DNA of 64,000 nt. It comes from Ancylobacter sp. IITR112 (GTDB taxonomy: Bacteria > Pseudomonadota > Alphaproteobacteria > Rhizobiales > Xanthobacteraceae). The stretch is taken from assembly GCF_041415945.1 (NCBI RefSeq), contig NZ_JBGCUS010000001.1:2170001-2234000 (forward strand), given 5' to 3'. Below are positions 1 to 64,000 of the stretch, piece after piece. Numbering within the stretch: the stretch's first letter is position 1; each line of letters opens with the position of its first letter. A model generated the notes under the pieces. It did not search any database. It was not told where the DNA came from and saw only the letters and a program-made list of their open reading frames with translations. Both the position numbers and the translations under genes were made by a program.

Positions 1-90
1 TGAGTTACGTCCTGGAGGTGACGGCACCCGTCACGGCACGGGCGGGACGAGGGGTGGGCAGGTGATCGACACGGGGACGGGGACGGCACT
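1..90. other. Left edge, no gene assigned
   Basis: This is the stretch before the first gene. It is G-rich and holds a short inverted motif around 21-40 (acggcacccgtcacggca). The GGGGACGG block just before position 91 could serve as the ribosome binding site of the next gene. Nothing else is supportable. Confidence 0.4.
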
Positions 91-636
91 ATGAGATCAA
101 CTGCACAGAAAGCTGCTCCGGCGGTCGAAACGGCCGACGAAATCGAGGCACCGGAAATGACCTCGGCCTCGTCGGCCCCGCTCGATCCGCCGGTGAGTGT
201 CGGGCCCATCACCCCGCTGGAGATCGGCCGGGTGATCGAGCGCGCTCATCGCCGCTTCCTCGACGTCCTGCGCTCCGAATTGACCCGCCTCGGGGTGGAC
301 GACATCAGCCCGTCGCAGGTCATGCTGCTGTTCAATATCGGCAATGACGAGCTTTCCGTGCGCGATCTGCTCGATCGCGGTCACTATCTCGGCTCGAACG
401 CCTCCTACAATCTGAAGCAGCTCGTCGAAGCGGATTACGTCCACCGCGCGGCCTCGCAGCGTGACCGTCGGTCGGCTCGCCTGCGGCTGACCACAAAAGC
501 GCAGATGCTGTGCGACGCCATCCGGGCAACGCATGACACCCGCCCTCTGGGCCCGGACGAGGAGGACGCAGAACTGAACATCACCTATGGCGTGCTGCGC
601 CGCCTCGAACTTCTGTGGAGCGGCGCCTTCCGATAG
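91..636 (+). CDS. ldtR: MarR-family transcriptional regulator, LdtR-like
   Basis: This is a winged-helix DNA-binding protein of 181 residues. The first 45 or so residues are low-complexity. A MarR core follows, with the segment SPSQVMLLFNIGNDELSVRD, then the recognition-helix region GSNASYNLKQLVEADY and the wing containing SQRDRRSARLRLT. These stretches are characteristic of the LdtR branch in Hyphomicrobiales. In Liberibacter, LdtR controls an L,D-transpeptidase gene and stress tolerance. An L,D-transpeptidase gene lies at the far end of this window, but no regulatory link is shown by the sequence. The start at 91 follows a G-rich tract; a second in-frame ATG at residue 23 is possible. The gene converges on pgm, with a hairpin between them. 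Confidence 0.85.
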   Translation: MRSTAQKAAPAVETADEIEAPEMTSASSAPLDPPVSVGPITPLEIGRVIERAHRRFLDVLRSELTRLGVDDISPSQVMLLFNIGNDELSVRDLLDRGHYLGSNASYNLKQLVEADYVHRAASQRDRRSARLRLTTKAQMLCDAIRATHDTRPLGPDEEDAELNITYGVLRRLELLWSGAFR

Positions 637-641
637 GCACC

Positions 642-675
642 CCGCTTGCCGGACGGGCGACGGTCCGGCAAGCGG
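642..675. terminator. Hairpin between convergent ldtR-like gene and pgm
   Basis: A 13-bp perfect stem (ccgcttgccggac paired with gtccggcaagcgg) with an 8-base loop fills the gap between two converging genes. No T-run follows on either strand, so it may be a Rho-assisted or bidirectional terminator rather than a textbook one. Confidence 0.55.
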
Positions 676-684
676 CCGGCCTGT

Positions 685-2328
<1,644 letters not shown>

Positions 2329-2387
2329 TTACGCGACCCATCCCGGAGGGCCGCAGCCGCGCCGGGATTGTTAGACGTTTGGCGAGG

Positions 2388-2417
2388 GGCCCGGTTCCCG
2401 CGACAGGGAGCCGGGCC
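2388..2417 (-). terminator. GC-rich hairpin in the pgi-pgm gap
   Basis: A 12-bp stem (ggcccggttccc paired with gggagccgggcc, one G-U) with a 6-base loop starts about 10 bases after the pgi stop codon. No T-run follows. It could attenuate or stabilise pgi mRNA rather than end transcription fully. Confidence 0.45.
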
Positions 2418-2427
2418 GAGAGGATTG

Positions 2428-4071
2428 TCACTTGCCGACGAGATGGCGCAGCAGACCCGCTGCCGAGGTCGAGACGCTGTCGGGCGCCACGCCGCTTTCC
2501 ACCGCCGGCAGCAGCGTGCTCGCCAGTTCCTTGCCGAGTTCGACACCCCACTGGTCGAAGCTGTTGATGTTCCACACAGCTCCCTCCACGAACACCCGGT
2601 GCTCATAGAGGGCGATGATGCGCCCGAGCGTGTAGGGGTCCAGCGTCTCGTAAGCGATGGTGACGGAGGGCCGGCTGCCGGTGAACACGCGGTGCGGCGC
2701 GATCTTGTCGGCGGTGGCCTCGTCGCGGCCGGCGGCGAGAAGCTGCGCCTTCGCCTCTTCCAGCGTGCGGCCGCGCATCAGCGCCTCGGACTGGGCGAGG
2801 CAATTGGCGATCAGCATGGCATGCTGACGCTTGAGGCCCGGCTCGGTCTCTTCGGCATGGCCCTTTGCGGCGATGAGGAACTCGACCGGGATCGGGCTGG
2901 TGCCCTGATGGATGAGCTGGAAGAAGGCATGCTGGCCATTGGTCCCCGGCTCGCCCCACACGACAGGGCCGGTATCATGCGCCACCGTTTTGCCGTCGAG
3001 GGTCACATGCTTGCCGTTGCTCTCCATGTCGAGCTGCTGGAGATAGGCAGGCAGCCGCGCCAGATGCTGGTCATAAGGAATGACCGCGCGGGTGGCATAG
3101 CCGCACACGTCGCGGTGCCACAGACCAACGAGCGCGAGCAGGACGGGGAGGTTCTTTTCCAGCGGCGTGGTGCGGAAATGCGTGTCCATCGCATGACCAC
3201 CGGCGAGGAAGCGGCGGAAATTCGCCTCGCCCACCGCGATCATGACCGGCAGGCCGATGGCCGACCACACGGAATAGCGCCCGCCGACCCAGTCCCAGAA
3301 GCCGAACACCCGGTCCGGGGCGATGCCGAAAGCGGCGACCTTGTCGAGGGCGGTGGAGACGGCGGCGAAATGGTTGGCCACCGCCGCCTCGCCCAGCGCC
3401 TCGACGATCCAGTGCCGGGCGCTGGCGGCGTTCGCCATCGTCTCCTGGGTGGTGAAGGTCTTGGAGGCGACGATGAACAGGGTGGACGCCGGATCGAGGC
3501 CCTTCACCGTGTCATAGAGATGCGCGCCGTCGACATTGGAGACGTAATGGGCACGCGGGCCGTCGTGATAGGGCGTCAGCGCGATCGTCGCCATCACCGG
3601 GCCGAGATCGGACCCGCCAATGCCGATATTCACGACATCGGTGATGGGCTTGCCCGTCCAGCCTTTCAGCGCGCCGGAGCGGATGCCCTCGGCGAAGGCG
3701 GCCATGGCGGCGAGAACCGACGCCACATCGGCGCGCACATCCTGCCCGTCGACGACCAGCGGTGTCTCTCCGGGATCGCGCAGCGCCGTGTGCAGCACCG
3801 CGCGGTCTTCGGTCAGGTTGATGTGCACGCCGGAGAACATCGCCTCGCGCTTGGCCTCCACACCGGCCGCGCGGACGAGATCGAGCAGCAGGCCGAAGGT
3901 GTGCGCGGTGAGCGAGCACTTGGAGAAATCGAGCAGCATGTCCTCGAAAGAAGCGGAAAAGCGGTCGAACCGCTCGGGATCAGCGGCGAACAGGCTCGCC
4001 ACTTTCTCGTCGGCGCGGGAAGCATGGTCGGCGGCCAGAGCCTTGAAAACGTTCTCGGTCGCTGCGCTCAT
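2428..4071 (-). CDS. pgi: Glucose-6-phosphate isomerase
   Basis: The enzyme interconverts glucose-6-phosphate and fructose-6-phosphate in the cytosol. At 547 residues it belongs to the long bacterial form. Visible signatures are [11 protein letters not shown] (about 148-158), SKTFTTQET (203-211), [13 protein letters not shown] (263-275), the catalytic Glu in MESNGKH (E350) and the active-site His in [10 protein letters not shown] (H381). The C-terminal catalytic lysine is in [10 protein letters not shown] (K514). A clear ribosome binding site, GGAGG, lies just before the ATG at 4071. The start is 31 bases downstream of the cckA stop, which suggests cotranscription with cckA and pgm. In Entner-Doudoroff organisms such as these it mainly serves gluconeogenic supply of hexose for envelope sugars. 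Confidence 0.97.
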
Positions 4072-4102
4072 CTCATCCTCCAGACAGTCCCGTCGCGGGA
4101 CA

Positions 4103-6628
4103 TTACTCGCTACGGCCAGGCTCGCTCCGGCCCATATGCGTCTTCACCGCCTCGATTAGCTGCTTGAGGGTGAACGGCTTCGGCAGGAAGCCGAAATCCG
4201 CACCCTCCGGCAGGTTCTTGGCGAAGGCTTCTTCCGCATAACCCGACATAAATATCACCTTGATGTCGGGATGGCTGGGACGCAACTCCTTCAGCAGCGT
4301 CGGGCCGTCCATTTCCGGCATCACCACGTCGGAAAGGACCAGTTCCACCTCACCGGGATGCTGCGCCATCACTTCCAGTGCTTCGACGCCGGAACCCGCC
4401 TCCAGCACATGATAGCCCCGCGAGGCCAACGCCCGGGCGGCGAAGGCGCGCACAGCCTCCTCATCCTCCACAAGCAGCAGCGTACCCCGCCCGGTGAGAT
4501 CGGCAGCCTTGGCGGGGACGTCGGGCTCCGCCGCACGCGGCGCCAGTTCGGCTGCCTCGGGAATATGGCGAGGCAGGAAGACGCGGAACACCGAGCCGCG
4601 CCCCACCTCGCTCTCCACCTGCAGCGTGCCCCCCGTCTGCTTGACGATGCCGTAGACGGTCGACAGCCCGAGCCCCGTGCCCTTGCCGACTTCCTTGGTG
4701 GAAAAGAAGGGCTCGAAGATCTTGTCCAGGATAGCGGGCGGAATCCCGCTGCCGGTGTCCGCCACCTCTACGAGCACATGGTCTGCCGCCGGCAGCCCCG
4801 CCTCGGCATAAGAGGCGGCCTGCCCGGCGCTCACATTGGCGGTGCGGATGGCGAGCGTGCCACCATTGGGCATGGCGTCGCGCGCATTGACCGCGAGGTT
4901 GACGATGACCTGCTCGAACTGGTTGAGGTCGGCCTTGACCGGCCAGAGGTCGCGCTCTTCCTTGACTTCCAGCTTGATGGTCTCGCCCAGCAGGCGACGC
5001 AGCAGCATGGTGAGATCGCTCATCACGTCGCCGAGGCGCAGCACCTGCGGACGCAGTGTCTGCCGGCGCGAGAAGGCGAGGAGCTGGCGCACCAGCCCCG
5101 CAGCACGATTGGCGTTCTGCTTGATCTGCATCACGTCCTGGAAGGACGGGTCGGTCGGCCGCGCATTGGCCAGCAGCAGATCCGAATAGCCGATGATGGC
5201 GGTCAGCACATTGTTGAAATCATGCGCGACGCCGCCGGCAAGCTGGCCGACCGCCTGCATCTTCTGCGACTGGGCGAACTGAGCTTCCAGCGCCCGCTGC
5301 TCGGTGGTCTCGATGACATAGACGATCGCCGCCTCGCGCGCGGCGCCGCCATCCTCGACGGAGGCGAAGTAGAACCGCGCGGAACGCCCGCCCTCGCGCT
5401 CCAGCACGATATCGAGCGGAGCCGGTGGCGCCTGCCCCAGCACCGCCGCCGTCAGCGCCCCCTGCAGTGGCGCGCGCGCCGGTTCAGGCACGACATCGAC
5501 GATATGCCTCCGCTCATCCTCGCGCCCGCCGAACAGCCGGGCGAACATGGCATTGGCGCGCAGCACCCGCCCTTCGGCATCGACTTCGGCAATGGCAATC
5601 GGCGAATTGTGGAAAAAGCGCGCAAAGCGCACTTCGGCCGCGCGTGCGGGGTCAGCGGCATTGTCCTCGCGCGAGCGGTTGACCACGAGTGTGCGCGAAG
5701 CGCCCGGCGTGCCGTCGGAGGCATAGGCGACACGGTGCCAGAGCCGGACCGGCAGCGGCTGCCCGTTCTTGCGCCGCAGGTCGAGATCGAGCACCTCGGT
5801 GCGCACCCCACCAGGCAGCGGCGCCATGCCTGTGAGCAGCGCCGCCGCCGGTCCCGGCACGATATCGCCCACGGTCAGCCCGCCGGGCCCGAACTCGGCC
5901 AGGTCGTAGCCGAGCCAATCGACCAGCGTGGCGTTGATGTAGTGAATGGCGCCGCCCGCCGCCGAGAAGAAACCGGCCGGGGCGTGGTCGAGATAATCAA
6001 TGGCGTGCTGCAGCTCGAGAAAGGCGCTCTCCTGGCGCTCGCGCTCGCGGGTGAGGTCGCTCACCGTCCATACCGCCGAGCGAACGCCCTTGCCCGACAC
6101 CGCCGGCCGGGCGCCGAGGCGCAGCCAGCGCACCGGCTGGCCGGGCACCGCGTGGCGCACCTCCTCAGCCGAGGCACGCCCCTCGCGAACCCCTTGGGCG
6201 AGGCGATAGACCGCCTCCGATACATCGGGATCGCTGGTGAACAGCCGCTCGACCGGCCGCGCCTCCGCCATCGAGGTTGCGCCGGTGATCTCGCAATAGC
6301 GCGGATTGGCGTAGAGAACGCGGCCAAGCGCGTCGACAATGCTCACCCCTTCGGGCGCACTGTCGGCGATCCGCCGCGCCAGCTCATCCCGCAGGTCCGG
6401 CGCGCCGAAGCGCAACAGGCCGGCAGCATAGGCGAACAGGGCAAAGACGCCGACAACGGCAAGAACGGTGAGCAGGCCGATGATCCACGGATCGGCCCGG
6501 TCACGCCCCAGCAACAGCAGCGACACCACCGCCCCGACAAGCGCAAGGGCGACGAGCAGCACCAGCCGGATGCTCCCGCCGATCTCGGCCCGGTCGAGGG
6601 TGGGGTCGTCGCGTCCGCTGTCCGCCAT
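4103..6628 (-). CDS. cckA: CckA-type hybrid histidine kinase
   Basis: This is a membrane-bound hybrid kinase of 841 residues. Two membrane helices (about 20-41 and 48-72) are followed by three PAS-like regions (about 80-195, 205-320, 330-445). The H-box [16 protein letters not shown] has its phospho-acceptor at H469, followed by an HATPase domain with [17 protein letters not shown] and GKGTGLGLS. The C-terminal receiver has aspartate D767 and lysine K817. This order and these motifs match CckA, which phosphorylates ChpT and then the cell-cycle regulator CtrA. The start was set at the ATG at 6628 (MADSGRDD) rather than an upstream in-frame codon, because the upstream 32 residues are an arginine-rich translation of promoter sequence. 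It is divergent from the FliO-domain gene. Confidence 0.92.
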
Positions 6629-6887
6629 GTTCAAGCCAGAAGCCTTCCGCCGCCGCCGCCGATGCCGCGCAGCGCGGCGATTCAACCTGTCCTTCTTGGT
6701 GCCCGACCCGCTCCCGCGGGGCAAGGCCCGATTGGCTTTATCCGCCGCGCGCAGCGGCGCAGGGCGTTCCAGCCACGGCAGAAATACGGCCAGGGCTTGC
6801 CCGGCGCGGCCTTAAGCGACACAAAGGGCGGATGTGATCGGCCTGCGCAGCTTTCCCGCAGGCCCCGGCCTGCAGGAGATGTGGCGC

Positions 6888-8348
6888 ATGATGGATGTAC
6901 TGGCCGATCTCGGACCCTACACCATACCGATCCTCGCCCTTGTCGGACTGATCGTTCTGGCGGGGCTGGTGGTGTGGTTCGGGCGCCTCGCGCGGCGCAA
7001 CCGGAGCCAAGGCATGGTCGCCGGCCACCGGCTGGCCGTCATCGACCACATCCAGATCGACGAGAACCGCCGCCTCGTGCTCATCCAGCGCGACGATATT
7101 CAGCACCTCGTCGTCCTCGGCGGCGGCAGCGACTTCCTGGTGGAGAGCGGCATACCCGCCATTCATGCCCGGGCGCCGCAGCATCCGCCGATGACGGCGC
7201 GTGGCGCCGATCACGCGCGCACAGCCGAGCCGCCGCGCGCTTCCGCCCCGTTGCTGCACGAGGCCCCCCGGTCTTCCGAGGTCGCGCGGAGCGGTGAGCC
7301 CGTGCGCAGCGTAGAGCCGGTACGGACCGCGGAGACCTTGCCGGTCGATACTACCCCTCGCTTTGATCCCGCGCGGCCTGGAGAGGGCTATCGCGCCACA
7401 CCACCGCGTGGCGAGCCGCTGCGCGAGCCGCGTCCGTCCCGAGACCTGCCGCCGCTTCCCCCGGCTGCGCCGCGCGCCCCGCGTCCCGCGCCTTCGTCGG
7501 CAGAGGCACGCATGCCGCTGGAGCCTCGCCCACCCATGATCTCGCGCGGTCCGGCGCGAGACATCGGCACGGATGCCGCTCCGCAGCCTTACACCCCGGC
7601 TGCGCCCGCAGGACCCGTTTCTGGCCCGCCCTTCGCCCGCCGTCCGCTGGAACCGCGCGTACCGGAGCTGGCCGAGGGGACACGCACGCCCTCGCCGCCC
7701 GGCGCTTCGCCCCACGCGCCCGCCGCCGCGCCGGCGGTTCATCGCGCCGAACCCGCCAGTGCCGCCCCCTCCGACCAGGATACGGGCGCCCGGGTTGCGG
7801 TGAAGGTCGATCCACTCTTCGCAGGCATGGCGGAGCATCTGGAAGAGGCGCTGCGCCGACCGGCCGTTCCGGAGGTTGAACCGGTCCGCCCAATGGGGCC
7901 GACCTCGGCCATCGGCTCGCCGGCCTTCGAGCGCGCGCTTGAGAAGGCCATTGATCGACCGGCCCGGCCGGCTGCGCCCAATCCGGCTGCTCCTCACCCG
8001 ACGACGGCGGCGGCGCATGTGGCCATGCCTGCGCAGGCGAGCGTGCCGGCGCAGATCGTCCCCCCCACTCCTGCGGTTTCGTCCGTGGCGGCCACGGCGC
8101 CCTTGGTCGAGGCGGCCCCTGCCGTGAAGCCGCCCCTGGCCCCATCCCGTGCGCCCGCCTCCGGACCACAGCCTGAGGCAGGCGGGGAGGAGACCTCTTC
8201 CGCCGCCCCCACGCCGCCACTGCGGGCGATCGACATGTTCGCCCCGGAGATTCGCCTTGACGAGGCCGACACAGCGCGCCCGGGCGCGGAAGCCGATTTG
8301 TTCGAAGAAGAGATGGCGAGCCTTCTGGGCCGCAACCGGCGGCCCTGA
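6888..8348 (+). CDS. FliO-domain membrane protein with long Pro/Ala-rich tail
   Basis: The protein has about 486 residues. One membrane helix (about residues 10-30, TIPILALVGLIVLAGLVVWF) is followed by a short cytoplasmic FliO-like domain with HRLAVIDHIQIDENRRLVLI and HLVVLGG. The remaining 380 or so residues are rich in Pro, Ala and Arg and likely disordered, ending in an acidic segment. FliO assists assembly of the flagellar export gate (FliP). Here no flagellar gene is nearby, and the tail is far longer than in classical FliO, so the family call is firm but the role is not. The start at 6888 was chosen for a GGAG nine bases upstream; other in-frame starts at 6834 (GTG), 6879 and 6891 exist. 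Confidence 0.7.
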   Translation: MMDVLADLGPYTIPILALVGLIVLAGLVVWFGRLARRNRSQGMVAGHRLAVIDHIQIDENRRLVLIQRDDIQHLVVLGGGSDFLVESGIPAIHARAPQHPPMTARGADHARTAEPPRASAPLLHEAPRSSEVARSGEPVRSVEPVRTAETLPVDTTPRFDPARPGEGYRATPPRGEPLREPRPSRDLPPLPPAAPRAPRPAPSSAEARMPLEPRPPMISRGPARDIGTDAAPQPYTPAAPAGPVSGPPFARRPLEPRVPELAEGTRTPSPPGASPHAPAAAPAVHRAEPASAAPSDQDTGARVAVKVDPLFAGMAEHLEEALRRPAVPEVEPVRPMGPTSAIGSPAFERALEKAIDRPARPAAPNPAAPHPTTAAAHVAMPAQASVPAQIVPPTPAVSSVAATAPLVEAAPAVKPPLAPSRAPASGPQPEAGGEETSSAAPTPPLRAIDMFAPEIRLDEADTARPGAEADLFEEEMASLLGRNRRP

Positions 8349-8386
8349 GCGGCGGCCTTTCGTCTCCGCCTCGCAAGCCGAAAGCG

Positions 8387-8420
8387 AAAAGGGCGACCCG
8401 TCATCCGGGCCGCCCTTTTT
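8387..8420. terminator. Bidirectional terminator between FliO-like gene and dksA
   Basis: A long stem pairs aaaagggcg with cgccctttt around a second inner pairing of cccg and cggg. It has five T bases on the plus strand and four on the minus strand, so it can end transcription of both converging genes. Confidence 0.85.
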
Positions 8421-8473
8421 CATGTTCCCTTGCGCGCCTGTCTCAAACGGGCCCGTGAACGGTCGCGACCGTT

Positions 8474-8890
8474 TTAGTCGTCGCGATACACGCGCTCGCG
8501 GCGCTCATGGCGCTCCTGCGCCTCGATCGACAGCGTCGCAATCGGCCGGGCTTCGAGCCGCTTGAGCGAAATCGGCTCGCCGGTCTCCTCGCAATAGCCA
8601 TAGGAGCCGTCGTCGATCCGCTCCAACGCCGATTCGATCTTGGCGATCAGCTTGCGCTGGCGGTCGCGGGCCCGGAGTTCGATCGCGCGGTCCGTCTCGG
8701 AGGAGGCACGGTCGGCGATGTCCGGGTGGTTCTGATTCTCGTCCTGAAGGTGCTGAAGCGTCTCTTTCGCCTCGCGCAGGATATCTTCCTTCCACTGCAG
8801 CAGCTTATGGCGGAAATACTCCCGCTGCCGCTCATTCATGAAAGGCTCGTCCTCGCGGGGGCGATACTCTTGGTCGATCTCAACCGACAT
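8474..8890 (-). CDS. dksA: RNA polymerase-binding transcription factor DksA
   Basis: The protein has 138 residues and inserts into the RNA polymerase secondary channel to work with (p)ppGpp in starvation responses. The coiled-coil region contains DIADRASSETDRAIELRARD, with the conserved D-x-x-D-x-A tip. It is followed by the globular zinc-finger-type fold with YGYCEETGEPI, LKRLEARP and the C-terminal helix. Only one cysteine is present in the finger region (Cys-Glu-Glu-Thr then Ser-Ile-Glu-Ala), so the four-Cys zinc site of E. coli DksA is absent. That pattern is common in alphaproteobacterial DksA. The start at 8890 fits the family N-terminus; a second Met (MNERQREYF) exists at residue 18. 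Confidence 0.93.
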   Translation of the reverse strand: MSVEIDQEYRPREDEPFMNERQREYFRHKLLQWKEDILREAKETLQHLQDENQNHPDIADRASSETDRAIELRARDRQRKLIAKIESALERIDDGSYGYCEETGEPISLKRLEARPIATLSIEAQERHERRERVYRDD

Positions 8891-9053
8891 CGGCCTTCGT
8901 CCTCGTTTTGCGGGGGCACCCCTATCGGGGGCAGCTTATATCGCCACGCTCCGCCCCGCACAACACCTCACAGCGTCATGCGCTCGACACAAAATGCCGG
9001 ATTTTTCAGCAGCTTGAGCGCCCAAACGAGGCAGTGGGCCCGACGGGACCACA
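8891..9053. other. dksA upstream region
   Basis: This non-coding stretch precedes dksA and must hold its promoter. A short hairpin-like acccctatcgggggc lies close to the gene start at about 8917-8931. No other feature is evident. Confidence 0.4.
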
Positions 9054-9073
9054 GGCGCGGGAAACCCCGCGCC
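9054..9073 (-). terminator. Possible terminator downstream of mipA/ompV-like gene
   Basis: An 8-bp perfect stem (ggcgcggg paired with cccgcgcc) with loop aaac sits about 40 bases past the stop codon of the porin-like gene. There is no T-run, so the assignment is tentative. Confidence 0.35.
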
Positions 9074-9110
9074 ACAGCGGCGTTAGACGCCGGTACCCGG
9101 AGCCGCGCGA

Positions 9111-9986
9111 CTACTCGAAACCGAGGAAGAAGGTGTAGGCGAGCGACACGCCGGCCTGGAACTGGTTGCGGTCGCCATTCTGCACAACGAGCGGGCTGTC
9201 GGCCGCGTCGTCCATCAGATATTTATACTCGGCGAAGATCGAGCCGGTGATGTTCTCGGTGAAGCGCTTCACCACCTGTCCGCCGAAACCCACGGAGTAG
9301 ATCCCGCCGCCGGCCTGGTAGGGCGTCAGCGGATTGCCCAGCGCCTGGGCGAAGGCGGCTTCCGCCGGGGTGATGCCGTAATAGGTGTCGACATAGCCCG
9401 AGCTCGCCAGCGTCATGCGCGGGCCGGCGGAGAGGGTCACGCCCCAGAGCTCGGGACTGAAATGGATGGCATCGACGGCGAAATCGGCGACGACGCCCTC
9501 AAAGCCTCCAAAGCCGTAGCGCACGTCACCGCGCAGGCGCAGCCAGTCGACGGGGAACCACTGCGCATAGCCACCGATCTGGTAGGCATAGTCGATATCG
9601 GCCATGCCGCGCAGGGCAAAGGAACTGGACGAATCACGCTTCCAAGTCATCGTGCCGGTGATACCGGCCTCGAACACCCCGGTGTCGAACAGCGCAATGC
9701 TGGGATTATCGTTGAAGCTCTTGAACTCGCTGAGACGGTCGGCGCGGTTGATGCTGATGATCGGCTTGAAACCGAACTCATACTCATCCGACCCCATCCA
9801 GGTCGGAACCCCCATCACATAGCCGCCAAGGGTCACGGTCCACTGGCGGTCGCGGGATTCGGTCGGGGCATAGGCCGGGTCGCCCTTATAGGCCATGTCA
9901 GCCGCCCCAGCGAACGAGGCCGTCAGGCTCAGCGTCCCCGCTACAATCACCATTCCGGCGAAGCCGACTGACCGCATTGCAACCAT
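9111..9986 (-). CDS. MipA/OmpV-family outer membrane protein
   Basis: The protein has 291 residues with an export signal (hydrophobic core MVIVAGTLSLTASFAGA, cleavage after Ala around residue 28). The mature part alternates aromatic and polar residues as in an outer-membrane beta-barrel. It ends in AYTFFLGFE, close to the terminal-aromatic rule for BAM substrates. Segments such as WTVTLGGYVMGVPTWMGSDE and GFGGQVVKRFTENITGSIFA fit the MipA/OmpV family, whose members act as porins or scaffold murein hydrolases. The first codon may be 9986 or the ATG three codons later (9977). It is a single gene, divergent from sixA. Confidence 0.87.
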   Translation of the reverse strand: MVAMRSVGFAGMVIVAGTLSLTASFAGAADMAYKGDPAYAPTESRDRQWTVTLGGYVMGVPTWMGSDEYEFGFKPIISINRADRLSEFKSFNDNPSIALFDTGVFEAGITGTMTWKRDSSSSFALRGMADIDYAYQIGGYAQWFPVDWLRLRGDVRYGFGGFEGVVADFAVDAIHFSPELWGVTLSAGPRMTLASSGYVDTYYGITPAEAAFAQALGNPLTPYQAGGGIYSVGFGGQVVKRFTENITGSIFAEYKYLMDDAADSPLVVQNGDRNQFQAGVSLAYTFFLGFE

Positions 9987-10168
9987 CCTATGAAACCAAC
10001 AGCCTATTCCTTACAGGAGGCTAGCACGGAAGTGGTTGCCGAAAAGTCACTTAACGCCCGTCAATGATTTGGGCGGTATTGGCGGCGGGGGTGCTCGCAC
10101 CGCGCGTCGTCGTACCTATATGTCCGCCAAGGTCTTTCGCCCTGCCGTCACTCTCACCCTGGAACGCC

Positions 10169-10687
10169 ATGCTGCGCCTCATCCTGCTGCGTCACGCCAA
10201 ATCCGCCTGGCCGGACGGCGTTGCCGACATCGACCGCCCGCTTGCCCCGCGCGGCATCCGGGCTGCAACGACCATCGGCGCCTATATGGCGCAGGAAGGC
10301 CTCATCCCTGCCCGCAGCTTCGTCTCGCCCGCGCGCCGGACGCTGGAGACCTGGGAGATCGCCACGCGCGATTGGCCGGCGCATCCACTGCCGGCCTATG
10401 AGCGCAGCATCTATGAGGCGCCCGCCGCCAATCTTCTGCGCCTCGTCCGCGCGCAGGACGAGGCCTCTCCGCTGATGCTGGTCGGACATAATCCGGGCAT
10501 GGAGGATTTCACCACTCAATTGCTGCGCCGCGAGCAGCGCGCGAAAGTGCTGCCGAAATTTCCCACCGGCGCCTTCGCCGTCATCGACGTGCCGGTCGCC
10601 AACTGGGCCGAGGTGGAACCCGGCATCGGCACGCTGGAGCGGTTTGTCACCCCGCGCGCGCTCGGGATCACGAAGGAGAAGGAGTAG
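10169..10687 (+). CDS. sixA: SixA-type phosphohistidine phosphatase
   Basis: This is a histidine phosphatase superfamily protein of about 172 residues. The catalytic RHG-type motif appears as LLRHAKSAWPD at the N-terminus, where the nucleophilic His follows Arg. The second catalytic region is MLVGHNPGMEDF. The short length and RHAKS motif match SixA proteins, which dephosphorylate phosphohistidine on HPt or PTS proteins. The ATG at 10169 was chosen because the motif begins six residues later; an upstream in-frame start would add 35 residues with no family support. The gene ends two bases before ycjX, so sixA-ycjX-ycjF look like one operon. Confidence 0.88.
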   Translation: MLRLILLRHAKSAWPDGVADIDRPLAPRGIRAATTIGAYMAQEGLIPARSFVSPARRTLETWEIATRDWPAHPLPAYERSIYEAPAANLLRLVRAQDEASPLMLVGHNPGMEDFTTQLLRREQRAKVLPKFPTGAFAVIDVPVANWAEVEPGIGTLERFVTPRALGITKEKE

Positions 10688-10689
10688 CC

Positions 10690-12153
10690 GTGGCGTCGCG
10701 CTTGGAATGGCTGCTGGACGAGGCTCGCCTGACCGCTCAGACTCTCCTCGACCGCGCCGAGGACCTCAGCAGCCCGACGCTGCGGCTCGGGATCACCGGC
10801 CTGTCCCGCGCAGGTAAGACCGTTTTCACCACCGCCCTGATCCATGCACTCATGCGCGGCGGCCGTCTGCCGGTCTTCCGCGCCATGCATGAGGGGCGCA
10901 TCGCGATCGCCAGGTTGGAACCTCAGCCGGACGACGGCGTGCCCCGCTTCGCCTATGAGGCCCATCTGACCACCCTGGTGGACGACCGGCGCTGGCCCGA
11001 ATCGACCCGCCGCATCAGCGAGCTGCGGCTTGCCGTCGACTATGCCCCGGCGCGGGGCGGCAGGCGGACGCTCACGCTGGACATCGTCGATTATCCCGGC
11101 GAGTGGCTGCTCGACCTGCCCCTGCTGGACCAGTCCTTTGCGGATTTCTGCCGGCAGAGCCTGGCGCTCGCCCGCGCCCCCGCCCGCCATCCGTTGGCCG
11201 GGCCGTTCCTTTCCGCTCTCGCGGCATGCGCCCCCGACGGGGCCGCCGACGAGGCCGAAGCGCGCCGGCTGGCGGCACTGTTCACCGACTATCTCGCCGC
11301 CTGCCGCGCCGAGACCGTCTCCATGAGCCTTCTGCCGCCCGGGCGCTTCCTGATGCCGGGGGATCTCGAAGGCTCGCCCGCCCTCACCTTCGCCCCGCTC
11401 GATATTGCGGAGGGCGCGGCGGCGCCGTCGGGCTCGCTCCACGCCATGATGGAGCGGCGGTTCGATGCCTATAAGGAGCGCATTGTCCGGCCCTTCTTCC
11501 ACGACCATTTCGCCCGCCTCGACCGGCAGATCGTGCTGATCGACGTGCTGTCGGCGCTGAATGCCGGGCCGGCAGCGCTGGCGGACCTCGAATCCGCGCT
11601 GGACGGAATCCTTGCGGCCTTCCGCATCGGTCGGAATTCATGGCTAACGGCGCTTTTCCGCCACCGGATCGGCAAGGTTCTGTTCGCCGCCACCAAGGCC
11701 GACCACCTCCACCACACCAGCCACGACCCGCTGGAGGCGATCCTGCGGCGTCTGGTGGAGCGCGCACTTGACCGCGCGCAAGGGGCCGGCGCCGAGATCG
11801 ACGTGGTCGCGCTCGCCGCGGTGCGGGCCACGCGCGAAGCCATGGTAAAGCGCGGACGCGCCCATCTGCCCGCGATTGTCGGCGTGCCCGAAGCCGGACA
11901 GCATGGGGCAGAGGCGTTTGACGGGTTGGCCGAAGCCGCGGTTTTCCCCGGCGACCTGCCGGAGAATCCCGCCGCGCTGTTCGATCCCGCCCACGGCTTC
12001 AACGGCCTGTCGGACGCTGCCGGAGGCGATTTCCGCTTCCTACGCTTCCGCCCCCCGCAGGTGGAACGCAACGCGGAGGGTCTGGCGCTGCCGCTTCCCC
12101 ATATTCGTCTCGACCGGGCGCTGGAATTCCTCCTCGGCGATCGGCTGAGCTAG
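10690..12153 (+). CDS. ycjX: YcjX-family P-loop protein (DUF463)
   Basis: The protein has 487 residues and a GTP/ATP-binding P-loop GLSRAGKT at 37-44. A distinctive second motif, DIVDYPGEWLLDLPLL, lies where the Walker B/G3 element is expected. These are diagnostic of the YcjX family. In E. coli, ycjX sits with ycjF beside the phage-shock genes and responds to envelope stress; its activity remains poorly defined. The start is a GTG at 10690, two bases after the sixA stop. The ycjF homologue follows after 22 bases, preserving the family pairing although no psp genes are present here. Confidence 0.9.
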   Translation: MASRLEWLLDEARLTAQTLLDRAEDLSSPTLRLGITGLSRAGKTVFTTALIHALMRGGRLPVFRAMHEGRIAIARLEPQPDDGVPRFAYEAHLTTLVDDRRWPESTRRISELRLAVDYAPARGGRRTLTLDIVDYPGEWLLDLPLLDQSFADFCRQSLALARAPARHPLAGPFLSALAACAPDGAADEAEARRLAALFTDYLAACRAETVSMSLLPPGRFLMPGDLEGSPALTFAPLDIAEGAAAPSGSLHAMMERRFDAYKERIVRPFFHDHFARLDRQIVLIDVLSALNAGPAALADLESALDGILAAFRIGRNSWLTALFRHRIGKVLFAATKADHLHHTSHDPLEAILRRLVERALDRAQGAGAEIDVVALAAVRATREAMVKRGRAHLPAIVGVPEAGQHGAEAFDGLAEAAVFPGDLPENPAALFDPAHGFNGLSDAAGGDFRFLRFRPPQVERNAEGLALPLPHIRLDRALEFLLGDRLS

Positions 12154-12175
12154 ATCCCGGCTGGAACGGACCCTC

Positions 12176-13930
<1,755 letters not shown>

Positions 13931-16900
13931 ATGTCGACGAACACGAAGAAGATTGAGCAGGATCCCGCCGAGGCCGCGCTCTCGGCCATTGAGGAGGCGC
14001 TCAGTCTCGACCATGCGCCCAATGACGGCTTTGCCGCCTCGGGGCAGGACGACTTCGAGCTCCCCCCGGCCCGCGAGCCGGAGGGGCCGCGGATCGAGAC
14101 CCGCGCCGGCGCCGCCGGCGACACGGGATCCTCGCGCTTTCTCGATGAGATCGACCTGTTCGGCGACACCGCCGAGCCGGAGGAATTTGACGCTTCATCG
14201 CTCGGCGATGATGATTTCTCCCTGTCTGACCCCGATCTTTCCGACACCGCCGAGCTCGACCGCGCCAGCGAGCCGAATTTCGATTTTACCGCCAGCAGCG
14301 AAAGCAGCGTGAGCCCGGCCCCCGCCCTTGCGGCGGCCGCAGGCGCGGCTGCCGCGGGCGCGACGGCGGCATTGCCGCGCGGCGACACGCGGTCTGGGCC
14401 GGACGCCACGGATTCGCCGGCTGCGGCACCCAAGGGGCGCCGCGCCGCCAATGACGACCGCGAAAGCATCGGCCAGCTCCTGGCTTCGCTGCAGCGGCGC
14501 CCGTCCTCGACCCCCTACATCGTCGCCACAATCGCCTCGCTCGGCTGGCTCGTCGTCGCCGGCGTGCTGCTGCAGACGCAGTTCGGCGCTCTCGGCGGCG
14601 ACGCCTCCGCGCTGTTGAATGCCCCCGGCTTCCTCGCCGGCGTAGCGGCAACGCTCGTGCCGCCGATTTTCTTTGTCGTGCTGGCCGCCATGGTTCGGCG
14701 CATGCAGGAAATGCGGATCGTCGCCTATTCCATGGCGCAGGTCGCCATCCGGCTCGCCGAGCCGGCCAAAGCGCCGGCCCCAGCTCCTGCCCCTGCGGCG
14801 ACGCCGATCGTCGCGACGGCGGCGAGCCTCGCCGCGATCCAGATGCCGGAGGGCGTCTCGCCCGATACGCTTGCCCAGTATGCCGGGCTTGAACAGGCGG
14901 TCACCCGCGCCAGCGAGGCGGAAGCCTTCGTGCGCGGCGAAGTGGCGGCGCTGGCGCAGGCCTATGACGACAATAACCGCAAGATGCATCAGTTGATCGA
15001 GCGCCTGCAGCTCGAGCGCGATGCCATCCTGACACAGACCGAACATGTGCGAGAAACCCTCGCCGCCTCGCAATTCACCTTCGCCGAGGAAGTTGGCAAC
15101 GTCAGCGACCGCATCAACGAAACCGTGACGTTGGCCGCCGACCGGGTGGCTCACACGCTGTCGGATCGTGGCGAACACATCACCCTCGCGCTCGGCCGCG
15201 TCGGCGACACGATCATCGAGGCTCTGTCCGACAAGGGCGGCGACCTGATCGACCGGCTGCAGGCCACCGGGTCGGAGGTCAACACCAACCTGTCCGATTC
15301 CAGCGAGCACCTGCTGTCGTCTCTGGCCGCCAAGAGCGACGAGATCGGCAACCGGCTGTCCGGCGTCACCACGCAGTTGACCGAGACGCTCAGCACGCGG
15401 ACCGATGAGATCAGCCGCCAGCTCTCGGGAGCCACCGACAACCTCTCCAAGACGCTCACCGCGCGCTCCGACGAAATCGGGCTGCGGCTGGCCGGCATTG
15501 CCGAGAACCTCACCGACACGCTCGCGACCCGCACGGACGCGATCAGCCGCCAGCTTGCGGGGGTCACGGAAAACCTTTCCGACACGCTGTCGATCCGCAC
15601 CGACGAGATCAGCCGCCAGCTTACCGGCGTCACCGAGAACCTGTCGGACACGCTCGCCGCGCGCACCGACGAGATCGGCGACCGGCTGCTGCGCACCGCC
15701 GCCGAGCTGTCGCATGTCGTCAATCTGCGAACCGAGGAACTCGGCGACAAGCTGTCCGCGACGACCATCAACCTCACCAGCACGCTCACGGCCCGTTCGG
15801 ACGAGATCACCGATGCTCTGGTGAGCACCGGAACGCGGCTCGCCGATGAGATCGCCATTCGGGCCAGTCAGGTCAATCAGACGCTCAAGACCACCGGCGA
15901 CGCGCTCGTGCTCGACCTTTCCGTGCGCGGCGGCGAAGTCGTGCGCAAGCTGGAAGAAACCGGCAACCGCGTGGCCGACACCATCACTGTGCGCGGCGAC
16001 GATCTCGCCGACCGCATCGCCGATACCGGCAACCGCATCTACGACGCCGTCGCCGTGCGTGGCGCCGAGCTGGAGCGGCTGCTGGGCGAAACCGGCCAGC
16101 GCGTCGTCCACCAGCTTTCGCAGGCCGGCACCGGCATTCACGACGCCCTCGCCGAGGCCGCCGGCCGCGTCTCGCAGGATATCGACTATCGCGGGCAGGC
16201 GCTCACCCAGCAGCTCGCCCATGTCGGCGCGGAAGCGGCGCAGGCCCTTGCCGATAACGGCGCCCGGGTAACCGAGCAGTTCCGCGAAGCGGCCGACTAC
16301 CTCGCCTCCGACCTCACCACGCGCAGCGAGAACATGCGCGACCATCTGGAACAGCAGTTCCGCAACATCGAGGACCTCGTCAGCGTGCGGGGTGGCGAGA
16401 TCGCCGACCGCATCTCGGTCGACACCTCGACGCTGGGCCGGCAGATCGTCGACGGCCTGCGCGATTTCGACACGGTGCTCAACACCAATGGGGGGCAGTT
16501 GGTCCAGCGGATTTCCGACCGGGTCTCCGCCGTCACCCGCGCCATCGACACCAACCTCTCGGGATTTGACGACCAGGTCTCCACCAAGGCCGAACAGGTG
16601 GCCGCCGCGCTCGACCAGCGCATCGCCAACATTGAAAGCGTGCTCGACCGCGGCGTGGAAGGGCTGAACGCGACGCTGGGCAGCCGCACCGTCGAGTTCG
16701 CCCACACCCTGTCGGAAGGCGCCCGCGAGGCCAATGACGCGATGAGCCAGTCGCTCGGCATGCTCAGCGGCTTCTTCGACGAGCGCGCCAGCACCATCGC
16801 CGATCAGCTCTCGCAGCATATCGACCAGGCCGATCGCACCCTTGCCGCGCGCGCCCAGGACATCGCCACCTCGCTCGACGAGCGGGTTGGCCGCTTCGAG

Positions 16901-19591
16901 GCCACCGTCATCAGCCGGCTCGACAATGTGGCCACCTCGGTCGAGGTGCGCGGGGCGGCGATGGCCGACCTGCTGGGTCAGCGCATCGGCGCCGTCGCCG
17001 GCCAGCTTCGCAGCGAGGCGTCGGAGATCGAGACCAGCCTCACCTCGCTGGTCGACAATGTCAGCCGCACCCTGACCGACCGGGCGGGCGAGGTGACGAC
17101 GCTGTTCGATTCGCGCACCGACGAGATCGCCCGCATCGTCGAGGAGCGCGGCAACGGCCTGCTCACGGCGCTGGAAGACCGCAGCATCTCCATAACCAGC
17201 GAGATCGCCCGCGCCAGCACCGAACTGCTCTCCGCGATCGACGATCACCGCCAGAATCTGGTGACGGCGCTCGACACCACCCGCAACGGCGCCGTCTCCG
17301 ACATCATGCGCGCCAGCGACGAGTTGCTGAACACGCTGGAGGCCCGTTCCGACGCCATCATCTCGGCGTTCGACACCGCGACGACCGGCCGCGCCGATCA
17401 GCTTATGCAGATCAGCGGCGATGTCGTCTCCTCGCTGCAGCAGATCACCGGCGATGTCGCAGCCTCGCTGCAGGCCGCGGGCGGCGAGGTCACCGCCTCG
17501 CTGCAGTCGGTCGGCAGTGACGTCAACGGCCAGCTCAAGATGATCACCGGCGAGGTGTCGACCTCGCTGCGCCAGATCGGCGGTCAGGTCACACAGGAGA
17601 TCGCCACCGCCGGCGACGCGCTGCTCAGCGAATTCGACGGCCGCGGCGCCCAGCTCGTGGAAAGCGCCCGCCAGGCTGCCGCCCTGGCCACCAGCGAGTT
17701 CTCCCGCCTCGTCGACGAGTTCGACGGCCGGGGCAACCAGTTGGTGGAAAGCGTCCGTCAGGCCACTGGCGGCGCCGCCGAGGAATTCGCCCGGCTCGTC
17801 GACGAATTCGGCGGCCAGGGTGCCCAGCTCACCGACAGCGCCCGCCGGGTCACCACCGTGGCGTCCGAGGAGTTCGCCCGGCTGGCCGAGGAGTTCGCAG
17901 CGTCGCTCGAAGGCCGCGGCAGCGGCCTGATCGAGGCGATCGGCGCCAGCGGCCGCTCGGCTGTGGCGGAAATCGCCGCCACCAACCAGGCGCTGCAGGG
18001 CGATGTCACTGGCCTGCTTGAGCGACTGGGTGATGTGAATGTCCAGTTGCAGGATGTGCTGGCCAGTTCCGCGACCAATCTCGCCGATACCGAGAAGACC
18101 ATCAGCGAGCGGCTTGAGGCGTTCCGCAGCACGGTGGCCAATGTCGAAGAGGCCAGCGCCGTTGCCTCCTCGCGCATGGACGAGCACATCCGCGCGCTGC
18201 GCTCCGTGTCGACCGACGTGCTCAAGGATGTCGCCCGGCTCAGCCACTCCTTCAGTGAGCAGGCGACGCTCATCACCAACGTCGCCAATGCCCTCGGCAG
18301 CGCGCATGAGAACCTCGACGACACGCTGGGCGGCCGGCATGAGGCGCTGCTGGCCCTCGCCGAGCAGGTCAGCGGCCGCACCGCCGAACTCGACGAGCGG
18401 CTGTCCCAGTACACCAGCACGCTCGAGAGCACCTTCGGCCGCGCCGAAGAGCGGGTGGGCGCCATCTCCAAGGCGATCCTGGCGGCCGCCAGCAGCTCGA
18501 CCGAAGCGATCATGCGCCAGCAGCAGGAAGTCCGCGAGGCGACCGAGTCCGAGCGCGAGCGCACCCTCGCCTCGCTGCACGAGACCTATGAACAGGCCGT
18601 GCGCGAGGTCGAGACGCTGATGCGCCAGGCCAATCAGGGCTTCTCCGGCACCGCCCAGTCGCTGCGCGCCTCCGTGCTCGACATTCAACGCCTGCTGGAG
18701 ACCACCCGCGAGGAACTCAAGCGCGGCATCATGGAACTGCCGGAGGAAACCGAGGCCAATGCCTCGGCCATGCGCCGGACCGTCGCCGAGCAGATCAAGG
18801 CTCTAGCCGAGCTGAACGAGATCGTCTCGCGCCACGGCCGCACCCTGGATGTCGAGAGCGGCCCGCGTTCGCGCCCGGCGGCTCCGCTGCCGGGCCCCGC
18901 GCCGCAGCCCGCCGCGCCGGCGCCTGCCGCGAGGGCGCCGCTGGCCCGTCCTCAGGCGCCGTCACCGCGCCCTGAGCCGGCCGCGCGCCCGGAGGCGCCG
19001 GCTTATTTCGAGGCGCCGCGCGGCAACGGCACTACGGCCCCCACGCCGCCGCGCCGCGCCAACCCCACCGTCCCCTCGCCGGAACGCGGCGGCGGATCGG
19101 ACAAGGGGGGATGGCTGTCTGAACTGCTGGCGCGCGCTTCCGATGGCGAATCCGCTGCGCCGGTCGGGCCGATGCCCCGCAGCGTTCCGGCGACCCCGCC
19201 GCGCAATTTCGACCCGCGGCAGGGCCAGCCCGAGCGGCCGGTGCACCACACCATCGAGTCGCTCGACTCGCTGTCGGTGGACATTGCCCGAATGATCGAC
19301 CACGAGGCCGCGGTGGATCTTTGGGAGCGCTACAAGAAGGGTGAGCGCAACGTCTTCACCCGCCGCCTCTACACGATGCAGGGCCAGCAGACCTTCGAGG
19401 AAATCCGCCGCAAGTACCGGCGCGACCTCGAGTTCCGCGACACGGTCGACCGTTATATCGCCGAGTTCGAGCGTCTTCTGGAGCAGGTCTCGCGCGACGA
19501 GCGCGGGCAGGAACTGACGAAGACGTACCTCACCTCCGACACGGGCAAGGTCTACACGCTGCTCGCCCACGCCGCCGGCCGCTTCGACTGA
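13931..19591 (+). CDS. Giant apolipoprotein-like repeat protein, GPR/RgsE-like polar growth scaffold
   Basis: The protein has 1886 residues. An acidic, disordered N-terminus (1-190) precedes two membrane helices (about 195-217 and 232-254). From residue 388 to 1245 I can divide the chain without any gap into 11-residue units (78 hendecads, or 39 units of 22). Each unit starts with a Leu/Ile/Val position, and the best conserved units read like LTGVTENLSDTLAARTDEIG. After further helical repeats to about 1630 comes a Pro/Ala-rich linker (1640-1770). The C-terminal domain (1771-1886) contains AAVDLWERYKKGERN and TYLTSDTGKVYTLLAHA. This organisation matches the Growth Pole Ring protein of Agrobacterium and RgsE of Sinorhizobium, which organise polar cell-wall growth. 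The family call is an inference from architecture. Confidence 0.82.
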   Translation: MSTNTKKIEQDPAEAALSAIEEALSLDHAPNDGFAASGQDDFELPPAREPEGPRIETRAGAAGDTGSSRFLDEIDLFGDTAEPEEFDASSLGDDDFSLSDPDLSDTAELDRASEPNFDFTASSESSVSPAPALAAAAGAAAAGATAALPRGDTRSGPDATDSPAAAPKGRRAANDDRESIGQLLASLQRRPSSTPYIVATIASLGWLVVAGVLLQTQFGALGGDASALLNAPGFLAGVAATLVPPIFFVVLAAMVRRMQEMRIVAYSMAQVAIRLAEPAKAPAPAPAPAATPIVATAASLAAIQMPEGVSPDTLAQYAGLEQAVTRASEAEAFVRGEVAALAQAYDDNNRKMHQLIERLQLERDAILTQTEHVRETLAASQFTFAEEVGNVSDRINETVTLAADRVAHTLSDRGEHITLALGRVGDTIIEALSDKGGDLIDRLQATGSEVNTNLSDSSEHLLSSLAAKSDEIGNRLSGVTTQLTETLSTRTDEISRQLSGATDNLSKTLTARSDEIGLRLAGIAENLTDTLATRTDAISRQLAGVTENLSDTLSIRTDEISRQLTGVTENLSDTLAARTDEIGDRLLRTAAELSHVVNLRTEELGDKLSATTINLTSTLTARSDEITDALVSTGTRLADEIAIRASQVNQTLKTTGDALVLDLSVRGGEVVRKLEETGNRVADTITVRGDDLADRIADTGNRIYDAVAVRGAELERLLGETGQRVVHQLSQAGTGIHDALAEAAGRVSQDIDYRGQALTQQLAHVGAEAAQALADNGARVTEQFREAADYLASDLTTRSENMRDHLEQQFRNIEDLVSVRGGEIADRISVDTSTLGRQIVDGLRDFDTVLNTNGGQLVQRISDRVSAVTRAIDTNLSGFDDQVSTKAEQVAAALDQRIANIESVLDRGVEGLNATLGSRTVEFAHTLSEGAREANDAMSQSLGMLSGFFDERASTIADQLSQHIDQADRTLAARAQDIATSLDERVGRFEATVISRLDNVATSVEVRGAAMADLLGQRIGAVAGQLRSEASEIETSLTSLVDNVSRTLTDRAGEVTTLFDSRTDEIARIVEERGNGLLTALEDRSISITSEIARASTELLSAIDDHRQNLVTALDTTRNGAVSDIMRASDELLNTLEARSDAIISAFDTATTGRADQLMQISGDVVSSLQQITGDVAASLQAAGGEVTASLQSVGSDVNGQLKMITGEVSTSLRQIGGQVTQEIATAGDALLSEFDGRGAQLVESARQAAALATSEFSRLVDEFDGRGNQLVESVRQATGGAAEEFARLVDEFGGQGAQLTDSARRVTTVASEEFARLAEEFAASLEGRGSGLIEAIGASGRSAVAEIAATNQALQGDVTGLLERLGDVNVQLQDVLASSATNLADTEKTISERLEAFRSTVANVEEASAVASSRMDEHIRALRSVSTDVLKDVARLSHSFSEQATLITNVANALGSAHENLDDTLGGRHEALLALAEQVSGRTAELDERLSQYTSTLESTFGRAEERVGAISKAILAAASSSTEAIMRQQQEVREATESERERTLASLHETYEQAVREVETLMRQANQGFSGTAQSLRASVLDIQRLLETTREELKRGIMELPEETEANASAMRRTVAEQIKALAELNEIVSRHGRTLDVESGPRSRPAAPLPGPAPQPAAPAPAARAPLARPQAPSPRPEPAARPEAPAYFEAPRGNGTTAPTPPRRANPTVPSPERGGGSDKGGWLSELLARASDGESAAPVGPMPRSVPATPPRNFDPRQGQPERPVHHTIESLDSLSVDIARMIDHEAAVDLWERYKKGERNVFTRRLYTMQGQQTFEEIRRKYRRDLEFRDTVDRYIAEFERLLEQVSRDERGQELTKTYLTSDTGKVYTLLAHAAGRFD
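15092..17665 (+). repeat. Coding 33/66-bp repeat array (hendecad repeats)
   Basis: Within the giant gene the protein phase of 11 residues is kept for 78 consecutive units (residues 388-1245). The most similar units are five to seven 66-bp copies at 15356-15817, where TENLSDTL and ARTDEI recur. Similarity decays downstream, but the phase does not slip. Confidence 0.85.
17618..17878 (+). repeat. Three 87-bp coding repeats (29 residues each)
   Basis: Three successive 29-residue units contain LVDEFDGRG-like cores followed by QLVES and a Glu-Phe near the end, at 17618-17704, 17705-17791 and 17792-17878. They mark a change from the 11-residue phase to a mixed period. Confidence 0.75.
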
Positions 19592-19617
19592 CGCGGCCTG
19601 GCAGACGGAACAGACGA

Positions 19618-19648
19618 AGGCCCCCGCCCCGGCGGGGGCTTTTTTGTT
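19618..19648 (+). terminator. Rho-independent terminator after the giant gene
   Basis: A stem of gcccccgcc and ggcgggggc is followed by a run of six T bases, about 27 bases after the stop codon. This is a textbook intrinsic terminator for the plus strand. Confidence 0.92.
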
Positions 19649-20061
19649 GGGGGGGACCGTGGGGCGAGACGCATGGGGAGCCGGGCGCAGACCGCCGGCG
19701 AGGTCGTGCCTCCCCTGCCCTCGGACAGCGGCACGAAGCAAGGACGCCCACCGCCACAGTGCGGTGGCTGTGACACGCGCGCGGCGCGCCCGGCGATACG
19801 CTCCGGCAGGGCGCGAGTTGGCGATCATCGCCGGACCTGACGGGTTCACGACCGCACCCGTCGAGTCAGCCCGCGCCTCGATCATCTCCCTATTTCACCG
19901 AAGCAGTGAAATGGGGACATGATCCAATTCGTTGTTTTCGCGTGTTCTTCACGCGAACCGGTATCGACTTCGCTCGAGAGCACGCTATGGGCGGCAAGGG
20001 GCCGTACCGTACGAGGGACAAGCCCGCACCACGATCCGCCACCGCCTCAAGTCCCCGCCGG
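19649..20061. other. Convergent intergenic region with no gene
   Basis: Between the terminator of the giant gene and that of the RND operon I find no credible gene; short frames here have unusual composition and no start signals. The region holds one copy of a dispersed palindromic repeat at 19921-19986. Confidence 0.6.
19921..19986. repeat. Dispersed palindromic repeat, copy A
   Basis: This copy shares a long near-identical core (ttcttcacgcgaaccggtat, then cttcgctcga) with copy B at 51191-51257. Outer arms gcgtgttct and agagcacgc can pair around the core. Repeats of this kind are scattered in many rhizobial-group genomes; function is not established. Confidence 0.8.
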
Positions 20062-20097
20062 CAAAGAAAAACCCCGCCGCTCCGGAGAGCGGCGGGG
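20062..20097 (-). terminator. Rho-independent terminator of the RND efflux operon
   Basis: On the minus strand a 10-bp stem (ccccgccgct with agcggcgggg) is followed directly by TTTTTCTTT, about 38 bases after the stop codon of the pump gene. Confidence 0.92.
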
Positions 20098-20135
20098 TGG
20101 GTTCAGCGTCGGCCGGTGCGAAGCCGGACCGCGCC

Positions 20136-23100
20136 TCAGTGCGGCGCGGGAGCCGGCGTCTCAGCCTTGCGGGCGCGGCGGCGCTCGCCGAAGCCGGCAA
20201 TCCAGCGGCAGACCACATAGAAGGTCGGGGTGAACAGCAGGCCGAAGAAGGTCACGCCGATCATGCCGGAGAACACCGCCGTGCCCAGCGCCTGTCGCAG
20301 CTCCGCGCCGGCCCCGGTGGCGATGACAAGGGGCACCACACCGAAGATGAAGGCCAGAGAGGTCATGATGATCGGCCGCAGGCGCAGCTTGGCCGCTTCG
20401 GTGGCGGCGACGAAGCGGTTTTCACCGCGATCTTCCAACTGCTTGGCGAATTCGACAATCAGAATGGCGTTCTTCGCCGCCAGGCCGATGAGGACGATGA
20501 AGCCGACCTGGCTGAGGATGTTGTTGTCCTGCCCGCGTATCTGGATGCCGACCACCGCCGCGATAAGACACATCGGCACGATGAGGATTACCGCCAGCGG
20601 CAGTGTGAGGCTCTCATACTGCGCCGCCAGCACCAGGAACACGAACACCACGCCCAGCGCGAACGCGAAGATGGCGGTGTTGCCCGCCCGCACCTGCTGA
20701 TAGGCGAGTGTCGTCCATTCATAGGCGAAGCCGTCGGGCAGTACCTGCGCGGCGATTTCCTGCATCTTCTGGATCGCCTGCCCCTGCGAGGTGCCGGGCA
20801 TGGTGTCGCCGTCGAGTTCCGCCGCCGGGTAGAGATTGTAGCGCGGCACGCGGTAGGGGCCGGAAATATCCTTCACCGTGGTGAAGGAGCCCAGCGGCAC
20901 CAGTTGTCCCTCCGCATTTTTCACCCGGAGCCGCAACAGATCGTCCGATGTCAGGCGATAGGGCGCGTCGGCCTGCGCCTGCACACGGTAGGTGCGGCCG
21001 AACAGGTTGAAGTCGTTGACATAGGACGAGCCGATATAGGTCTGCAGCGTCGAGAACACATCGGCGATATTGACGCCGAGAAGCTGCGCCTTGGTGCGGT
21101 CGATATCGAGGAAGAGCTGCGGCGTCGAGGTCTCGAACAGCGAATAGACCTGCTTGAGGCCGGGCGTCTGGTTGGCCGCGCCCATCATGGCGTAGACCGC
21201 GCCCTGCAGCGCCTGGTAGCCGCGCCCGCCGCGATCCTCGATCATCATCCGATAGCCGCCGGCATTGCCGATGCCCGAAACGGGCGGCGGCATGACGACG
21301 ATCATCTGCGCCTCCTGAACCGAGGCGAGCTTGCCGAACAGCGTGCCCTGCAGCGCGGCTGCCGACTGGCCGGGATGCTCGGCGCGCTCAGCGGCGGGGC
21401 CGAGGATGACAAACATGGCGCCGGCATTGGGGGCGTTGGTGAAGGTCGCGCCGGAGAAGCCGACGATATTCACCACATGCGCCACGCCCGGCGTCGCCAG
21501 CACTTCCTTGGCGGCCTTGGTCATCACCTCATTGGTGCGCGAGAGCGCCGCGCCGCCGGGAAGCTGCGCCGCGACGATGAGATAGCCGCGGTCCTGCGCC
21601 GGGATGAAGCCCTGCGGCGTGGTGCGGAAAAGCTGGAAACCGCCGGCGAGGATGGCGGCATAGACCAGCAGCACCACCACAGCGATGCGCACCAGCTTGC
21701 TGGTGAGCCAGCCATAGCCGCCCGACACCGCGTCGAAGCCCTTGTTGAAATAGTAGAAAAAGCCGGTGAAGGGCCGCGCGTACCAGGCCGGCTTGTGGTC
21801 CGGACCCTTATGCGGCTTCAGCAGCAGCGCGCACATCGCCGGGGAGAGCGTCAGCGACACCAGCAGCGAGATCAGCGTCGAGCCGGCAATGGTGAGCGCG
21901 AACTGGCGGTAGAACTCGCCGGAGATACCGGTAATGAAGGCCGAGGGAATGAACACCGAGGCCAGCACCAGCGAGATCGCCACGAGCGCCCCGCCCACCT
22001 CGTCCATCGTCTTGTAGGCGGCATCGCGCGGTGAGAGCCCCGTGGAGATGTTATGCTCCACGCTCTCCACCACGACGATGGCGTCGTCCACCACAATGCC
22101 GATGGCGAGCACGAGTCCGAACAGCGACAGATTGTTCAGCGAGAAGCCGAACAGGCTCATGATGAAGAAGGTGCCGATCAGCGAGACCGGAATGGCGAGA
22201 ATGGGAATGATCGCCGCCCGCCAGCTCTGCAGGAACAGCACCACCACGATCACCACCAGCACGATGGCTTCCATGATGGTGTGTTCCACCGCGCGCACCG
22301 ATTCGGCGATGAACTGGGTGGGGTTATAGGCGGTGGAATAGGTCACGCCGGCCGGGAATCCCTTGGCGATGTCCTTCATCGCCGCCTCGATCGCCTCGCC
22401 GGTGGCGAGCGCGTTGGAGCCGGGCAACTGGAAAATGCCGAGCGCAACCGAAGGCTTGGAATCGAAATAGGAGATCGAGGAATTGTCCTGCGCCTCGATG
22501 TCGATCCGCGCCACGTCGCGCAGCCGCACCACCGCGTTGCCGGTTTCGCGCACGACGATATTGCCGAACTCCTCCGGCGTGGAGAGACGGCCGAGCGTGC
22601 GCACGGCGACCTGGAAGCCCATCTGGTTCGGCACCGGCGGGGCATTGAGCACGCCGGAGGCGACCTGCAGATTCTGCGCCTGCAGCGCCGCCGTCACATC
22701 GCCCGCCGTCAGGTTGAGCGACTGGAGCTTCAGCGGGTCCAGCCACACCTGCATCGCATAGTCGCGCGAGCCGAACACGGTGATCGAGCCGACGCCCGGC
22801 ACGCGCTGTAACTGGTCCTTGATCTGCAGATTGGCGTAGTTGGAGATGAACAGCGAGTCGCGGGAATCATCCGGCGAGAACAGGCTGACCACCATCAGAA
22901 TGTCCGGTGAGGACTTGGCGACGGTGACGCCGATCTGCTGCACGTCCTGCGGCAGGCGCGGTGTCGCGGTGGCGACGCGATTCTGCACCTGCACCTGGGC
23001 GATATCGAGATCGGTGCCGATGTCGAAGGTCACAGCGATCGAAAAGCGGCCATCGGCGGTGGAGTTGGAGGAGATGTAGAGCATCCCCTCGACGCCATTG

Positions 23101-23312
23101 ATCTGCTGCTCGATCGGCGCGACCACCGTGTCGGCCACCGTTTCCGCGCTGGCGCCGGGATATTGGCCGCTGACATTCACCACCGGCGGGGCGATATCGG
23201 GATATTGCGCCACGGGTAGCGAAACGAAGGCGACCGCGCCGAGGATCATCACCACGATGGAGACCACCGAGGCGAAGATCGGGCGGTCGATGAAGAAATG
23301 TGAAAATCGCAT
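20136..23312 (-). CDS. RND multidrug efflux permease (HAE1 family, AcrB/BepE-like)
   Basis: This inner-membrane proton-driven pump has 1058 residues, the normal size for AcrB-type trimers. It starts with the classic helix FFIDRPIFASVVSIVVMI, followed by the porter domain segments PVAQYPDIAPP and GVEGMLYISSNS. The proton-relay aspartate pair is visible in AIGIVVDDAIVVVESVEHN. The second half repeats the fold, with the helices LVLAAQYESLTLPLAVI and VGFIVLIGLAAKNAILIVEF. It lies 15 bases downstream of its periplasmic adaptor. No outer-membrane TolC-type gene is in the window, so the exit duct must be encoded elsewhere. The substrates cannot be inferred. Confidence 0.95.
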   Translation of the reverse strand: MRFSHFFIDRPIFASVVSIVVMILGAVAFVSLPVAQYPDIAPPVVNVSGQYPGASAETVADTVVAPIEQQINGVEGMLYISSNSTADGRFSIAVTFDIGTDLDIAQVQVQNRVATATPRLPQDVQQIGVTVAKSSPDILMVVSLFSPDDSRDSLFISNYANLQIKDQLQRVPGVGSITVFGSRDYAMQVWLDPLKLQSLNLTAGDVTAALQAQNLQVASGVLNAPPVPNQMGFQVAVRTLGRLSTPEEFGNIVVRETGNAVVRLRDVARIDIEAQDNSSISYFDSKPSVALGIFQLPGSNALATGEAIEAAMKDIAKGFPAGVTYSTAYNPTQFIAESVRAVEHTIMEAIVLVVIVVVLFLQSWRAAIIPILAIPVSLIGTFFIMSLFGFSLNNLSLFGLVLAIGIVVDDAIVVVESVEHNISTGLSPRDAAYKTMDEVGGALVAISLVLASVFIPSAFITGISGEFYRQFALTIAGSTLISLLVSLTLSPAMCALLLKPHKGPDHKPAWYARPFTGFFYYFNKGFDAVSGGYGWLTSKLVRIAVVVLLVYAAILAGGFQLFRTTPQGFIPAQDRGYLIVAAQLPGGAALSRTNEVMTKAAKEVLATPGVAHVVNIVGFSGATFTNAPNAGAMFVILGPAAERAEHPGQSAAALQGTLFGKLASVQEAQMIVVMPPPVSGIGNAGGYRMMIEDRGGRGYQALQGAVYAMMGAANQTPGLKQVYSLFETSTPQLFLDIDRTKAQLLGVNIADVFSTLQTYIGSSYVNDFNLFGRTYRVQAQADAPYRLTSDDLLRLRVKNAEGQLVPLGSFTTVKDISGPYRVPRYNLYPAAELDGDTMPGTSQGQAIQKMQEIAAQVLPDGFAYEWTTLAYQQVRAGNTAIFAFALGVVFVFLVLAAQYESLTLPLAVILIVPMCLIAAVVGIQIRGQDNNILSQVGFIVLIGLAAKNAILIVEFAKQLEDRGENRFVAATEAAKLRLRPIIMTSLAFIFGVVPLVIATGAGAELRQALGTAVFSGMIGVTFFGLLFTPTFYVVCRWIAGFGERRRARKAETPAPAPH

Positions 23313-23327
23313 GGGACCGCTCCGCGC

Positions 23328-24560
23328 TCAGTTGGCGGTGGTCGTCGTGGAAGCCTTGCCGTCCGCCGCCGCTCCCGCGCCGGCCGGCGGCGCCGCCGGG
23401 GCCTCCATCTTGCCCACCACCTGCGCGCCGGGGCGAATGCGCATCAGCCCGTTGACGACGACGAGATCGTCCTTCGAGAGGCCGCTATTGATGACGCGCT
23501 GGCCGTCATAGGCGCGGCCGAGCGTGACATACTTCATCTGCGGCGCCTGCGGCTTGTCGCCAGGCTGCATGACATAGACGAATTTGCGGGTCTGCTCCGT
23601 GCCGATGGCCACATCCGGCACCAGCACCGCCTCGTGCGGGGCGGAAGAGGGAATCTGGATACGACCGAACATGCCCGGGGTGAAGGCGCCGTTCGGATTG
23701 GCAAAGGTGGCGCGGCCGCGGATGGTGCCGGTATCCTCGCTGATGCGGTTGTCGACGAAGTCGAGCGTGCCCTCATGCGGGAAGCCCTTCTCGTCGATCA
23801 GCCCGAGCTTGACCGGGATCGACAGCCCCTTGCCGCCCAGCTCCTTCGCCATGCGCTGGTAGCGCAGATAGGACGCCTCGTCATAGGTGAACTCGAAATA
23901 GATCGGGTCCAGCGAGACAATGGTGGCAAGCAGCGTGTTGGTGTTGGTGCCGCCCGAGCCACCGGTGACGAGATTGCCGACCGACACTTTGCGGTCGCCG
24001 ATACGACCGGTGACGGGTGCCTTCAGATCGGTGAAATCGAGATCGAGCTGCGCCGCCTGCAGCGCCGCCTTTGCCGCCGCCACGCTGGCGCGCGCCGTGC
24101 GCTCGCTTTGCAGACGCTGGTCATAGGCCTGTTTGGAGATGGCGTTGGAGCTCTTGTCGTCGATCAGCGTCTGCGCGCGCTGCAGGTCGGAAGTGGCGAA
24201 ATCGAGATCGGCCTGGGCGCGCTCGAGATTGGCCTCGGCCTGGTCATGCGCCACCTGGAACGGCCGTTTGTCGATGGTGAACAGCAGGTCGCCCTGCTTG
24301 ACCAACTGGCCGTCGGTGAACGCCACCTTCTCGAGATAACCGGAAACACGCGCATACACATTCACCAGATCCACCGCGGCGAAGCGTCCGACATATTCGT
24401 CGTAATCGGTGATGCTGCGCGTGGTGGGATGGGCGACCGTCACGGTAGGCGGCGGAGGTGCGCCCGCCTGCTGCCCCTGATTCTGCTCGGAGCAGCCCGC
24501 CAGCGCCACAGCGGCCAGGGAGAGCGCAACGAGGGAAAGACGCGGCAGCGCGGTGATCAT
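23328..24560 (-). CDS. RND efflux periplasmic adaptor lipoprotein (AcrA/MexA-like)
   Basis: This membrane-fusion protein has about 410 residues. A lipoprotein signal ends in the lipobox LAGC (Cys about residue 24). The lipoyl halves are recognisable in VYARVSGYLEKVAFTDGQLV and LKAPVTGRIGDRKVSVGNLV, separated by an alpha-helical hairpin rich in Ala and Gln. The beta-barrel and membrane-proximal parts follow, with GRATFANPNGAFTPGMFGRI. The start at 24560 was chosen because GGAG at 24567-24570 sits six bases upstream; the Met two codons earlier would have this site touching it. The gene bridges the inner-membrane pump to an outer-membrane channel and is cotranscribed with it. Confidence 0.94.
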   Translation of the reverse strand: MITALPRLSLVALSLAAVALAGCSEQNQGQQAGAPPPPTVTVAHPTTRSITDYDEYVGRFAAVDLVNVYARVSGYLEKVAFTDGQLVKQGDLLFTIDKRPFQVAHDQAEANLERAQADLDFATSDLQRAQTLIDDKSSNAISKQAYDQRLQSERTARASVAAAKAALQAAQLDLDFTDLKAPVTGRIGDRKVSVGNLVTGGSGGTNTNTLLATIVSLDPIYFEFTYDEASYLRYQRMAKELGGKGLSIPVKLGLIDEKGFPHEGTLDFVDNRISEDTGTIRGRATFANPNGAFTPGMFGRIQIPSSAPHEAVLVPDVAIGTEQTRKFVYVMQPGDKPQAPQMKYVTLGRAYDGQRVINSGLSKDDLVVVNGLMRIRPGAQVVGKMEAPAAPPAGAGAAADGKASTTTTAN

Positions 24561-24714
24561 GGACATCTCCGGGAAAGGCTCATCGGGCATGTCGGGACAA
24601 TGTCCCTTTGGGGTCGCAAGCCATGGGCTACCCCGCCCGGAACCCATGACGCGCTGCGACGTACCACAATTTTGCTGCACCGCGTAAGCAATAAAACGTA
24701 AACGGTTGTCGCGA
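24561..24714. promoter_or_regulatory. Upstream region of the RND operon
   Basis: A 154-base gap between murJ and the adaptor gene should hold the efflux promoter. A short inverted repeat, ttgct and agcaa separated by ten bases (24672-24691), is the only operator-like element seen. No local regulator gene accompanies this pump. Confidence 0.35.
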
Positions 24715-26250
24715 TCAGCGGCGAGCGCGCAGCAGCCCGACGAGATAGCGGCGCCCGAACAGCGCCAGAGCCAGTACCGCATAAACGAGCCCGCCCGCCA
24801 CGACGCAAAGGGCGAGAAGCGCCTCGTCGCGGCCATGGGGAAGCAGGCCGACCCCGCGCGGCGCGAGGTAGGCAGTGGCGACCAGAGTAGCGGCGAGCGC
24901 GACGAAGATCAGCCCCAGCCGGGGGACGGCCCGGAGCAATTGGGCATCGCCGCATTCATAGCCGCGCCAGCGCGCCAGCAGGGCGAGCACGATCACGGTG
25001 ATCCAGCCCCCGACCGAGGTGGCGAAGGCCAGTCCCACCTGGGCCAGCGAGCCCATCAGCAGCACCTTGAGGCCGATATTGACCACCGCCGCTCCCAGCG
25101 TCGCCAGCACCGGGGTACGGGTATCGCCGCGAGCATAGAAGGGCGACATGAAGGCGCGCACCACGACGAAAGGCGCCAGCCCAATGCCATAGGCCGCCAG
25201 CGTGGCGCCCGCCTCGCGGGCGGCCTCCGGGGTAAAGGCGCCGCGCATGAACAGCCCGCGCATGATGACCTCCGGGATGGTCAGCGCTGCGGCGAGGAAG
25301 GGCAGAACCAGCAGCAGCGTCAGTTCGATGGCACGCGACTGGGCGAAGCGCGCGCCGTCGAAATCCTCCGCCGCGATGCGCCGCGACATTTCCGGCAGCA
25401 GCACGATGCCCGCGGCAATGCCGACAACGCCGATCGGCAACTGGTTGATGCGGTCGGCATAAAACAGCGCCGCCACCGCCCCCTCCGGCAGGAAGGAGGC
25501 GATGATGGTGTCGGCGAAGATCGCCAGTTGCACGCCGGCCGAGCCGATAATCGCCGGGCCGAGGGCGATGAGGAAGGCGCGGGTCTCCGGATCGAGCCGC
25601 GGCCGGCCGAAGCGCAGACCGAGACCGTGGCGTTCGGCATCGAACACCAGCAGACCGAGCTGGAGGAAACCGGAGATCAGTACTCCCCAGGCCGCGGCAT
25701 GGCCGGCGGTGGGAAACAGGCCGGCGACGCTGAGCGTGCCGACCATGGCGACATTGAGCAGGATGGACGCCGCCGCCGCCGCCCAGAAACGGTCATTGGC
25801 GTTGAGCACGCCGCCGACCAGCGTCACCACCGCGATGAGGCCGAGATAGGGGAAGGTAATGCGGGTGAAATCGACCGTGAGGGCGAATCGGCCGGGATCA
25901 TCGGACAGGCCGGGCGCGAGCGTCGCCACCACCCAGTCGGTGGCGAGCAGGGCGATGGCAAGGATGGCCAATTGCACCAGCACCACGCCGGTGAGGATGC
26001 CGTCGGCGAAGCGGCGCGCCTTGGCGTCGCCCTCCACCGTCTTCACCCGGGCATAGGCGGGGATGAAGGCGGTGTTGAAGGCGCCCTCGGCGAAGATGGA
26101 GCGGAAATGATTGGGCAGGCGGAAAGCGATGTAGAAGGCATCCGCCAGCGGGCCGGCGCCGAGCACCGCCGCCATGACGATGTCACGCACAAAACCGGTC
26201 AGCCGCGAGAGAAGCGTCCAGCCGCCGACCGTGAAGATGCTGCGTATCAT
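24715..26250 (-). CDS. murJ: Lipid II flippase MurJ
   Basis: This polytopic membrane protein has 511 residues and the MOP-exporter fold with about 14 helices. It flips lipid-linked peptidoglycan precursor across the inner membrane. N-terminal family signatures are visible: TLLSRLTGFVRDIVMAAVLG, ADAFYIAFRLPNHFRSIFAE and GAFNTAFIPAYARV, with the conserved Arg residues and Asp that line the central cavity. Later conserved parts include FYARGDTRTPV. The gene is followed by the efflux operon and preceded by an aminotransferase gene on the same strand after 88 bases. Confidence 0.95.
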   Translation of the reverse strand: MIRSIFTVGGWTLLSRLTGFVRDIVMAAVLGAGPLADAFYIAFRLPNHFRSIFAEGAFNTAFIPAYARVKTVEGDAKARRFADGILTGVVLVQLAILAIALLATDWVVATLAPGLSDDPGRFALTVDFTRITFPYLGLIAVVTLVGGVLNANDRFWAAAAASILLNVAMVGTLSVAGLFPTAGHAAAWGVLISGFLQLGLLVFDAERHGLGLRFGRPRLDPETRAFLIALGPAIIGSAGVQLAIFADTIIASFLPEGAVAALFYADRINQLPIGVVGIAAGIVLLPEMSRRIAAEDFDGARFAQSRAIELTLLLVLPFLAAALTIPEVIMRGLFMRGAFTPEAAREAGATLAAYGIGLAPFVVVRAFMSPFYARGDTRTPVLATLGAAVVNIGLKVLLMGSLAQVGLAFATSVGGWITVIVLALLARWRGYECGDAQLLRAVPRLGLIFVALAATLVATAYLAPRGVGLLPHGRDEALLALCVVAGGLVYAVLALALFGRRYLVGLLRARR

Positions 26251-26338
26251 GGGAGCCGACGGGTTAGAGGCTGCCGGAATCGGAGGGCGGGCGGAAAGCT
26301 AGCCTCCCCTTCCCCGCCCGGCCAGCCCCTGCCGTGTC

Positions 26339-27493
26339 TCAGGCGCCGAGCGCGCGGCGGACCGCCGCGATCACGCGCTCCTGCGCCGCCTCGTCGAGAT
26401 AGGGATGCATCGGCAGGCTGATCACCTCGCCGGCCAGCTTCTCGCACACCGGGAGGCCGTTGCCGGCGGCGGGATAGGCGGCATAGGCCGGCTGGCGGTG
26501 CATCGGGATGCGGTAATAGACGGCGGTGGGCACGCCTTCCTTCTGCAGCGCCGCGGCGAGACCGTCGCGCCCGCCCTGCGGCAGCCGGATCGTGTACTGC
26601 GCCCACACGGAGGTGGCGCGCGGATCCACCGCCGGCACCACGCAGACATCGGCCAGAGCGGCATTGTAGCGCTCGGCGACGGCCTGCCGGGCGGCAATCT
26701 CGTCCTCGAAGATCGACAGCTTTTCCAGCAGCACCGCAGCCTGGATGGTGTCGAGCCGCCCGGTCATGCCGAGGCGGACATTCTCGTATTTGTCGACGCC
26801 CTGGCCGTGCTCGCGCACGCTCTTGAGTACCGGCAGCAATTCGTCGTCATCGGTCAGCACCGCACCGCCGTCGCCATAGCAGCCGAGCGGCTTGGCCGGG
26901 AAGAAACTGGTGGCGGTGGCGTCGCCGAAGGAACCGGTGCGCCGCCCGTTCCAGGTTGCGCCGAAGCCCTGCGCGGTATCGCACAGCACTTTCAGACCAT
27001 GCGCCCTGGCGATCGCTTCGATGGCATCCATGTCGGCGGGCTGGCCAAACAGATCGACCGGCACCACGACTTTCGGGGTCAGCCCCTTCTGCCTGGCAAC
27101 CGCGATGGCGGCCTCCAGGCTGGCGGGGTCCATGTTGAAGGTGTCTTCGAGAATATCGACGAAGACCGGTGTGGCACCGACCCACGGCACCACCTCGGCG
27201 GTGGCGCAGAAGGTGAAGGCTGGGCAGAACACCGCGTCGCCGGCCGTGACGCCCCAGGCCATCAGGATCATTGCCAGCGCGTCCGTGCCGCTGGAGCAAG
27301 CCACCGCATGCTTGGCGCCGGCGAAGCGGGCGAGTTGCTGCTCGAACTCGGTGACCTCCGGGCCATTGATGAAACGGCAATGCGCCAGCACCCGCGCCAC
27401 CGCATCGTCAATGCGGCTGCCGAGCCGCGCGCGCTGGGCGGCGATGTCGATGAAGGGGATCGGCGCCAGCTCGGTCTTCACATGCGAGTTCAT
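26339..27493 (-). CDS. DegT/DnrJ/EryC1/StrS sugar aminotransferase
   Basis: This PLP-dependent enzyme has 384 residues and transfers an amino group to a keto-sugar nucleotide. PLP-site features are visible: SSGTDAL (about 67-73), the Asp of CDTAQGFGA (D172, with Q175 in place of His), and the Schiff-base lysine in SFFPAKPLGCYGDGG (K201). The following segment RLGMTGRLDTIQAAVL is also typical. The adjacent downstream-paired oxidoreductase suggests that the two act in sequence: oxidation of a UDP-sugar to a 3-keto form, then amination. GnnB (2,3-diaminoglucose lipid A) or WlbC/WbpE-type enzymes are the closest functional models. The exact sugar is not proven. Confidence 0.88.
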   Translation of the reverse strand: MNSHVKTELAPIPFIDIAAQRARLGSRIDDAVARVLAHCRFINGPEVTEFEQQLARFAGAKHAVACSSGTDALAMILMAWGVTAGDAVFCPAFTFCATAEVVPWVGATPVFVDILEDTFNMDPASLEAAIAVARQKGLTPKVVVPVDLFGQPADMDAIEAIARAHGLKVLCDTAQGFGATWNGRRTGSFGDATATSFFPAKPLGCYGDGGAVLTDDDELLPVLKSVREHGQGVDKYENVRLGMTGRLDTIQAAVLLEKLSIFEDEIAARQAVAERYNAALADVCVVPAVDPRATSVWAQYTIRLPQGGRDGLAAALQKEGVPTAVYYRIPMHRQPAYAAYPAAGNGLPVCEKLAGEVISLPMHPYLDEAAQERVIAAVRRALGA

Positions 27494-27504
27494 CAGTGTT
27501 CCTC

Positions 27505-28509
27505 TCAGGCCACGCCAGCGCGCAACGGAAGGCGCGGGGCGGACACGGGATCGGTGGGCGCGGGCTCCAGCGCTTCGAGGCAGCGCATGGCCACAGCGAT
27601 GGCGGCCACGCCGTCCTCGCCGGTCACCGCCGGTGCCGACCCGCGCACGGCGTCGAGGAATCGCAGCAATTCGAGCCGCAGCGGCTCGGCATAGGCGACG
27701 GGCAGATGGCGCATGGAATAGCTGCCATCCGGCTTGTAATCGAAATATTCAGTCACCTGCCGGGTGAGCAGATCGCCGATCACGTATTTCTTGCGCGTGG
27801 CGACATGCACGGTGCGCGCCTTGAACGGCGTCAGCCAATTGGTGTTGATGTGCGCCAGCACGCCATTGGCGGTGCGGAACTGCAGCAGCGCGATGTCCTC
27901 GCGCTCGGCCACCGCCGCCTTCACCTGCGGCTGCACCTCGGTGATGTGCGAGCCGGTGAAATGGCAGATCAGGTCGATGTCATGCACGGCGAGGTCGATC
28001 ACCACGCCGACATTCGACATGCGTGGCGGAAACGGGCCGACGCGGGTAATGCCGATGGAGAGAATTTCCTCATCGCGGATGGCGTTCTTCACCGCCTCCA
28101 CCGCCGGGTTGAACCGCTCGACATGGCCGACCACAAGGGCGACGCCCTTCGCCCGGGCGGCGGCGACGATGGCCTGGGCCTCGGCGACGGTGGGCGCGAT
28201 CGGCTTCTCGACCAGCACATGCATGCCGGCCTCGATGGCCCGCAGCGAAACCTCGTGGTGCAGATGGGTGGGAGCGGCAATGACCAGCGCCTCGGCACCA
28301 TTCGCCACGAGCTCCTCAAGGCTGGCAAAGGCACGGCACCCAAGAAGTGCGGCCACTTTCTCGCGCTGCCCCGCATCGGGATCGGCAACGCCGACCATCT
28401 CGGTGCCGGGCAGGTCGATCAGCACGCGGGCATGGTTGTAACCCATGATGCCGACGCCGACGACGCCGACGCGAACGGGCTTAGAAGCCCCGCTCGGGTC
28501 CTTCACCAT
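27505..28509 (-). CDS. Gfo/Idh/MocA sugar-nucleotide dehydrogenase, GnnA-like
   Basis: This NAD(P)-dependent oxidoreductase has 334 residues. The Rossmann fingerprint VGVVGVGIMGYNHARVL is at the N-terminus, followed by the family EKP motif in VLVEKPIAPT. The catalytic region VGHVERFNPAV and the substrate-side segment VVIDLAVHDIDLICHFTG follow. VGHVERFNP is typical of UDP-N-acetylglucosamine 3-dehydrogenases. The start at 28509 was chosen over an ATG 45 bases upstream because the Rossmann strand begins directly after and an AAGGA precedes it. Only 11 bases separate it from the aminotransferase gene downstream, indicating an operon that makes a 3-aminated UDP-sugar. Confidence 0.87.
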   Translation of the reverse strand: MVKDPSGASKPVRVGVVGVGIMGYNHARVLIDLPGTEMVGVADPDAGQREKVAALLGCRAFASLEELVANGAEALVIAAPTHLHHEVSLRAIEAGMHVLVEKPIAPTVAEAQAIVAAARAKGVALVVGHVERFNPAVEAVKNAIRDEEILSIGITRVGPFPPRMSNVGVVIDLAVHDIDLICHFTGSHITEVQPQVKAAVAEREDIALLQFRTANGVLAHINTNWLTPFKARTVHVATRKKYVIGDLLTRQVTEYFDYKPDGSYSMRHLPVAYAEPLRLELLRFLDAVRGSAPAVTGEDGVAAIAVAMRCLEALEPAPTDPVSAPRLPLRAGVA

Positions 28510-28638
28510 TCGGGAACATCCTTCCGTCTGACTTTCGTGCCGGGGGTCTAACACGCGCCCCGAAGCGTGGCGAGGGACGCCGAATCGTAAAGCCGCGCCG
28601 AGGGCTTCACTAATTGCTTCAAGCTATTACCGACCGCC

Positions 28639-29919
28639 TCACTCGGGAGAGCCCGCCTCGGCCTCCACCGCGTCGCCGGCCTCCTCCGTCGCAGGGCCCG
28701 CGGCCGCCGCCACGGCGCCCGTGTCGATGAAGCTCTTATAGACGAAGGCGCGCTTGCCATCGACGACGATCTCGCACCATTGCTGGCAGGTAACCAGTTC
28801 CACCTGCTTACCCCCCGGAAGATTGCCGATCGCCGCCGCGCCCTTTTTCGGCGCGGCCCGCATGGTCACGGCGCGGCGGGTGACCGCCGTGCCGACCGGA
28901 TCGCCGCCGAAGCCCGGCGGCAGCGGTTCGGCAGCGGCAGGAATGGCGGCGGGAGCCGAGCCGGCGGCAGACGCCGTATCGGCGGCCGGCGCGGGCGGCG
29001 TGGCGGCGGCCACCTCGCGCAAGGGCGCGCGGGCCGGCGGCAGCGGGGCCGATTCGGGCAGGGCCGCGCGCGGGGGGGGCGGCGCCTCCGGCGCGGGGTT
29101 CGCGACGGCTTCACCCGCTGCGGGGACACCTTCTACGGCATCGGGGATCGCCGCGGCGGACGGCGCCACGGGATCGGGCGCGGCGAAAGCGGTCACGCCG
29201 GAGGCCGGCGTCGCCGGCTCGGACGCCGAGCTGCTCCGCCCGGACGCATTCAGCAGGATCGGCGGCAGATTGTCTGCGGCGGTGCCATGGGCCAGCACCG
29301 ATGGCGTGGGCGATGATGGCACCGAAGCCTGGATTGCGGCGCCGGACAGTTCCAGCGGCTTCAGCGCGACGGCCGACGGCGTCTCGGCCTGCGTGGAGGG
29401 CGCGACGCTCGCCACCGCCGCATTGCCGATTACCTCCGGCGCGACCTTCGCCTCCTCGCGCGCCGCCAGCGACTGCAGCAGCACTGCGCCGCCGCCGACC
29501 ACCGCCATGAACACCGCCAGCAGGCCGAGGCGCTGCCAGGTGATGATGTCCTTGGACGCACTGCGTTTGCGCCGCGCCTCCGATTCGCCGGGCTGGCGCG
29601 CCGCGCTGCCGAAGCTGCGCCGGCGGGCCGCCTGCGGCGACGAATCGGCGCGTGTCGGCGCCATCGGCTCGGCCCGCGACGCCGGCCGGGCGGCCAGCAC
29701 ATCGCTCATATCGCCGAGTGCCGCGATGCGGCTGCGGACATCCCCGAAGGAGTGCAGATCGTCATCGGCCGCAGGCGCGGCGGCGGAGGCCGCGCCGCCC
29801 GGCTCGCCGCCCTCTCGGCCGGCCTTTTCCTGCTCAAGCGAACTGACGATGGTGCGGAAGTCGGAAATAAGCGAGGTGGAGAGCCCGTTTCCGCGCGTCT
29901 GCTGCGATGTCGTTGCCAT
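28639..29919 (-). CDS. Single-pass membrane protein with C-terminal bacterial SH3 domain
   Basis: This protein of 426 residues has a charged cytoplasmic region (1-128), one membrane helix (about 130-150, LLAVFMAVVGGGAVLLQSLA) and a long Ala/Pro-rich linker. The SH3b domain at about 345-405 contains AVTMRAAPKKGAAAIGNLPG and WCEIVVDGKRAFVYKSFID. SH3b domains in such proteins usually sit in the periplasm and bind peptidoglycan or other envelope partners. The exact role is unknown. A terminal acidic tail follows the domain. The region upstream carries a perfect short palindrome. No cotranscribed partner is evident. Confidence 0.75.
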   Translation of the reverse strand: MATTSQQTRGNGLSTSLISDFRTIVSSLEQEKAGREGGEPGGAASAAAPAADDDLHSFGDVRSRIAALGDMSDVLAARPASRAEPMAPTRADSSPQAARRRSFGSAARQPGESEARRKRSASKDIITWQRLGLLAVFMAVVGGGAVLLQSLAAREEAKVAPEVIGNAAVASVAPSTQAETPSAVALKPLELSGAAIQASVPSSPTPSVLAHGTAADNLPPILLNASGRSSSASEPATPASGVTAFAAPDPVAPSAAAIPDAVEGVPAAGEAVANPAPEAPPPPRAALPESAPLPPARAPLREVAAATPPAPAADTASAAGSAPAAIPAAAEPLPPGFGGDPVGTAVTRRAVTMRAAPKKGAAAIGNLPGGKQVELVTCQQWCEIVVDGKRAFVYKSFIDTGAVAAAAGPATEEAGDAVEAEAGSPE

Positions 29920-30287
29920 GGCGCGGGAACTCTACGCTACGAGTAAAAACCGGGGGAACATGGAAACGGCGAGAGGAGCGCCTGCACGGTGCCGAGGCCG
30001 GCAGTGCGCGGTGACACTGACGGCCAGCTCTGGGACGCGGCGCTGACCACTTCGCATGCGTTCTTCCGTTCCATTCGGGCCGGCGCCCGAAGGCCCGCGA
30101 CCGAGTTCCGTAAACCGCCTTCGTATGCGACGGGTGACAACTTACCGGCATATTGCATCTTGATGCAAGAATGTCACATGCCGGAAATTTCCTTATGAAC
30201 AAAGAATACGGCAACTCTTGGCCGCAATGTGCCGCTTTCCCCAAATTAGCCCAGCAGATGCAACGCCTTGCACGGGCAGGCGCCGCC
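29920..30287. promoter_or_regulatory. Intergenic region between pncB and the SH3 gene
   Basis: This 368-base stretch has no convincing gene. It must carry the promoter of the SH3-domain gene. It is AT-richer in its middle (30120-30240) and includes the palindrome at 30153-30168. Confidence 0.5.
30153..30168. promoter_or_regulatory. Perfect palindrome TTGCATC-TT-GATGCAA
   Basis: Two 7-base arms flank a two-base spacer. It could be a dimeric-regulator operator for the SH3-domain gene 234 bases away, but no regulator is known and the distance is long. Confidence 0.4.
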
Positions 30288-31580
30288 CTACACCAGCACC
30301 TCCCGCGCTGCGGGGGCGGGCGTGGCGAAGAGGCGGCGATAGCGCGCAATGTCCTCGGGTGTTCCCATCGCCTTTGTGGGGTTGTCGGAGAGTTTGACTG
30401 TGGGCCGCCCATCGGCCGAGATGACCTTGCAGACGATGGAGATCGGATCGAGCCGCCCCTGCGGCGCGAAACCGCGGAAATCATTGGTCAGCAGCGTGCC
30501 CCAGCCGAAACCCATCCGCATGCGCCCTTGGAAGTGACGGTAGATTCGCTCGATATCACCGATGTCGAGACCGTCGGAGAAGATGGCGAGCTTCTGTCTC
30601 GGGTCCTGGCCGCGCGCCTTCCACCAGGCCAATGCTTCCTCCCCGCCCTCGATCGGGTCCTTGCTGTCGATTCGGATGCCGGTCCAGCGGGCGACCCAGT
30701 CCGGCGCCTTTTCCAGAAAATGCGTGGTGCCGAACGTATCGGGCAGGATGACGAGGAGATTGCCCTCATAGTCGCTCTGCCAGTCGGCGAGCACGTCATA
30801 GGGAGCCTGCGCCAGCGCGGCATCGGTGTCGGCCAGCGCGGCATAGACCATGGGCAGTTCATGGGCGTTGGTGCCCGTGGCCTCCACTTCGCGTCGCAGC
30901 GCGATCAGGCAGTTTGAGGTGCCGAGAAAGCGGTCGCCCAGCCCCTCCATCATCGCCTGCACGCACCAGTCCTGCCACAGGAAGCCATGCCGCCGCCGGG
31001 TGCCGAAATCGGCCACGCCAGCGCCGCCCAGCGCCTTCAGACGCTCAACCTTCTCCCACACGCGGGTCATGGCGCGGGCATAAAGCACCTGCAGTTCGAA
31101 CCGGCCCATGCTGCGCAGCACGGCGCGCGAGCGCAGCTCATTGATGATGGCGAGCGCCGGGATTTCCCACATGGTGGTCTCGATCCACGGCCCCTCGAAG
31201 GTCAGCTCATACTGCCCGTCGCGCTTTTCCAGGTGATAGGCGGGGAAGCGGAACTGCTCGAACCAGGCGACGAAGTCCGGCGAGAACATCTGCCGCTTGC
31301 CGTAGAACATGTTGCCGCGCAGCCAGGTCGATTCCCCGCGCGTCAGGCGCAGCGTGCGCACATGGTCGAGTTGCTCGCGCAATTCGCCCTCGTCGACGAA
31401 GTCGGCGATGCGCACGGTCTTGGTGCGGTTGATGATTCCGAAAGTGACCCGCGTGTGGAAGTGACGACGGTAAATCGTCTGCGCCATCAGGAGCTTGTAG
31501 AAATCAGTGTCGAGCACCGAGCGGACGATCGGGTCGATCTTCCAGGTGTGGTTATAGACGCGAGTCGCGATGTCGATCAT
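30288..31580 (-). CDS. pncB: Nicotinate phosphoribosyltransferase
   Basis: The enzyme converts nicotinate and PRPP to nicotinate mononucleotide in the Preiss-Handler salvage route to NAD. The product is 430 residues, close to the usual 400-440. The N-terminal motif [17 protein letters not shown] is typical, as are the segments [19 protein letters not shown] and [12 protein letters not shown] (the substrate His lies here). The phosphate-binding segment [18 protein letters not shown] follows, with GWGTLLTND near the end. The start at 31580 ([10 protein letters not shown]) was selected over a longer frame because upstream residues have no family similarity. It is divergent from the flavin reductase gene. 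Confidence 0.95.
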
Positions 31581-31781
31581 GCGGTAGGCCCCGTTTGCCC
31601 GGCTCCCCCTTCTAGAGCATGCCGTCTGAAATTGCAGGCCACGCCGCCCCGTCGCCGGCGCACGCGCACCGCAGCCCTCAACGAAGGTCGTGCCCTTCGG
31701 CACTTGGAACCTCCGATCCAATGATTAACTGCGCTCCGACACCCTGCTGGACGGCAGGGCCCCATTCGACAGGAGCACATC

Positions 31782-32879
31782 GTGGCTGCCACGAAATCCC
31801 TCTTCGACACGTTTCGCCTCGGCGACATCATCCTCGCCAACCGCGTCGTTATGGCGCCGCTGACCCGCAACCGGGCCGGCGCTGGCCTCGTGCCCTCCCC
31901 GCTGGCGGTGGAGTATTATCGCCAGCGCGCCACTGCCGGCCTCATCATCACCGAGGCGACGCAGATCTCCGCCACCGCGCAGGGCTATCAGGACACGCCC
32001 GGCCTGTTCACGCAGGCGCAGGTCGAGGGCTGGAAGGCGATCACCGACGCCGTGCACGCCGCTGGCGGGCATATCTTCGTCCAGCTCTGGCATGTCGGCC
32101 GCGTCTCCCACCGCTCGCTGCAGCCTGATGGCGCCGCCCCGCTCGCCCCCTCGGCCATCCGCGCCAACACCAAGACCTATGTGAACAACGGCTTCGCCGA
32201 TGTGGACGAGCCGCGCGCGCTGGGCCTCGACGAGATTCCCGGCATCGTTGAGGATTTCCGCAAGGCGGCGGCAAACGCCATTCGCGCCGGCTTCGACGGC
32301 GTCGAGATTCATGGCGCCAACGGCTATCTCATCGACCAGTTCCTGCGCGACGGCGCTAATAAGCGCACCGACGCCTATGGCGGCTCGATCGAGAACCGCA
32401 CCCGATTCCTCAAGGAAGTGCTTGAGGCGGTGATCGGCGAGATCGGCGCCGCGCGCACCGGCCTGCGCCTCTCGCCCGTAACGCCCGCCAACGACCTGAC
32501 CGACAGCGACCCACAGGCACTGTTCAACCATGTCATGGACGTAGTGGAGAGCCTGCACCCGGTCTATGTCCACGTGATCGAGGGCGCCACGGGCGGACCG
32601 CGCGATATCGTTCCCGACTTCGATTTCGACGCGCTGCGCGCCCGCTACACCGGCGCGTGGATGGTGAACAATGGCTACGACAAGGAGATGGCCGAGGCGG
32701 CGATCGCCGCGGGCAAGGCTGATCTCGTCGCCTTCGGCAAGCCGTTCATTTCCTCACCGGACGCCGTGGAACGGCTGCGGCGCGGCGTCGCCTTCAACGA
32801 GCTGGACCGCGATCATCTCTATGGCGGCGGCGCCAAGGGCTACACCGACTACCCGACGCTGGAGAGCGTGGGCGCCTGA
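31782..32879 (+). CDS. Old yellow enzyme family alkene reductase (NemA-like)
   Basis: This FMN-dependent NAD(P)H oxidoreductase has 365 residues and reduces activated C=C bonds of enones or nitro compounds. It has the N-terminal LANRVVMAPLTRNRA and the substrate-anchor region VQLWHVGRVSH. The barrel signature HGANGYLIDQFLRD is followed by DAYGGSIENR and, at the end, DLVAFGKPFISSPD. These place it with N-ethylmaleimide reductases of the classical OYE class. It uses a GTG start at 31782, with AGGAG six bases upstream. It is transcribed alone and is divergent from pncB. The physiological substrate is not known. Confidence 0.93.
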   Translation: MAATKSLFDTFRLGDIILANRVVMAPLTRNRAGAGLVPSPLAVEYYRQRATAGLIITEATQISATAQGYQDTPGLFTQAQVEGWKAITDAVHAAGGHIFVQLWHVGRVSHRSLQPDGAAPLAPSAIRANTKTYVNNGFADVDEPRALGLDEIPGIVEDFRKAAANAIRAGFDGVEIHGANGYLIDQFLRDGANKRTDAYGGSIENRTRFLKEVLEAVIGEIGAARTGLRLSPVTPANDLTDSDPQALFNHVMDVVESLHPVYVHVIEGATGGPRDIVPDFDFDALRARYTGAWMVNNGYDKEMAEAAIAAGKADLVAFGKPFISSPDAVERLRRGVAFNELDRDHLYGGGAKGYTDYPTLESVGA

Positions 32880-32899
32880 GAGCGCCGCCCCGACACGCG

Positions 32900-32926
32900 A
32901 AAGGCCCGCCACGCCGGCGTGCCTTT
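32900..32926. terminator. Terminator between the flavin reductase and transglutaminase genes
   Basis: A stem of aaaggc and gccttt with an inner GC pairing is followed by T bases on the plus strand and by a short T-run on the minus strand. It lies in a convergent gap. Confidence 0.6.
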
Positions 32927-32946
32927 TACGTGGGCCAGGCCGAAAT

Positions 32947-33843
32947 TCAGGCGGCGAGCGGCGCTTCCGGCCGCACCGTGCGGACCGACACTTCAACATT
33001 CATGCCGAGATAATCACCCGTCAGCCCGGTGAAGCCGCCGCCCACCGGGACCGCCTGGGCCGGATCGCGCGTGACCGCGACGCGGATCAGATTATCGGCG
33101 GCGATGGTACCATTGGTAGGGTCGAACTCCACCCAGCCAGCGCCCGGGAGATAAATATCCGCCCAGGCATGGGTCGCGCCGGCGCCGAGTATGGCGGAAT
33201 CGCCACCATCCAACGCGGGGTCATAGAGATAGCCGGTGACGAAGCGGGCGGCGATGCCCAGCGAGCGCGCCGTCTCGATCAGCAGCAGCGCGAAGTCGCG
33301 GCACGAACCGGTGCCCAAATGCAGAGTCTCCAGCGGCGGCTGGGTGCCTTCCTCGATCCGCAGATTATAGGCGAAATTCTGATGGATGCTGTTGTTGATA
33401 TCAGTCAGCAGCGCCATCGTGTCGGTCGGCCGGGTGGCGACGAACCCCTTGGCCCAGGCCTCCAGCTCCCCGTTCGGGTCGGGGTAATGCGGGTCCAGCA
33501 TGCGGCCAAGGTCGATCCGGTCGTCCGGGGAATAGACGAAGGGGTAGGATTTCGCCTCCTCCTCCACCTCGAAGACGAGACCGCCCAGCCCATAACGTTC
33601 GAGCGTGAGCACGCTTTCGATCCGCAACTGGCTGGCAGGCTCGGCAAAATCGACGATAGCGACGGAATTGCCGAAGACATCGTGGATCCAGCGCACATTG
33701 CCATGCGGCGACAGGATGAGTTCGGCGTCGACCAGACGCAGATCATGGCTGTCGCGCGGGCGAAGCATCAGCCGATGCGGCTGGAAGACCACGGGATTGG
33801 CGTAGTTGTATTGGGTAACGTGTCGAACGGTCAGGGTCTGCAT
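32947..33843 (-). CDS. Transglutaminase-like cysteine protease family protein
   Basis: This protein of 298 residues joins an N-terminal beta-sandwich (1-110, starting HVTQYNYANPVVFQPHRLML) to a transglutaminase-core domain. The catalytic triad is visible as Cys181 in GTGSCRDFALLL, His225 in ATHAWADIYL and Asp241 in WVEFDPTNG. Such proteins are common in alphaproteobacteria, often with circularly permuted ATP-grasp partners, but none is present here. No signal peptide is seen, so it should be cytoplasmic. Function may be proteolytic or amide-processing. Two small genes upstream on the same strand may share its transcript. Confidence 0.9.
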   Translation of the reverse strand: MQTLTVRHVTQYNYANPVVFQPHRLMLRPRDSHDLRLVDAELILSPHGNVRWIHDVFGNSVAIVDFAEPASQLRIESVLTLERYGLGGLVFEVEEEAKSYPFVYSPDDRIDLGRMLDPHYPDPNGELEAWAKGFVATRPTDTMALLTDINNSIHQNFAYNLRIEEGTQPPLETLHLGTGSCRDFALLLIETARSLGIAARFVTGYLYDPALDGGDSAILGAGATHAWADIYLPGAGWVEFDPTNGTIAADNLIRVAVTRDPAQAVPVGGGFTGLTGDYLGMNVEVSVRTVRPEAPLAA

Positions 33844-33889
33844 GATCGGTGTTTCCGGGCGGGGCGGCGCGCGCCGCCGCCAAAAAGGG

Positions 33890-34132
33890 TCAGCGACAGA
33901 TGCGCCCCACTATGAAGCCGAGCAGCCCCATCGCCACCAGCGCCCGGAACGAATAAAGCCGCGGCGGAAACACAGAACTGGCCCCCGACCCGGCCGCGCG
34001 CGCCGTGCTCTGCGACGAACCCGTGGAAGACGTGGCACCGCCGCCGGGCTGTCCGGTCGACGGACCGGCTGGCTGGCGCTGCGGATTGCCCGAACCGCCG
34101 GGCCCGCCATACTGATTGTTCTGATGTTCCAT
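33890..34132 (-). CDS. Small Gly/Ser-rich protein with C-terminal membrane helix
   Basis: This frame of 80 residues starts with a low-complexity Gly/Ser/Gln region (about 50 residues) and ends with a hydrophobic stretch, FRALVAMGLLGFIVGRICR, that could be a tail anchor. A GAGG-type ribosome binding site precedes the ATG. It lies 46 bases before the transglutaminase gene on the same strand, which supports a cotranscribed small gene. I do not recognise the family. Confidence 0.5.
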   Translation of the reverse strand: MEHQNNQYGGPGGSGNPQRQPAGPSTGQPGGGATSSTGSSQSTARAAGSGASSVFPPRLYSFRALVAMGLLGFIVGRICR

Positions 34133-34242
34133 CTCTCGCCTCGCCTCGATGTGCTGATGCGAGGCCTAACGCGCAATGGGTGATTTCGTTCGGCCGCTGC
34201 CCCGGGATGACACTGCGGACGAAGGCGCGCGCGCCGTCGCCC

Positions 34243-34455
34243 TTACAGGCGGCCATTGAGGAAAGCGAGCATTTCCACCGGGCCGCTGGCATTGAACAGC
34301 TTCACCTGCCGCCCCCCGCACATGTCGCAGCGCAGGCGCGGCGGGCTCTCGCCATCGGCCGGCGACGCCAGCGTGGCCGCATCGACGCGCCCGAGCACGG
34401 AGCGTCGCCCGCAACGCTGGCAATGGGCACACAGCATGGAAGACCGCTCGATCAT
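34243..34455 (-). CDS. Small zinc-ribbon protein
   Basis: The frame encodes 70 residues with two CxxC pairs: CAHCQRCG at the N-terminus and CDMCGG in the second half. This suits a single zinc-ribbon fold. A strong GGAGG-like site precedes the ATG at 34455, which decides the start; a longer in-frame extension has no such signal. The gene lies downstream of tRNA-Lys and upstream of the small membrane protein. Similar short unnamed zinc-ribbon proteins are common in this order. Function is unknown. Confidence 0.6.
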   Translation of the reverse strand: MIERSSMLCAHCQRCGRRSVLGRVDAATLASPADGESPPRLRCDMCGGRQVKLFNASGPVEMLAFLNGRL

Positions 34456-34621
34456 CTCGCCCTCCCGAGCGCTTTGGCCGGGACCACACGGCCCCCACCG
34501 GCATTGGTGACGCGGCGCCCGGCGGCGCTTCTCGCGACTAAGCGGCGGCACATGACGGTGTAGCGACCGCTTAGTCCATATGCGACCGGCAAGACGGAAG
34601 CGGCATGTAGGAAAATGGGGT

Positions 34622-34639
34622 AGCGAAGCAAGCTTCGCT
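34622..34639. repeat. Inverted repeat downstream of tRNA-Lys
   Basis: Eight-base arms agcgaagc and gcttcgct flank two bases, forming a hairpin just past the tRNA on the minus strand. It may aid 3'-end formation of the tRNA transcript; no strong T-run follows. Confidence 0.4.
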
Positions 34640-34669
34640 TTGGTGACCACCTATTCCGATGTTTCGGAG

Positions 34670-34745
<76 letters not shown>

Positions 34746-34859
34746 CCGCCGCAGACCGTGGCCTTGCGGACGGGGGGTCGTTTAGCAAAGACCTCCGGAC
34801 CTGTCCATAGGGGGCGACCAGCTTCCTGATCTTTCCACAGGTCGCCGGATTGCCGGCCC

Positions 34860-36359
34860 CTATTCCTGGAACGCCTCCTCGCGCTTCTTGCGCACGGAAG
34901 GCAGCAGCACCACCACCAGCGCGAGGATCGCCAGACCCAGCATCGTCGCGGAGATCGGCCGGGTGAAGAACACGGTGGGGTCGCCACGCGAAATCAGCAT
35001 GGCGCGGCGCAGATATTCTTCCAGCATCGGGCCGATGATGAAGCCGAGCAGCAGCGGAGCCGGCTCGCAGTCGAGCTTGACCAGCACGTAGCCGACGACC
35101 CCGAACAGGGCCATGGTGAACACGTCGATGGCGTTGTTGTTCACGCTGTAGACGCCGATGCAGCAGAAGCCGACGATCAGCGGGAACAGGATGTGGTAGG
35201 GCACGGTGAGCAGCCGCACCCAGATGCCGATCAGCGGCAGGTTCAGCACCACCAGCATGAAATTGCCGATCCACATCGAGGCGATGATGCCCCAGAACAG
35301 GTTCGGCTGCTCGTTCACCACATTCGGCCCCGGCACGATGCCCTGGATGATAAGCGCGCCGATCATCAGCGCCATGACAGGGTTGGAGGGAATGCCCAGC
35401 GTCAGCATGGGGATGAAGGAGGTCTGCGCGCCGGCATTATTGGCCGATTCCGGCCCGGCGACGCCCTCGATCGCGCCCTTGCCGAACCGCTCCGGGTGCC
35501 GGGAAATCTTCTTCTCGATCGAATAGGCGGAGAAGGAGGACAGGATCGCCCCGCCGCCCGGCAGGATGCCAAGGAAGGAGCCGAGGAAGGTGCCGCGCAG
35601 GATCGGGCCGATGATGCGCTTCAGGTCGTCCCGGGTCAGCAAGAGCCCTTTTACCTTCTGCACCAGCACGGTGCGGCTGTGCTCGTCTTCCAGATTGCGC
35701 ACGATCTCGCCGATGCCGAACACGCCCATGGCGAGAGCGACGAACTCGATGCCATCGGCGAGTTCCAGCATGTCGAAGGTGAAGCGCGGGGTGCCGGTGT
35801 AGACATCCTGCCCCGACAGGCCGAGCAGAATGCCGAGCACAACCATGGCCAGCGCCTTCACCACCGAGCCCGACGCCAGCGCGACGGAGGCAATAAGCCC
35901 TAGAACCATCAGCGAAAAATATTCCGGCGGGCCGAATTTCAGCGCGAGGTCGGCGAGGGGCGGCGCGAAGACGGCGAGGAGGAAGGTGGCGACCGAGCCG
36001 GCGAAGAAGGAGCCCAGCGCGGCGGTGGCGAGCGCCGCGCCGGCGCGGCCCTGGCGCGCCATCTGGTAGCCGTCAATGGCGGTCACGACAGACGAACTCT
36101 CGCCCGGCAGGTTGATCAGGATCGCCGTGGTCGAGCCGCCATATTGCGCGCCGTAATAGATGCCCGAGAGCATGATCAGCGCCGAGACCGGCGGCAGGCC
36201 GAAGGTGATCGGCAGCAGCATGGCGATGGTCGGCACCGGCCCGAGGCCCGGCAGCACGCCGATCAGCGTGCCCAGAAGCACCCCGATGAAGCAGTAGAAA
36301 ATGTTCTGGAAAGTGACCGCGACGGAAAAGCCGAGGGACAGATTGTCGAAGATTTCCAT
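34860..36359 (-). CDS. tctA: Tripartite tricarboxylate transporter, large permease TctA
   Basis: This membrane permease of 499 residues has about 12 hydrophobic segments. The TctA signature VLPGLGPVPTIAMLLPITFG is near the N-terminus, followed by GIYYGAQYGGSTTAILINLP. Later segments GILPGGGAILSSFSAYSIEK and LTLGIPSNPVMALMIGAL are also typical. It works with TctB and a periplasmic TctC to import citrate or related carboxylates using an ion gradient. It lies 12 bases after tctB and is the last gene of the operon before the tRNA gene. No TctDE-type sensor pair is adjacent. Confidence 0.95.
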   Translation of the reverse strand: MEIFDNLSLGFSVAVTFQNIFYCFIGVLLGTLIGVLPGLGPVPTIAMLLPITFGLPPVSALIMLSGIYYGAQYGGSTTAILINLPGESSSVVTAIDGYQMARQGRAGAALATAALGSFFAGSVATFLLAVFAPPLADLALKFGPPEYFSLMVLGLIASVALASGSVVKALAMVVLGILLGLSGQDVYTGTPRFTFDMLELADGIEFVALAMGVFGIGEIVRNLEDEHSRTVLVQKVKGLLLTRDDLKRIIGPILRGTFLGSFLGILPGGGAILSSFSAYSIEKKISRHPERFGKGAIEGVAGPESANNAGAQTSFIPMLTLGIPSNPVMALMIGALIIQGIVPGPNVVNEQPNLFWGIIASMWIGNFMLVVLNLPLIGIWVRLLTVPYHILFPLIVGFCCIGVYSVNNNAIDVFTMALFGVVGYVLVKLDCEPAPLLLGFIIGPMLEEYLRRAMLISRGDPTVFFTRPISATMLGLAILALVVVLLPSVRKKREEAFQE

Positions 36360-36371
36360 GGACTTGATCCC

Positions 36372-36863
36372 TCAGTAGCCGCCAAGCCACGGGCCGAGCA
36401 TGGGCAGCGGCAGGCCGAGGCCCTTGATGAACACCGCCCAGGAAAACGCCACCATGACCACCGCCGAGACGGCGCCGGTGAGGAGGGAGAAGCGCCGGCT
36501 CGCCAGCGCGGAGAGGAACACCGCAAGCCCCATGGACGGCCCCAGGCCGAGGGGGCGGATGCCGAGGCCGAACACCACAACCGCCAGCGTCACCAGCCCC
36601 AAAGCCAGCCAGGGCCAGCGGCGCAGCCCGATGCCCCTCCCCCCTTCCTCCTCCGTCAGGGGCTGGAGTGTGAGGCCAGTGAGGAGGACGATGAGGCCGA
36701 GAAAGCCGAGCAGGCCGGCCAGAATCATCGGGAAATAGCCCGGCCCCATGCGGATGGCGCGCCCCATCGGCAGGTCCATCGCCTGCCAGGCGAAGAAGGC
36801 GGCGAGCAGGACCAGCAGCAGGCCGCTGGCGACCTCCTTCGGGCTTTTGATGAAGCGTGTCAT
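36372..36863 (-). CDS. tctB: Tripartite tricarboxylate transporter, small membrane subunit TctB
   Basis: The protein has 163 residues and four predicted membrane helices, as usual for TctB: KEVASGLLLVLLAAFFAWQA, LAGLLGFLGLIVLLTG, the helix around WLALGLVTLAVVVFGL and VSAVVMVAFSWAVFIKGL. The segment RMGPGYFPMILA between helices one and two is a family hallmark. The start at 36863 was chosen as the Met directly before the first helix; an upstream alternative adds eleven residues. It sits between tctC and tctA, so all three subunits are present and ordered C-B-A. Confidence 0.92.
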   Translation of the reverse strand: MTRFIKSPKEVASGLLLVLLAAFFAWQAMDLPMGRAIRMGPGYFPMILAGLLGFLGLIVLLTGLTLQPLTEEEGGRGIGLRRWPWLALGLVTLAVVVFGLGIRPLGLGPSMGLAVFLSALASRRFSLLTGAVSAVVMVAFSWAVFIKGLGLPLPMLGPWLGGY

Positions 36864-36945
36864 GATACCGTTTCCAGCGACCGGCGGAGCGGGCACCGGC
36901 CCGCCGCGGCAAGGCGGCGGGCCGGCGGGTACGAAAGAGGGAGCG

Positions 36946-37932
36946 TCAGTCGGCGAACACGCCGGCCTGCTGGATCACCGGCTTCCACTTGGCGACTTCG
37001 GCTTCCAGGAACTTCTGGTGCACTTCCGGCGTCGCGCGCTCCAGCGCCACCGGCTCGGTGCCGAGATCGGCGAAGCGGGAAATGACCTTCGGGTCCTGCA
37101 GCGCGGCGACGAGGGCGGCGTTGAGCTTGTCGATCTCCGCCTTCGGCGTGCCCTTGGGCGCGTAGAGCCCGTGCCACACCGCCACTTCGAAGCCGGGCAG
37201 GCCGGCGGAATCGAGGGTGGGAATCTCCGGCAGCGACTTCACCGGGGCCTTGGTGGTGACGCCATAGGCCTTCACCTTGCCGGCCTTGATCTGGCCTGTC
37301 GTGTTGGTGGTCTGGTCGCACATCAGGTCGATCTGCCCGCCGACGAGGTCGTTCATCGCCGGGCCCGTGCCCTGATAGGGCACCGTGGTCATCTGTGTGC
37401 CCAGCGCCGACATGAACAGCATGCCGCACAGATGCGAGGCCGAGCCGACGCCGGCATTGCCATAGATCACCGCGTCCTTGTTCGCCTTCACATAGGCGAT
37501 CAGCTCGGCCGCGTCCTTCGGCTCCAGCGTCGATTTGCCAATGACGGTCATCGGCACGTCGGTGACGAGGCCGACTTCCTCGAAATCGGTCAGCACATTG
37601 TAGGGCAGCTTGCGGTAGAGCGTGGCGGCGGTCGCCTGGCCGATATGGTGCAGAAGAATGGTGTAGCCGTCGGGGGTGGCCTTCGCCACCTGGCCGGCGC
37701 CGCGCGTGCCGCCGGCGCCGCCGACATTCTCCACCACCACCTGCTGGCCGAGAGTGCGTGACATGGATTCGGCGATCAGCCGCGCCACCGTGTCGGTCGG
37801 CCCGCCGGCCGAGAACGGCACCACCATCGTCACCGGACGGTTGGGATAATCCTGCGCCTGCGCCGAGGCGATGGGCAGCGCCGCGAATGCCAGCGCCGCC
37901 AGCGCGGCGGCCGCCCCCTTGAATGTGGTCAT
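36946..37932 (-). CDS. tctC: Tripartite tricarboxylate transporter, substrate-binding protein TctC (Bug family)
   Basis: This periplasmic binding protein has 328 residues. A signal peptide (AALAALAFAALPIASAQA, cleavage near residue 26) precedes the Bug fold. Family features are YPNRPVTMVVPFSAGGPTD at the mature start, VENVGGAGG, and YGNAGVGSASHLCG and VPYQGTGPAMNDLVGG in the ligand loop. The start at 37932 has a GGAGG site a few bases upstream. It is the first gene of tctCBA. Bug proteins bind a wide range of carboxylates, so the actual ligand is open. Confidence 0.94.
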   Translation of the reverse strand: MTTFKGAAAALAALAFAALPIASAQAQDYPNRPVTMVVPFSAGGPTDTVARLIAESMSRTLGQQVVVENVGGAGGTRGAGQVAKATPDGYTILLHHIGQATAATLYRKLPYNVLTDFEEVGLVTDVPMTVIGKSTLEPKDAAELIAYVKANKDAVIYGNAGVGSASHLCGMLFMSALGTQMTTVPYQGTGPAMNDLVGGQIDLMCDQTTNTTGQIKAGKVKAYGVTTKAPVKSLPEIPTLDSAGLPGFEVAVWHGLYAPKGTPKAEIDKLNAALVAALQDPKVISRFADLGTEPVALERATPEVHQKFLEAEVAKWKPVIQQAGVFAD

Positions 37933-38110
37933 GCGTCCCTCCAGAGACTTGTTGAGCCCGTTTGACTGCAAGGCTACCCGTTGGGCGGGCGCCTTCTTGT
38001 TGGGCGGTTAGGCCACCACCCGCGCAACCCAGCGTCAAGTGGGACCGCCTAGCACTTTGGTTCCTGGGGTACGCCGCGCTGCCGCCGCTGTGCCGTCTGG
38101 CCCCAGCCGG
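37933..38110. promoter_or_regulatory. Upstream region of tctCBA
   Basis: This 178-base gap separates tctC from the end of the glycosyltransferase gene, both on the minus strand. It should carry the tct promoter; no defined operator is visible. Confidence 0.35.
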
Positions 38111-39343
38111 TCAGGCGTCGAACGCCATGCTCGGCGAGGAATCCGTATCGAACTGCGCGAAAATCACGGAAAACCGCTCGGGGTTTATGGTGAAATCATC
38201 GCGGTAATCCTGCCGGAGGCCGCACCCGTCGCCATGGATCGCCCAATAATGCCCCTCCTTCAACGACACCAGGTCGTAGAAGAAATCATCCTCCATGAGC
38301 GGGGACATCAACGCCAGAATCCGCACACCTCGCGGCGAAAACGCCAAATTCGTGAAGCCTGCCCCCAGATTGCCGACGATATGCGTGGCACCTGAGAACA
38401 TTCGCACCTGCTCTTCAAAAGTGAGATTGCCGCAATTTACAATCTCATACCCACGGCGCCGCACGATCTCGATAATCTCGGCGTCGTTCATCATTTTTCG
38501 ATTGGGCGAATCCACATTGCGTGAAATATAAATTTTCTTATGCTGTGACATCCCATCGCTTGCGACGGCCTGCGCAATGCGCTCAAGAGCTTCAACGCAA
38601 ATTCTTGACTTTATCCAGGGATGAATGGTCACGGGGCTCGCATATATGACCCTGTCGACCCTCGCCAGATCTTTATACCAAACAATATTGGCAGGGTTCA
38701 CCCCGAGAAACGCCAAGCTTTGAACATAGACGTTATTGATTTTGTCGTTTCTATCAATCAGAATTATTTTTAATGCTGATATATCATACGCTCTTTCGAT
38801 CAGCAGGAGCCGTGGCAGCGACTCGACGAGCCAATGGCCGTAATTCTCATCTCCGCATTGAGAGAGGATCGCGGCCCGTCCCTCAATCGTCTTTTCCGCT
38901 TCGGCATAATTATAGAATGACAGATTAAATGTCGGCGAGATCGGCACGATCAGCCCGAAGGTCAGCGTCCTGTGCCTGTTGACAACGCACTCGGCAATAA
39001 GGCTTCCATCCAGGGTGATGACCAACCCCTCATGGGCCACATACCCCCCCTCGATCTCATGCACCCACGCCTCCGGCGACTGCACAACCGGCGTGTGGAA
39101 CATCGATTCCGATTTTTTGATATAGTCGTTCCGATCGAAAATGAGCGGTTTTACCCGCTTGTATTCTTCCGATTTTGAGTGGCCGACACAGTCGGGATAT
39201 TTTTCCCGCATCCGCTCGGTCCTCACCATCCGTACATGTCCACGCAATGCATTGGCGATCAGACGGATAAATTTAGAGAACCTATAGATCAATGCGGAAT
39301 AGAAATCGGCGGCCTTGGCAGCGAAATATTTGGCATCAATCAT
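38111..39343 (-). CDS. Glycosyltransferase family 61 (DUF563) protein, AT-rich
   Basis: This predicted polysaccharide glycosyltransferase has about 410 residues from the ATG at 39343 (433 from a GTG at 39412). GT61-type signatures are the GDENYGHWLVESLPRLLL segment and, in the C-terminal half, KIYISRN, RRGYEIVNCGNLTFEEQVRM and GATHIVGNLGAGFTN followed by PRGVRILAL. Its base composition is clearly lower in G+C than every neighbour, with many AT-ending codons, which suggests horizontal acquisition. No other sugar-polymer genes flank it, so it is an orphan transferase; donor and acceptor are unknown. It is divergent from pabB. Confidence 0.85.
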   Translation of the reverse strand: MIDAKYFAAKAADFYSALIYRFSKFIRLIANALRGHVRMVRTERMREKYPDCVGHSKSEEYKRVKPLIFDRNDYIKKSESMFHTPVVQSPEAWVHEIEGGYVAHEGLVITLDGSLIAECVVNRHRTLTFGLIVPISPTFNLSFYNYAEAEKTIEGRAAILSQCGDENYGHWLVESLPRLLLIERAYDISALKIILIDRNDKINNVYVQSLAFLGVNPANIVWYKDLARVDRVIYASPVTIHPWIKSRICVEALERIAQAVASDGMSQHKKIYISRNVDSPNRKMMNDAEIIEIVRRRGYEIVNCGNLTFEEQVRMFSGATHIVGNLGAGFTNLAFSPRGVRILALMSPLMEDDFFYDLVSLKEGHYWAIHGDGCGLRQDYRDDFTINPERFSVIFAQFDTDSSPSMAFDA

Positions 39344-39519
39344 ACTCAACCAGCCTCTGACGCTGTCGCCTGGCCCATCAACGGTCGTGGAATGCACATC
39401 TTCCCGTGACACGGCATGAAGATACCCTCGGCCGTGGCGCGTGTCAGCAGCGCCCCGGCCTAGGCCGGACGCGCAACGGCACTCTAGGAACCCGCGCCGC
39501 GACGTTCCATATTCGCGGC

Positions 39520-40935
39520 ATGATTCAGCAGCCGCCGCCCCTCGTCGTCGAAATCGCCTGGCAGGAGCCGTGGCAGGCCGCGCGCCGGCTTGGCCGTCCT
39601 GCGGGCGCGCCGGGGCCGGGCCTCACTTTCCTCGACAGCGCCATGCGCCACCCCGTCCTCGGGCGCTGGTCCTATGTCATGGCCGAACCGTTCGGCCGCT
39701 TCCGCAGCGAAGGCGGAACGGCGCGCTGGGATGGCGAGCGCATCCCGGGCCCGCCGCTGGAGGCGCTGCGCGCCCGGCTCAAAGCCTATGCCCAGCCGCG
39801 CCTGCCGGGCGAGGCCGGCTTTCAGGCCGGTGCGGCGGGCTATATCGCCTATGAGGCCGGCCGGCTGTTCGACCGCTTCCCCACCCCGCAGGCGGAAGCG
39901 GGCGAAGAACCGGAAATCGACCTCGGCTTTTACGATGTGGTTGCCGCTTTCGATGTGGTGGCGGAACGGGCCTTCCTCATTTCCACCGGCTGGCCGGAAA
40001 CCGACCCCGCCGCCCGCGCCCGCCGCGCCCGCGAGCGGCTCCAGGAGACCAGCGCCCGGCTGGCGACGCCGGAAGCCCCATTGGGCGCGCCGGTGCGCGC
40101 GCGCGGCTGGCGGTCCAATTTCGATGCGGAAGGCTACCGCCGCGCGGTGGCGCAGGTGATCGACTACATCCGCGCCGGCGATATCTTCCAGGCCAATTTC
40201 ACCCAGCGCTTCGAGGCGGAGATCGGCCCCGTCGACCCCTTCGCGCTCTACGACCAGCTTCGCCGCGCCAACCCGGCGACCTTCGCCGCGCTGATCGTCA
40301 ATGAGGACCGGATCATCGCCTCCTCCTCGCCGGAGCGCTTCGTGAAGCTCGTCGGGGAGGAAGTGGAGACGCGCCCGATCAAGGGCACGCTGCCGCGCTC
40401 GGTGGAGCCGACGCTCGACGCCTTTCGCGGCCGTGCGCTCGCCGCCAGCGAGAAGGACCGCGCCGAGAATGTGATGATCGTCGATCTGCTGCGCAACGAT
40501 CTCTCGCGCGTGTGCCGGCCCGGCACGGTGAAGGTGCCGCGCCTGTGCGGGCTGGAGACTTATGCCAATGTCCACCACCTCGTCTCCGTCGTCACCGGCG
40601 CGCTGAAGGAGGGGCGCGACGGCCTCGACCTGATGGCCGCCTCCTTCCCCGGCGGCTCGATCACCGGGGCGCCGAAAATCCGCGCCATGGAGATCATCCA
40701 CGAACTGGAAGGCCGGCCGCGCGGGGTCTATTGCGGCTCCATCGGCTATATCGGCTTCGATGGCGCGATGGATTTCAACATCGCCATCCGCACCGTGACG
40801 GTGGAGGATGGGCGCGCCAGCTTCGGCGTCGGCGGCGGCATCACCACCCTCTCCGACCCCGCCGCCGAGCATGCGGAAAGCCTGACCAAGGCGGAGCGGC
40901 TGTTCCGCGCCTTCACCGAGGGGGCGGCGCCGTGA
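39520..40935 (+). CDS. pabB: Aminodeoxychorismate synthase component I
   Basis: The enzyme adds ammonia to chorismate to give 4-amino-4-deoxychorismate for folate synthesis. The chorismate-binding domain shows RAGDIFQANFTQRF, then ETRPIKGTLPRS with the PabB-specific nucleophilic Lys (K288). In anthranilate synthase this motif is PIAGT, so trpE is excluded. Further motifs are EKDRAENVMIVDLLRNDLSR and GGSITGAPKIRAMEII. The length is 471 residues from the ATG at 39520; a longer in-frame extension reaches into the divergent neighbour's promoter and was not used. Its stop overlaps the start of pabA. Confidence 0.94.
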   Translation: MIQQPPPLVVEIAWQEPWQAARRLGRPAGAPGPGLTFLDSAMRHPVLGRWSYVMAEPFGRFRSEGGTARWDGERIPGPPLEALRARLKAYAQPRLPGEAGFQAGAAGYIAYEAGRLFDRFPTPQAEAGEEPEIDLGFYDVVAAFDVVAERAFLISTGWPETDPAARARRARERLQETSARLATPEAPLGAPVRARGWRSNFDAEGYRRAVAQVIDYIRAGDIFQANFTQRFEAEIGPVDPFALYDQLRRANPATFAALIVNEDRIIASSSPERFVKLVGEEVETRPIKGTLPRSVEPTLDAFRGRALAASEKDRAENVMIVDLLRNDLSRVCRPGTVKVPRLCGLETYANVHHLVSVVTGALKEGRDGLDLMAASFPGGSITGAPKIRAMEIIHELEGRPRGVYCGSIGYIGFDGAMDFNIAIRTVTVEDGRASFGVGGGITTLSDPAAEHAESLTKAERLFRAFTEGAAP

Positions 40936-41516
40936 TCCTGCTGATCGACAATTACGACAGCTTCGTCTTCAACGTCGCGCGCTACCTGACCGAACTCGGC
41001 GAGGAGGTGGAGGTGGCGCGCAACGACGCGCTGGACCTCGCCGCCATCGAGGCGCGGGCGCCGGAGGCGCTGGTGATCTCGCCCGGCCCCTGTTCGCCCA
41101 ACGAGGCCGGCATCTCGCTGGAAGCGGTGCGGACGCTGTCGGGCAAGCTGCCAATTCTCGGCATCTGCCTCGGCCATCAGTGCATCGGCCAGGCATTTGG
41201 CGGGCGCGTCGTGCGGGCGAAGGAGCCGATGCACGGGCGCGCCTCGCTGCTGCGCCACGCCGGCACGGATGTGTTCGCCGGCCTGCCCGCGCCACTGCCG
41301 GCGGGGCGCTACCATTCGCTGGCGGTGGAGCTGGACGCGGACGCCCCGCTGATCGCCACCGCCTGGAGCGAGGATGGCGAGATCATGGGCCTCGCCCACC
41401 GCACCCACCCGACCTATGGCGTGCAGTTCCATCCGGAATCGGTGCTGACCCCGAACGGTTATGAGCTGATGGCGAATTTTCTCAGGCTGGCGCGGGCGCG
41501 GGAGAGCGCGGCGTGA
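40932..41516 (+). CDS. pabA: Aminodeoxychorismate synthase glutaminase component
   Basis: This class-I glutamine amidotransferase has 194 residues and supplies ammonia to PabB. The N-terminal ILLIDNYDSFVFNVARYL is typical. The catalytic triad is visible as Cys79 in GICLGHQ with His167 and Glu169 in QFHPES. The GTG start at 40932 overlaps the pabB stop by four bases (GTGA), so the genes are translationally coupled. It could also serve anthranilate synthase as in some bacteria, but its context is purely folate-related. Confidence 0.93.
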   Translation: MILLIDNYDSFVFNVARYLTELGEEVEVARNDALDLAAIEARAPEALVISPGPCSPNEAGISLEAVRTLSGKLPILGICLGHQCIGQAFGGRVVRAKEPMHGRASLLRHAGTDVFAGLPAPLPAGRYHSLAVELDADAPLIATAWSEDGEIMGLAHRTHPTYGVQFHPESVLTPNGYELMANFLRLARARESAA

Positions 41517-42301
41517 GCGGCGTCGTTAGCGTCGAGGATCGCGGCTTCACCCTGGGCGACGGCGTGTTCGACACCGCGCTGGCGCTGGACGGGAGCATTT
41601 TCGCCCGCGCGCGCCATGTCGGCCGGCTGGTGGCGGCGGCGCGGCGGATCGGCATCGCCCTTGAGGCGGCAACGGTCGAGGCGGCGCTGGACGCGGCCCT
41701 GACCGCGGAGCCGGCCATTCTGCGCACCACGGTGACGCGCGGCACGGCGGCGCGCGGCCTGTGGCCGACGAGCGCGGGGGCGCCGACTGTCGTGGTGACG
41801 CGCGCGCCCTGGTCCCCTGCCCTCCTCGGCCAGCCGGCGCGGCTGATCACCGCCTCCGGCCGGCGCAATGAATTCTCGCCCACCGCCAACCTCAAGACGC
41901 TGGGCTATCTCGACCATATCCTCGCCGCGCGCGAGGCGGCGCACGCCGGGGTGGACGACGCGTTGCTGCTCAACACGCAAGGCCGCGTCGCCTGCACCAC
42001 CATCGCCAATGTGTTCGCGCTCATCGCCGGGCGGCTGGTGACGCCCTCGCTCAGCGAAGGCTGCCTGCCCGGCATCATGCGGGCGCTGGTGATCGAGGCC
42101 GCCCCCGCGCTCGGGCTCGCGGTGGAAGAGCGGCCGCTAGCGCCGGCGGCGCTCACCGGGGCGGACGCGGTGTTCCTCACCAATTCCGTGCGCTTCCTCC
42201 GCCCGGTGACGGCGCTGGACGGCGTTGAACTGGGCGAGGCGCACGACACCCTACGCAACCTGCAGGATATTATCTGGCGACAAACTATCGCCGAAAAATA
42301 A
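41513..42301 (+). CDS. pabC: Aminodeoxychorismate lyase (class IV aminotransferase family)
   Basis: This PLP enzyme of 262 residues releases pyruvate from aminodeoxychorismate to give p-aminobenzoate. Fold-type IV features are the N-terminal DRGFTLGDGVFDTALALDG, the PLP lysine in TANLKTLGYLDH (K128), the following segment DDALLLNTQGRVACTTIANV and the later AVFLTNSVRFLRPV. The GTG start at 41513 overlaps the pabA stop by four bases. It completes a pabB-pabA-pabC cassette. D-amino-acid or branched-chain aminotransferase activity is less likely given the neighbours. Confidence 0.9.
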   Translation: MSGVVSVEDRGFTLGDGVFDTALALDGSIFARARHVGRLVAAARRIGIALEAATVEAALDAALTAEPAILRTTVTRGTAARGLWPTSAGAPTVVVTRAPWSPALLGQPARLITASGRRNEFSPTANLKTLGYLDHILAAREAAHAGVDDALLLNTQGRVACTTIANVFALIAGRLVTPSLSEGCLPGIMRALVIEAAPALGLAVEERPLAPAALTGADAVFLTNSVRFLRPVTALDGVELGEAHDTLRNLQDIIWRQTIAEK

Positions 42302-42490
42302 GCACGACGCTCACCTTGCGACTTCTTGCGTTCGCGGTAGAGGACGCGAGACATGGCGTCATCATATTTTTGACGCTTTCTTGACTGGGAGCGTTTTGCG
42401 CCGGCGAACCGGCCCAGACACGCCGCAATTATTTGAAACCTTCCGGCGGCGGCGGCGTTGAAGACCACCGCAAAGCTGCCGGAGGTGCCC

Positions 42491-44503
42491 ATGCTTCGCC
42501 TGACCCGCCCCCTGCTCGCCGCCGGGATTGGCGCGAGCCTTCTCGCCGGCGTCGCCACACTGCCCGCCTTCGCGCAGAACGCGCCGATACGGCTGGCGCA
42601 GGCCGGCCCGCAGGGCGGCGCCGCGACGATGGACGTGAACCTGTTCTATGACCAGCTCGGCCGCTTCGGCACCTGGGTGGCGCATCCCGATTACGACTAT
42701 GTCTTCATTCCCAGCGATGTCGGCCCGGGCTGGCGCCCCTATCAGGAAGGGCGCTGGGTGTGGACCGAGCAATATGGCTGGTACTGGGAATCCTATGAGC
42801 CCTTCGGCTGGGCGACCTATCATTATGGCCGCTGGGGCTATGACCCCGCCTATGGCTGGTTCTGGGTGCCGGGCGACACCTGGGCGCCGGCCTGGGTGAC
42901 GTGGCGGCGCGGCGGCGGGCGCACCGGCTGGGCGCCGATCGCGCCGGACCGCGCCGGCTTCGCCACCGGCCGGCCGGACCATTACGCCCCGCCGGTGGCG
43001 GAAAGCTGGGTGTTCGTCGAGGACCGCTACATGGCGGAGGAGGACATCGCCGTCCATATCGCGCCGATCCCGCAGATCAGCGTCTATATCGCCGCCGCGC
43101 CGGACGTGTATGAGCCGAGCTGGAATGACGGCTATTACGTCAATCGCGGCTTCGGCTACCGCGTCTATGACGCGCCGGTCCGCGAACGGCTGGTGACGCG
43201 CGAGGTCTATTATGTCGACAATCGCGACGACGTGTTCTTCGACGGCAATGGCGGGCGTCTCGGCATCTTCGCGCCGCGCCTCGATTTCAGCGACCGGCGC
43301 GGCCCGCCGCCGCGCTATGTGCGCGAGATCGAGCCGGACCGCCGGCCGCTGATCCGGCAATATGTGCGCGAGGACAGTGACGTGCCGGGCTGGCTCGCTC
43401 CCTCGGCGGCGCTGCTCAACGTGCTCGACCCCGACCGCCGCCGCGACCTGCGCGAACGCCGCTTCGACGACCCCGACCGCTTCCGCCGGCAGGTGCGCGA
43501 GCTTGAACGCGAGCGGGCCGACCGGATCCGGGAGGAGCGCCAGCAGGCCGAGGCCCGCGCCGATGCCCTGCAGCGCCAGCAGCGCGAGGCGCTGCAGCAG
43601 CGCCGCGCCGTCTATGAAAAGCTGCGCGAGCAGCAGCGCGCCAAGGCGCAGCGTGTGGTGGACCGGGTGGAGAACCAGCCCGGCCCGCGCCCCGGCGGTC
43701 CCGGCATGGGGCCGGGCCGTCCCGGTGGACCGGCGGCGCCCGGCGCCACTCAAGGCGCTCCGGGAGGCCCCGATGCGGCTCCGGCGCGTCCCGGGGGGCC
43801 GAACACCCCCGGTGGCAACGCGACCCCCGGGCGCCCCGGCGCGCCCGGCACGGCGCAAAATCCGCCCGCGACGCCGTCTCCGGTGCCCGGCCAGCCGCCG
43901 GCGGCGGCGCGCCCCGGCCCCGCGCAGCCGCAGAGCAATGCCGACCGGGCCCGGCGCAATCAGGAGATGATCGAGCGTCAGCAGCAGGAGCGTCAGCAGA
44001 AGCAGGAGGCGCAGCAGGAGCAGCAGCGCGCCCGCCAGCAGGAGCGCCAGCAGAAGCAGGAGGCCCAGCAGGAACAGCAGCGCGCCCGCCAGCAGGAACG
44101 CCAGCAGAAGCAGGAGGCCCAGCAGGAGCAGCAGCGCGCCCGCCAGCAGGAACGCCAGCAGAAGCAGGACGCCCAGCAGGAACAGCAGCGCGCCCGCCAG
44201 CAGGAGCGTCAGCAGAAGCAGGAGGCGCAGCAGCAACAACGCCAGCAACAAAGGCAGCAGAACCAGCAGGAGCGTCAGCAGAAGCAGGAGGCGCAGCAGG
44301 AACAGCGTCAGCAACAGAGGCAGCAGCGCCAGCAGCCGCCGCAGGCGGCTCCCCAGCAGGCCCGGCCGGCGCCAAACCAGCCGGCGCGCCCGCCACAGGG
44401 TCAGCCGCGTCCGCCCGGCGGAGGCGGTGGCGGCGGCGGCGGCGGACAGGGTGGCGGCGGCGGCAAGCCGGGCCAGCCCCCCATCCCGCCCGGCGCCCAG
44501 TAG
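42491..44503 (+). CDS. Exported DUF6600-type protein with Gln-rich tandem-repeat tail
   Basis: This protein has 670 residues. A signal peptide (AAGIGASLLAGVATLPAFAQ) is cut near residue 28-30. The next 130 residues are rich in Trp and Tyr, with DYDYVFIPSDVGPGWRPY, GRWVWTEQYGWYWESYEPFG and YGWFWVPGDTWAPAWVTWR, typical of DUF6600-like cell-surface proteins. A charged Arg/Gln helix region and a Pro/Gly-rich stretch follow. Four 18-residue repeats (QERQQKQEAQQEQQRARQ) and diverged copies then run to a Gly/Pro-rich end. The ATG at 42491 has GGAGG six bases upstream. Function is unknown; it probably sits in the periplasm or envelope. Confidence 0.8.
   Translation: MLRLTRPLLAAGIGASLLAGVATLPAFAQNAPIRLAQAGPQGGAATMDVNLFYDQLGRFGTWVAHPDYDYVFIPSDVGPGWRPYQEGRWVWTEQYGWYWESYEPFGWATYHYGRWGYDPAYGWFWVPGDTWAPAWVTWRRGGGRTGWAPIAPDRAGFATGRPDHYAPPVAESWVFVEDRYMAEEDIAVHIAPIPQISVYIAAAPDVYEPSWNDGYYVNRGFGYRVYDAPVRERLVTREVYYVDNRDDVFFDGNGGRLGIFAPRLDFSDRRGPPPRYVREIEPDRRPLIRQYVREDSDVPGWLAPSAALLNVLDPDRRRDLRERRFDDPDRFRRQVRELERERADRIREERQQAEARADALQRQQREALQQRRAVYEKLREQQRAKAQRVVDRVENQPGPRPGGPGMGPGRPGGPAAPGATQGAPGGPDAAPARPGGPNTPGGNATPGRPGAPGTAQNPPATPSPVPGQPPAAARPGPAQPQSNADRARRNQEMIERQQQERQQKQEAQQEQQRARQQERQQKQEAQQEQQRARQQERQQKQEAQQEQQRARQQERQQKQDAQQEQQRARQQERQQKQEAQQQQRQQQRQQNQQERQQKQEAQQEQRQQQRQQRQQPPQAAPQQARPAPNQPARPPQGQPRPPGGGGGGGGGGQGGGGGKPGQPPIPPGAQ
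43985..44200 (+). repeat. Four tandem 54-bp coding repeats
   Basis: Four consecutive copies (43985-44038, 44039-44092, 44093-44146, 44147-44200) encode the same 18 residues with only minor base changes and one Glu-to-Asp change. Diverged copies continue to about 44340. Such arrays often vary in copy number between strains. Confidence 0.9.
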
Positions 44504-44517
44504 CTTCGGCTAAACCT

Positions 44518-44545
44518 ACAGAGCTCCGGCGACGCCGGGGCTCTG
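44518..44545 (+). terminator. Hairpin after the DUF6600 gene
   Basis: Arms acagagctccggcg and cgccggggctctgt form a long stem 15 bases after the stop codon. There is little T-run. It lies in the convergent gap before the DUF930 gene. Confidence 0.6.
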
Positions 44546-44593
44546 TTCGTGAGAGGCGGCTGCGCTGCGAGGTGCCCGGACCGGCGCGTCCCC

Positions 44594-45340
44594 TCAATGC
44601 AGCGTCGGAAGATTAAAGCTGTCCCAGTCCTCGCGCGGGATCGCCGCGCCGACATGGAAGGCGAAGCCCACCACCTTGCGCAGCGACGGGTCGAGTGCGC
44701 AGCGGTACGACACCTCGTACCAGTGGCGCTGGCTGCGGAAGGCGCCGCCCTTGGCAGTGAACACCGCACCCTCCAGCGCTGTATCGCCCGAGGCGTAATC
44801 GACCAGACGGTCGGGCTGGAAGTCCGGGCGCCAGGCGTGGATCTGCTCCATCGCTTCGAGATCGCAGATCTGGGCGAGGCGATCCTCTTCGCCCAGCCGC
44901 GCCAGTTCGCGGCGCAGGCCCCGGCTGCGCGGACTGTCCAGCGCCTGTTCCGAGAGCATGCGCGCGGGGCATATCATCTCCGGTGCGGCAGACTTTGCGG
45001 GCGACGCATGCGCCTGAGGCAACGCCCCGCCCGCGCGCGGCAGGGCTTCCGCCGAGGGCGATGACGGTACGGGGGCTGGGGAAACGACTGGCGCCGGGAC
45101 GGCACGCAGCGCCGCGAAATCGCGGGAACTGATGATCTCGGTTTCCAGCGCCGGCACGTCCGCCGGCTCGGGAAGACTCCTGGCCCCCACCAGTACAAGG
45201 GCCGCCAGCACGCCGAGATGCAGCAGCGCAGAGGCGGCAAGCCGCGCGGCCTCGGCGGCGGAGCGGGCCGGCGGCGGGCGGCGCTCTTCAGCTTCCAGCA
45301 GACCGTGGACGGCGCCCGGCAGGGACGAGACGGCGATCAT
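44594..45340 (-). CDS. DUF930 domain-containing membrane-anchored protein
   Basis: This protein has 248 residues. One membrane helix near the N-terminus (about 28-50, AARLAASALLHLGVLAALVLVGA) is followed by a Pro-rich linker. The DUF930 domain (about 118-248) has conserved cysteines in MICPARML, QICDLEAMEQI and SYRCALD. Family members are known only from genome data in this order. The domain should face the periplasm, where cysteines might form disulfides. The gene converges on the DUF6600 gene. Confidence 0.82.
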   Translation of the reverse strand: MIAVSSLPGAVHGLLEAEERRPPPARSAAEAARLAASALLHLGVLAALVLVGARSLPEPADVPALETEIISSRDFAALRAVPAPVVSPAPVPSSPSAEALPRAGGALPQAHASPAKSAAPEMICPARMLSEQALDSPRSRGLRRELARLGEEDRLAQICDLEAMEQIHAWRPDFQPDRLVDYASGDTALEGAVFTAKGGAFRSQRHWYEVSYRCALDPSLRKVVGFAFHVGAAIPREDWDSFNLPTLH

Positions 45341-45455
45341 GCGGGATGGGCCGGCACGGGGAGCCTCCGGTGGTCGCCAAAGCCATCCCCGATGCGCCCG
45401 GCAGCATTATGGCCGCCACCGCGCGTGCCGCCGCGACAGGCACGCGCCGTCGAAT

Positions 45456-45484
45456 CAAAAAAGCCCCGGCCATCGGCCGGGGCT
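45456..45484 (-). terminator. Rho-independent terminator of leuA
   Basis: On the minus strand a 10-bp stem (agccccggcc with ggccggggct) is followed by six T bases, 38 bases after the leuA stop codon. Confidence 0.93.
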
Positions 45485-45521
45485 CTCGTCGTTTCAGGGC
45501 GTGCGCGTCGCGCGGAACGGA

Positions 45522-47087
45522 CTATTCCGCCGCCGGCTGCGCCTGCGCGTTCAGGCTGCCGCGCTTGGTCGCCAGCTTGTTGAGCGCGATGATATAGGCC
45601 TGCGCCGAGGCGACCAGCGTGTCGGGGTCGGAACCGCGCCCGGTCACCGCCTTGTCGCCATCCTCCAGCCGCACCGAGACTTCCGCCTGCGCATCCGTGC
45701 CCTCGGTCACGGCGTGAACCTGATAGAGCGCCAGCTTCGCCTCATGCGGGACGATGGCCTTGATGCAGTTGAACACCGCATCCACCGGGCCGTTGCCCTC
45801 GCATTCCTCGGTGACGAGGATACCGTCCACCTTCATCTTCATGGTGGCGCGCTGCGGGCCGTGGCTGCCGGCGATGACGCTGAGCGAGACCAGCTTCATG
45901 CGGTCATGGGCGGCGGCGATCTCGTGATCGACCAGCGCCTCGATGTCCTCGTCATAGACCACCTTCTTGCGGTCGGCGAGTTCCTTGAAGCGGCTGAAGG
46001 CGTCGTTCAAAGCGTTCTCGCCCAGCTCGTAGCCCAGCGCCTTCAGCTTGTCGCGGAAGGCGGCGCGGCCGGAATGCTTGCCCATCACCAGCGAGGTCTT
46101 GGACACGCCGACGCTGTCGGGGGTCATGATCTCATAGGTGGTGTTGTTCTTGAGCATGCCGTCCTGATGGATGCCGCTCTCATGGGCGAAGGCATTCCGG
46201 CCGACGATGGCCTTGTTGTACTGCACCGGGAAGGAGGTCACGGCCGAGACCAGCTTGGAGGCGCGGGTCAGCATGGTGCTCTCGATGCCGGTGGCGAAGG
46301 GCAGCACGTCGCCGCGGGTGCGGATGGCCATGACCACCTCTTCCAGCGCCGCATTGCCGGCGCGCTCGCCGAGGCCGTTGATGGTGCATTCGATCTGCCG
46401 CGCGCCGCCGGCCAGCGCCGCCAGCGAATTGGCCACCGCGAGGCCGAGATCGTCATGGCAATGGGCGGAGAAGATGATCTGCTCGCCATTGGGCACGCGG
46501 TCGAGGATATAGGCGCGCACCTGGCGGAACATCGCCTCATATTCCGACGGGGTGGCATAGCCCACCGTGTCCGGCAGATTGATGGTGGTGGCGCCGGCCT
46601 TCACCGCCGTCTCCACGCAGCGCGAGAGATAGTCGATGGGGGTGCGGGTGGCGTCCATCGCCGACCATTCGATGTCGTCGACCAGGTTGCGCGCCTGCGT
46701 CACCGTGGCGGTGATGATGTCGATCACCTGATCCTGCGTCTTGCGCATCTGGTGTTCGAGATGGATCGGCGAGGTGGAGACGAAGGTGTGGATGCGCGGG
46801 CGCTGGGCGAACTTCACCGCCTCGCCGGCGCGGGCGATGTCAGCGGGAATGGCGCGGGCGAGGCCGGCGATGACCGCGCGCCTGGTGCGGCGGGCGATCT
46901 CGGCGACGCTCTCGAAATCGCCATTGGAGGCGATGGGGAAGCCGGCCTCGATCACGTCGACGCCCATCGTGTCGAGGAGATCGGCGACTTCCAGCTTCTC
47001 TTCCAGCGTCATCGAGGCGCCGGGGCACTGCTCGCCGTCGCGCAGCGTGGTGTCGAAAATGACGACGCGGTCATGAGGGTTGGACAT
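45522..47087 (-). CDS. leuA: 2-isopropylmalate synthase
   Basis: This enzyme performs the first committed step of leucine synthesis, condensing acetyl-CoA with 2-ketoisovalerate. The product is 521 residues. The N-terminal metal/catalytic motif FDTTLRDGEQCPGASMT is followed by SAHCHDDLGLAVANS (metal His pair) and GLGERAGNAALEEVVM. A C-terminal LeuA regulatory domain (from about residue 385) binds leucine for feedback inhibition. The start at 47087 (MSNPHDRV) has a GAAGGA site; an upstream in-frame extension covers the leader structure and was rejected. A leader peptide with a leucine run lies upstream, pointing to attenuation control. Confidence 0.95.
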   Translation of the reverse strand: MSNPHDRVVIFDTTLRDGEQCPGASMTLEEKLEVADLLDTMGVDVIEAGFPIASNGDFESVAEIARRTRRAVIAGLARAIPADIARAGEAVKFAQRPRIHTFVSTSPIHLEHQMRKTQDQVIDIITATVTQARNLVDDIEWSAMDATRTPIDYLSRCVETAVKAGATTINLPDTVGYATPSEYEAMFRQVRAYILDRVPNGEQIIFSAHCHDDLGLAVANSLAALAGGARQIECTINGLGERAGNAALEEVVMAIRTRGDVLPFATGIESTMLTRASKLVSAVTSFPVQYNKAIVGRNAFAHESGIHQDGMLKNNTTYEIMTPDSVGVSKTSLVMGKHSGRAAFRDKLKALGYELGENALNDAFSRFKELADRKKVVYDEDIEALVDHEIAAAHDRMKLVSLSVIAGSHGPQRATMKMKVDGILVTEECEGNGPVDAVFNCIKAIVPHEAKLALYQVHAVTEGTDAQAEVSVRLEDGDKAVTGRGSDPDTLVASAQAYIIALNKLATKRGSLNAQAQPAAE

Positions 47088-47186
47088 GTGGGCTTCCTTC
47101 TCGGCTCCGGCACCGGGAGCGGCAGGGCCTTCTGGCCCTCGCGGCATCGTCCGGTGCAATTCTGACAGTGTGGCGGGAGGCGTCAT

Positions 47187-47228
47187 CCCCTGAGCGCCCA
47201 GGCGCGAAGCCCGGCCGGCCCTCAGGGG
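47187..47228 (-). promoter_or_regulatory. Inverted repeat at the end of the leuA leader, attenuator candidate
   Basis: Perfect 8-base arms cccctgag and ctcagggg flank a GC-rich loop. The first arm (in transcription order) includes the stop codon of the leader peptide, so a ribosome finishing or stalling there would control folding. There is no U-run after the stem, so the effect may be via a second structure. Confidence 0.55.
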
Positions 47229-47326
47229 CGGCTAAGAAGAAGGAGCCCGGACGCAAGAAGAGCCTTCCCCGCAAACCGCAGCGCGGTCGGGGTCGCGGAA
47301 GAACGGCGGGCGGACGAAGTCGTCAC
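47222..47326 (-). CDS. leuL: Candidate leuA leader peptide
   Basis: The 34-codon frame starts at a GTG and ends 134 bases before the leuA start. Its last dozen residues, LLASGLLLLSRP, include six Leu codons in nine positions (ctt, ctt, ctc, ctt, ctt, ctt). The stop codon lies inside an arm of the hairpin at 47187-47228. This is the layout expected for ribosome-mediated leucine attenuation, which is known for leuA in many proteobacteria. The start codon is a guess, because the frame stays open upstream and the site before the GTG is weak. Confidence 0.6.
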   Translation of the reverse strand: MTTSSARRSSATPTALRFAGKALLASGLLLLSRP

Positions 47327-47629
47327 GGCTCGGCTCTCGCGAGGTTGCTCTGGCGCAAGGTCATAGCCGAGCGCGGGGAAAACGGCAAGGGAGCACGGCA
47401 AAGGGCGCGGGCAAAGGGCGCGGGCAACTGTGCGGGCAAGTGTGCGGGCAAGACTGCGCGCCACGGGCCTCGGCGAAAAAGGGCGTCATGCCGGGCCGGC
47501 GACCGGGTCTCCGTGCCGGCGGAATGGGGGGGGCGACCGCTCCGCGAAGCGTGGCGATCCGGCCCGGCCCGGCATGACATTCCTCCCCACCGCGCCCGGA
47601 CAGGCCGGGACCGGCGGGAAAGCGGTGAT
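47327..47629. other. Intergenic region upstream of the leuA leader
   Basis: This 303-base stretch has no convincing gene. It carries a run of imperfect 12-13 bp direct repeats (47393-47455, unit like tgtgcgggcaag) and an inverted-repeat element at 47484-47578. The leuA promoter should lie here. Confidence 0.5.
47484..47578. repeat. Dispersed inverted-repeat element, GTCATGCCGG type
   Basis: The element begins cgtcatgccgg and ends ccggcatgac. It is a variant of the GTCATCCCGG-bounded elements at 59948-60045 and 61837-61930. It lies between the stop of the emrB-like gene and leuA. Confidence 0.65.
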
Positions 47630-49201
47630 TCAGTGTCCCCCTTCCACCTTGTGGGTCGGCCGGCGCAGCAGCGGTGCGGCGAAGAACAGCACGACGAACA
47701 GCACGGTGAGCACGAGGAACACGTCGGAAAACGCCATGACCTCGGCCTGGATGCGCACCTGCCCGGCCATACGCTTCAGCGCCGCCGTCCCGGCATCCGA
47801 GCCCATGGCGGACAAAGCGCGGGTCATGGAATCGAGCCGCTCCACCGCCGCCGCATTCGCCCATTGCACATTCTCGTGCAGGCGGGCGAGGTGGAGATCC
47901 CAGCGGTCGTTGAGCACGGTGTTGATGAGGGCGAGCCCCACCGCGCCGCCGAGATTGCGCATCAGGTTGAACAGGCCGGAGGCGTTCTTGAGCTGGTCGG
48001 GCGGCAGGGTGCCGAGCGAGATGTTGTTGATCGGGATCATCGCCATCATGATGCCAACGCCGCGCAGGATCTGCGGCACCAGCAGCTCCCAGAAGTCCCA
48101 GTCGGCAGTCAGCCCCGTCACCTGCCACGTTCCCACCGCGAAGGCGGCGAAGCCGAAGCCGATCATCGCGCGCGGATCGACCTTGCCCATCAGCCGGCCG
48201 GCGATCGGCGCGCACAGGAACATGGCGAGGCCGGAGACGAACATGGTCTCGCCGATCATCAGCGCCGAATAGCCGCGCACCCGGGCGAGATAGAGCGGGT
48301 AGAGATAGGTCAGCCCGTAAAGCCCGATACCGACCACGAAGCTGAAGGCCGAGCCGACGGCGAAGTTGCGGTTGGCGAAGGCGCGCAGATCGACCACCGG
48401 CTCGCGGGCCATGAAGACGCGGGCGAAGAACGCCACCGCCGACACCGCGCCGAGCACGGCGAAGATGGCGATCCACTCATCCTCGAACCAGTCATTGGTC
48501 GGCCCCTCCTCCAGCACGAATTCGAGGCTGCCGAGGAAGCCGGCCATGAAGAGGAGCCCCCACCAGTCGAAGCGGTCGAGCAGAGCGAGGTCGGGCTCGT
48601 CGAAGTCCACCAGCGTCACCGTGGTGATGATGACGAAGATGCCGGGCACGATGTTGACCAGAAACAGCCAGTGCCAGGAGAACAGGTCGGTGAGATAGCC
48701 ACCAATGGTCGGGCCGATGGTCGGCGCCAGCGTCGCCACCAGGCCGATCAGCGGCGCCACCACGCCCTGCTTCTCGCGCGGGAACACGGAATAGGCGGCG
48801 GCGAACACGGTGGGGATCATGCCGCCGCCGAGAAAGCCCTGCAGCGCGCGGTAGACGATCATCTGGTCGATCGAGGTCGCGGTGGCGCACATGAAGCTCA
48901 TCACCGTGAAGCCCACCGCCGAGGCGGCGAACAGCCAGCGCGTCGACAGCGCCCGCGACAGGAAGCCCGACAGCGGGATCATCACCACCTCGGCGATGAG
49001 GTAGCTGGTCTGCACCCAGGAGATTTCGTCGGAGGAGGCGGCGAGCCCGGCCTGGATCTCCGAGAGCGAGGCGGAGACGATCTGGATGTCCAGTATCGCC
49101 ATGAACATGCCGAACACCATGCACAGGAAGGCGAACATGCGCCGTCCCTCGCTGGAGGCGGCGCGGGGCGCGGCTCCGGGCGTGGCTGTGATGTCGGACA
49201 T
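47630..49201 (-). CDS. DHA2-family MFS multidrug efflux permease (EmrB-like)
   Basis: This drug:H+ antiporter has 523 residues and about 14 membrane helices. Family signatures are FGMFMAILDIQIVSASLSEI in helix 1, then ISWVQTSYLIAEVVMIPLSG, the motif-C-like segment RALQGFLGGGMIPTVFAAAY, and GPTIGGYLTDLFSWHWLFLV in the fifth helix region. It follows an EmrA-like adaptor gene by 17 bases, making an emrAB-type operon, and a divergent TetR regulator is next. Together with the adaptor and an outer-membrane channel it should expel hydrophobic drugs or uncouplers. Confidence 0.93.
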   Translation of the reverse strand: MSDITATPGAAPRAASSEGRRMFAFLCMVFGMFMAILDIQIVSASLSEIQAGLAASSDEISWVQTSYLIAEVVMIPLSGFLSRALSTRWLFAASAVGFTVMSFMCATATSIDQMIVYRALQGFLGGGMIPTVFAAAYSVFPREKQGVVAPLIGLVATLAPTIGPTIGGYLTDLFSWHWLFLVNIVPGIFVIITTVTLVDFDEPDLALLDRFDWWGLLFMAGFLGSLEFVLEEGPTNDWFEDEWIAIFAVLGAVSAVAFFARVFMAREPVVDLRAFANRNFAVGSAFSFVVGIGLYGLTYLYPLYLARVRGYSALMIGETMFVSGLAMFLCAPIAGRLMGKVDPRAMIGFGFAAFAVGTWQVTGLTADWDFWELLVPQILRGVGIMMAMIPINNISLGTLPPDQLKNASGLFNLMRNLGGAVGLALINTVLNDRWDLHLARLHENVQWANAAAVERLDSMTRALSAMGSDAGTAALKRMAGQVRIQAEVMAFSDVFLVLTVLFVVLFFAAPLLRRPTHKVEGGH

Positions 49202-49218
49202 GCGCGCCTCCTGAAGGC

Positions 49219-50394
49219 TCAGCCGCGGGTGTCGACGGTGGCGACCACCGACATGCCCGGGCGCAGTTCCGCCTTGTCGCGGGCGGCCTCATCCAGCTCG
49301 ATCCGCACCGGGACGCGCTGGACGATCTTGGTGAAATTGCCGGTGGCGTTCTCCGGCGGCAGCAGGCTGAACACCGAGCCGGAGGCCGGGGCGACGCTGA
49401 CCACGCGGCCATGGAAGGTCTCGTCGGGATAGGCGTCCACCTCGACATCGACCTTCTGGCCCGGATGCAGCCGGCCGAGCTGGGTCTCCTTGAAATTGGC
49501 GTCGACATAGACCTGCGCCATCGGCACCAGTGCGGCGATGCGCGTGCCGGCCTGCACCAATTGCCCCACCTGCACCGCGCGATTGCCGACCACGCCGTCG
49601 AAGGGCGCCTTGACGACGGTGAAGTCGAGATCGCGCTGGGCCTGGTCGCGGGCGGTCTCCAATTCGTCGAGCGTACGCATGGCCTCGGTACGCTGGGCGT
49701 CGAGCACCGCGACATTGGCCTGCGCGGAGATCACCTTGGCCTTGGCGGCATCGACGGCGGCCTGCGCCTTGTCGCGGTCGGCGCGTGCCGTTTCCAGCGT
49801 CGCCCGGCTGGAGAACTGGTCCTTCATCAACTGGGTCTGGCGGTTGAGTTCGAGTTCGGCGCGCTGCAGCTCGGCATTTTCCGAGGTGAGCTCCGCCTGC
49901 GCCTGATCGACCTCCGCCCGCGCGGCGTCCATCTGCTGGCCATAGCGGGCGATGGTCGCCTGCTGGGTGGCGATCTTGTCTTCCGCCGCCTTGAGCGCGA
50001 GCCGATAGTCGCCATCGTCGATGCGGGCGATGACATCACCCGCCTTCACCGGCTGATTGGTGTCGACATCGAAAGCGACGACATGGCCACCGACCTTGGC
50101 GGCGAGGATCGAGGTGTCGGCGCCGACATAGGCGTCGTCGGTGGAGACCATGAACCGCCCCACCTGCCACCAGTTCGCGCCGTAATAGCCCCCGCCCGCC
50201 AACAGGGCGAGCAGAACCGCCCCCACCACCAGCTTCCTGCGTGAGCGCGGCGGCTGCGTCGGGGCCGTGTCGGCCGGCGCCGGCGGCGCCGCCACCTCGG
50301 GCGCCGGCTTGCGCGAAGTGATCGGGATCGGCTCGCCGGCCGGCACCCGCTCCATCTCCGCATCCGGCACTGCCTTGATCTCGGCCTGCGCCAT
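49219..50394 (-). CDS. HlyD/EmrA-family membrane-fusion protein
   Basis: This adaptor of 391 residues has a Pro-rich cytoplasmic start, a single membrane helix (about 54-72, LVVGAVLLALLAGGGYYGA) and a lipoyl half-motif, STDDAYVGADTSILAAKVGG. A long coiled-coil hairpin (about 120-245) precedes the second lipoyl half FTVVKAPFDGVVGNRAVQVG and the beta-barrel. This is the EmrA topology. The start at 50394 was chosen as the Met of MAQAEIKAVP, about 85 residues shorter than the longest open frame, because the upstream part overlaps the TetR gene and operators. It is the first gene of the emrAB-type operon. Confidence 0.92.
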   Translation of the reverse strand: MAQAEIKAVPDAEMERVPAGEPIPITSRKPAPEVAAPPAPADTAPTQPPRSRRKLVVGAVLLALLAGGGYYGANWWQVGRFMVSTDDAYVGADTSILAAKVGGHVVAFDVDTNQPVKAGDVIARIDDGDYRLALKAAEDKIATQQATIARYGQQMDAARAEVDQAQAELTSENAELQRAELELNRQTQLMKDQFSSRATLETARADRDKAQAAVDAAKAKVISAQANVAVLDAQRTEAMRTLDELETARDQAQRDLDFTVVKAPFDGVVGNRAVQVGQLVQAGTRIAALVPMAQVYVDANFKETQLGRLHPGQKVDVEVDAYPDETFHGRVVSVAPASGSVFSLLPPENATGNFTKIVQRVPVRIELDEAARDKAELRPGMSVVATVDTRG

Positions 50395-50412
50395 GACCGC
50401 CCTCCGTAACGT

Positions 50413-50429
50413 AACTAAACCGTTTAGTT
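50413..50429. promoter_or_regulatory. Operator O1, 17-bp palindrome
   Basis: AACTAAAC-C-GTTTAGTT is a perfect palindrome with an odd centre, 18 bases before the emrA-like start. It has the size typical for a TetR dimer site and matches O2 closely. Confidence 0.85.
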
Positions 50430-50450
50430 CATATGCAGCTTTACATATCA

Positions 50451-50467
50451 AACTAAACAGTTTAGTC
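50451..50467. promoter_or_regulatory. Operator O2, 17-bp palindrome
   Basis: AACTAAAC-A-GTTTAGTC differs from O1 only at the centre and the last base. Its centre lies 38 bp from that of O1, between the efflux operon and the regulator gene. Occupation of both would cover the divergent promoters. Confidence 0.83.
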
Positions 50468-50520
50468 AAGTCCTTTGACAACAGCGTTCCGCGCGCCCTA
50501 TCAGGAGGCTGAGGGTAGCC

Positions 50521-51192
50521 ATGAGCATGACCGACATCGACACCGCCGCCGCGCCCGCGCGCTCGGAACCGGAATCGTCCAAGCGCCGCGACATCATCGA
50601 CGGGGCGCGGAAGGTGTTTTTCGAAAAGGGCTTCGACGCCGCCAGCATGGATGAGGTGGCCAAGGCGGCCAGCGTCTCCAAGGCGACGATCTATGTCTAT
50701 TTCTCCAGCAAGGAAGAACTGTTCGAGGCGCTGGTGCACAATGACCGCGCCCGTTCGGCCGAGCAGCTTTTCGAGTTCGACCCCAGCATCGACGATGTCG
50801 AGAGCCTGCTGCGCCGGATCGGCATCTCCTTCATGACCATGATGGTGCAGCCCGACCATATCCGGCTGGTGCGCATGGTGATGTCGGTGGCGGAGCGGTT
50901 TCCCCGTGTCGGCCGCACCTTCTTCGAGGCCGGCCCCTGCCAGGGCGGGCAGCGCCTCGCCAATCTGCTGCGCCAGCAGGCCGATCTCGGCCGGCTCGCC
51001 ATCGACGACGATCTCGCCGCCGCCTATGCCTTCTTCAACCTGTGCCAGAGCAACCAGGTGAAGGGTCTGCTGTTCGGCGTCAACGCGCCGCCCTCCCCGG
51101 CGGAAATCGCGGCGACGGTGGAACGCGCCGTGCGGGTGTTCCTTGCCTATTACGGCGCGCAGCGGAGCGGGACGCGGCCACCGCGCCGCTAG
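50521..51192 (+). CDS. TetR/AcrR-family repressor of the EmrAB-like pump
   Basis: This regulator has 223 residues. The N-terminal helix-turn-helix (about 22-68) reads IIDGARKVFFEKGFDAASMD, then VAKAASVSKATIYVYFSSKE, a clear TetR pattern. The C-terminal part (about 80-215) is a helical ligand-binding domain of the AefR-like type, with PDHIRLVRMVMSVAERFP. It is divergent from the emrAB-type operon, and two nearly identical 17-bp palindromes lie between them. This strongly suggests that it represses the pump and itself and is released by a pump substrate. Confidence 0.92.
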   Translation: MSMTDIDTAAAPARSEPESSKRRDIIDGARKVFFEKGFDAASMDEVAKAASVSKATIYVYFSSKEELFEALVHNDRARSAEQLFEFDPSIDDVESLLRRIGISFMTMMVQPDHIRLVRMVMSVAERFPRVGRTFFEAGPCQGGQRLANLLRQQADLGRLAIDDDLAAAYAFFNLCQSNQVKGLLFGVNAPPSPAEIAATVERAVRVFLAYYGAQRSGTRPPRR

Positions 51193-51257
51193 ATCATTTG
51201 ACTGTTGGGTCGCGTTTTCTTCACGCGAACCGGTATCCGCTTCGCTCGAAAACGCGC
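51191..51257. repeat. Dispersed palindromic repeat, copy B
   Basis: This copy has perfect 9-base outer arms cgcgttttc (51211-51219) and gaaaacgcg (51248-51256) around a core almost identical to copy A at 19921-19986. It fills the convergent gap between the TetR gene and the phytochrome gene. Confidence 0.82.
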
Positions 51258-51283
51258 TCGGCGCCGCCCGGCCCGCGACGGCC

Positions 51284-53836
51284 TCAGGCGGCCTTGCGTT
51301 CGAGGATTTCCCGCAGCGACTTGATCAGCGGCTCGCTCTCATAAGGTTTGGGCAGCACCGGAATGTCCTCGCAGCCGGCCGGGATCATCGAGCGGTCGCC
51401 ATAGCCGGTGGCGAAGAGGAAGGGGACGCCGAGCCGCTGCAGTTCCTGCGCCACTGGGGCCGAGGTGCCGGCGCCGAGATTGACATCCAGCACCGCCACA
51501 TCGGGCGTGAAATCCTGCAGCCGGCGCAGCGCCTCGGCGGCGGAAGGCGCCGTCACCACATTGTCGATGCCGGCATCATTCAGCATCATCTCCACATCCA
51601 TGGCGATGAGCATCTGGTCTTCCACCAGCAGCACGCCGAGTTCGGCAAGTGAGGCGGCCTGCGCCTGCGCCCCGGCGCCGGCTTCGCCCTCCGCCCCCTC
51701 CCCGTCCTTGCCGGACGAGGTGGAGACATGGCGGGACGGCAGGCACAGATGCGCCACCAGCCCGGCGGGAGCGAATTCCAGCCGGCTGGTGCCGCCGAGA
51801 TCATAGGGCACGCTGCGCTCGATCAGCGCCATGCCGAAGCCGCGCCGGCGGCTGGCCACCACCTCCGGCCCGCCCTGTTCGCGCCACACCACCGCGCAGT
51901 CGCCGTTGGGCTCGATGCGCCACGTCACCTCCAGCCGCCCGCCAAGGCGCGAGAGCGCGCCATATTTGGCGGCGTTGGTGGAGAGTTCATGCAGCACCAG
52001 TGCCATGACCGAGAAGGCGCGGGCATCGAGCCAGACGGTGGGCCCGCTCAAGCTCAGCCGGCTGCCATCGCCGCCATAGGGCGAGAGTTCGGCGCGCAGC
52101 AGATCGCCGAGCGAGCCGCCGCCCGCCCCGCGCACCACCTGATCATGGGCGATGGCCAGCGCCTGCACCCGCCCCCGCAGGCTCTCGACATAATCCTGCG
52201 TGCTGCGGCCGTCGCGCAGGGAATGCTCCACCAGCGACTTGATCACCGCGAGAATATTCTTCACCCGGTGGTTCAGCTCCTCATTGAGCAGGCGCTGGCG
52301 GGTGTCGGCCTTGTCGCGCTCATCCGCCATCAGCTCATTATGGCGCAGCACGATTTCCACCAGGGTGGAGCGCGCCGCCTCGGCGATTTCGCGGTCGGCA
52401 TCGGTCCACGGACTCGCCTTGCCGCGCACTGTCTCCTTCCAGATGGCGAAGCTCTTGCGCGGGGTCAGCCGATCCCCGAGGGGGCCGGTCTCATAGGTCT
52501 TTTCCGGCCGGCCGGCCCAGTCGAGCGTGTGGACGATCTCCTTGCGGAAGAACAGCAGATAGTCGCGCGGCAGTTGCGACAGCGGCAGCGCCAGCACGCC
52601 GGACGCCTCGGCGCAGAACGCTTCCGCGCGCGGCCAGACGGTCGACAGTTCATGGCTCGCCCACACCTTGCCCTCGGCCCGCTCGCCGATGAAATTGGCA
52701 AGGCCGGGTATCTCGGCAGCCGGCGGCACCGCGCCTTCCGCGCTCCACTGCCCGCCGAGCCACAGGCCGATGCCGTCGCAGGGCATCAGCTTGGCGAAGT
52801 CGGCGAGATTGGTGCGCAGCAATTCGCCAATATCCTCCTCCTGCGAGGCGAGGCGCAGCACGCGGTCGAGCGCCCGGCGCGCCATGGTGGCGACATCGAG
52901 CGTGCGCTTCTGCTTCAGCGCCTGCAGATGCAGGGCGAAGAAGGCGCCGAACATCTCCGCCGCCACCCGCTCCGCCATCGGCAGCACGCGCGGCGCGTAA
53001 TGGTGGCACGCCACCAGCCCCCAGAGCTGGCCATCGACGATGACGGAAATCGACATGGAGGCGGCGACCCCCATATTGCGGAGATATTCGAGATGGATCG
53101 GCGACACCGAGCGCAGATGCGCGAAGGACAGGTCCAGCGGGTCGTCGAGCGGGTGCTCCTCCGGCACCAGCGGGCAGCGCTCGCCATTGGCGTCGCCGAT
53201 GACGCGGACGATGTTGCGGACATAGAGGGTGCGCGCCTGCTGGGGAATGTCGCTGGCCGGGAACCACTGGTGCAGGAAGCTCTCCAGATCCTCGCGCTTG
53301 TCCTCGCTCACCACCTGTCCGGCGCCGTCCTCGGCGAACTGGTAGATCATCACCCGGTCATAGCCGAGCAGGCTGCGGACCAGCCGGGTCGAGTGTTCGA
53401 GCAGCCTGTCGATGTCCTTCTCGCCGCGCACGCGGGCGAACATGGAGCGGGCGAGGTCGAGCGCCGGCCCATCCTCGGCCGAGGCGACCTCGAATTCGAT
53501 GAGGCTGGCGCCGTTGAAGACATGGGCCGACACGTCGAAGCGCCCGCCGGAGGCGAGTTCGACATTGAACAGCAGCGCCGGGGACGAGGGGTCGGTGCCG
53601 CGAGCCAGCGCCTCGCGGATGCGCGCCGCCGCCGACGCGCCGAGCAATTCGCCGAGATCGCGGCCGATGAGCGGCCCCGTCAGCGCCAGCATCTCGGCCG
53701 CGTTGCTGGAATGGCGCCGCACCACCCCGCCCTGCGGGTCGCAGGCGATCAGGCAGCCATGGCACTGCACGCTGCCGGGGATATGGATCGGCTCGCGATC
53801 GCAATTGGACAGGTCGACCCGCTCACCCGCCGACAT
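51284..53836 (-). CDS. Bacteriophytochrome hybrid kinase (PAS-GAF-PHY-HWE kinase-receiver)
   Basis: This red/far-red light receptor has 850 residues. The biliverdin-attachment cysteine is C12 in SNCDREPIHIPGS, at the usual N-terminal position. The GAF domain carries WFPASDIPQQA (about 191-201) and the chromophore-pocket segment LWGLVACHHYAP (H278). The PHY-domain tongue motif PRKSF is at 459-463. An HWE-type kinase follows: EELNHRVKNILAV (H523), HELSTNAAKYG and the WREQGGP motif. A C-terminal receiver domain (about 733-850) has Asp784. All photosensory residues look intact. No heme oxygenase gene is in the window, so biliverdin must come from elsewhere. Confidence 0.95.
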   Translation of the reverse strand: MSAGERVDLSNCDREPIHIPGSVQCHGCLIACDPQGGVVRRHSSNAAEMLALTGPLIGRDLGELLGASAAARIREALARGTDPSSPALLFNVELASGGRFDVSAHVFNGASLIEFEVASAEDGPALDLARSMFARVRGEKDIDRLLEHSTRLVRSLLGYDRVMIYQFAEDGAGQVVSEDKREDLESFLHQWFPASDIPQQARTLYVRNIVRVIGDANGERCPLVPEEHPLDDPLDLSFAHLRSVSPIHLEYLRNMGVAASMSISVIVDGQLWGLVACHHYAPRVLPMAERVAAEMFGAFFALHLQALKQKRTLDVATMARRALDRVLRLASQEEDIGELLRTNLADFAKLMPCDGIGLWLGGQWSAEGAVPPAAEIPGLANFIGERAEGKVWASHELSTVWPRAEAFCAEASGVLALPLSQLPRDYLLFFRKEIVHTLDWAGRPEKTYETGPLGDRLTPRKSFAIWKETVRGKASPWTDADREIAEAARSTLVEIVLRHNELMADERDKADTRQRLLNEELNHRVKNILAVIKSLVEHSLRDGRSTQDYVESLRGRVQALAIAHDQVVRGAGGGSLGDLLRAELSPYGGDGSRLSLSGPTVWLDARAFSVMALVLHELSTNAAKYGALSRLGGRLEVTWRIEPNGDCAVVWREQGGPEVVASRRRGFGMALIERSVPYDLGGTSRLEFAPAGLVAHLCLPSRHVSTSSGKDGEGAEGEAGAGAQAQAASLAELGVLLVEDQMLIAMDVEMMLNDAGIDNVVTAPSAAEALRRLQDFTPDVAVLDVNLGAGTSAPVAQELQRLGVPFLFATGYGDRSMIPAGCEDIPVLPKPYESEPLIKSLREILERKAA

Positions 53837-54126
53837 GACGCGCCCCGCCCCTCGGGCTCATGGCCGGGCCGCCGGAACCGGGGACGCCGGCACCCGCCGC
53901 CGGGGACACAAGGCCGGAGCGGCGAAGCCGCGGGCGGGGCGAAAGACGGCAAAGGGCGCGCGACATGCTGGGCTTTTCAATTCACTCACGATTGGTAGCT
54001 ACGGAGAACGCGATACCCCCCGCCGGGTTCCCGTTTCTCTGCGCCGGCCCCCGCCTCTTGCGCGCGATCATCAAATGGCTCGATTCTTCCGGTCAGAGGC
54101 GCGCATCAGGCGAGGAGGAGGTGGCG
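53837..54126. promoter_or_regulatory. Divergent promoter region, phytochrome and exported protein
   Basis: This 290-base gap separates divergent genes. A purine-rich AGGAGGAGG block just before 54121 gives a strong ribosome binding site for the ATG at 54127. No defined operator is visible. Confidence 0.45.
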
Positions 54127-55413
54127 ATGCGATTCCCCGGCATGGTCCGAGCGGCGGTCCCGATGCTGGCGCTTGCGCTGGCAGCAGCGCCGCTTCTGTC
54201 GCCGCGCGGCGCGGCGGCGCAAGCGCCCGCCGCCGACACGCTGAGCTGGGACGGCATTCCCCGCTTCCAGATGCGCGGCGGGCTGAAGGCGTTCTGGAAT
54301 GTCGGCGACGGTTCTCGGGGGGAAAATACCCGCCAGGCCCTGGCCCATGGCTTCGAGCCGGTGACGCTGGTCAACACCTATTCCGATTATTGGGGCAAGC
54401 CGCGCCGGGACATCAACCCGGCGAAGGACGGGCCGAGCGCCAACCCCTGGGACATGCCGCCCAATTTCGAGCTGGTGGTCCGCCGCGCCATCGAGAACGG
54501 CAAGCCCAGCGGAATCTACGTCCAGGACATCGAATTCCCCTTCGTCGAGAACATCGAGAAGGCGCATGGGGATACGGCGGCCCGCCTTGCCTCCGGCGCG
54601 ACCTCGCTGGCGGCGTTCGAGGAAGCCTATTACAAGAAATGGGCGGAATGGTTCTGGCTACCGCTGCTCTGGACCAAGGAGCGCTATCCCGACGCCGTGG
54701 TCGGGCTTTACGGCGTGCAGCCATTCCGGCGCGACTATTGGGGCATCGCCGGCAAGGACGCGGCGCAGATCGACGGTTCGCACCGCACCGATGCGCAGCT
54801 CTGGGAGTATATCGACCCCTATGTCGATTTCTACATTTCCAGCATCTACCTGTTCTTCGACCAGCCCGACTCGGTGTTCTACATGGCCGCCAATGTCGAG
54901 GAGAACTACCTGCGGACCCGCCCCTTCGGCGACCGCCCGGTCTATGCCTATGAATGGCTGCAGTTCCACATTTCCAATGAGAAACTGAGCGGGCAGGAGG
55001 TGCCCGGCTATCTCGCCGAGGCGATGGCGATCATCCCCTATTTCAGCGGCGCCAAGGGCGTGGTGCTGTGGGGCTGGGAACCGCAACTGAAAACCGCGCG
55101 CCCGCCCTACCGTCAGCTTCCGCGCTATGTCCGCTCGCTGCAGCGCGTGGCGGCGCTGTCGGAGAAGATCGGCCGTGGCCGGCTCGTCCTCGACACCCCG
55201 GCCCATGTCGCCTGGCGCGAACGCCAGCCGCTGGTCCGCACCGTCGAACTTGATGACGGCTCCTGCGTGGTGATGGCGATCGACCCCTGGCAGGACGAGA
55301 CCGCCCGCAGCACAAGGCGGGTGCGCTGCGGCGAATGGGAAGCCGACATCGCCCTGGACGGCCGGAGCACCGCGCTGGCGGTGCTGAGCCGGGACGGGCT
55401 CAAGAGCTACTGA
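54127..55413 (+). CDS. Exported protein of unknown function, possible TIM-barrel glycosidase
   Basis: This protein has 428 residues and a signal peptide (AVPMLALALAAAPLLSPRG, cut around residue 35). The mature chain has motifs suggestive of a TIM barrel. These include GIYVQDIEFPFVEN, which has a D-x-E pair at a strand end, then AYYKKWAEWFWLPLLWTKER and PDAVVGLYGVQPFRRDYWG, and later FYISSIYLFFDQPDSVFYMA and GAKGVVLWGWEP. This order recalls hyaluronidase-like (GH56) folds but I cannot assign a known family. The ATG at 54127 is preceded by AGGAGG. It is convergent with cfa with 9 bases between stops. Substrate and localisation beyond export are unknown. Confidence 0.6.
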   Translation: MRFPGMVRAAVPMLALALAAAPLLSPRGAAAQAPAADTLSWDGIPRFQMRGGLKAFWNVGDGSRGENTRQALAHGFEPVTLVNTYSDYWGKPRRDINPAKDGPSANPWDMPPNFELVVRRAIENGKPSGIYVQDIEFPFVENIEKAHGDTAARLASGATSLAAFEEAYYKKWAEWFWLPLLWTKERYPDAVVGLYGVQPFRRDYWGIAGKDAAQIDGSHRTDAQLWEYIDPYVDFYISSIYLFFDQPDSVFYMAANVEENYLRTRPFGDRPVYAYEWLQFHISNEKLSGQEVPGYLAEAMAIIPYFSGAKGVVLWGWEPQLKTARPPYRQLPRYVRSLQRVAALSEKIGRGRLVLDTPAHVAWRERQPLVRTVELDDGSCVVMAIDPWQDETARSTRRVRCGEWEADIALDGRSTALAVLSRDGLKSY

Positions 55414-55422
55414 ACCCCAGAG

Positions 55423-56664
55423 CTACTGAGGCGGCAGCTCCTGAACCGGGCGCGCCGCCAGCGCCCGCTCGCCATCGGTAATGAAGTCGCGGATGACAGG
55501 CACGTCGTCGCGCTCATTGGACAGCAGCAACTGGAACACCATGTTCGAGCCGTGCAGGAAGCCGAGTTCCACCGCCACGAGGTAGAACTCCCACATGCGG
55601 GCGAAGCGCTCGCCCATCATCGCCACCACCTCGCCGCGCTTGGCCTCGAAGTTCTGCCGCCAGTGGCGGATGGTCCAGTAATAATGCAGGCGCAGGATTT
55701 CGCAGTCGGCCGTCCACAGCCCGACCCGCTCCAGCGAGGTGAACACTTCCGACATGGCCGGCACATAGCCACCGGGGAAGATGTATTTGCGGATGAAGGG
55801 CGCGGTCGAGCCGGGCGGCGACATGCGGCCGATGGCGTGGATCATGGCAAAGCCGCCCGGCGCCAGCAACCGCTTGATGGTGTTGAAATAGTCGTCGAAA
55901 TGATTGACGCCGACATGCTCCATCATGCCGACGGAGACGATGCGGTCGAAGCGGCCGGTGAGTTCGCGATAGTCGCGCTCGAAGAAGGTGATGCGGTCGG
56001 CGACGCCGGCCGCCTCGGCGCGCTTCTTCGATTCGGCAAGCTGCTCGGTGGCGACGTTGATGGCGGTGACATGCACGCCGAGCTCGGCGAGATAGATGGC
56101 GAGCGCGCCCCAGCCCGAGCCGATCTCCGCCACCCGCATGCCGGGTTCCAGCTTCAGCTTGGCGGCGATGTGGCGAAGCTTGGCTTCCTGGGCCTCTTCC
56201 AGCGAGGCGTCGGGGGTGGGGAAATAGGCGCAGGAATAGATCATGCGCGAATCGAGCCACAGCCGGTAGAATTCCGGCGGGTGGTCGTAATGGCTCTGGG
56301 CATTGCTGGCCGAGCGGCCCAGCGGATTCGACTGGTGCCAGCGCTTGAGCGCCCGCCAGGAACGCCGCAACGCCTGCTGCACCGGATGCGAGGCGAGGCC
56401 GCGCCGGTTGACCGAGAACAGCATGAGGAAATCATAGACGGTGGAGCCGTCCTCGAAGGTCAGCCTTCCGTCCATATAGGCCTCGGCCGACACCAGCTCT
56501 GGGTTGAAGAACAGCTCGCGGTCGAGCTTCTCGTCCTTCAGCCGCATCACCACATTCGGCCCGTCCTCGCCGCTGCCGAAGACGGTGCGCGTGCCATTGG
56601 GCTCGATGACCGTCAGCTGGCCCTTATGGACGAACCGCTTGAGGAGATGGGGTAGAAACCGCAT
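55423..56664 (-). CDS. cfa: Cyclopropane-fatty-acyl-phospholipid synthase
   Basis: This SAM-dependent enzyme of 413 residues adds a methylene bridge to unsaturated acyl chains of membrane lipids. Visible parts are the N-terminal lipid-contact domain and a central SAM-binding signature in MRVAEIGSGWGALAIYLAEL. The following segments, ERDYRELTGRFDRIVSVGMM and EHVGVNHFDDYF, and IFPGGYVPAMSEV, complete the Cfa pattern. The start at 56664 was set at the Met with GGAG six bases upstream; an in-frame Met six codons earlier lacks such a site. It lies 98 bases downstream of the malonyl-CoA decarboxylase gene on the same strand. Confidence 0.94.
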   Translation of the reverse strand: MRFLPHLLKRFVHKGQLTVIEPNGTRTVFGSGEDGPNVVMRLKDEKLDRELFFNPELVSAEAYMDGRLTFEDGSTVYDFLMLFSVNRRGLASHPVQQALRRSWRALKRWHQSNPLGRSASNAQSHYDHPPEFYRLWLDSRMIYSCAYFPTPDASLEEAQEAKLRHIAAKLKLEPGMRVAEIGSGWGALAIYLAELGVHVTAINVATEQLAESKKRAEAAGVADRITFFERDYRELTGRFDRIVSVGMMEHVGVNHFDDYFNTIKRLLAPGGFAMIHAIGRMSPPGSTAPFIRKYIFPGGYVPAMSEVFTSLERVGLWTADCEILRLHYYWTIRHWRQNFEAKRGEVVAMMGERFARMWEFYLVAVELGFLHGSNMVFQLLLSNERDDVPVIRDFITDGERALAARPVQELPPQ

Positions 56665-56762
56665 GGAACGCTCCGCCTGCACGGCGAGCCCCCGCCGGTC
56701 CGCCTTGCGGCATCGGGCATAAGGGCCCCCGCCCTGTCAAGCGCGGGCGGGCGATGGACCGC

Positions 56763-58145
56763 TCAGCCCGCCGCCTCGCGCCGGGCGGGGGGCTTCGGCG
56801 CCTCCTCGGTGCGGACCAGCCGGCGCACCGCTCCGCTCGCCACGATGGTGCCGCGGTCGAAGAATGCTTCGTGGTTCTTCTCGATGTCCTCGGCGATGTA
56901 GCGGTAGTTCACCATCAGCCCGTAGGACTGCCCCATGCCGCGCGGGGAGAGATCGCCGAACGGGTTGATCCGCTCCAGCCGGGCGCCATTGCCGAGATGA
57001 AAGCGCGCCACCGGATCGAGCGGCTTGCCCTTGGACGAGCGGGCGATCAGGAAATAATGCGCCGCCAGCGCCTCGATCGCCGGGCGCAGCGCCGCCTGCC
57101 CGGCCGCGTCGGGCGCCGCCTCTCCCGCGTGGGCGGCAAGCGCGGCGCGGTCCTCGGCGGTCAGCACGGCCGAGGCCGGATCAGCGAGCTGGGCGTCGAC
57201 AAAGGCGCGGAAGCCCGGCACCGGCGAGAGGGTGACGAACTCCTTCAGATTGGGAAACTCGCGGGAGATTTCCGCCACCACCTGCTTGATGAGGAAATTG
57301 CCGAAGCTCACACCGCCGAGCCCGGTCTGGCAGTTGGAGATGGAATAGAACACGGCGGTGCGCGCGCTCTCCGGCGCCAGCGGCGTGCGCGCCGTGTCGA
57401 GGATCGGCGCGATGGCGGCCGGTGCCTCGCGCGTCAGCGCCACCTCGACGAAGATCAGCGGCTCGTCGACCAGCGCGGGATGGAAGAAGGCGTAGCAGCG
57501 CCGGTCAGGGCTATCGACGCGGGCGCGCAGATCGTTCCAGTCGCGGATTTCATGCACCGCCTCGTAGCGGATGATCTTTTCCAGGACATTGGCGGGCGTC
57601 GACCAGTCGATCCGGCGCAGCACGAGGAACCCCCGATTGAACCAGGAAGCAAAGAGATGAACGAAGTCGCGGTCAATCTCGGCGAGATCGCGGCGACGGG
57701 CGAGAAAGCCGAGCAGGTCGGCGCGCATCGCCACCAGCCGGGCGGTGGCGCCGGGAGCGAGGTTCAGGCGGCGGATGAGTTCCTGCCGGCGCGGCTCGCT
57801 GGCGGCATGAAGTTCCGCCACGCTGTGCGCGCCGGGCTTCGCCGAATGGGCGGCGAGCGCGGCGTCGAGGCGGGCGGCGTCGGGGCCGAAATCGGTGGCC
57901 AGCCCTTCGAAGAAGGCGATACGCTCGCCGCTGCGCAGCCGGGCATAGGCGGCGAGAATCTCCTGCGCCAACGCGACGCCGGAGGCTTCCCCCTGCCCGG
58001 ACAGCAGGCGCTCGCACAGTTCCGCCACGCCGGCGGCGCGCGCCTCGCCGGCCGGACGGCGCTCGCGGCCAAGGTCCAGCAGCGCCCGCCCCCGCACCGA
58101 GATGGTGCCGAGAAGATCACTGAGGAAGCCGTTGCCGCTGTCCAT
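56763..58145 (-). CDS. Malonyl-CoA decarboxylase
   Basis: This enzyme of 460 residues converts malonyl-CoA to acetyl-CoA and CO2, for malonate use or to lower malonyl-CoA. The N-terminal helical domain (1-170) and the GNAT-like catalytic domain are both present. Signatures are HLFASWFNRGFLVLRRIDW, YAFFHPALVDEPLIFVEVAL, the highly conserved FYSISNCQTGLGGVSFGNFL, and LVRTEE near the end. The catalytic His/Ser segment is FFHPALVDEP. The start at 58145 (MDSGNGFLSD) was preferred over a longer frame that reads promoter sequence. No malonate transporter or malonyl-CoA synthetase is adjacent. Confidence 0.94.
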   Translation of the reverse strand: MDSGNGFLSDLLGTISVRGRALLDLGRERRPAGEARAAGVAELCERLLSGQGEASGVALAQEILAAYARLRSGERIAFFEGLATDFGPDAARLDAALAAHSAKPGAHSVAELHAASEPRRQELIRRLNLAPGATARLVAMRADLLGFLARRRDLAEIDRDFVHLFASWFNRGFLVLRRIDWSTPANVLEKIIRYEAVHEIRDWNDLRARVDSPDRRCYAFFHPALVDEPLIFVEVALTREAPAAIAPILDTARTPLAPESARTAVFYSISNCQTGLGGVSFGNFLIKQVVAEISREFPNLKEFVTLSPVPGFRAFVDAQLADPASAVLTAEDRAALAAHAGEAAPDAAGQAALRPAIEALAAHYFLIARSSKGKPLDPVARFHLGNGARLERINPFGDLSPRGMGQSYGLMVNYRYIAEDIEKNHEAFFDRGTIVASGAVRRLVRTEEAPKPPARREAAG

Positions 58146-58315
58146 CCGTCTCCGTCCCTCACTTTCGAGCCCACCATCTGACCCTTGCGGCACGACGGGC
58201 GCAAGACGGCCCGGCCCGCGCGGCGCCGGCAAACGCCGCGCAAGCGGACACGTTTTCGCGCGCGGGGGGCGCCGGGGCTTTAATTTCGTCAATGGCGGCG
58301 ACATGTTAGCGCTCC
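58146..58315. promoter_or_regulatory. Divergent promoter region, decarboxylase and DUF3750 gene
   Basis: This 170-base gap should hold both promoters. It is very G+C rich, and no specific site is recognised. Confidence 0.35.
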
Positions 58316-59059
58316 ATGCTGAAAGCCCTCCGTGTCATGCTCCTCGGTTTCCTGCTGCTCTTCATCCTGCCGCTCGGCGCGCATGCGCTGGTGCAGTGGC
58401 AGACGGCCGACTGGAGCCGTAGCTGGCGCACCGCCGACTGGTCGAGCACCGGCACGCTGCCGCCGGCGGACGCGCATCCGGACGCCTTGGTGCGCATCTA
58501 TGCCGCCCGGGTCGGGCGCTGGCGCGGCATCTTCGCGGTGCATAGCTGGCTCGTCTTCAAGGGGCCGGGCGCGGGCGCCTATGAGCGCTACGACAAGGTC
58601 GGCTGGGGCCGGCCGATCCGCCATAATGGCTACGCCCCGGACGGGCGCTGGTATGGCAACGACCCGGAAATCGTGTTCGAGGCCACTGGCGCGGAGGCCG
58701 AGCGGCTGATTCCGAAGCTGCGGGCGGCGGTCGCCTCCTATCCCTATGGCAAGGCCGGCGACTACCATGTCTGGCCGGGGCCGAACTCCAACAGCTTCAT
58801 CGCCCATGTCATCGGGCAGGTGCCGGAACTCGGCATCGCCCTTCCCCCGACCGCCATCGGCAAGGACTATCCGGTCGATGGCGGCTGGTTCGGTCTCGCC
58901 CCTTCGCGCACCGGCCTCAGGGTGACTCTCGACGGCTATCTCGGGTTGACGGTGGCGTGGGTGGAAGGCATCGAGGTCAATCTGCTCGGCGCCGTCGCCG
59001 GGCTTGACCTGCGCCGGCCGGGCATCAAGCTGCCGGGTTTCGGCCGTATCGGCATTTGA
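58316..59059 (+). CDS. DUF3750 domain protein, membrane anchored
   Basis: This protein of 247 residues begins with a hydrophobic anchor or signal (VMLLGFLLLFILPLGAHA). The DUF3750 domain follows, marked by VHSWLVFKGPGAGAYERYD, WGRPIRHNGYAPDGRWYGN, and GDYHVWPGPNSNSFIAHV with its conserved His and Asn. The NSNSFIAH segment recalls papain-like or NlpC-type peptidases, so an envelope amidase role is conceivable but unproven. The family is only known from genomes. The lytic transglycosylase gene follows after 61 bases on the same strand. Confidence 0.85.
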   Translation: MLKALRVMLLGFLLLFILPLGAHALVQWQTADWSRSWRTADWSSTGTLPPADAHPDALVRIYAARVGRWRGIFAVHSWLVFKGPGAGAYERYDKVGWGRPIRHNGYAPDGRWYGNDPEIVFEATGAEAERLIPKLRAAVASYPYGKAGDYHVWPGPNSNSFIAHVIGQVPELGIALPPTAIGKDYPVDGGWFGLAPSRTGLRVTLDGYLGLTVAWVEGIEVNLLGAVAGLDLRRPGIKLPGFGRIGI

Positions 59060-59120
59060 GGGTGCGCCGGCGGGCCGTCGACACCCCGCGCGGCGCCGGG
59101 CATGGATAAGGAGCGCAGGC

Positions 59121-59933
59121 ATGTTCAGACAGTTCTGGCGCGGCGGATTCGCCGCACTGTGTCTTCTTCCCCTCGCCCTCGCCCCGGCGCAGGCCGCGCC
59201 CTGCGGCAATGATGCCTCGGGCTTTTCCGCCTGGCTGCCGGCCTTCAAGCGCGAGGCGCAGGCGCAGGGCATTTCCCCCAGGGCGCTGAGCGCGCTCGAC
59301 GGCGTGACCTACGACACGACGGTGATCCGGCTCGACCGCAACCAGAAGCATTTCAAGATGAGCTTCGAGCAGTTCGCCGCCAACCGTATCAGTGCCGGGC
59401 GCATCGCCACCGGCAAGAAGAAGCTGAAGCAATACGCCTCCACCCTCGCCCGCATCGAACAGCGCTACGGCGTGCCCGGCGAGGTGCTGGTGGCGATCTG
59501 GGGGCTGGAGACCGATTACGGCGTCAACCAGGGCAAGATGCCGATCCTGCGCTCGCTCGCCACCCTGTCCTATGACTGCCGGCGTTCCGATTTCTTCACC
59601 GCGCAACTGCTCGACGCGCTGCGCATCTACCAGCATGGCGACCTCACTTTGGACGAGATGCGCGGCGCCTGGGCCGGCGAGATCGGCCAGACCCAGTTCC
59701 TCGCCTCGTCTTATGTGAAATACGCGGTCGATTTCGACGGCGATGGCCGCGCCGACCTCGTGCGCAGCGCCCCGGACGTGCTGGCTTCCACCGCCAATTA
59801 TCTGCGCGGCTATGGCTGGCGCCCCGGCGCCGGCTGGGGGCCGGGCGAGCCGAACTACCAGGCACTGCTCGGCTGGAACAAGGCGGAGGTCTATGTGAAG
59901 ACCATCGGCCTGTTCGCCAGCAAGCTGAAGTAA
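59121..59933 (+). CDS. Lytic murein transglycosylase, MltB-like
   Basis: This exported enzyme of 270 residues cleaves peptidoglycan glycan strands with 1,6-anhydro product formation. The signal peptide is AALCLLPLALAPAQA, cut before residue 27. The family-3 SLT domain has the catalytic Glu in IWGLETDYGVNQG (E130), then TLSYDCRRSDFF, and WAGEIGQTQFLASSYVKYAVD with the conserved Gln-Thr-Gln. Asp-rich DFDGDGRADL follows. The start at 59121 has AAGGAG upstream. It follows the DUF3750 gene and may share its transcript. Confidence 0.93.
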   Translation: MFRQFWRGGFAALCLLPLALAPAQAAPCGNDASGFSAWLPAFKREAQAQGISPRALSALDGVTYDTTVIRLDRNQKHFKMSFEQFAANRISAGRIATGKKKLKQYASTLARIEQRYGVPGEVLVAIWGLETDYGVNQGKMPILRSLATLSYDCRRSDFFTAQLLDALRIYQHGDLTLDEMRGAWAGEIGQTQFLASSYVKYAVDFDGDGRADLVRSAPDVLASTANYLRGYGWRPGAGWGPGEPNYQALLGWNKAEVYVKTIGLFASKLK

Positions 59934-59947
59934 CAGGGACAGAAGAG

Positions 59948-60045
59948 CGTCATCCCGGCCGCAGGCGAAGCCGAAGCGCCGGGATCGCGGGAAAACCGGA
60001 CGGCGGACGATCCCGGCTCGCCGCTGCGCGGCGTCCGGGATGACG
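59948..60045. repeat. Dispersed GTCATCCCGG-bounded palindromic element, copy 1
   Basis: The element begins cgtcatcccgg and ends ccgggatgacg, exact inverted ends enclosing GC-rich sequence with internal pairings. It lies 15 bases after the transglycosylase stop. Similar elements are scattered widely in this bacterial order. Confidence 0.8.
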
Positions 60046-60186
60046 GTGAACGAGCCCGACGCGCGCCATCGTCCCGAACCGTCCACGCCCACCACCGCCC
60101 ATAAGCGAACAGCCCTTGCGCGGGATTTCGGCTTGCCGCGCGGAAAGGCCGGCGGCTTTATCGCAGTCCCCCCGTGAGACTGCCAG

Positions 60187-61827
60187 GTGCCTGCCGTGAC
60201 CGACGCCCTCCCCGCTTCCGCCGAAACCTATGACTACATCGTGGTCGGCGCCGGCTCGGCCGGCTGCGTGCTGGCGAACCGGCTTTCCGCCGACCCGAAG
60301 AACCGGGTGCTGGTGCTGGAGGCCGGCGGGCGCGACAACTGGATCTGGTTCCACATTCCGGTCGGCTATCTCTTCGCCATCGGCAATCCCCGCGCCGACT
60401 GGTGCTTCAGGACCGAGGCCGAGGCCGGGCTGAACGGGCGGGCGCTGAACTATCCGCGCGGCAAGACCATTGGCGGCTCCTCGGCCATCAACGCCATGAT
60501 CTATATGCGCGGCCAGGCCGCCGATTACGACCATTGGCGCCAGCTCGGGCTCGACGGCTGGGGCTGGGAGGACGTGCTCCCCGTGTTCAAGCGGCACGAG
60601 GACCATTATCTCGGCGCGGCCGAATTCCATGGCGGCGGCGGCGAGTGGCGGGTGGAAGCGCCGCGGCTCACCTGGAAGCTGCTCGACACGGTGCGGGTGG
60701 CGGCCGAGCAGGCCGGCATTCCGCCGATTCCGGATTTCAACACCGGCGACAATGAAGGCTCGTCCTATTTCCAGGTGAACCAGAAGCGCGGCTTTCGCTG
60801 GAGCGCGGCGCGCGGCTTCCTCAAACCCGTTCTCTCCCGCCCCAATCTGCGGCTGGAAACCTCCTGCCACACCGAGCGCGTGCTGATCGAGGACGGGCGC
60901 GCCGCCGGCGTCGTCTACCGCCAGAACGGGGTCACCAAGGTGGCGCGGGCGCAAGGCGAGGTGATCCTCGCCGCCGGCGCCATCGGCTCGCCGCATCTGC
61001 TCAAGCTCTCCGGCATCGGGCCGGGCGAGGAACTGACGCATCATGGAATCGCCGTGGCGCACGCGCTGCCGGGCGTCGGGGCCAATCTGCAGGACCATCT
61101 GCAACTCAGGATGATCTACAAGGTCTCCGACGTGCCGACGCTGAACGAGCAGTACCATTCGCTGTTCGGCCGGGCGAAGATGGGGCTCGACTTCGCGCTG
61201 TTCCAGCGCGGGCCGCTGACCATGGCCCCCTCGCAGCTCGGCATCTTCACCCGCTCGCGCGCCGAGAAAGAGAGCGCCGACCTCGAATTCCACGTCCAGC
61301 CGCTCTCGCTCGGGAAGTTCGGCGAGCCGCTGCACAATTTCCCCGCCTTCACCATGAGCGTGTGCAATCTGCGCCCCACCAGCCGGGGCACGCTGACGCT
61401 GGCGAGCGCCGACAGCGCCACACCGCCGCGCATACAGCCGAACTATCTCGCCACCGAGGAGGACCGGCGCGTCGCCGCCGACAGCCTGCGCACCGGCCGG
61501 CGCATCGTCGGCCAAAAGGCGCTGGCGCCGTTCACGCCGGAGGAGTTCCTGCCCGGCCCCGCCGTGGACGACAGCGAGGAGGCGCTGGCCCGCGCTGCCG
61601 GCGATATCGGCACCACCATCTTCCACCCCGTTGGCACGGCGAAGATGGGCCTGCCCTCCGACCCGCTGGCGGTGGTGGATGCGCGGCTGCGCGTGTTCGG
61701 CGTGCGCGGCCTGCGCGTCGCCGATGCCTCAATCATGCCGACCATCGTCTCCGGCAACACCAATTCGCCGACCATCATGATCGCGGAGAAGGCGGCGGGG
61801 ATGATATTGGCGGACGGACGGGCGTAA
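60187..61827 (+). CDS. GMC-family FAD oxidoreductase (choline dehydrogenase-like)
   Basis: This flavoprotein of 546 residues oxidises alcohols. The ADP-binding fingerprint IVVGAGSAGCVLANRL is near residues 18-33, followed by VLVLEAGG. GMC signature 1 is YPRGKTIGGSSAINAMIYMR and signature 2 is GAIGSPHLLKLSGIGPGEEL. The catalytic His is in TIFHPVGTAKMG near the C-terminus, with SGNTNSPTIMIAEKAA at the end. It resembles choline/alkyl-alcohol dehydrogenases, but no betaine genes are near, so the substrate is open. The start is a GTG at 60187; another GTG three codons later is possible. The gene is bracketed by two palindromic repeat elements. Confidence 0.92.
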   Translation: MPAVTDALPASAETYDYIVVGAGSAGCVLANRLSADPKNRVLVLEAGGRDNWIWFHIPVGYLFAIGNPRADWCFRTEAEAGLNGRALNYPRGKTIGGSSAINAMIYMRGQAADYDHWRQLGLDGWGWEDVLPVFKRHEDHYLGAAEFHGGGGEWRVEAPRLTWKLLDTVRVAAEQAGIPPIPDFNTGDNEGSSYFQVNQKRGFRWSAARGFLKPVLSRPNLRLETSCHTERVLIEDGRAAGVVYRQNGVTKVARAQGEVILAAGAIGSPHLLKLSGIGPGEELTHHGIAVAHALPGVGANLQDHLQLRMIYKVSDVPTLNEQYHSLFGRAKMGLDFALFQRGPLTMAPSQLGIFTRSRAEKESADLEFHVQPLSLGKFGEPLHNFPAFTMSVCNLRPTSRGTLTLASADSATPPRIQPNYLATEEDRRVAADSLRTGRRIVGQKALAPFTPEEFLPGPAVDDSEEALARAAGDIGTTIFHPVGTAKMGLPSDPLAVVDARLRVFGVRGLRVADASIMPTIVSGNTNSPTIMIAEKAAGMILADGRA

Positions 61828-61836
61828 CCGTCCCAT

Positions 61837-61930
61837 CGTCGTCCCGGACGGCCGCACGGCCGAGCCGGGATCGGGTGACGCATTGGGCCGCGATCCCGGC
61901 TCTGCGGCTTCGCCTTCGGCCGGGATGACG
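61837..61930. repeat. Dispersed GTCATCCCGG-bounded palindromic element, copy 2
   Basis: The element begins cgtcgtcccgg and ends ccgggatgacg, a near match to copy 1 at 59948-60045. It occupies the convergent gap between the GMC gene and mepA. Confidence 0.78.
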
Positions 61931-61943
61931 ACCCACAAGAGCC

Positions 61944-62846
61944 TCAGGGCGCCAGCACCACCTCGCGGCAGGCCGGGGGCAGGTCTTTCACCAGCATGGG
62001 CGGCTTGGGCTTGGGCGGCGTCGCCGGCGGCTTGGGGTTGAGATTGGCGTCGGAGAACCACCAGTCGAGTTCAGAGCCGCAGCCCTCGCCCGGCGTCACC
62101 GGGTCCTGCGGCCGGCAGTCCTTCGCCCCCTCGGGGCAGGAAAGCCGCACATGCATGTGGTAGTCGTGCCCCCAATAGGGCCGCACCTTCTGCAGCCAGG
62201 AACGGTCGCCGGTAGCATCCCGGCATAGCGCCTTCTTGATCGCGGCATTGACCAGCACACGCTCGACCTCCGGGTCCTGCGCCGCCGCCTTGATCACCGC
62301 GATGTGCGAGGGCGTCCACACCGCGGCGTCCACGTCGCGCCGGTCCTTGCGCACGATCATGGTGGCGGAGATCTTCTCGCGCTCCTCGCGGGTGAATGCG
62401 CGCTTCGGCATCGGGGTGAGCCAGATATCGGCGTCGAGCCCGATCTGGTGCGAGGCATGGCCGGTGAGCATCGGCCCGCCGCGCGGCTGCGAGAGATCGC
62501 CCACCAGAATGCCCGGCCATTGCGAGACCTGCGGCACGGTGGCGGAAAAGCGTTCGAGAAAGGCGATGAGGTTGGGATGGCCCCAGTTGCGGTTGCGCGA
62601 CAGCCGCATCGCCTGCCAGGTGGCGCCATTGACCGGCAGCGCCTGCGCGCCGGCAAGGCAGCCCTTCGAATAGAAGCCGATGGAGCGGGCGGCGAGCGGC
62701 GCCGGCGCCTTCTGTGCGCCGAACACCTGCTTGGCCGGCAGGCTGTCGAGCTGGCCGGGAGACGGGCTCTGCGCGCCCGCCACGCCCGCCATCAGGCTGA
62801 GCGCGAGAGCGGCGAGGCTCGCCCGCCGCCGCGCGCGGGCGCTCAT
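61944..62846 (-). CDS. mepA: Penicillin-insensitive murein endopeptidase MepA
   Basis: This exported zinc peptidase of 300 residues cuts D-Ala-meso-DAP crosslinks and also L,D-crosslinks in peptidoglycan. A signal peptide (ASLAALALSLMAGVAGA, cut near residue 25) precedes the LAS-type domain. Zinc ligands are seen in TGHASHQIGLDADIWL (about 128-143) and in WGHDYHMHVRLSCP. A C-terminal Pro-rich tail follows. Its ATG at 62846 overlaps the stop of the L,D-transpeptidase gene by four bases (ATGA), so the two are translationally coupled, pairing crosslink formation with crosslink cutting. Confidence 0.93.
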   Translation of the reverse strand: MSARARRRASLAALALSLMAGVAGAQSPSPGQLDSLPAKQVFGAQKAPAPLAARSIGFYSKGCLAGAQALPVNGATWQAMRLSRNRNWGHPNLIAFLERFSATVPQVSQWPGILVGDLSQPRGGPMLTGHASHQIGLDADIWLTPMPKRAFTREEREKISATMIVRKDRRDVDAAVWTPSHIAVIKAAAQDPEVERVLVNAAIKKALCRDATGDRSWLQKVRPYWGHDYHMHVRLSCPEGAKDCRPQDPVTPGEGCGSELDWWFSDANLNPKPPATPPKPKPPMLVKDLPPACREVVLAP

Positions 62847-63856
62847 GTCCCCGCCTGCGACAGGATGACGAAATCCTTGTCCGAGCGCGTCTCCGGCTTG
62901 GCGGAAAGCTCGGTGACGAACAGGGTGGAGCCCGGCACCAGCAGCTTGGCCAATTGCTGGTTGGCGCTCGCCGCCACCGTCACCCGGTCGATGGCGCTGG
63001 CCGCCTTGCCGCCGGCGGCGCCATAGCCCTCGAAGGACAGCGCCGTCCACGACACCTCGCCGCCGACATTCTTCAGCACATAGACCACATTGCCGACCGG
63101 CGTTTGCGGGTCGCGGATCGTCACCGGGGAGGTAAAGGCCACCGCGCCGTCCTTCAGCACGGTCAGCGCCATGTCGGCCTGGCTGACGATCATCGTCACC
63201 GCATCCTGCGCCGGGTCGGGCGCGGCCTCGGTGTCCGGCGTGCCATTGCTGTTCTTCGGGTCGGCCTTGGCGATCGCCGCCGTGGCATCGGCCGGCAGCA
63301 CGAGGCCGGGATGCAGCACGTCCACCGGCTCGGAATGCGAATCGGCGATGATGACCGGCGTGCCGTAATGGGTGATGGAGAAGAGCAGCTTGGCGAATTC
63401 GAGCGGCAGGTGCACGCAGCCATGCGAGGACGGATAGCCCGGCAGCCCGCCGGCATGCAGCGCCACCCCGGACCAGGTGAGCATTTCCGTATAGGGCATG
63501 GAGGCATCGTCATAGAGCGAGGAATGGTGGTCGACATCCTTCTCAAGGATGATGAACACCCCGGCCGGGGTTTCGTGCCCTTCCCGGCCGGTCGAGACGG
63601 TGGAGACGCCGATGCGGATGCCGTTGCGATAGACATAGCAGCGCTGGTCCGGCAGCGAGACGATGATGGCGACGAAGCCTTCCGGCGCCCGGTCGGGATA
63701 CCAGGCGAACTGGCCGGGCTTCAGCTTGTCGACCTCGGTTTCCGCCACCTGCTGCGCCTGCGCCGGCAGCCCGCCCGCCGCCGCCAGCAGGAGCGCCGCG
63801 CCGGCCCGCAGCACCGCCCGGCGATCGCCGCGCCAATCGCCCGTCCCCTCGGTCAT
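62843..63856 (-). CDS. L,D-transpeptidase (YkuD family)
   Basis: This exported enzyme of 337 residues makes 3-3 crosslinks or attaches proteins to peptidoglycan. The N-terminal signal (GDRRAVLRAGAALLLAAAGG) has a twin-arginine-like start but could be a Sec signal. The YkuD domain contains VSLPDQRCYVYRNGIRIG and the catalytic SSHGCVHLPLEFAKLL (Cys147, with His134 in VALHAGGLPG). A second region (about 245-330) with repeated beta-structure follows. The start at 63856 (MTEGTGDW) was chosen because the upstream frame lacks family similarity. It precedes mepA with a four-base overlap. Confidence 0.93.
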   Translation of the reverse strand: MTEGTGDWRGDRRAVLRAGAALLLAAAGGLPAQAQQVAETEVDKLKPGQFAWYPDRAPEGFVAIIVSLPDQRCYVYRNGIRIGVSTVSTGREGHETPAGVFIILEKDVDHHSSLYDDASMPYTEMLTWSGVALHAGGLPGYPSSHGCVHLPLEFAKLLFSITHYGTPVIIADSHSEPVDVLHPGLVLPADATAAIAKADPKNSNGTPDTEAAPDPAQDAVTMIVSQADMALTVLKDGAVAFTSPVTIRDPQTPVGNVVYVLKNVGGEVSWTALSFEGYGAAGGKAASAIDRVTVAASANQQLAKLLVPGSTLFVTELSAKPETRSDKDFVILSQAGT

Positions 63857-64000
63857 GGTGATTCTCCCTCTCGCCTGCGGCGCGCACGATATCGGGCACA
63901 GGCGGGCGGCGCCAACCGGCGATTTCTGGTCGGATCGCCCTGGCGCCGGACCTTCCGCGACGGGAACCCGCGCGGGGCCCAAGCCGTTGATCCCGCGAGA
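63857..64000. other. Right edge, upstream of the L,D-transpeptidase gene
   Basis: This 144-base stretch should include the promoter of the transpeptidase-mepA operon. Nothing else can be assigned. Confidence 0.35.

Follow-up and report, generated by a model that had tools for sequence, protein, structure and literature searches.

The build and large size of GPR and RgsE are an open question in bacterial polar growth. In the window analyzed here, a 64,000-nucleotide stretch of the Ancylobacter sp. IITR112 genome, one open reading frame encodes a protein of 1886 residues with a long rod of 11-residue units at its center (Table 1). What is this protein, and what might such a rod do? The best explanation of the data below, to which we assign a probability of roughly 70%, is that this member of Rhizobiales here encodes its GPR/RgsE orthologue, a polar scaffold of very large size whose rod would be a multi-stranded hendecad coiled coil.

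Table 1. Parts of the putative gpr/rgsE gene and its divergent neighbor, numbered within the window.
Feature	Position	Strand	Evidence
gpr/rgsE orthologue (almost certain), 1886 aa	13931..19591	+	Open reading frame; C-terminal domain across the order; non-repeat similarity to Agrobacterium and Sinorhizobium/Ensifer proteins
N-terminal short motif PAEAALSAIEEALSLD, residues 12-27	13964..14011	+	At the start of many of 60 order homologues
Pre-membrane motif AANDDRESIGQLLASLQRRPSS, residues 172-193	14444..14509	+	Conserved in N-terminal alignment
Membrane hairpin, helices 194-216 and 231-258	14510..14704	+	Kyte-Doolittle window of 19, ≥1.6
Post-membrane linker, residues 259-362, homologous but diverged here	14705..15016	+	Alignment to 26 homologues, including four named Rhizobiaceae
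Hendecad rod, residues 355-1245, 81 units	14993..17665	+	Unbroken by position-a rule; phase model 363-1292
29-residue (11+11+7) repeat, hendecads passing into heptad-containing units	17629..17854	+	87-bp tandem repeat; slip at 1292/1293
Conserved post-rod helical segment, residues 1381-1650, with TREELKRG..LPEE	18071..18880	+	136/141 proteins, window protein included (query, the window protein's own segment)
Pro/Ala-rich linker, residues 1651-1769, with short GGWLSELLARAS stretch	18881..19237	+	Sequence
C-terminal domain, 117 aa, residues 1770-1886	19238..19588	+	284/297 order genomes; at least 156/387 class genomes
2Fe-2S ferredoxin (Fer2), divergent from gpr	13219..13539	-	Pfam Fer2 5.9e-12

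Relationship to GPR and RgsE

The initial annotation had likened the architecture of the protein to that of GPR of Agrobacterium and RgsE of Sinorhizobium, and the regions outside the repeats bear this out: the membrane hairpin, the post-membrane linker and the C-terminal domain all align with proteins of named Agrobacterium, Sinorhizobium/Ensifer and Rhizobium genomes. Searches with the C-terminal domain and the membrane segment against kin of GPR and RgsE, in which congeners stand in for Atu1348 and SMc00190, gave clear similarity outside the repeats, and the two membrane helices and separate C-terminal domain said to frame the rod do flank it (Table 1). The named genomes were scanned with the C-terminal domain of a relative as the query, and the best 80 of 527 relatives include two genomes of Agrobacterium vitis, Agrobacterium sp. 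a22-2, many Rhizobium, Sinorhizobium terangae, S. americanum, Ensifer adhaerens and E. aridi. The C-terminal domain of the window protein is identical at 80 of 117 positions to those of A. vitis CG78, Agrobacterium sp. a22-2, S. terangae and E. adhaerens, and at 78 of 117 to that of R. phaseoli; the LPEE segment shares 27–31 of 54 residues with the compared Agrobacterium, Sinorhizobium, Ensifer and Rhizobium members. The alignable N-terminal block consists of an ANDD motif before the membrane (missing from some rows), the hairpin and then the linker, which is diverged here and whose profile finds matches in 135 of 141 proteins. The short motif at the N-terminus reads AFQALEEALRIDF and similar in named Rhizobiaceae, and W, L, L, A and S of the GGWLSELLARAS stretch are invariant in an alignment of 63 sequences.

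The C-terminal domain has a single match in 282 of the 284 order genomes that contain it and two matches in each of G212 and G251; in the family of G187, the gene is present in 244 of 247 genomes. An AlphaFold2 model of the domain has pLDDT values of 64–91 per ten residues (68.4 over the whole 167-residue model), and Foldseek returned no PDB fold match to it at E ≤ 0.001. Of 60 order loci, 59 have a Fer2 gene in the neighborhood of gpr, in 53 cases divergent and no more than 3 kb upstream; the gene is also present at 74 of the 80 named loci (best 80 of 527), some of which are cut short. Because its non-repeat regions match named Agrobacterium, Sinorhizobium and Ensifer loci, it occurs in single copy and it has the Fer2 neighbor, the gene is, on sequence grounds, almost certainly a GPR/RgsE orthologue.

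Published descriptions invite the same comparison. GPR (Atu1348) is described as having two N-terminal membrane helices and a helical bulk that matches PF01442, as here, and its Pro-rich stretch, its C-terminus required for function and its size of about 2000 residues are comparable in the window protein, which differs in its exact length (1886 as against 2115 residues) and in its diverged linker (PMC8262873). RgsE of Sinorhizobium meliloti (SMc00190) is described as 2089 residues long and cytoplasmic, with two membrane helices and up to ten apolipoprotein domains (PMC7327166). According to these reports, six GPR foci make up a ring of 200 nm close to the growing pole of Agrobacterium, and loss of GPR leads to round cells with dispersed peptidoglycan synthesis (PMC8262873); RgsE is found at the growing pole, with RgsA, RgsS and TolQ as partners (PMC7327166), and the Brucella homologue is likewise at the new pole (PMC9938171). 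By orthology, the window protein most likely acts as GPR and RgsE do, including the formation of a ring. On the model of Agrobacterium and Sinorhizobium, the hairpin would serve as an inner-membrane anchor and the rod would lie in the cytoplasm, several copies would build a ring at the growing pole, and the ring would confine peptidoglycan synthesis and envelope-building partners to that pole. Polar growth cannot be read from the gpr gene alone: there are homologues in order members that have MreB, and many other genomes of the class encode the C-terminal domain.

Two look-alikes were rejected. ZorA of the Zorya defence system is a membrane protein whose tail is long and helical, and the PADLOC and NCBIfam ZorA models match the rod (best 3.2e-25; 42.5 bits against an NCBI cut-off of 700). 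The matches involve later parts of the models only, with the best stretches starting at model position 223 or beyond in all eight, and no MotA/ExbB/TolQ-like membrane domain was found before the tail in the window protein. No ZorA turned up at 1e-30 in 150 order genomes, where the search controls were silent as well, and a literature search found no paper on the ZorA tail. The match to a PspA-like surface protein (NF033930) reached 33 bits against a cut-off of 850.

Further genes lie in the vicinity. A YcjX (DUF463) gene and a TIGR01620/DUF697 gene occupy 10690-13228 (+); each occurs in the gpr flank of 25 of the 60 order loci and neither in those of the 80 named Rhizobiaceae (best 80 of 527), with flank lengths varying in both sets. 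A gene for the MurJ lipid II flippase (24715-26250, -) is situated about 5 kb downstream of gpr, past an RND efflux pair. Elsewhere in the window, a DUF6600 gene (open reading frame 42458-44503) contains a 54/108-bp tandem array with >90% match (43979-44335, +), rich in Gln and Arg/Glu codons.

The hendecad register and its maintenance

Residues 388–1245 had been divided by hand into 78 hendecads, and computation confirms the division: there are zero indels, position a is I, L, M, V, F, W or Y in 78 of 78 units, position h is hydrophobic in 94% of them (99% with Ala), and the other nine positions are hydrophobic in 3–22%. The run exceeds the earlier claim, reaching 81 units when only position a must be hydrophobic; a rule that also demands a hydrophobic residue or Ala at h leaves 71 units from residue 366. 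Shuffling the protein 1000 times gave runs no longer than 11 units by the first rule and 6 units by the second. Autocorrelation of hydrophobicity, the check originally proposed, is 0.59–0.62 at lags of 11, 22, 33 and 44, and the periodicity is unbroken within 388–1245. Between lags 11 and 44 the autocorrelation does not fall, so the phase does not drift along the rod; the spectrum of hydrophobicity has its maximum at 3.667 residues per turn. Past residue 1245 comes the 29-residue repeat, and an 11-state phase model places the first slip at 1292/1293, which gives the window protein a block of 84.5 units.

At the textbook helix rise of 0.15 nm per residue, the 858 residues of the original run would span 129 nm as a straight helix, in agreement with the annotated length of about 0.13 micrometre. 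The same arithmetic gives about 255 nm for a straight helix of 1700 residues, the size of the extended helical region for which the GPR paper gives 600 nm (PMC8262873). Structure prediction of the rod (AlphaFold2, residues 300–1400, no alignment) returned nearly all helix, at a mean pLDDT of 47.6 that makes the model unusable for the question of assembly.

The initial annotation had further proposed that similarity between units fades while the phase stays exact, and that this reflects selection on helix geometry. Identity between units is indeed 0.15–0.26 over eleven lags, against 0.183 expected from column composition, and is highest at lags of 2 (0.255) and 4 (0.241), a super-repeat of 22 residues. 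An exact phase could also arise mainly as a by-product of 33/66-bp tandem duplication, with geometry only weakly selected: recombination between such repeats alone would yield in-phase length changes, remnants of DNA repeats of 66, 33 and 87 bp persist at three places in the rod gene (15380-15676, 17407-17473 and 17629-17854), and the 22-residue super-repeat is a signal of the same sort. That super-repeat aside, the resemblance between units does not exceed what column composition would give, yet the phase holds. The sister species G077 has a rod equally long, with zero indels relative to the window protein, and positions a and h are identical between the two (0 amino-acid differences at 183 sites) despite 54 synonymous codon differences, while the other nine rod positions differ at 40 of 823 sites. 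For this one species pair, dN/dS is 0.006 at a and h, 0.051 in the rest of the rod and 0.129 in the remaining protein, with 0.132 for the membrane segment and linker and 0.011 for the C-terminal domain. The constancy of a and h amid synonymous change thus speaks for selection on helix geometry, as far as a single pair can, and against a phase that simply carries over from DNA duplication. Slips not explained by a few heptads are also rare in the family (see below), and we regard the duplication account as very improbable.

Coiled coil or lipid-binding helix

The published work on GPR reads its repeats as apolipoprotein domains with a proposed lipid role, and the account given there is in terms of these domains and of 21-residue coiled-coil predictions rather than of a single hendecad register (PMC8262873). 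The same orthologue could accordingly be pictured with its rod as a giant amphipathic helix lying along the inner leaflet, where it would sort or sequester lipids at the pole, much as the organization of lipids is proposed in that paper (PMC8262873). PF01442 matches the rod at 7.9e-56 in 6 stretches, and the best PDB sequence matches of the rod are apolipoproteins A-IV, A-I and E. These PDB and Pfam matches fall within the periodic region, where one chain matches at several places, and we judge the PF01442 match to reflect periodicity and to be no proof of apolipoprotein kinship. The small, Gly-rich e position and the weak overall hydrophobicity also resemble lipid-binding 11-mer helices and count against a coil. 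The nearest look-alike in regularity is the giant amphipathic helix of perilipin 4 (Plin4), which is unrelated to the window protein and, like the rod, has about 1000 residues of 11-mer repeats with zero indels (29 33-mers within a 968-residue helix); the mean hydrophobic moment is 0.367 here and 0.257 as tabulated for Plin4, the two being averaged differently (PMC5889406).

The charge of the two helices differs. Plin4, whose 33-mers are well kept, has a positive net charge and coats lipid droplets, and changing it from +1 to -1 per 33-mer turned a construct cytosolic (PMC5889406), whereas the net charge of the window rod is about -1.2 per 18 residues; over 130 homologues the mean is -1.25 per 18 residues, with negative values in all 130. 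Bulky I, L, V and F are confined to two positions here, whereas the Plin4 helix is described as having no bulky residues (PMC8064757). Pooled over 60 order homologues, position a is bulky and hydrophobic in 98% and h in 87%, e is Gly, Ala, Ser or Thr in 76%, d is basic in 40%, and the far side of the helix is acidic. For HeliQuest, the usual threshold of the lipid discriminant is 0.68; the rod values give about -0.1. Coiled coils, moreover, accommodate heptad-sized phase slips, and this is the kind seen in the family. The acidic net charge, the narrow bulky stripe and the heptad-sized slips together favor a multi-stranded coiled-coil rod, insofar as primary structure can tell, and make a helix lying on lipid unlikely.

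The anatomy suggests how the coiled coil would work. The rod would form a long straight strut of several strands, in which the bulky a/h stripe, lined by small residues at e and by Arg at d, would be buried between helices and not in lipid. The strict register, together with length changes that are mostly quantised, sharpens the ‘apolipoprotein-like helices’ of GPR into a definite prediction: the rod should be straight, multi-stranded and of known length. The published 20-residue deletions in the GPR coiled coils do not correspond to a whole number of hendecads and, if the register there is hendecad, would displace the phase by 9; a shift of 9 is absent among the natural breaks counted here and may contribute to the effects of these deletions.

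Rod length and distribution of the family

The phase model was run on 60 homologues hand-picked from 33 families of the order. A single unbroken block was found in 20 and a different pattern in 40, among them L121, which is truncated and has no block; the longest unbroken block, in L093, measures 150.3 units (1653 residues). Because a third of the homologues (20/60) are single-block and reach such lengths, the window rod is mid-range and unexceptional for its family. Rods in the family range from 169 to 2075 hendecad residues, or ∼25 to 310 nm at 1.65 nm per hendecad; the hendecad detector found none in L263, L266 and L267.

Where two blocks adjoin, the slip between them is 4, 8 or 1 in 78 of 80 cases across the order (the remaining two are 7) and in 431 of 431 cases among named Rhizobiaceae (best 80 of 527), whose 80 loci are close relatives and non-independent, with three too short to show a rod. 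In a set of further proteins, 29 of the 30 adjoining slips listed were of heptad kinds and one, in L269, was of 3. Modulo 11, slips of 4, 8 and 1 equal one, two and three heptads, and a slip of 1 also equals one 10-residue unit; the counts leave out phase breaks with an unassigned stretch between blocks. In a control, deletions of 1–10 residues were detected in 24 of 24 trials at each size. Rods of the RgsE congeners (S. terangae, E. adhaerens and others) are divided by slips into several blocks. The notion that members from the founding genera are irregular was rejected, given blocks of up to 97 units, with a median of 58, in named Rhizobiaceae (best 80 of 527). The longest block in 77 named loci (from the best 80 of 527) is 3 mod 11 in 54, 7 in 17 and another class in 6, and the main blocks of the two A. 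vitis genomes, of 938 and 1026 residues, are exactly eight units apart.

Length can also be gauged without the phase model, from the spacing of two conserved anchors located outside the rod. In the 20 single-block proteins, this spacing ranges from 391 to 1858 residues and is 10 mod 11 in 15, 6 in four and 0 in one, where 6 is one heptad more than 10. All 58 order proteins with both anchors fill all 11 classes: 17 are at 10, 15 at 6 and 26 spread over the other nine. Taken together, the sequences suggest that rod length changes mostly by whole hendecads and occasionally by heptads, which we propose is because other steps would break the stripe. Against this reading stand the 40 of 60 homologues that lack a single block, the few slips of 7 and 3, and the anchor distances, of which only 32 of 58 fall in the two main classes.

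It is conceivable, though we think it rather doubtful, that the GPR rod is a strut of quantised length that sets a physical distance at the growing pole, in which case rod length would set, for example, the spacing of the ring or the reach from the membrane. Selection would then admit chiefly the gain or loss of whole hendecads or heptads, and rods over the range of lengths given above would have evolved with both ends unaltered. The gene belongs to a known family, and the quantised hendecad rod appears to be new within the searchable literature: no paper pairing hendecads with the growth pole was found in a search that most of the subscription literature, including the 2019 PNAS paper on GPR, lay outside, and the growth pole ring, coiled coil and apolipoprotein were found together in the searched literature only in the accessible account of GPR (PMC8262873).

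Rod length was also compared with the presence of MreB (TIGR00904), which is above cut-off in 31 of 297 order genomes. The comparison used 91 hand-chosen order proteins (93 less the truncated L121 and L265, at a contig edge), uncorrected for kinship; its 26 MreB-bearing genomes comprise 25 over the TIGR00904 cut-off and G124, just below it. More than 622 hendecad residues are present in 49 of the 65 MreB-less and 0 of the 26 MreB-bearing genomes (Mann-Whitney p 0.003 on family medians). A direct effect of MreB state on rod length was rejected, as the mixed families f2 and f32 show no visible difference, with one and two MreB-less proteins, respectively, falling inside the MreB-bearing range. 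This pattern, together with the short rods in several MreB-less families, indicates that ancestry may explain the association.

Thirteen of the 297 order genomes have no match to the C-terminal domain; several are incomplete, but G036, G068, G135 and G208 are 99–100% complete. A wider search (E ≤ 10) of 36 genomes, six of the 13 included, gave none at E ≤ 0.001 in those six. Members without the domain include G036, G078 and G113 of one family (f36) and G068, G135 and G208 of another (f23), and if these are secondary losses, such genomes are natural tests of the role of the protein. In the wider class, the profile of the domain matches at least 156 of 387 genomes, 6 of them in the order, which leaves 150 or more among the 381 outside it; these counts are a lower bound, since scoring was limited to 12 candidates per genome. 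Distant homologues beyond Rhizobiales have been described in Emcibacterales and Rhodospirillales (PMC7327166).

Fourteen class-level proteins (open reading frames of 720–2130 residues, one of 330) all have an N-terminal hydrophobic stretch, nine of them two separate ones. None has long hendecads, with detectable stretches of 126–336 residues in 3 of 14; this suggests that the long rod arose within Rhizobiales, as an elaboration of an older, TipN-like plan. TipN, a new-pole protein of 882 residues in Caulobacter, is called similar or analogous to GPR in published accounts (PMC8546619, PMC13170164). Class genomes examined here contain open frames of 720–1010 residues, with an N-terminal membrane stretch and the GPR C-terminal domain and without the long rod; their kinship to TipN is a lead that comes from the published statement and not from sequence. 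Short open reading frames occur as well: those of family f70 (L282, L283, L285 and L286), of 330–377 residues, match the GPR C-terminal domain weakly, and the one examined, L294, of 330 residues, combines a membrane hairpin with almost no rod, possibly a minimal form.
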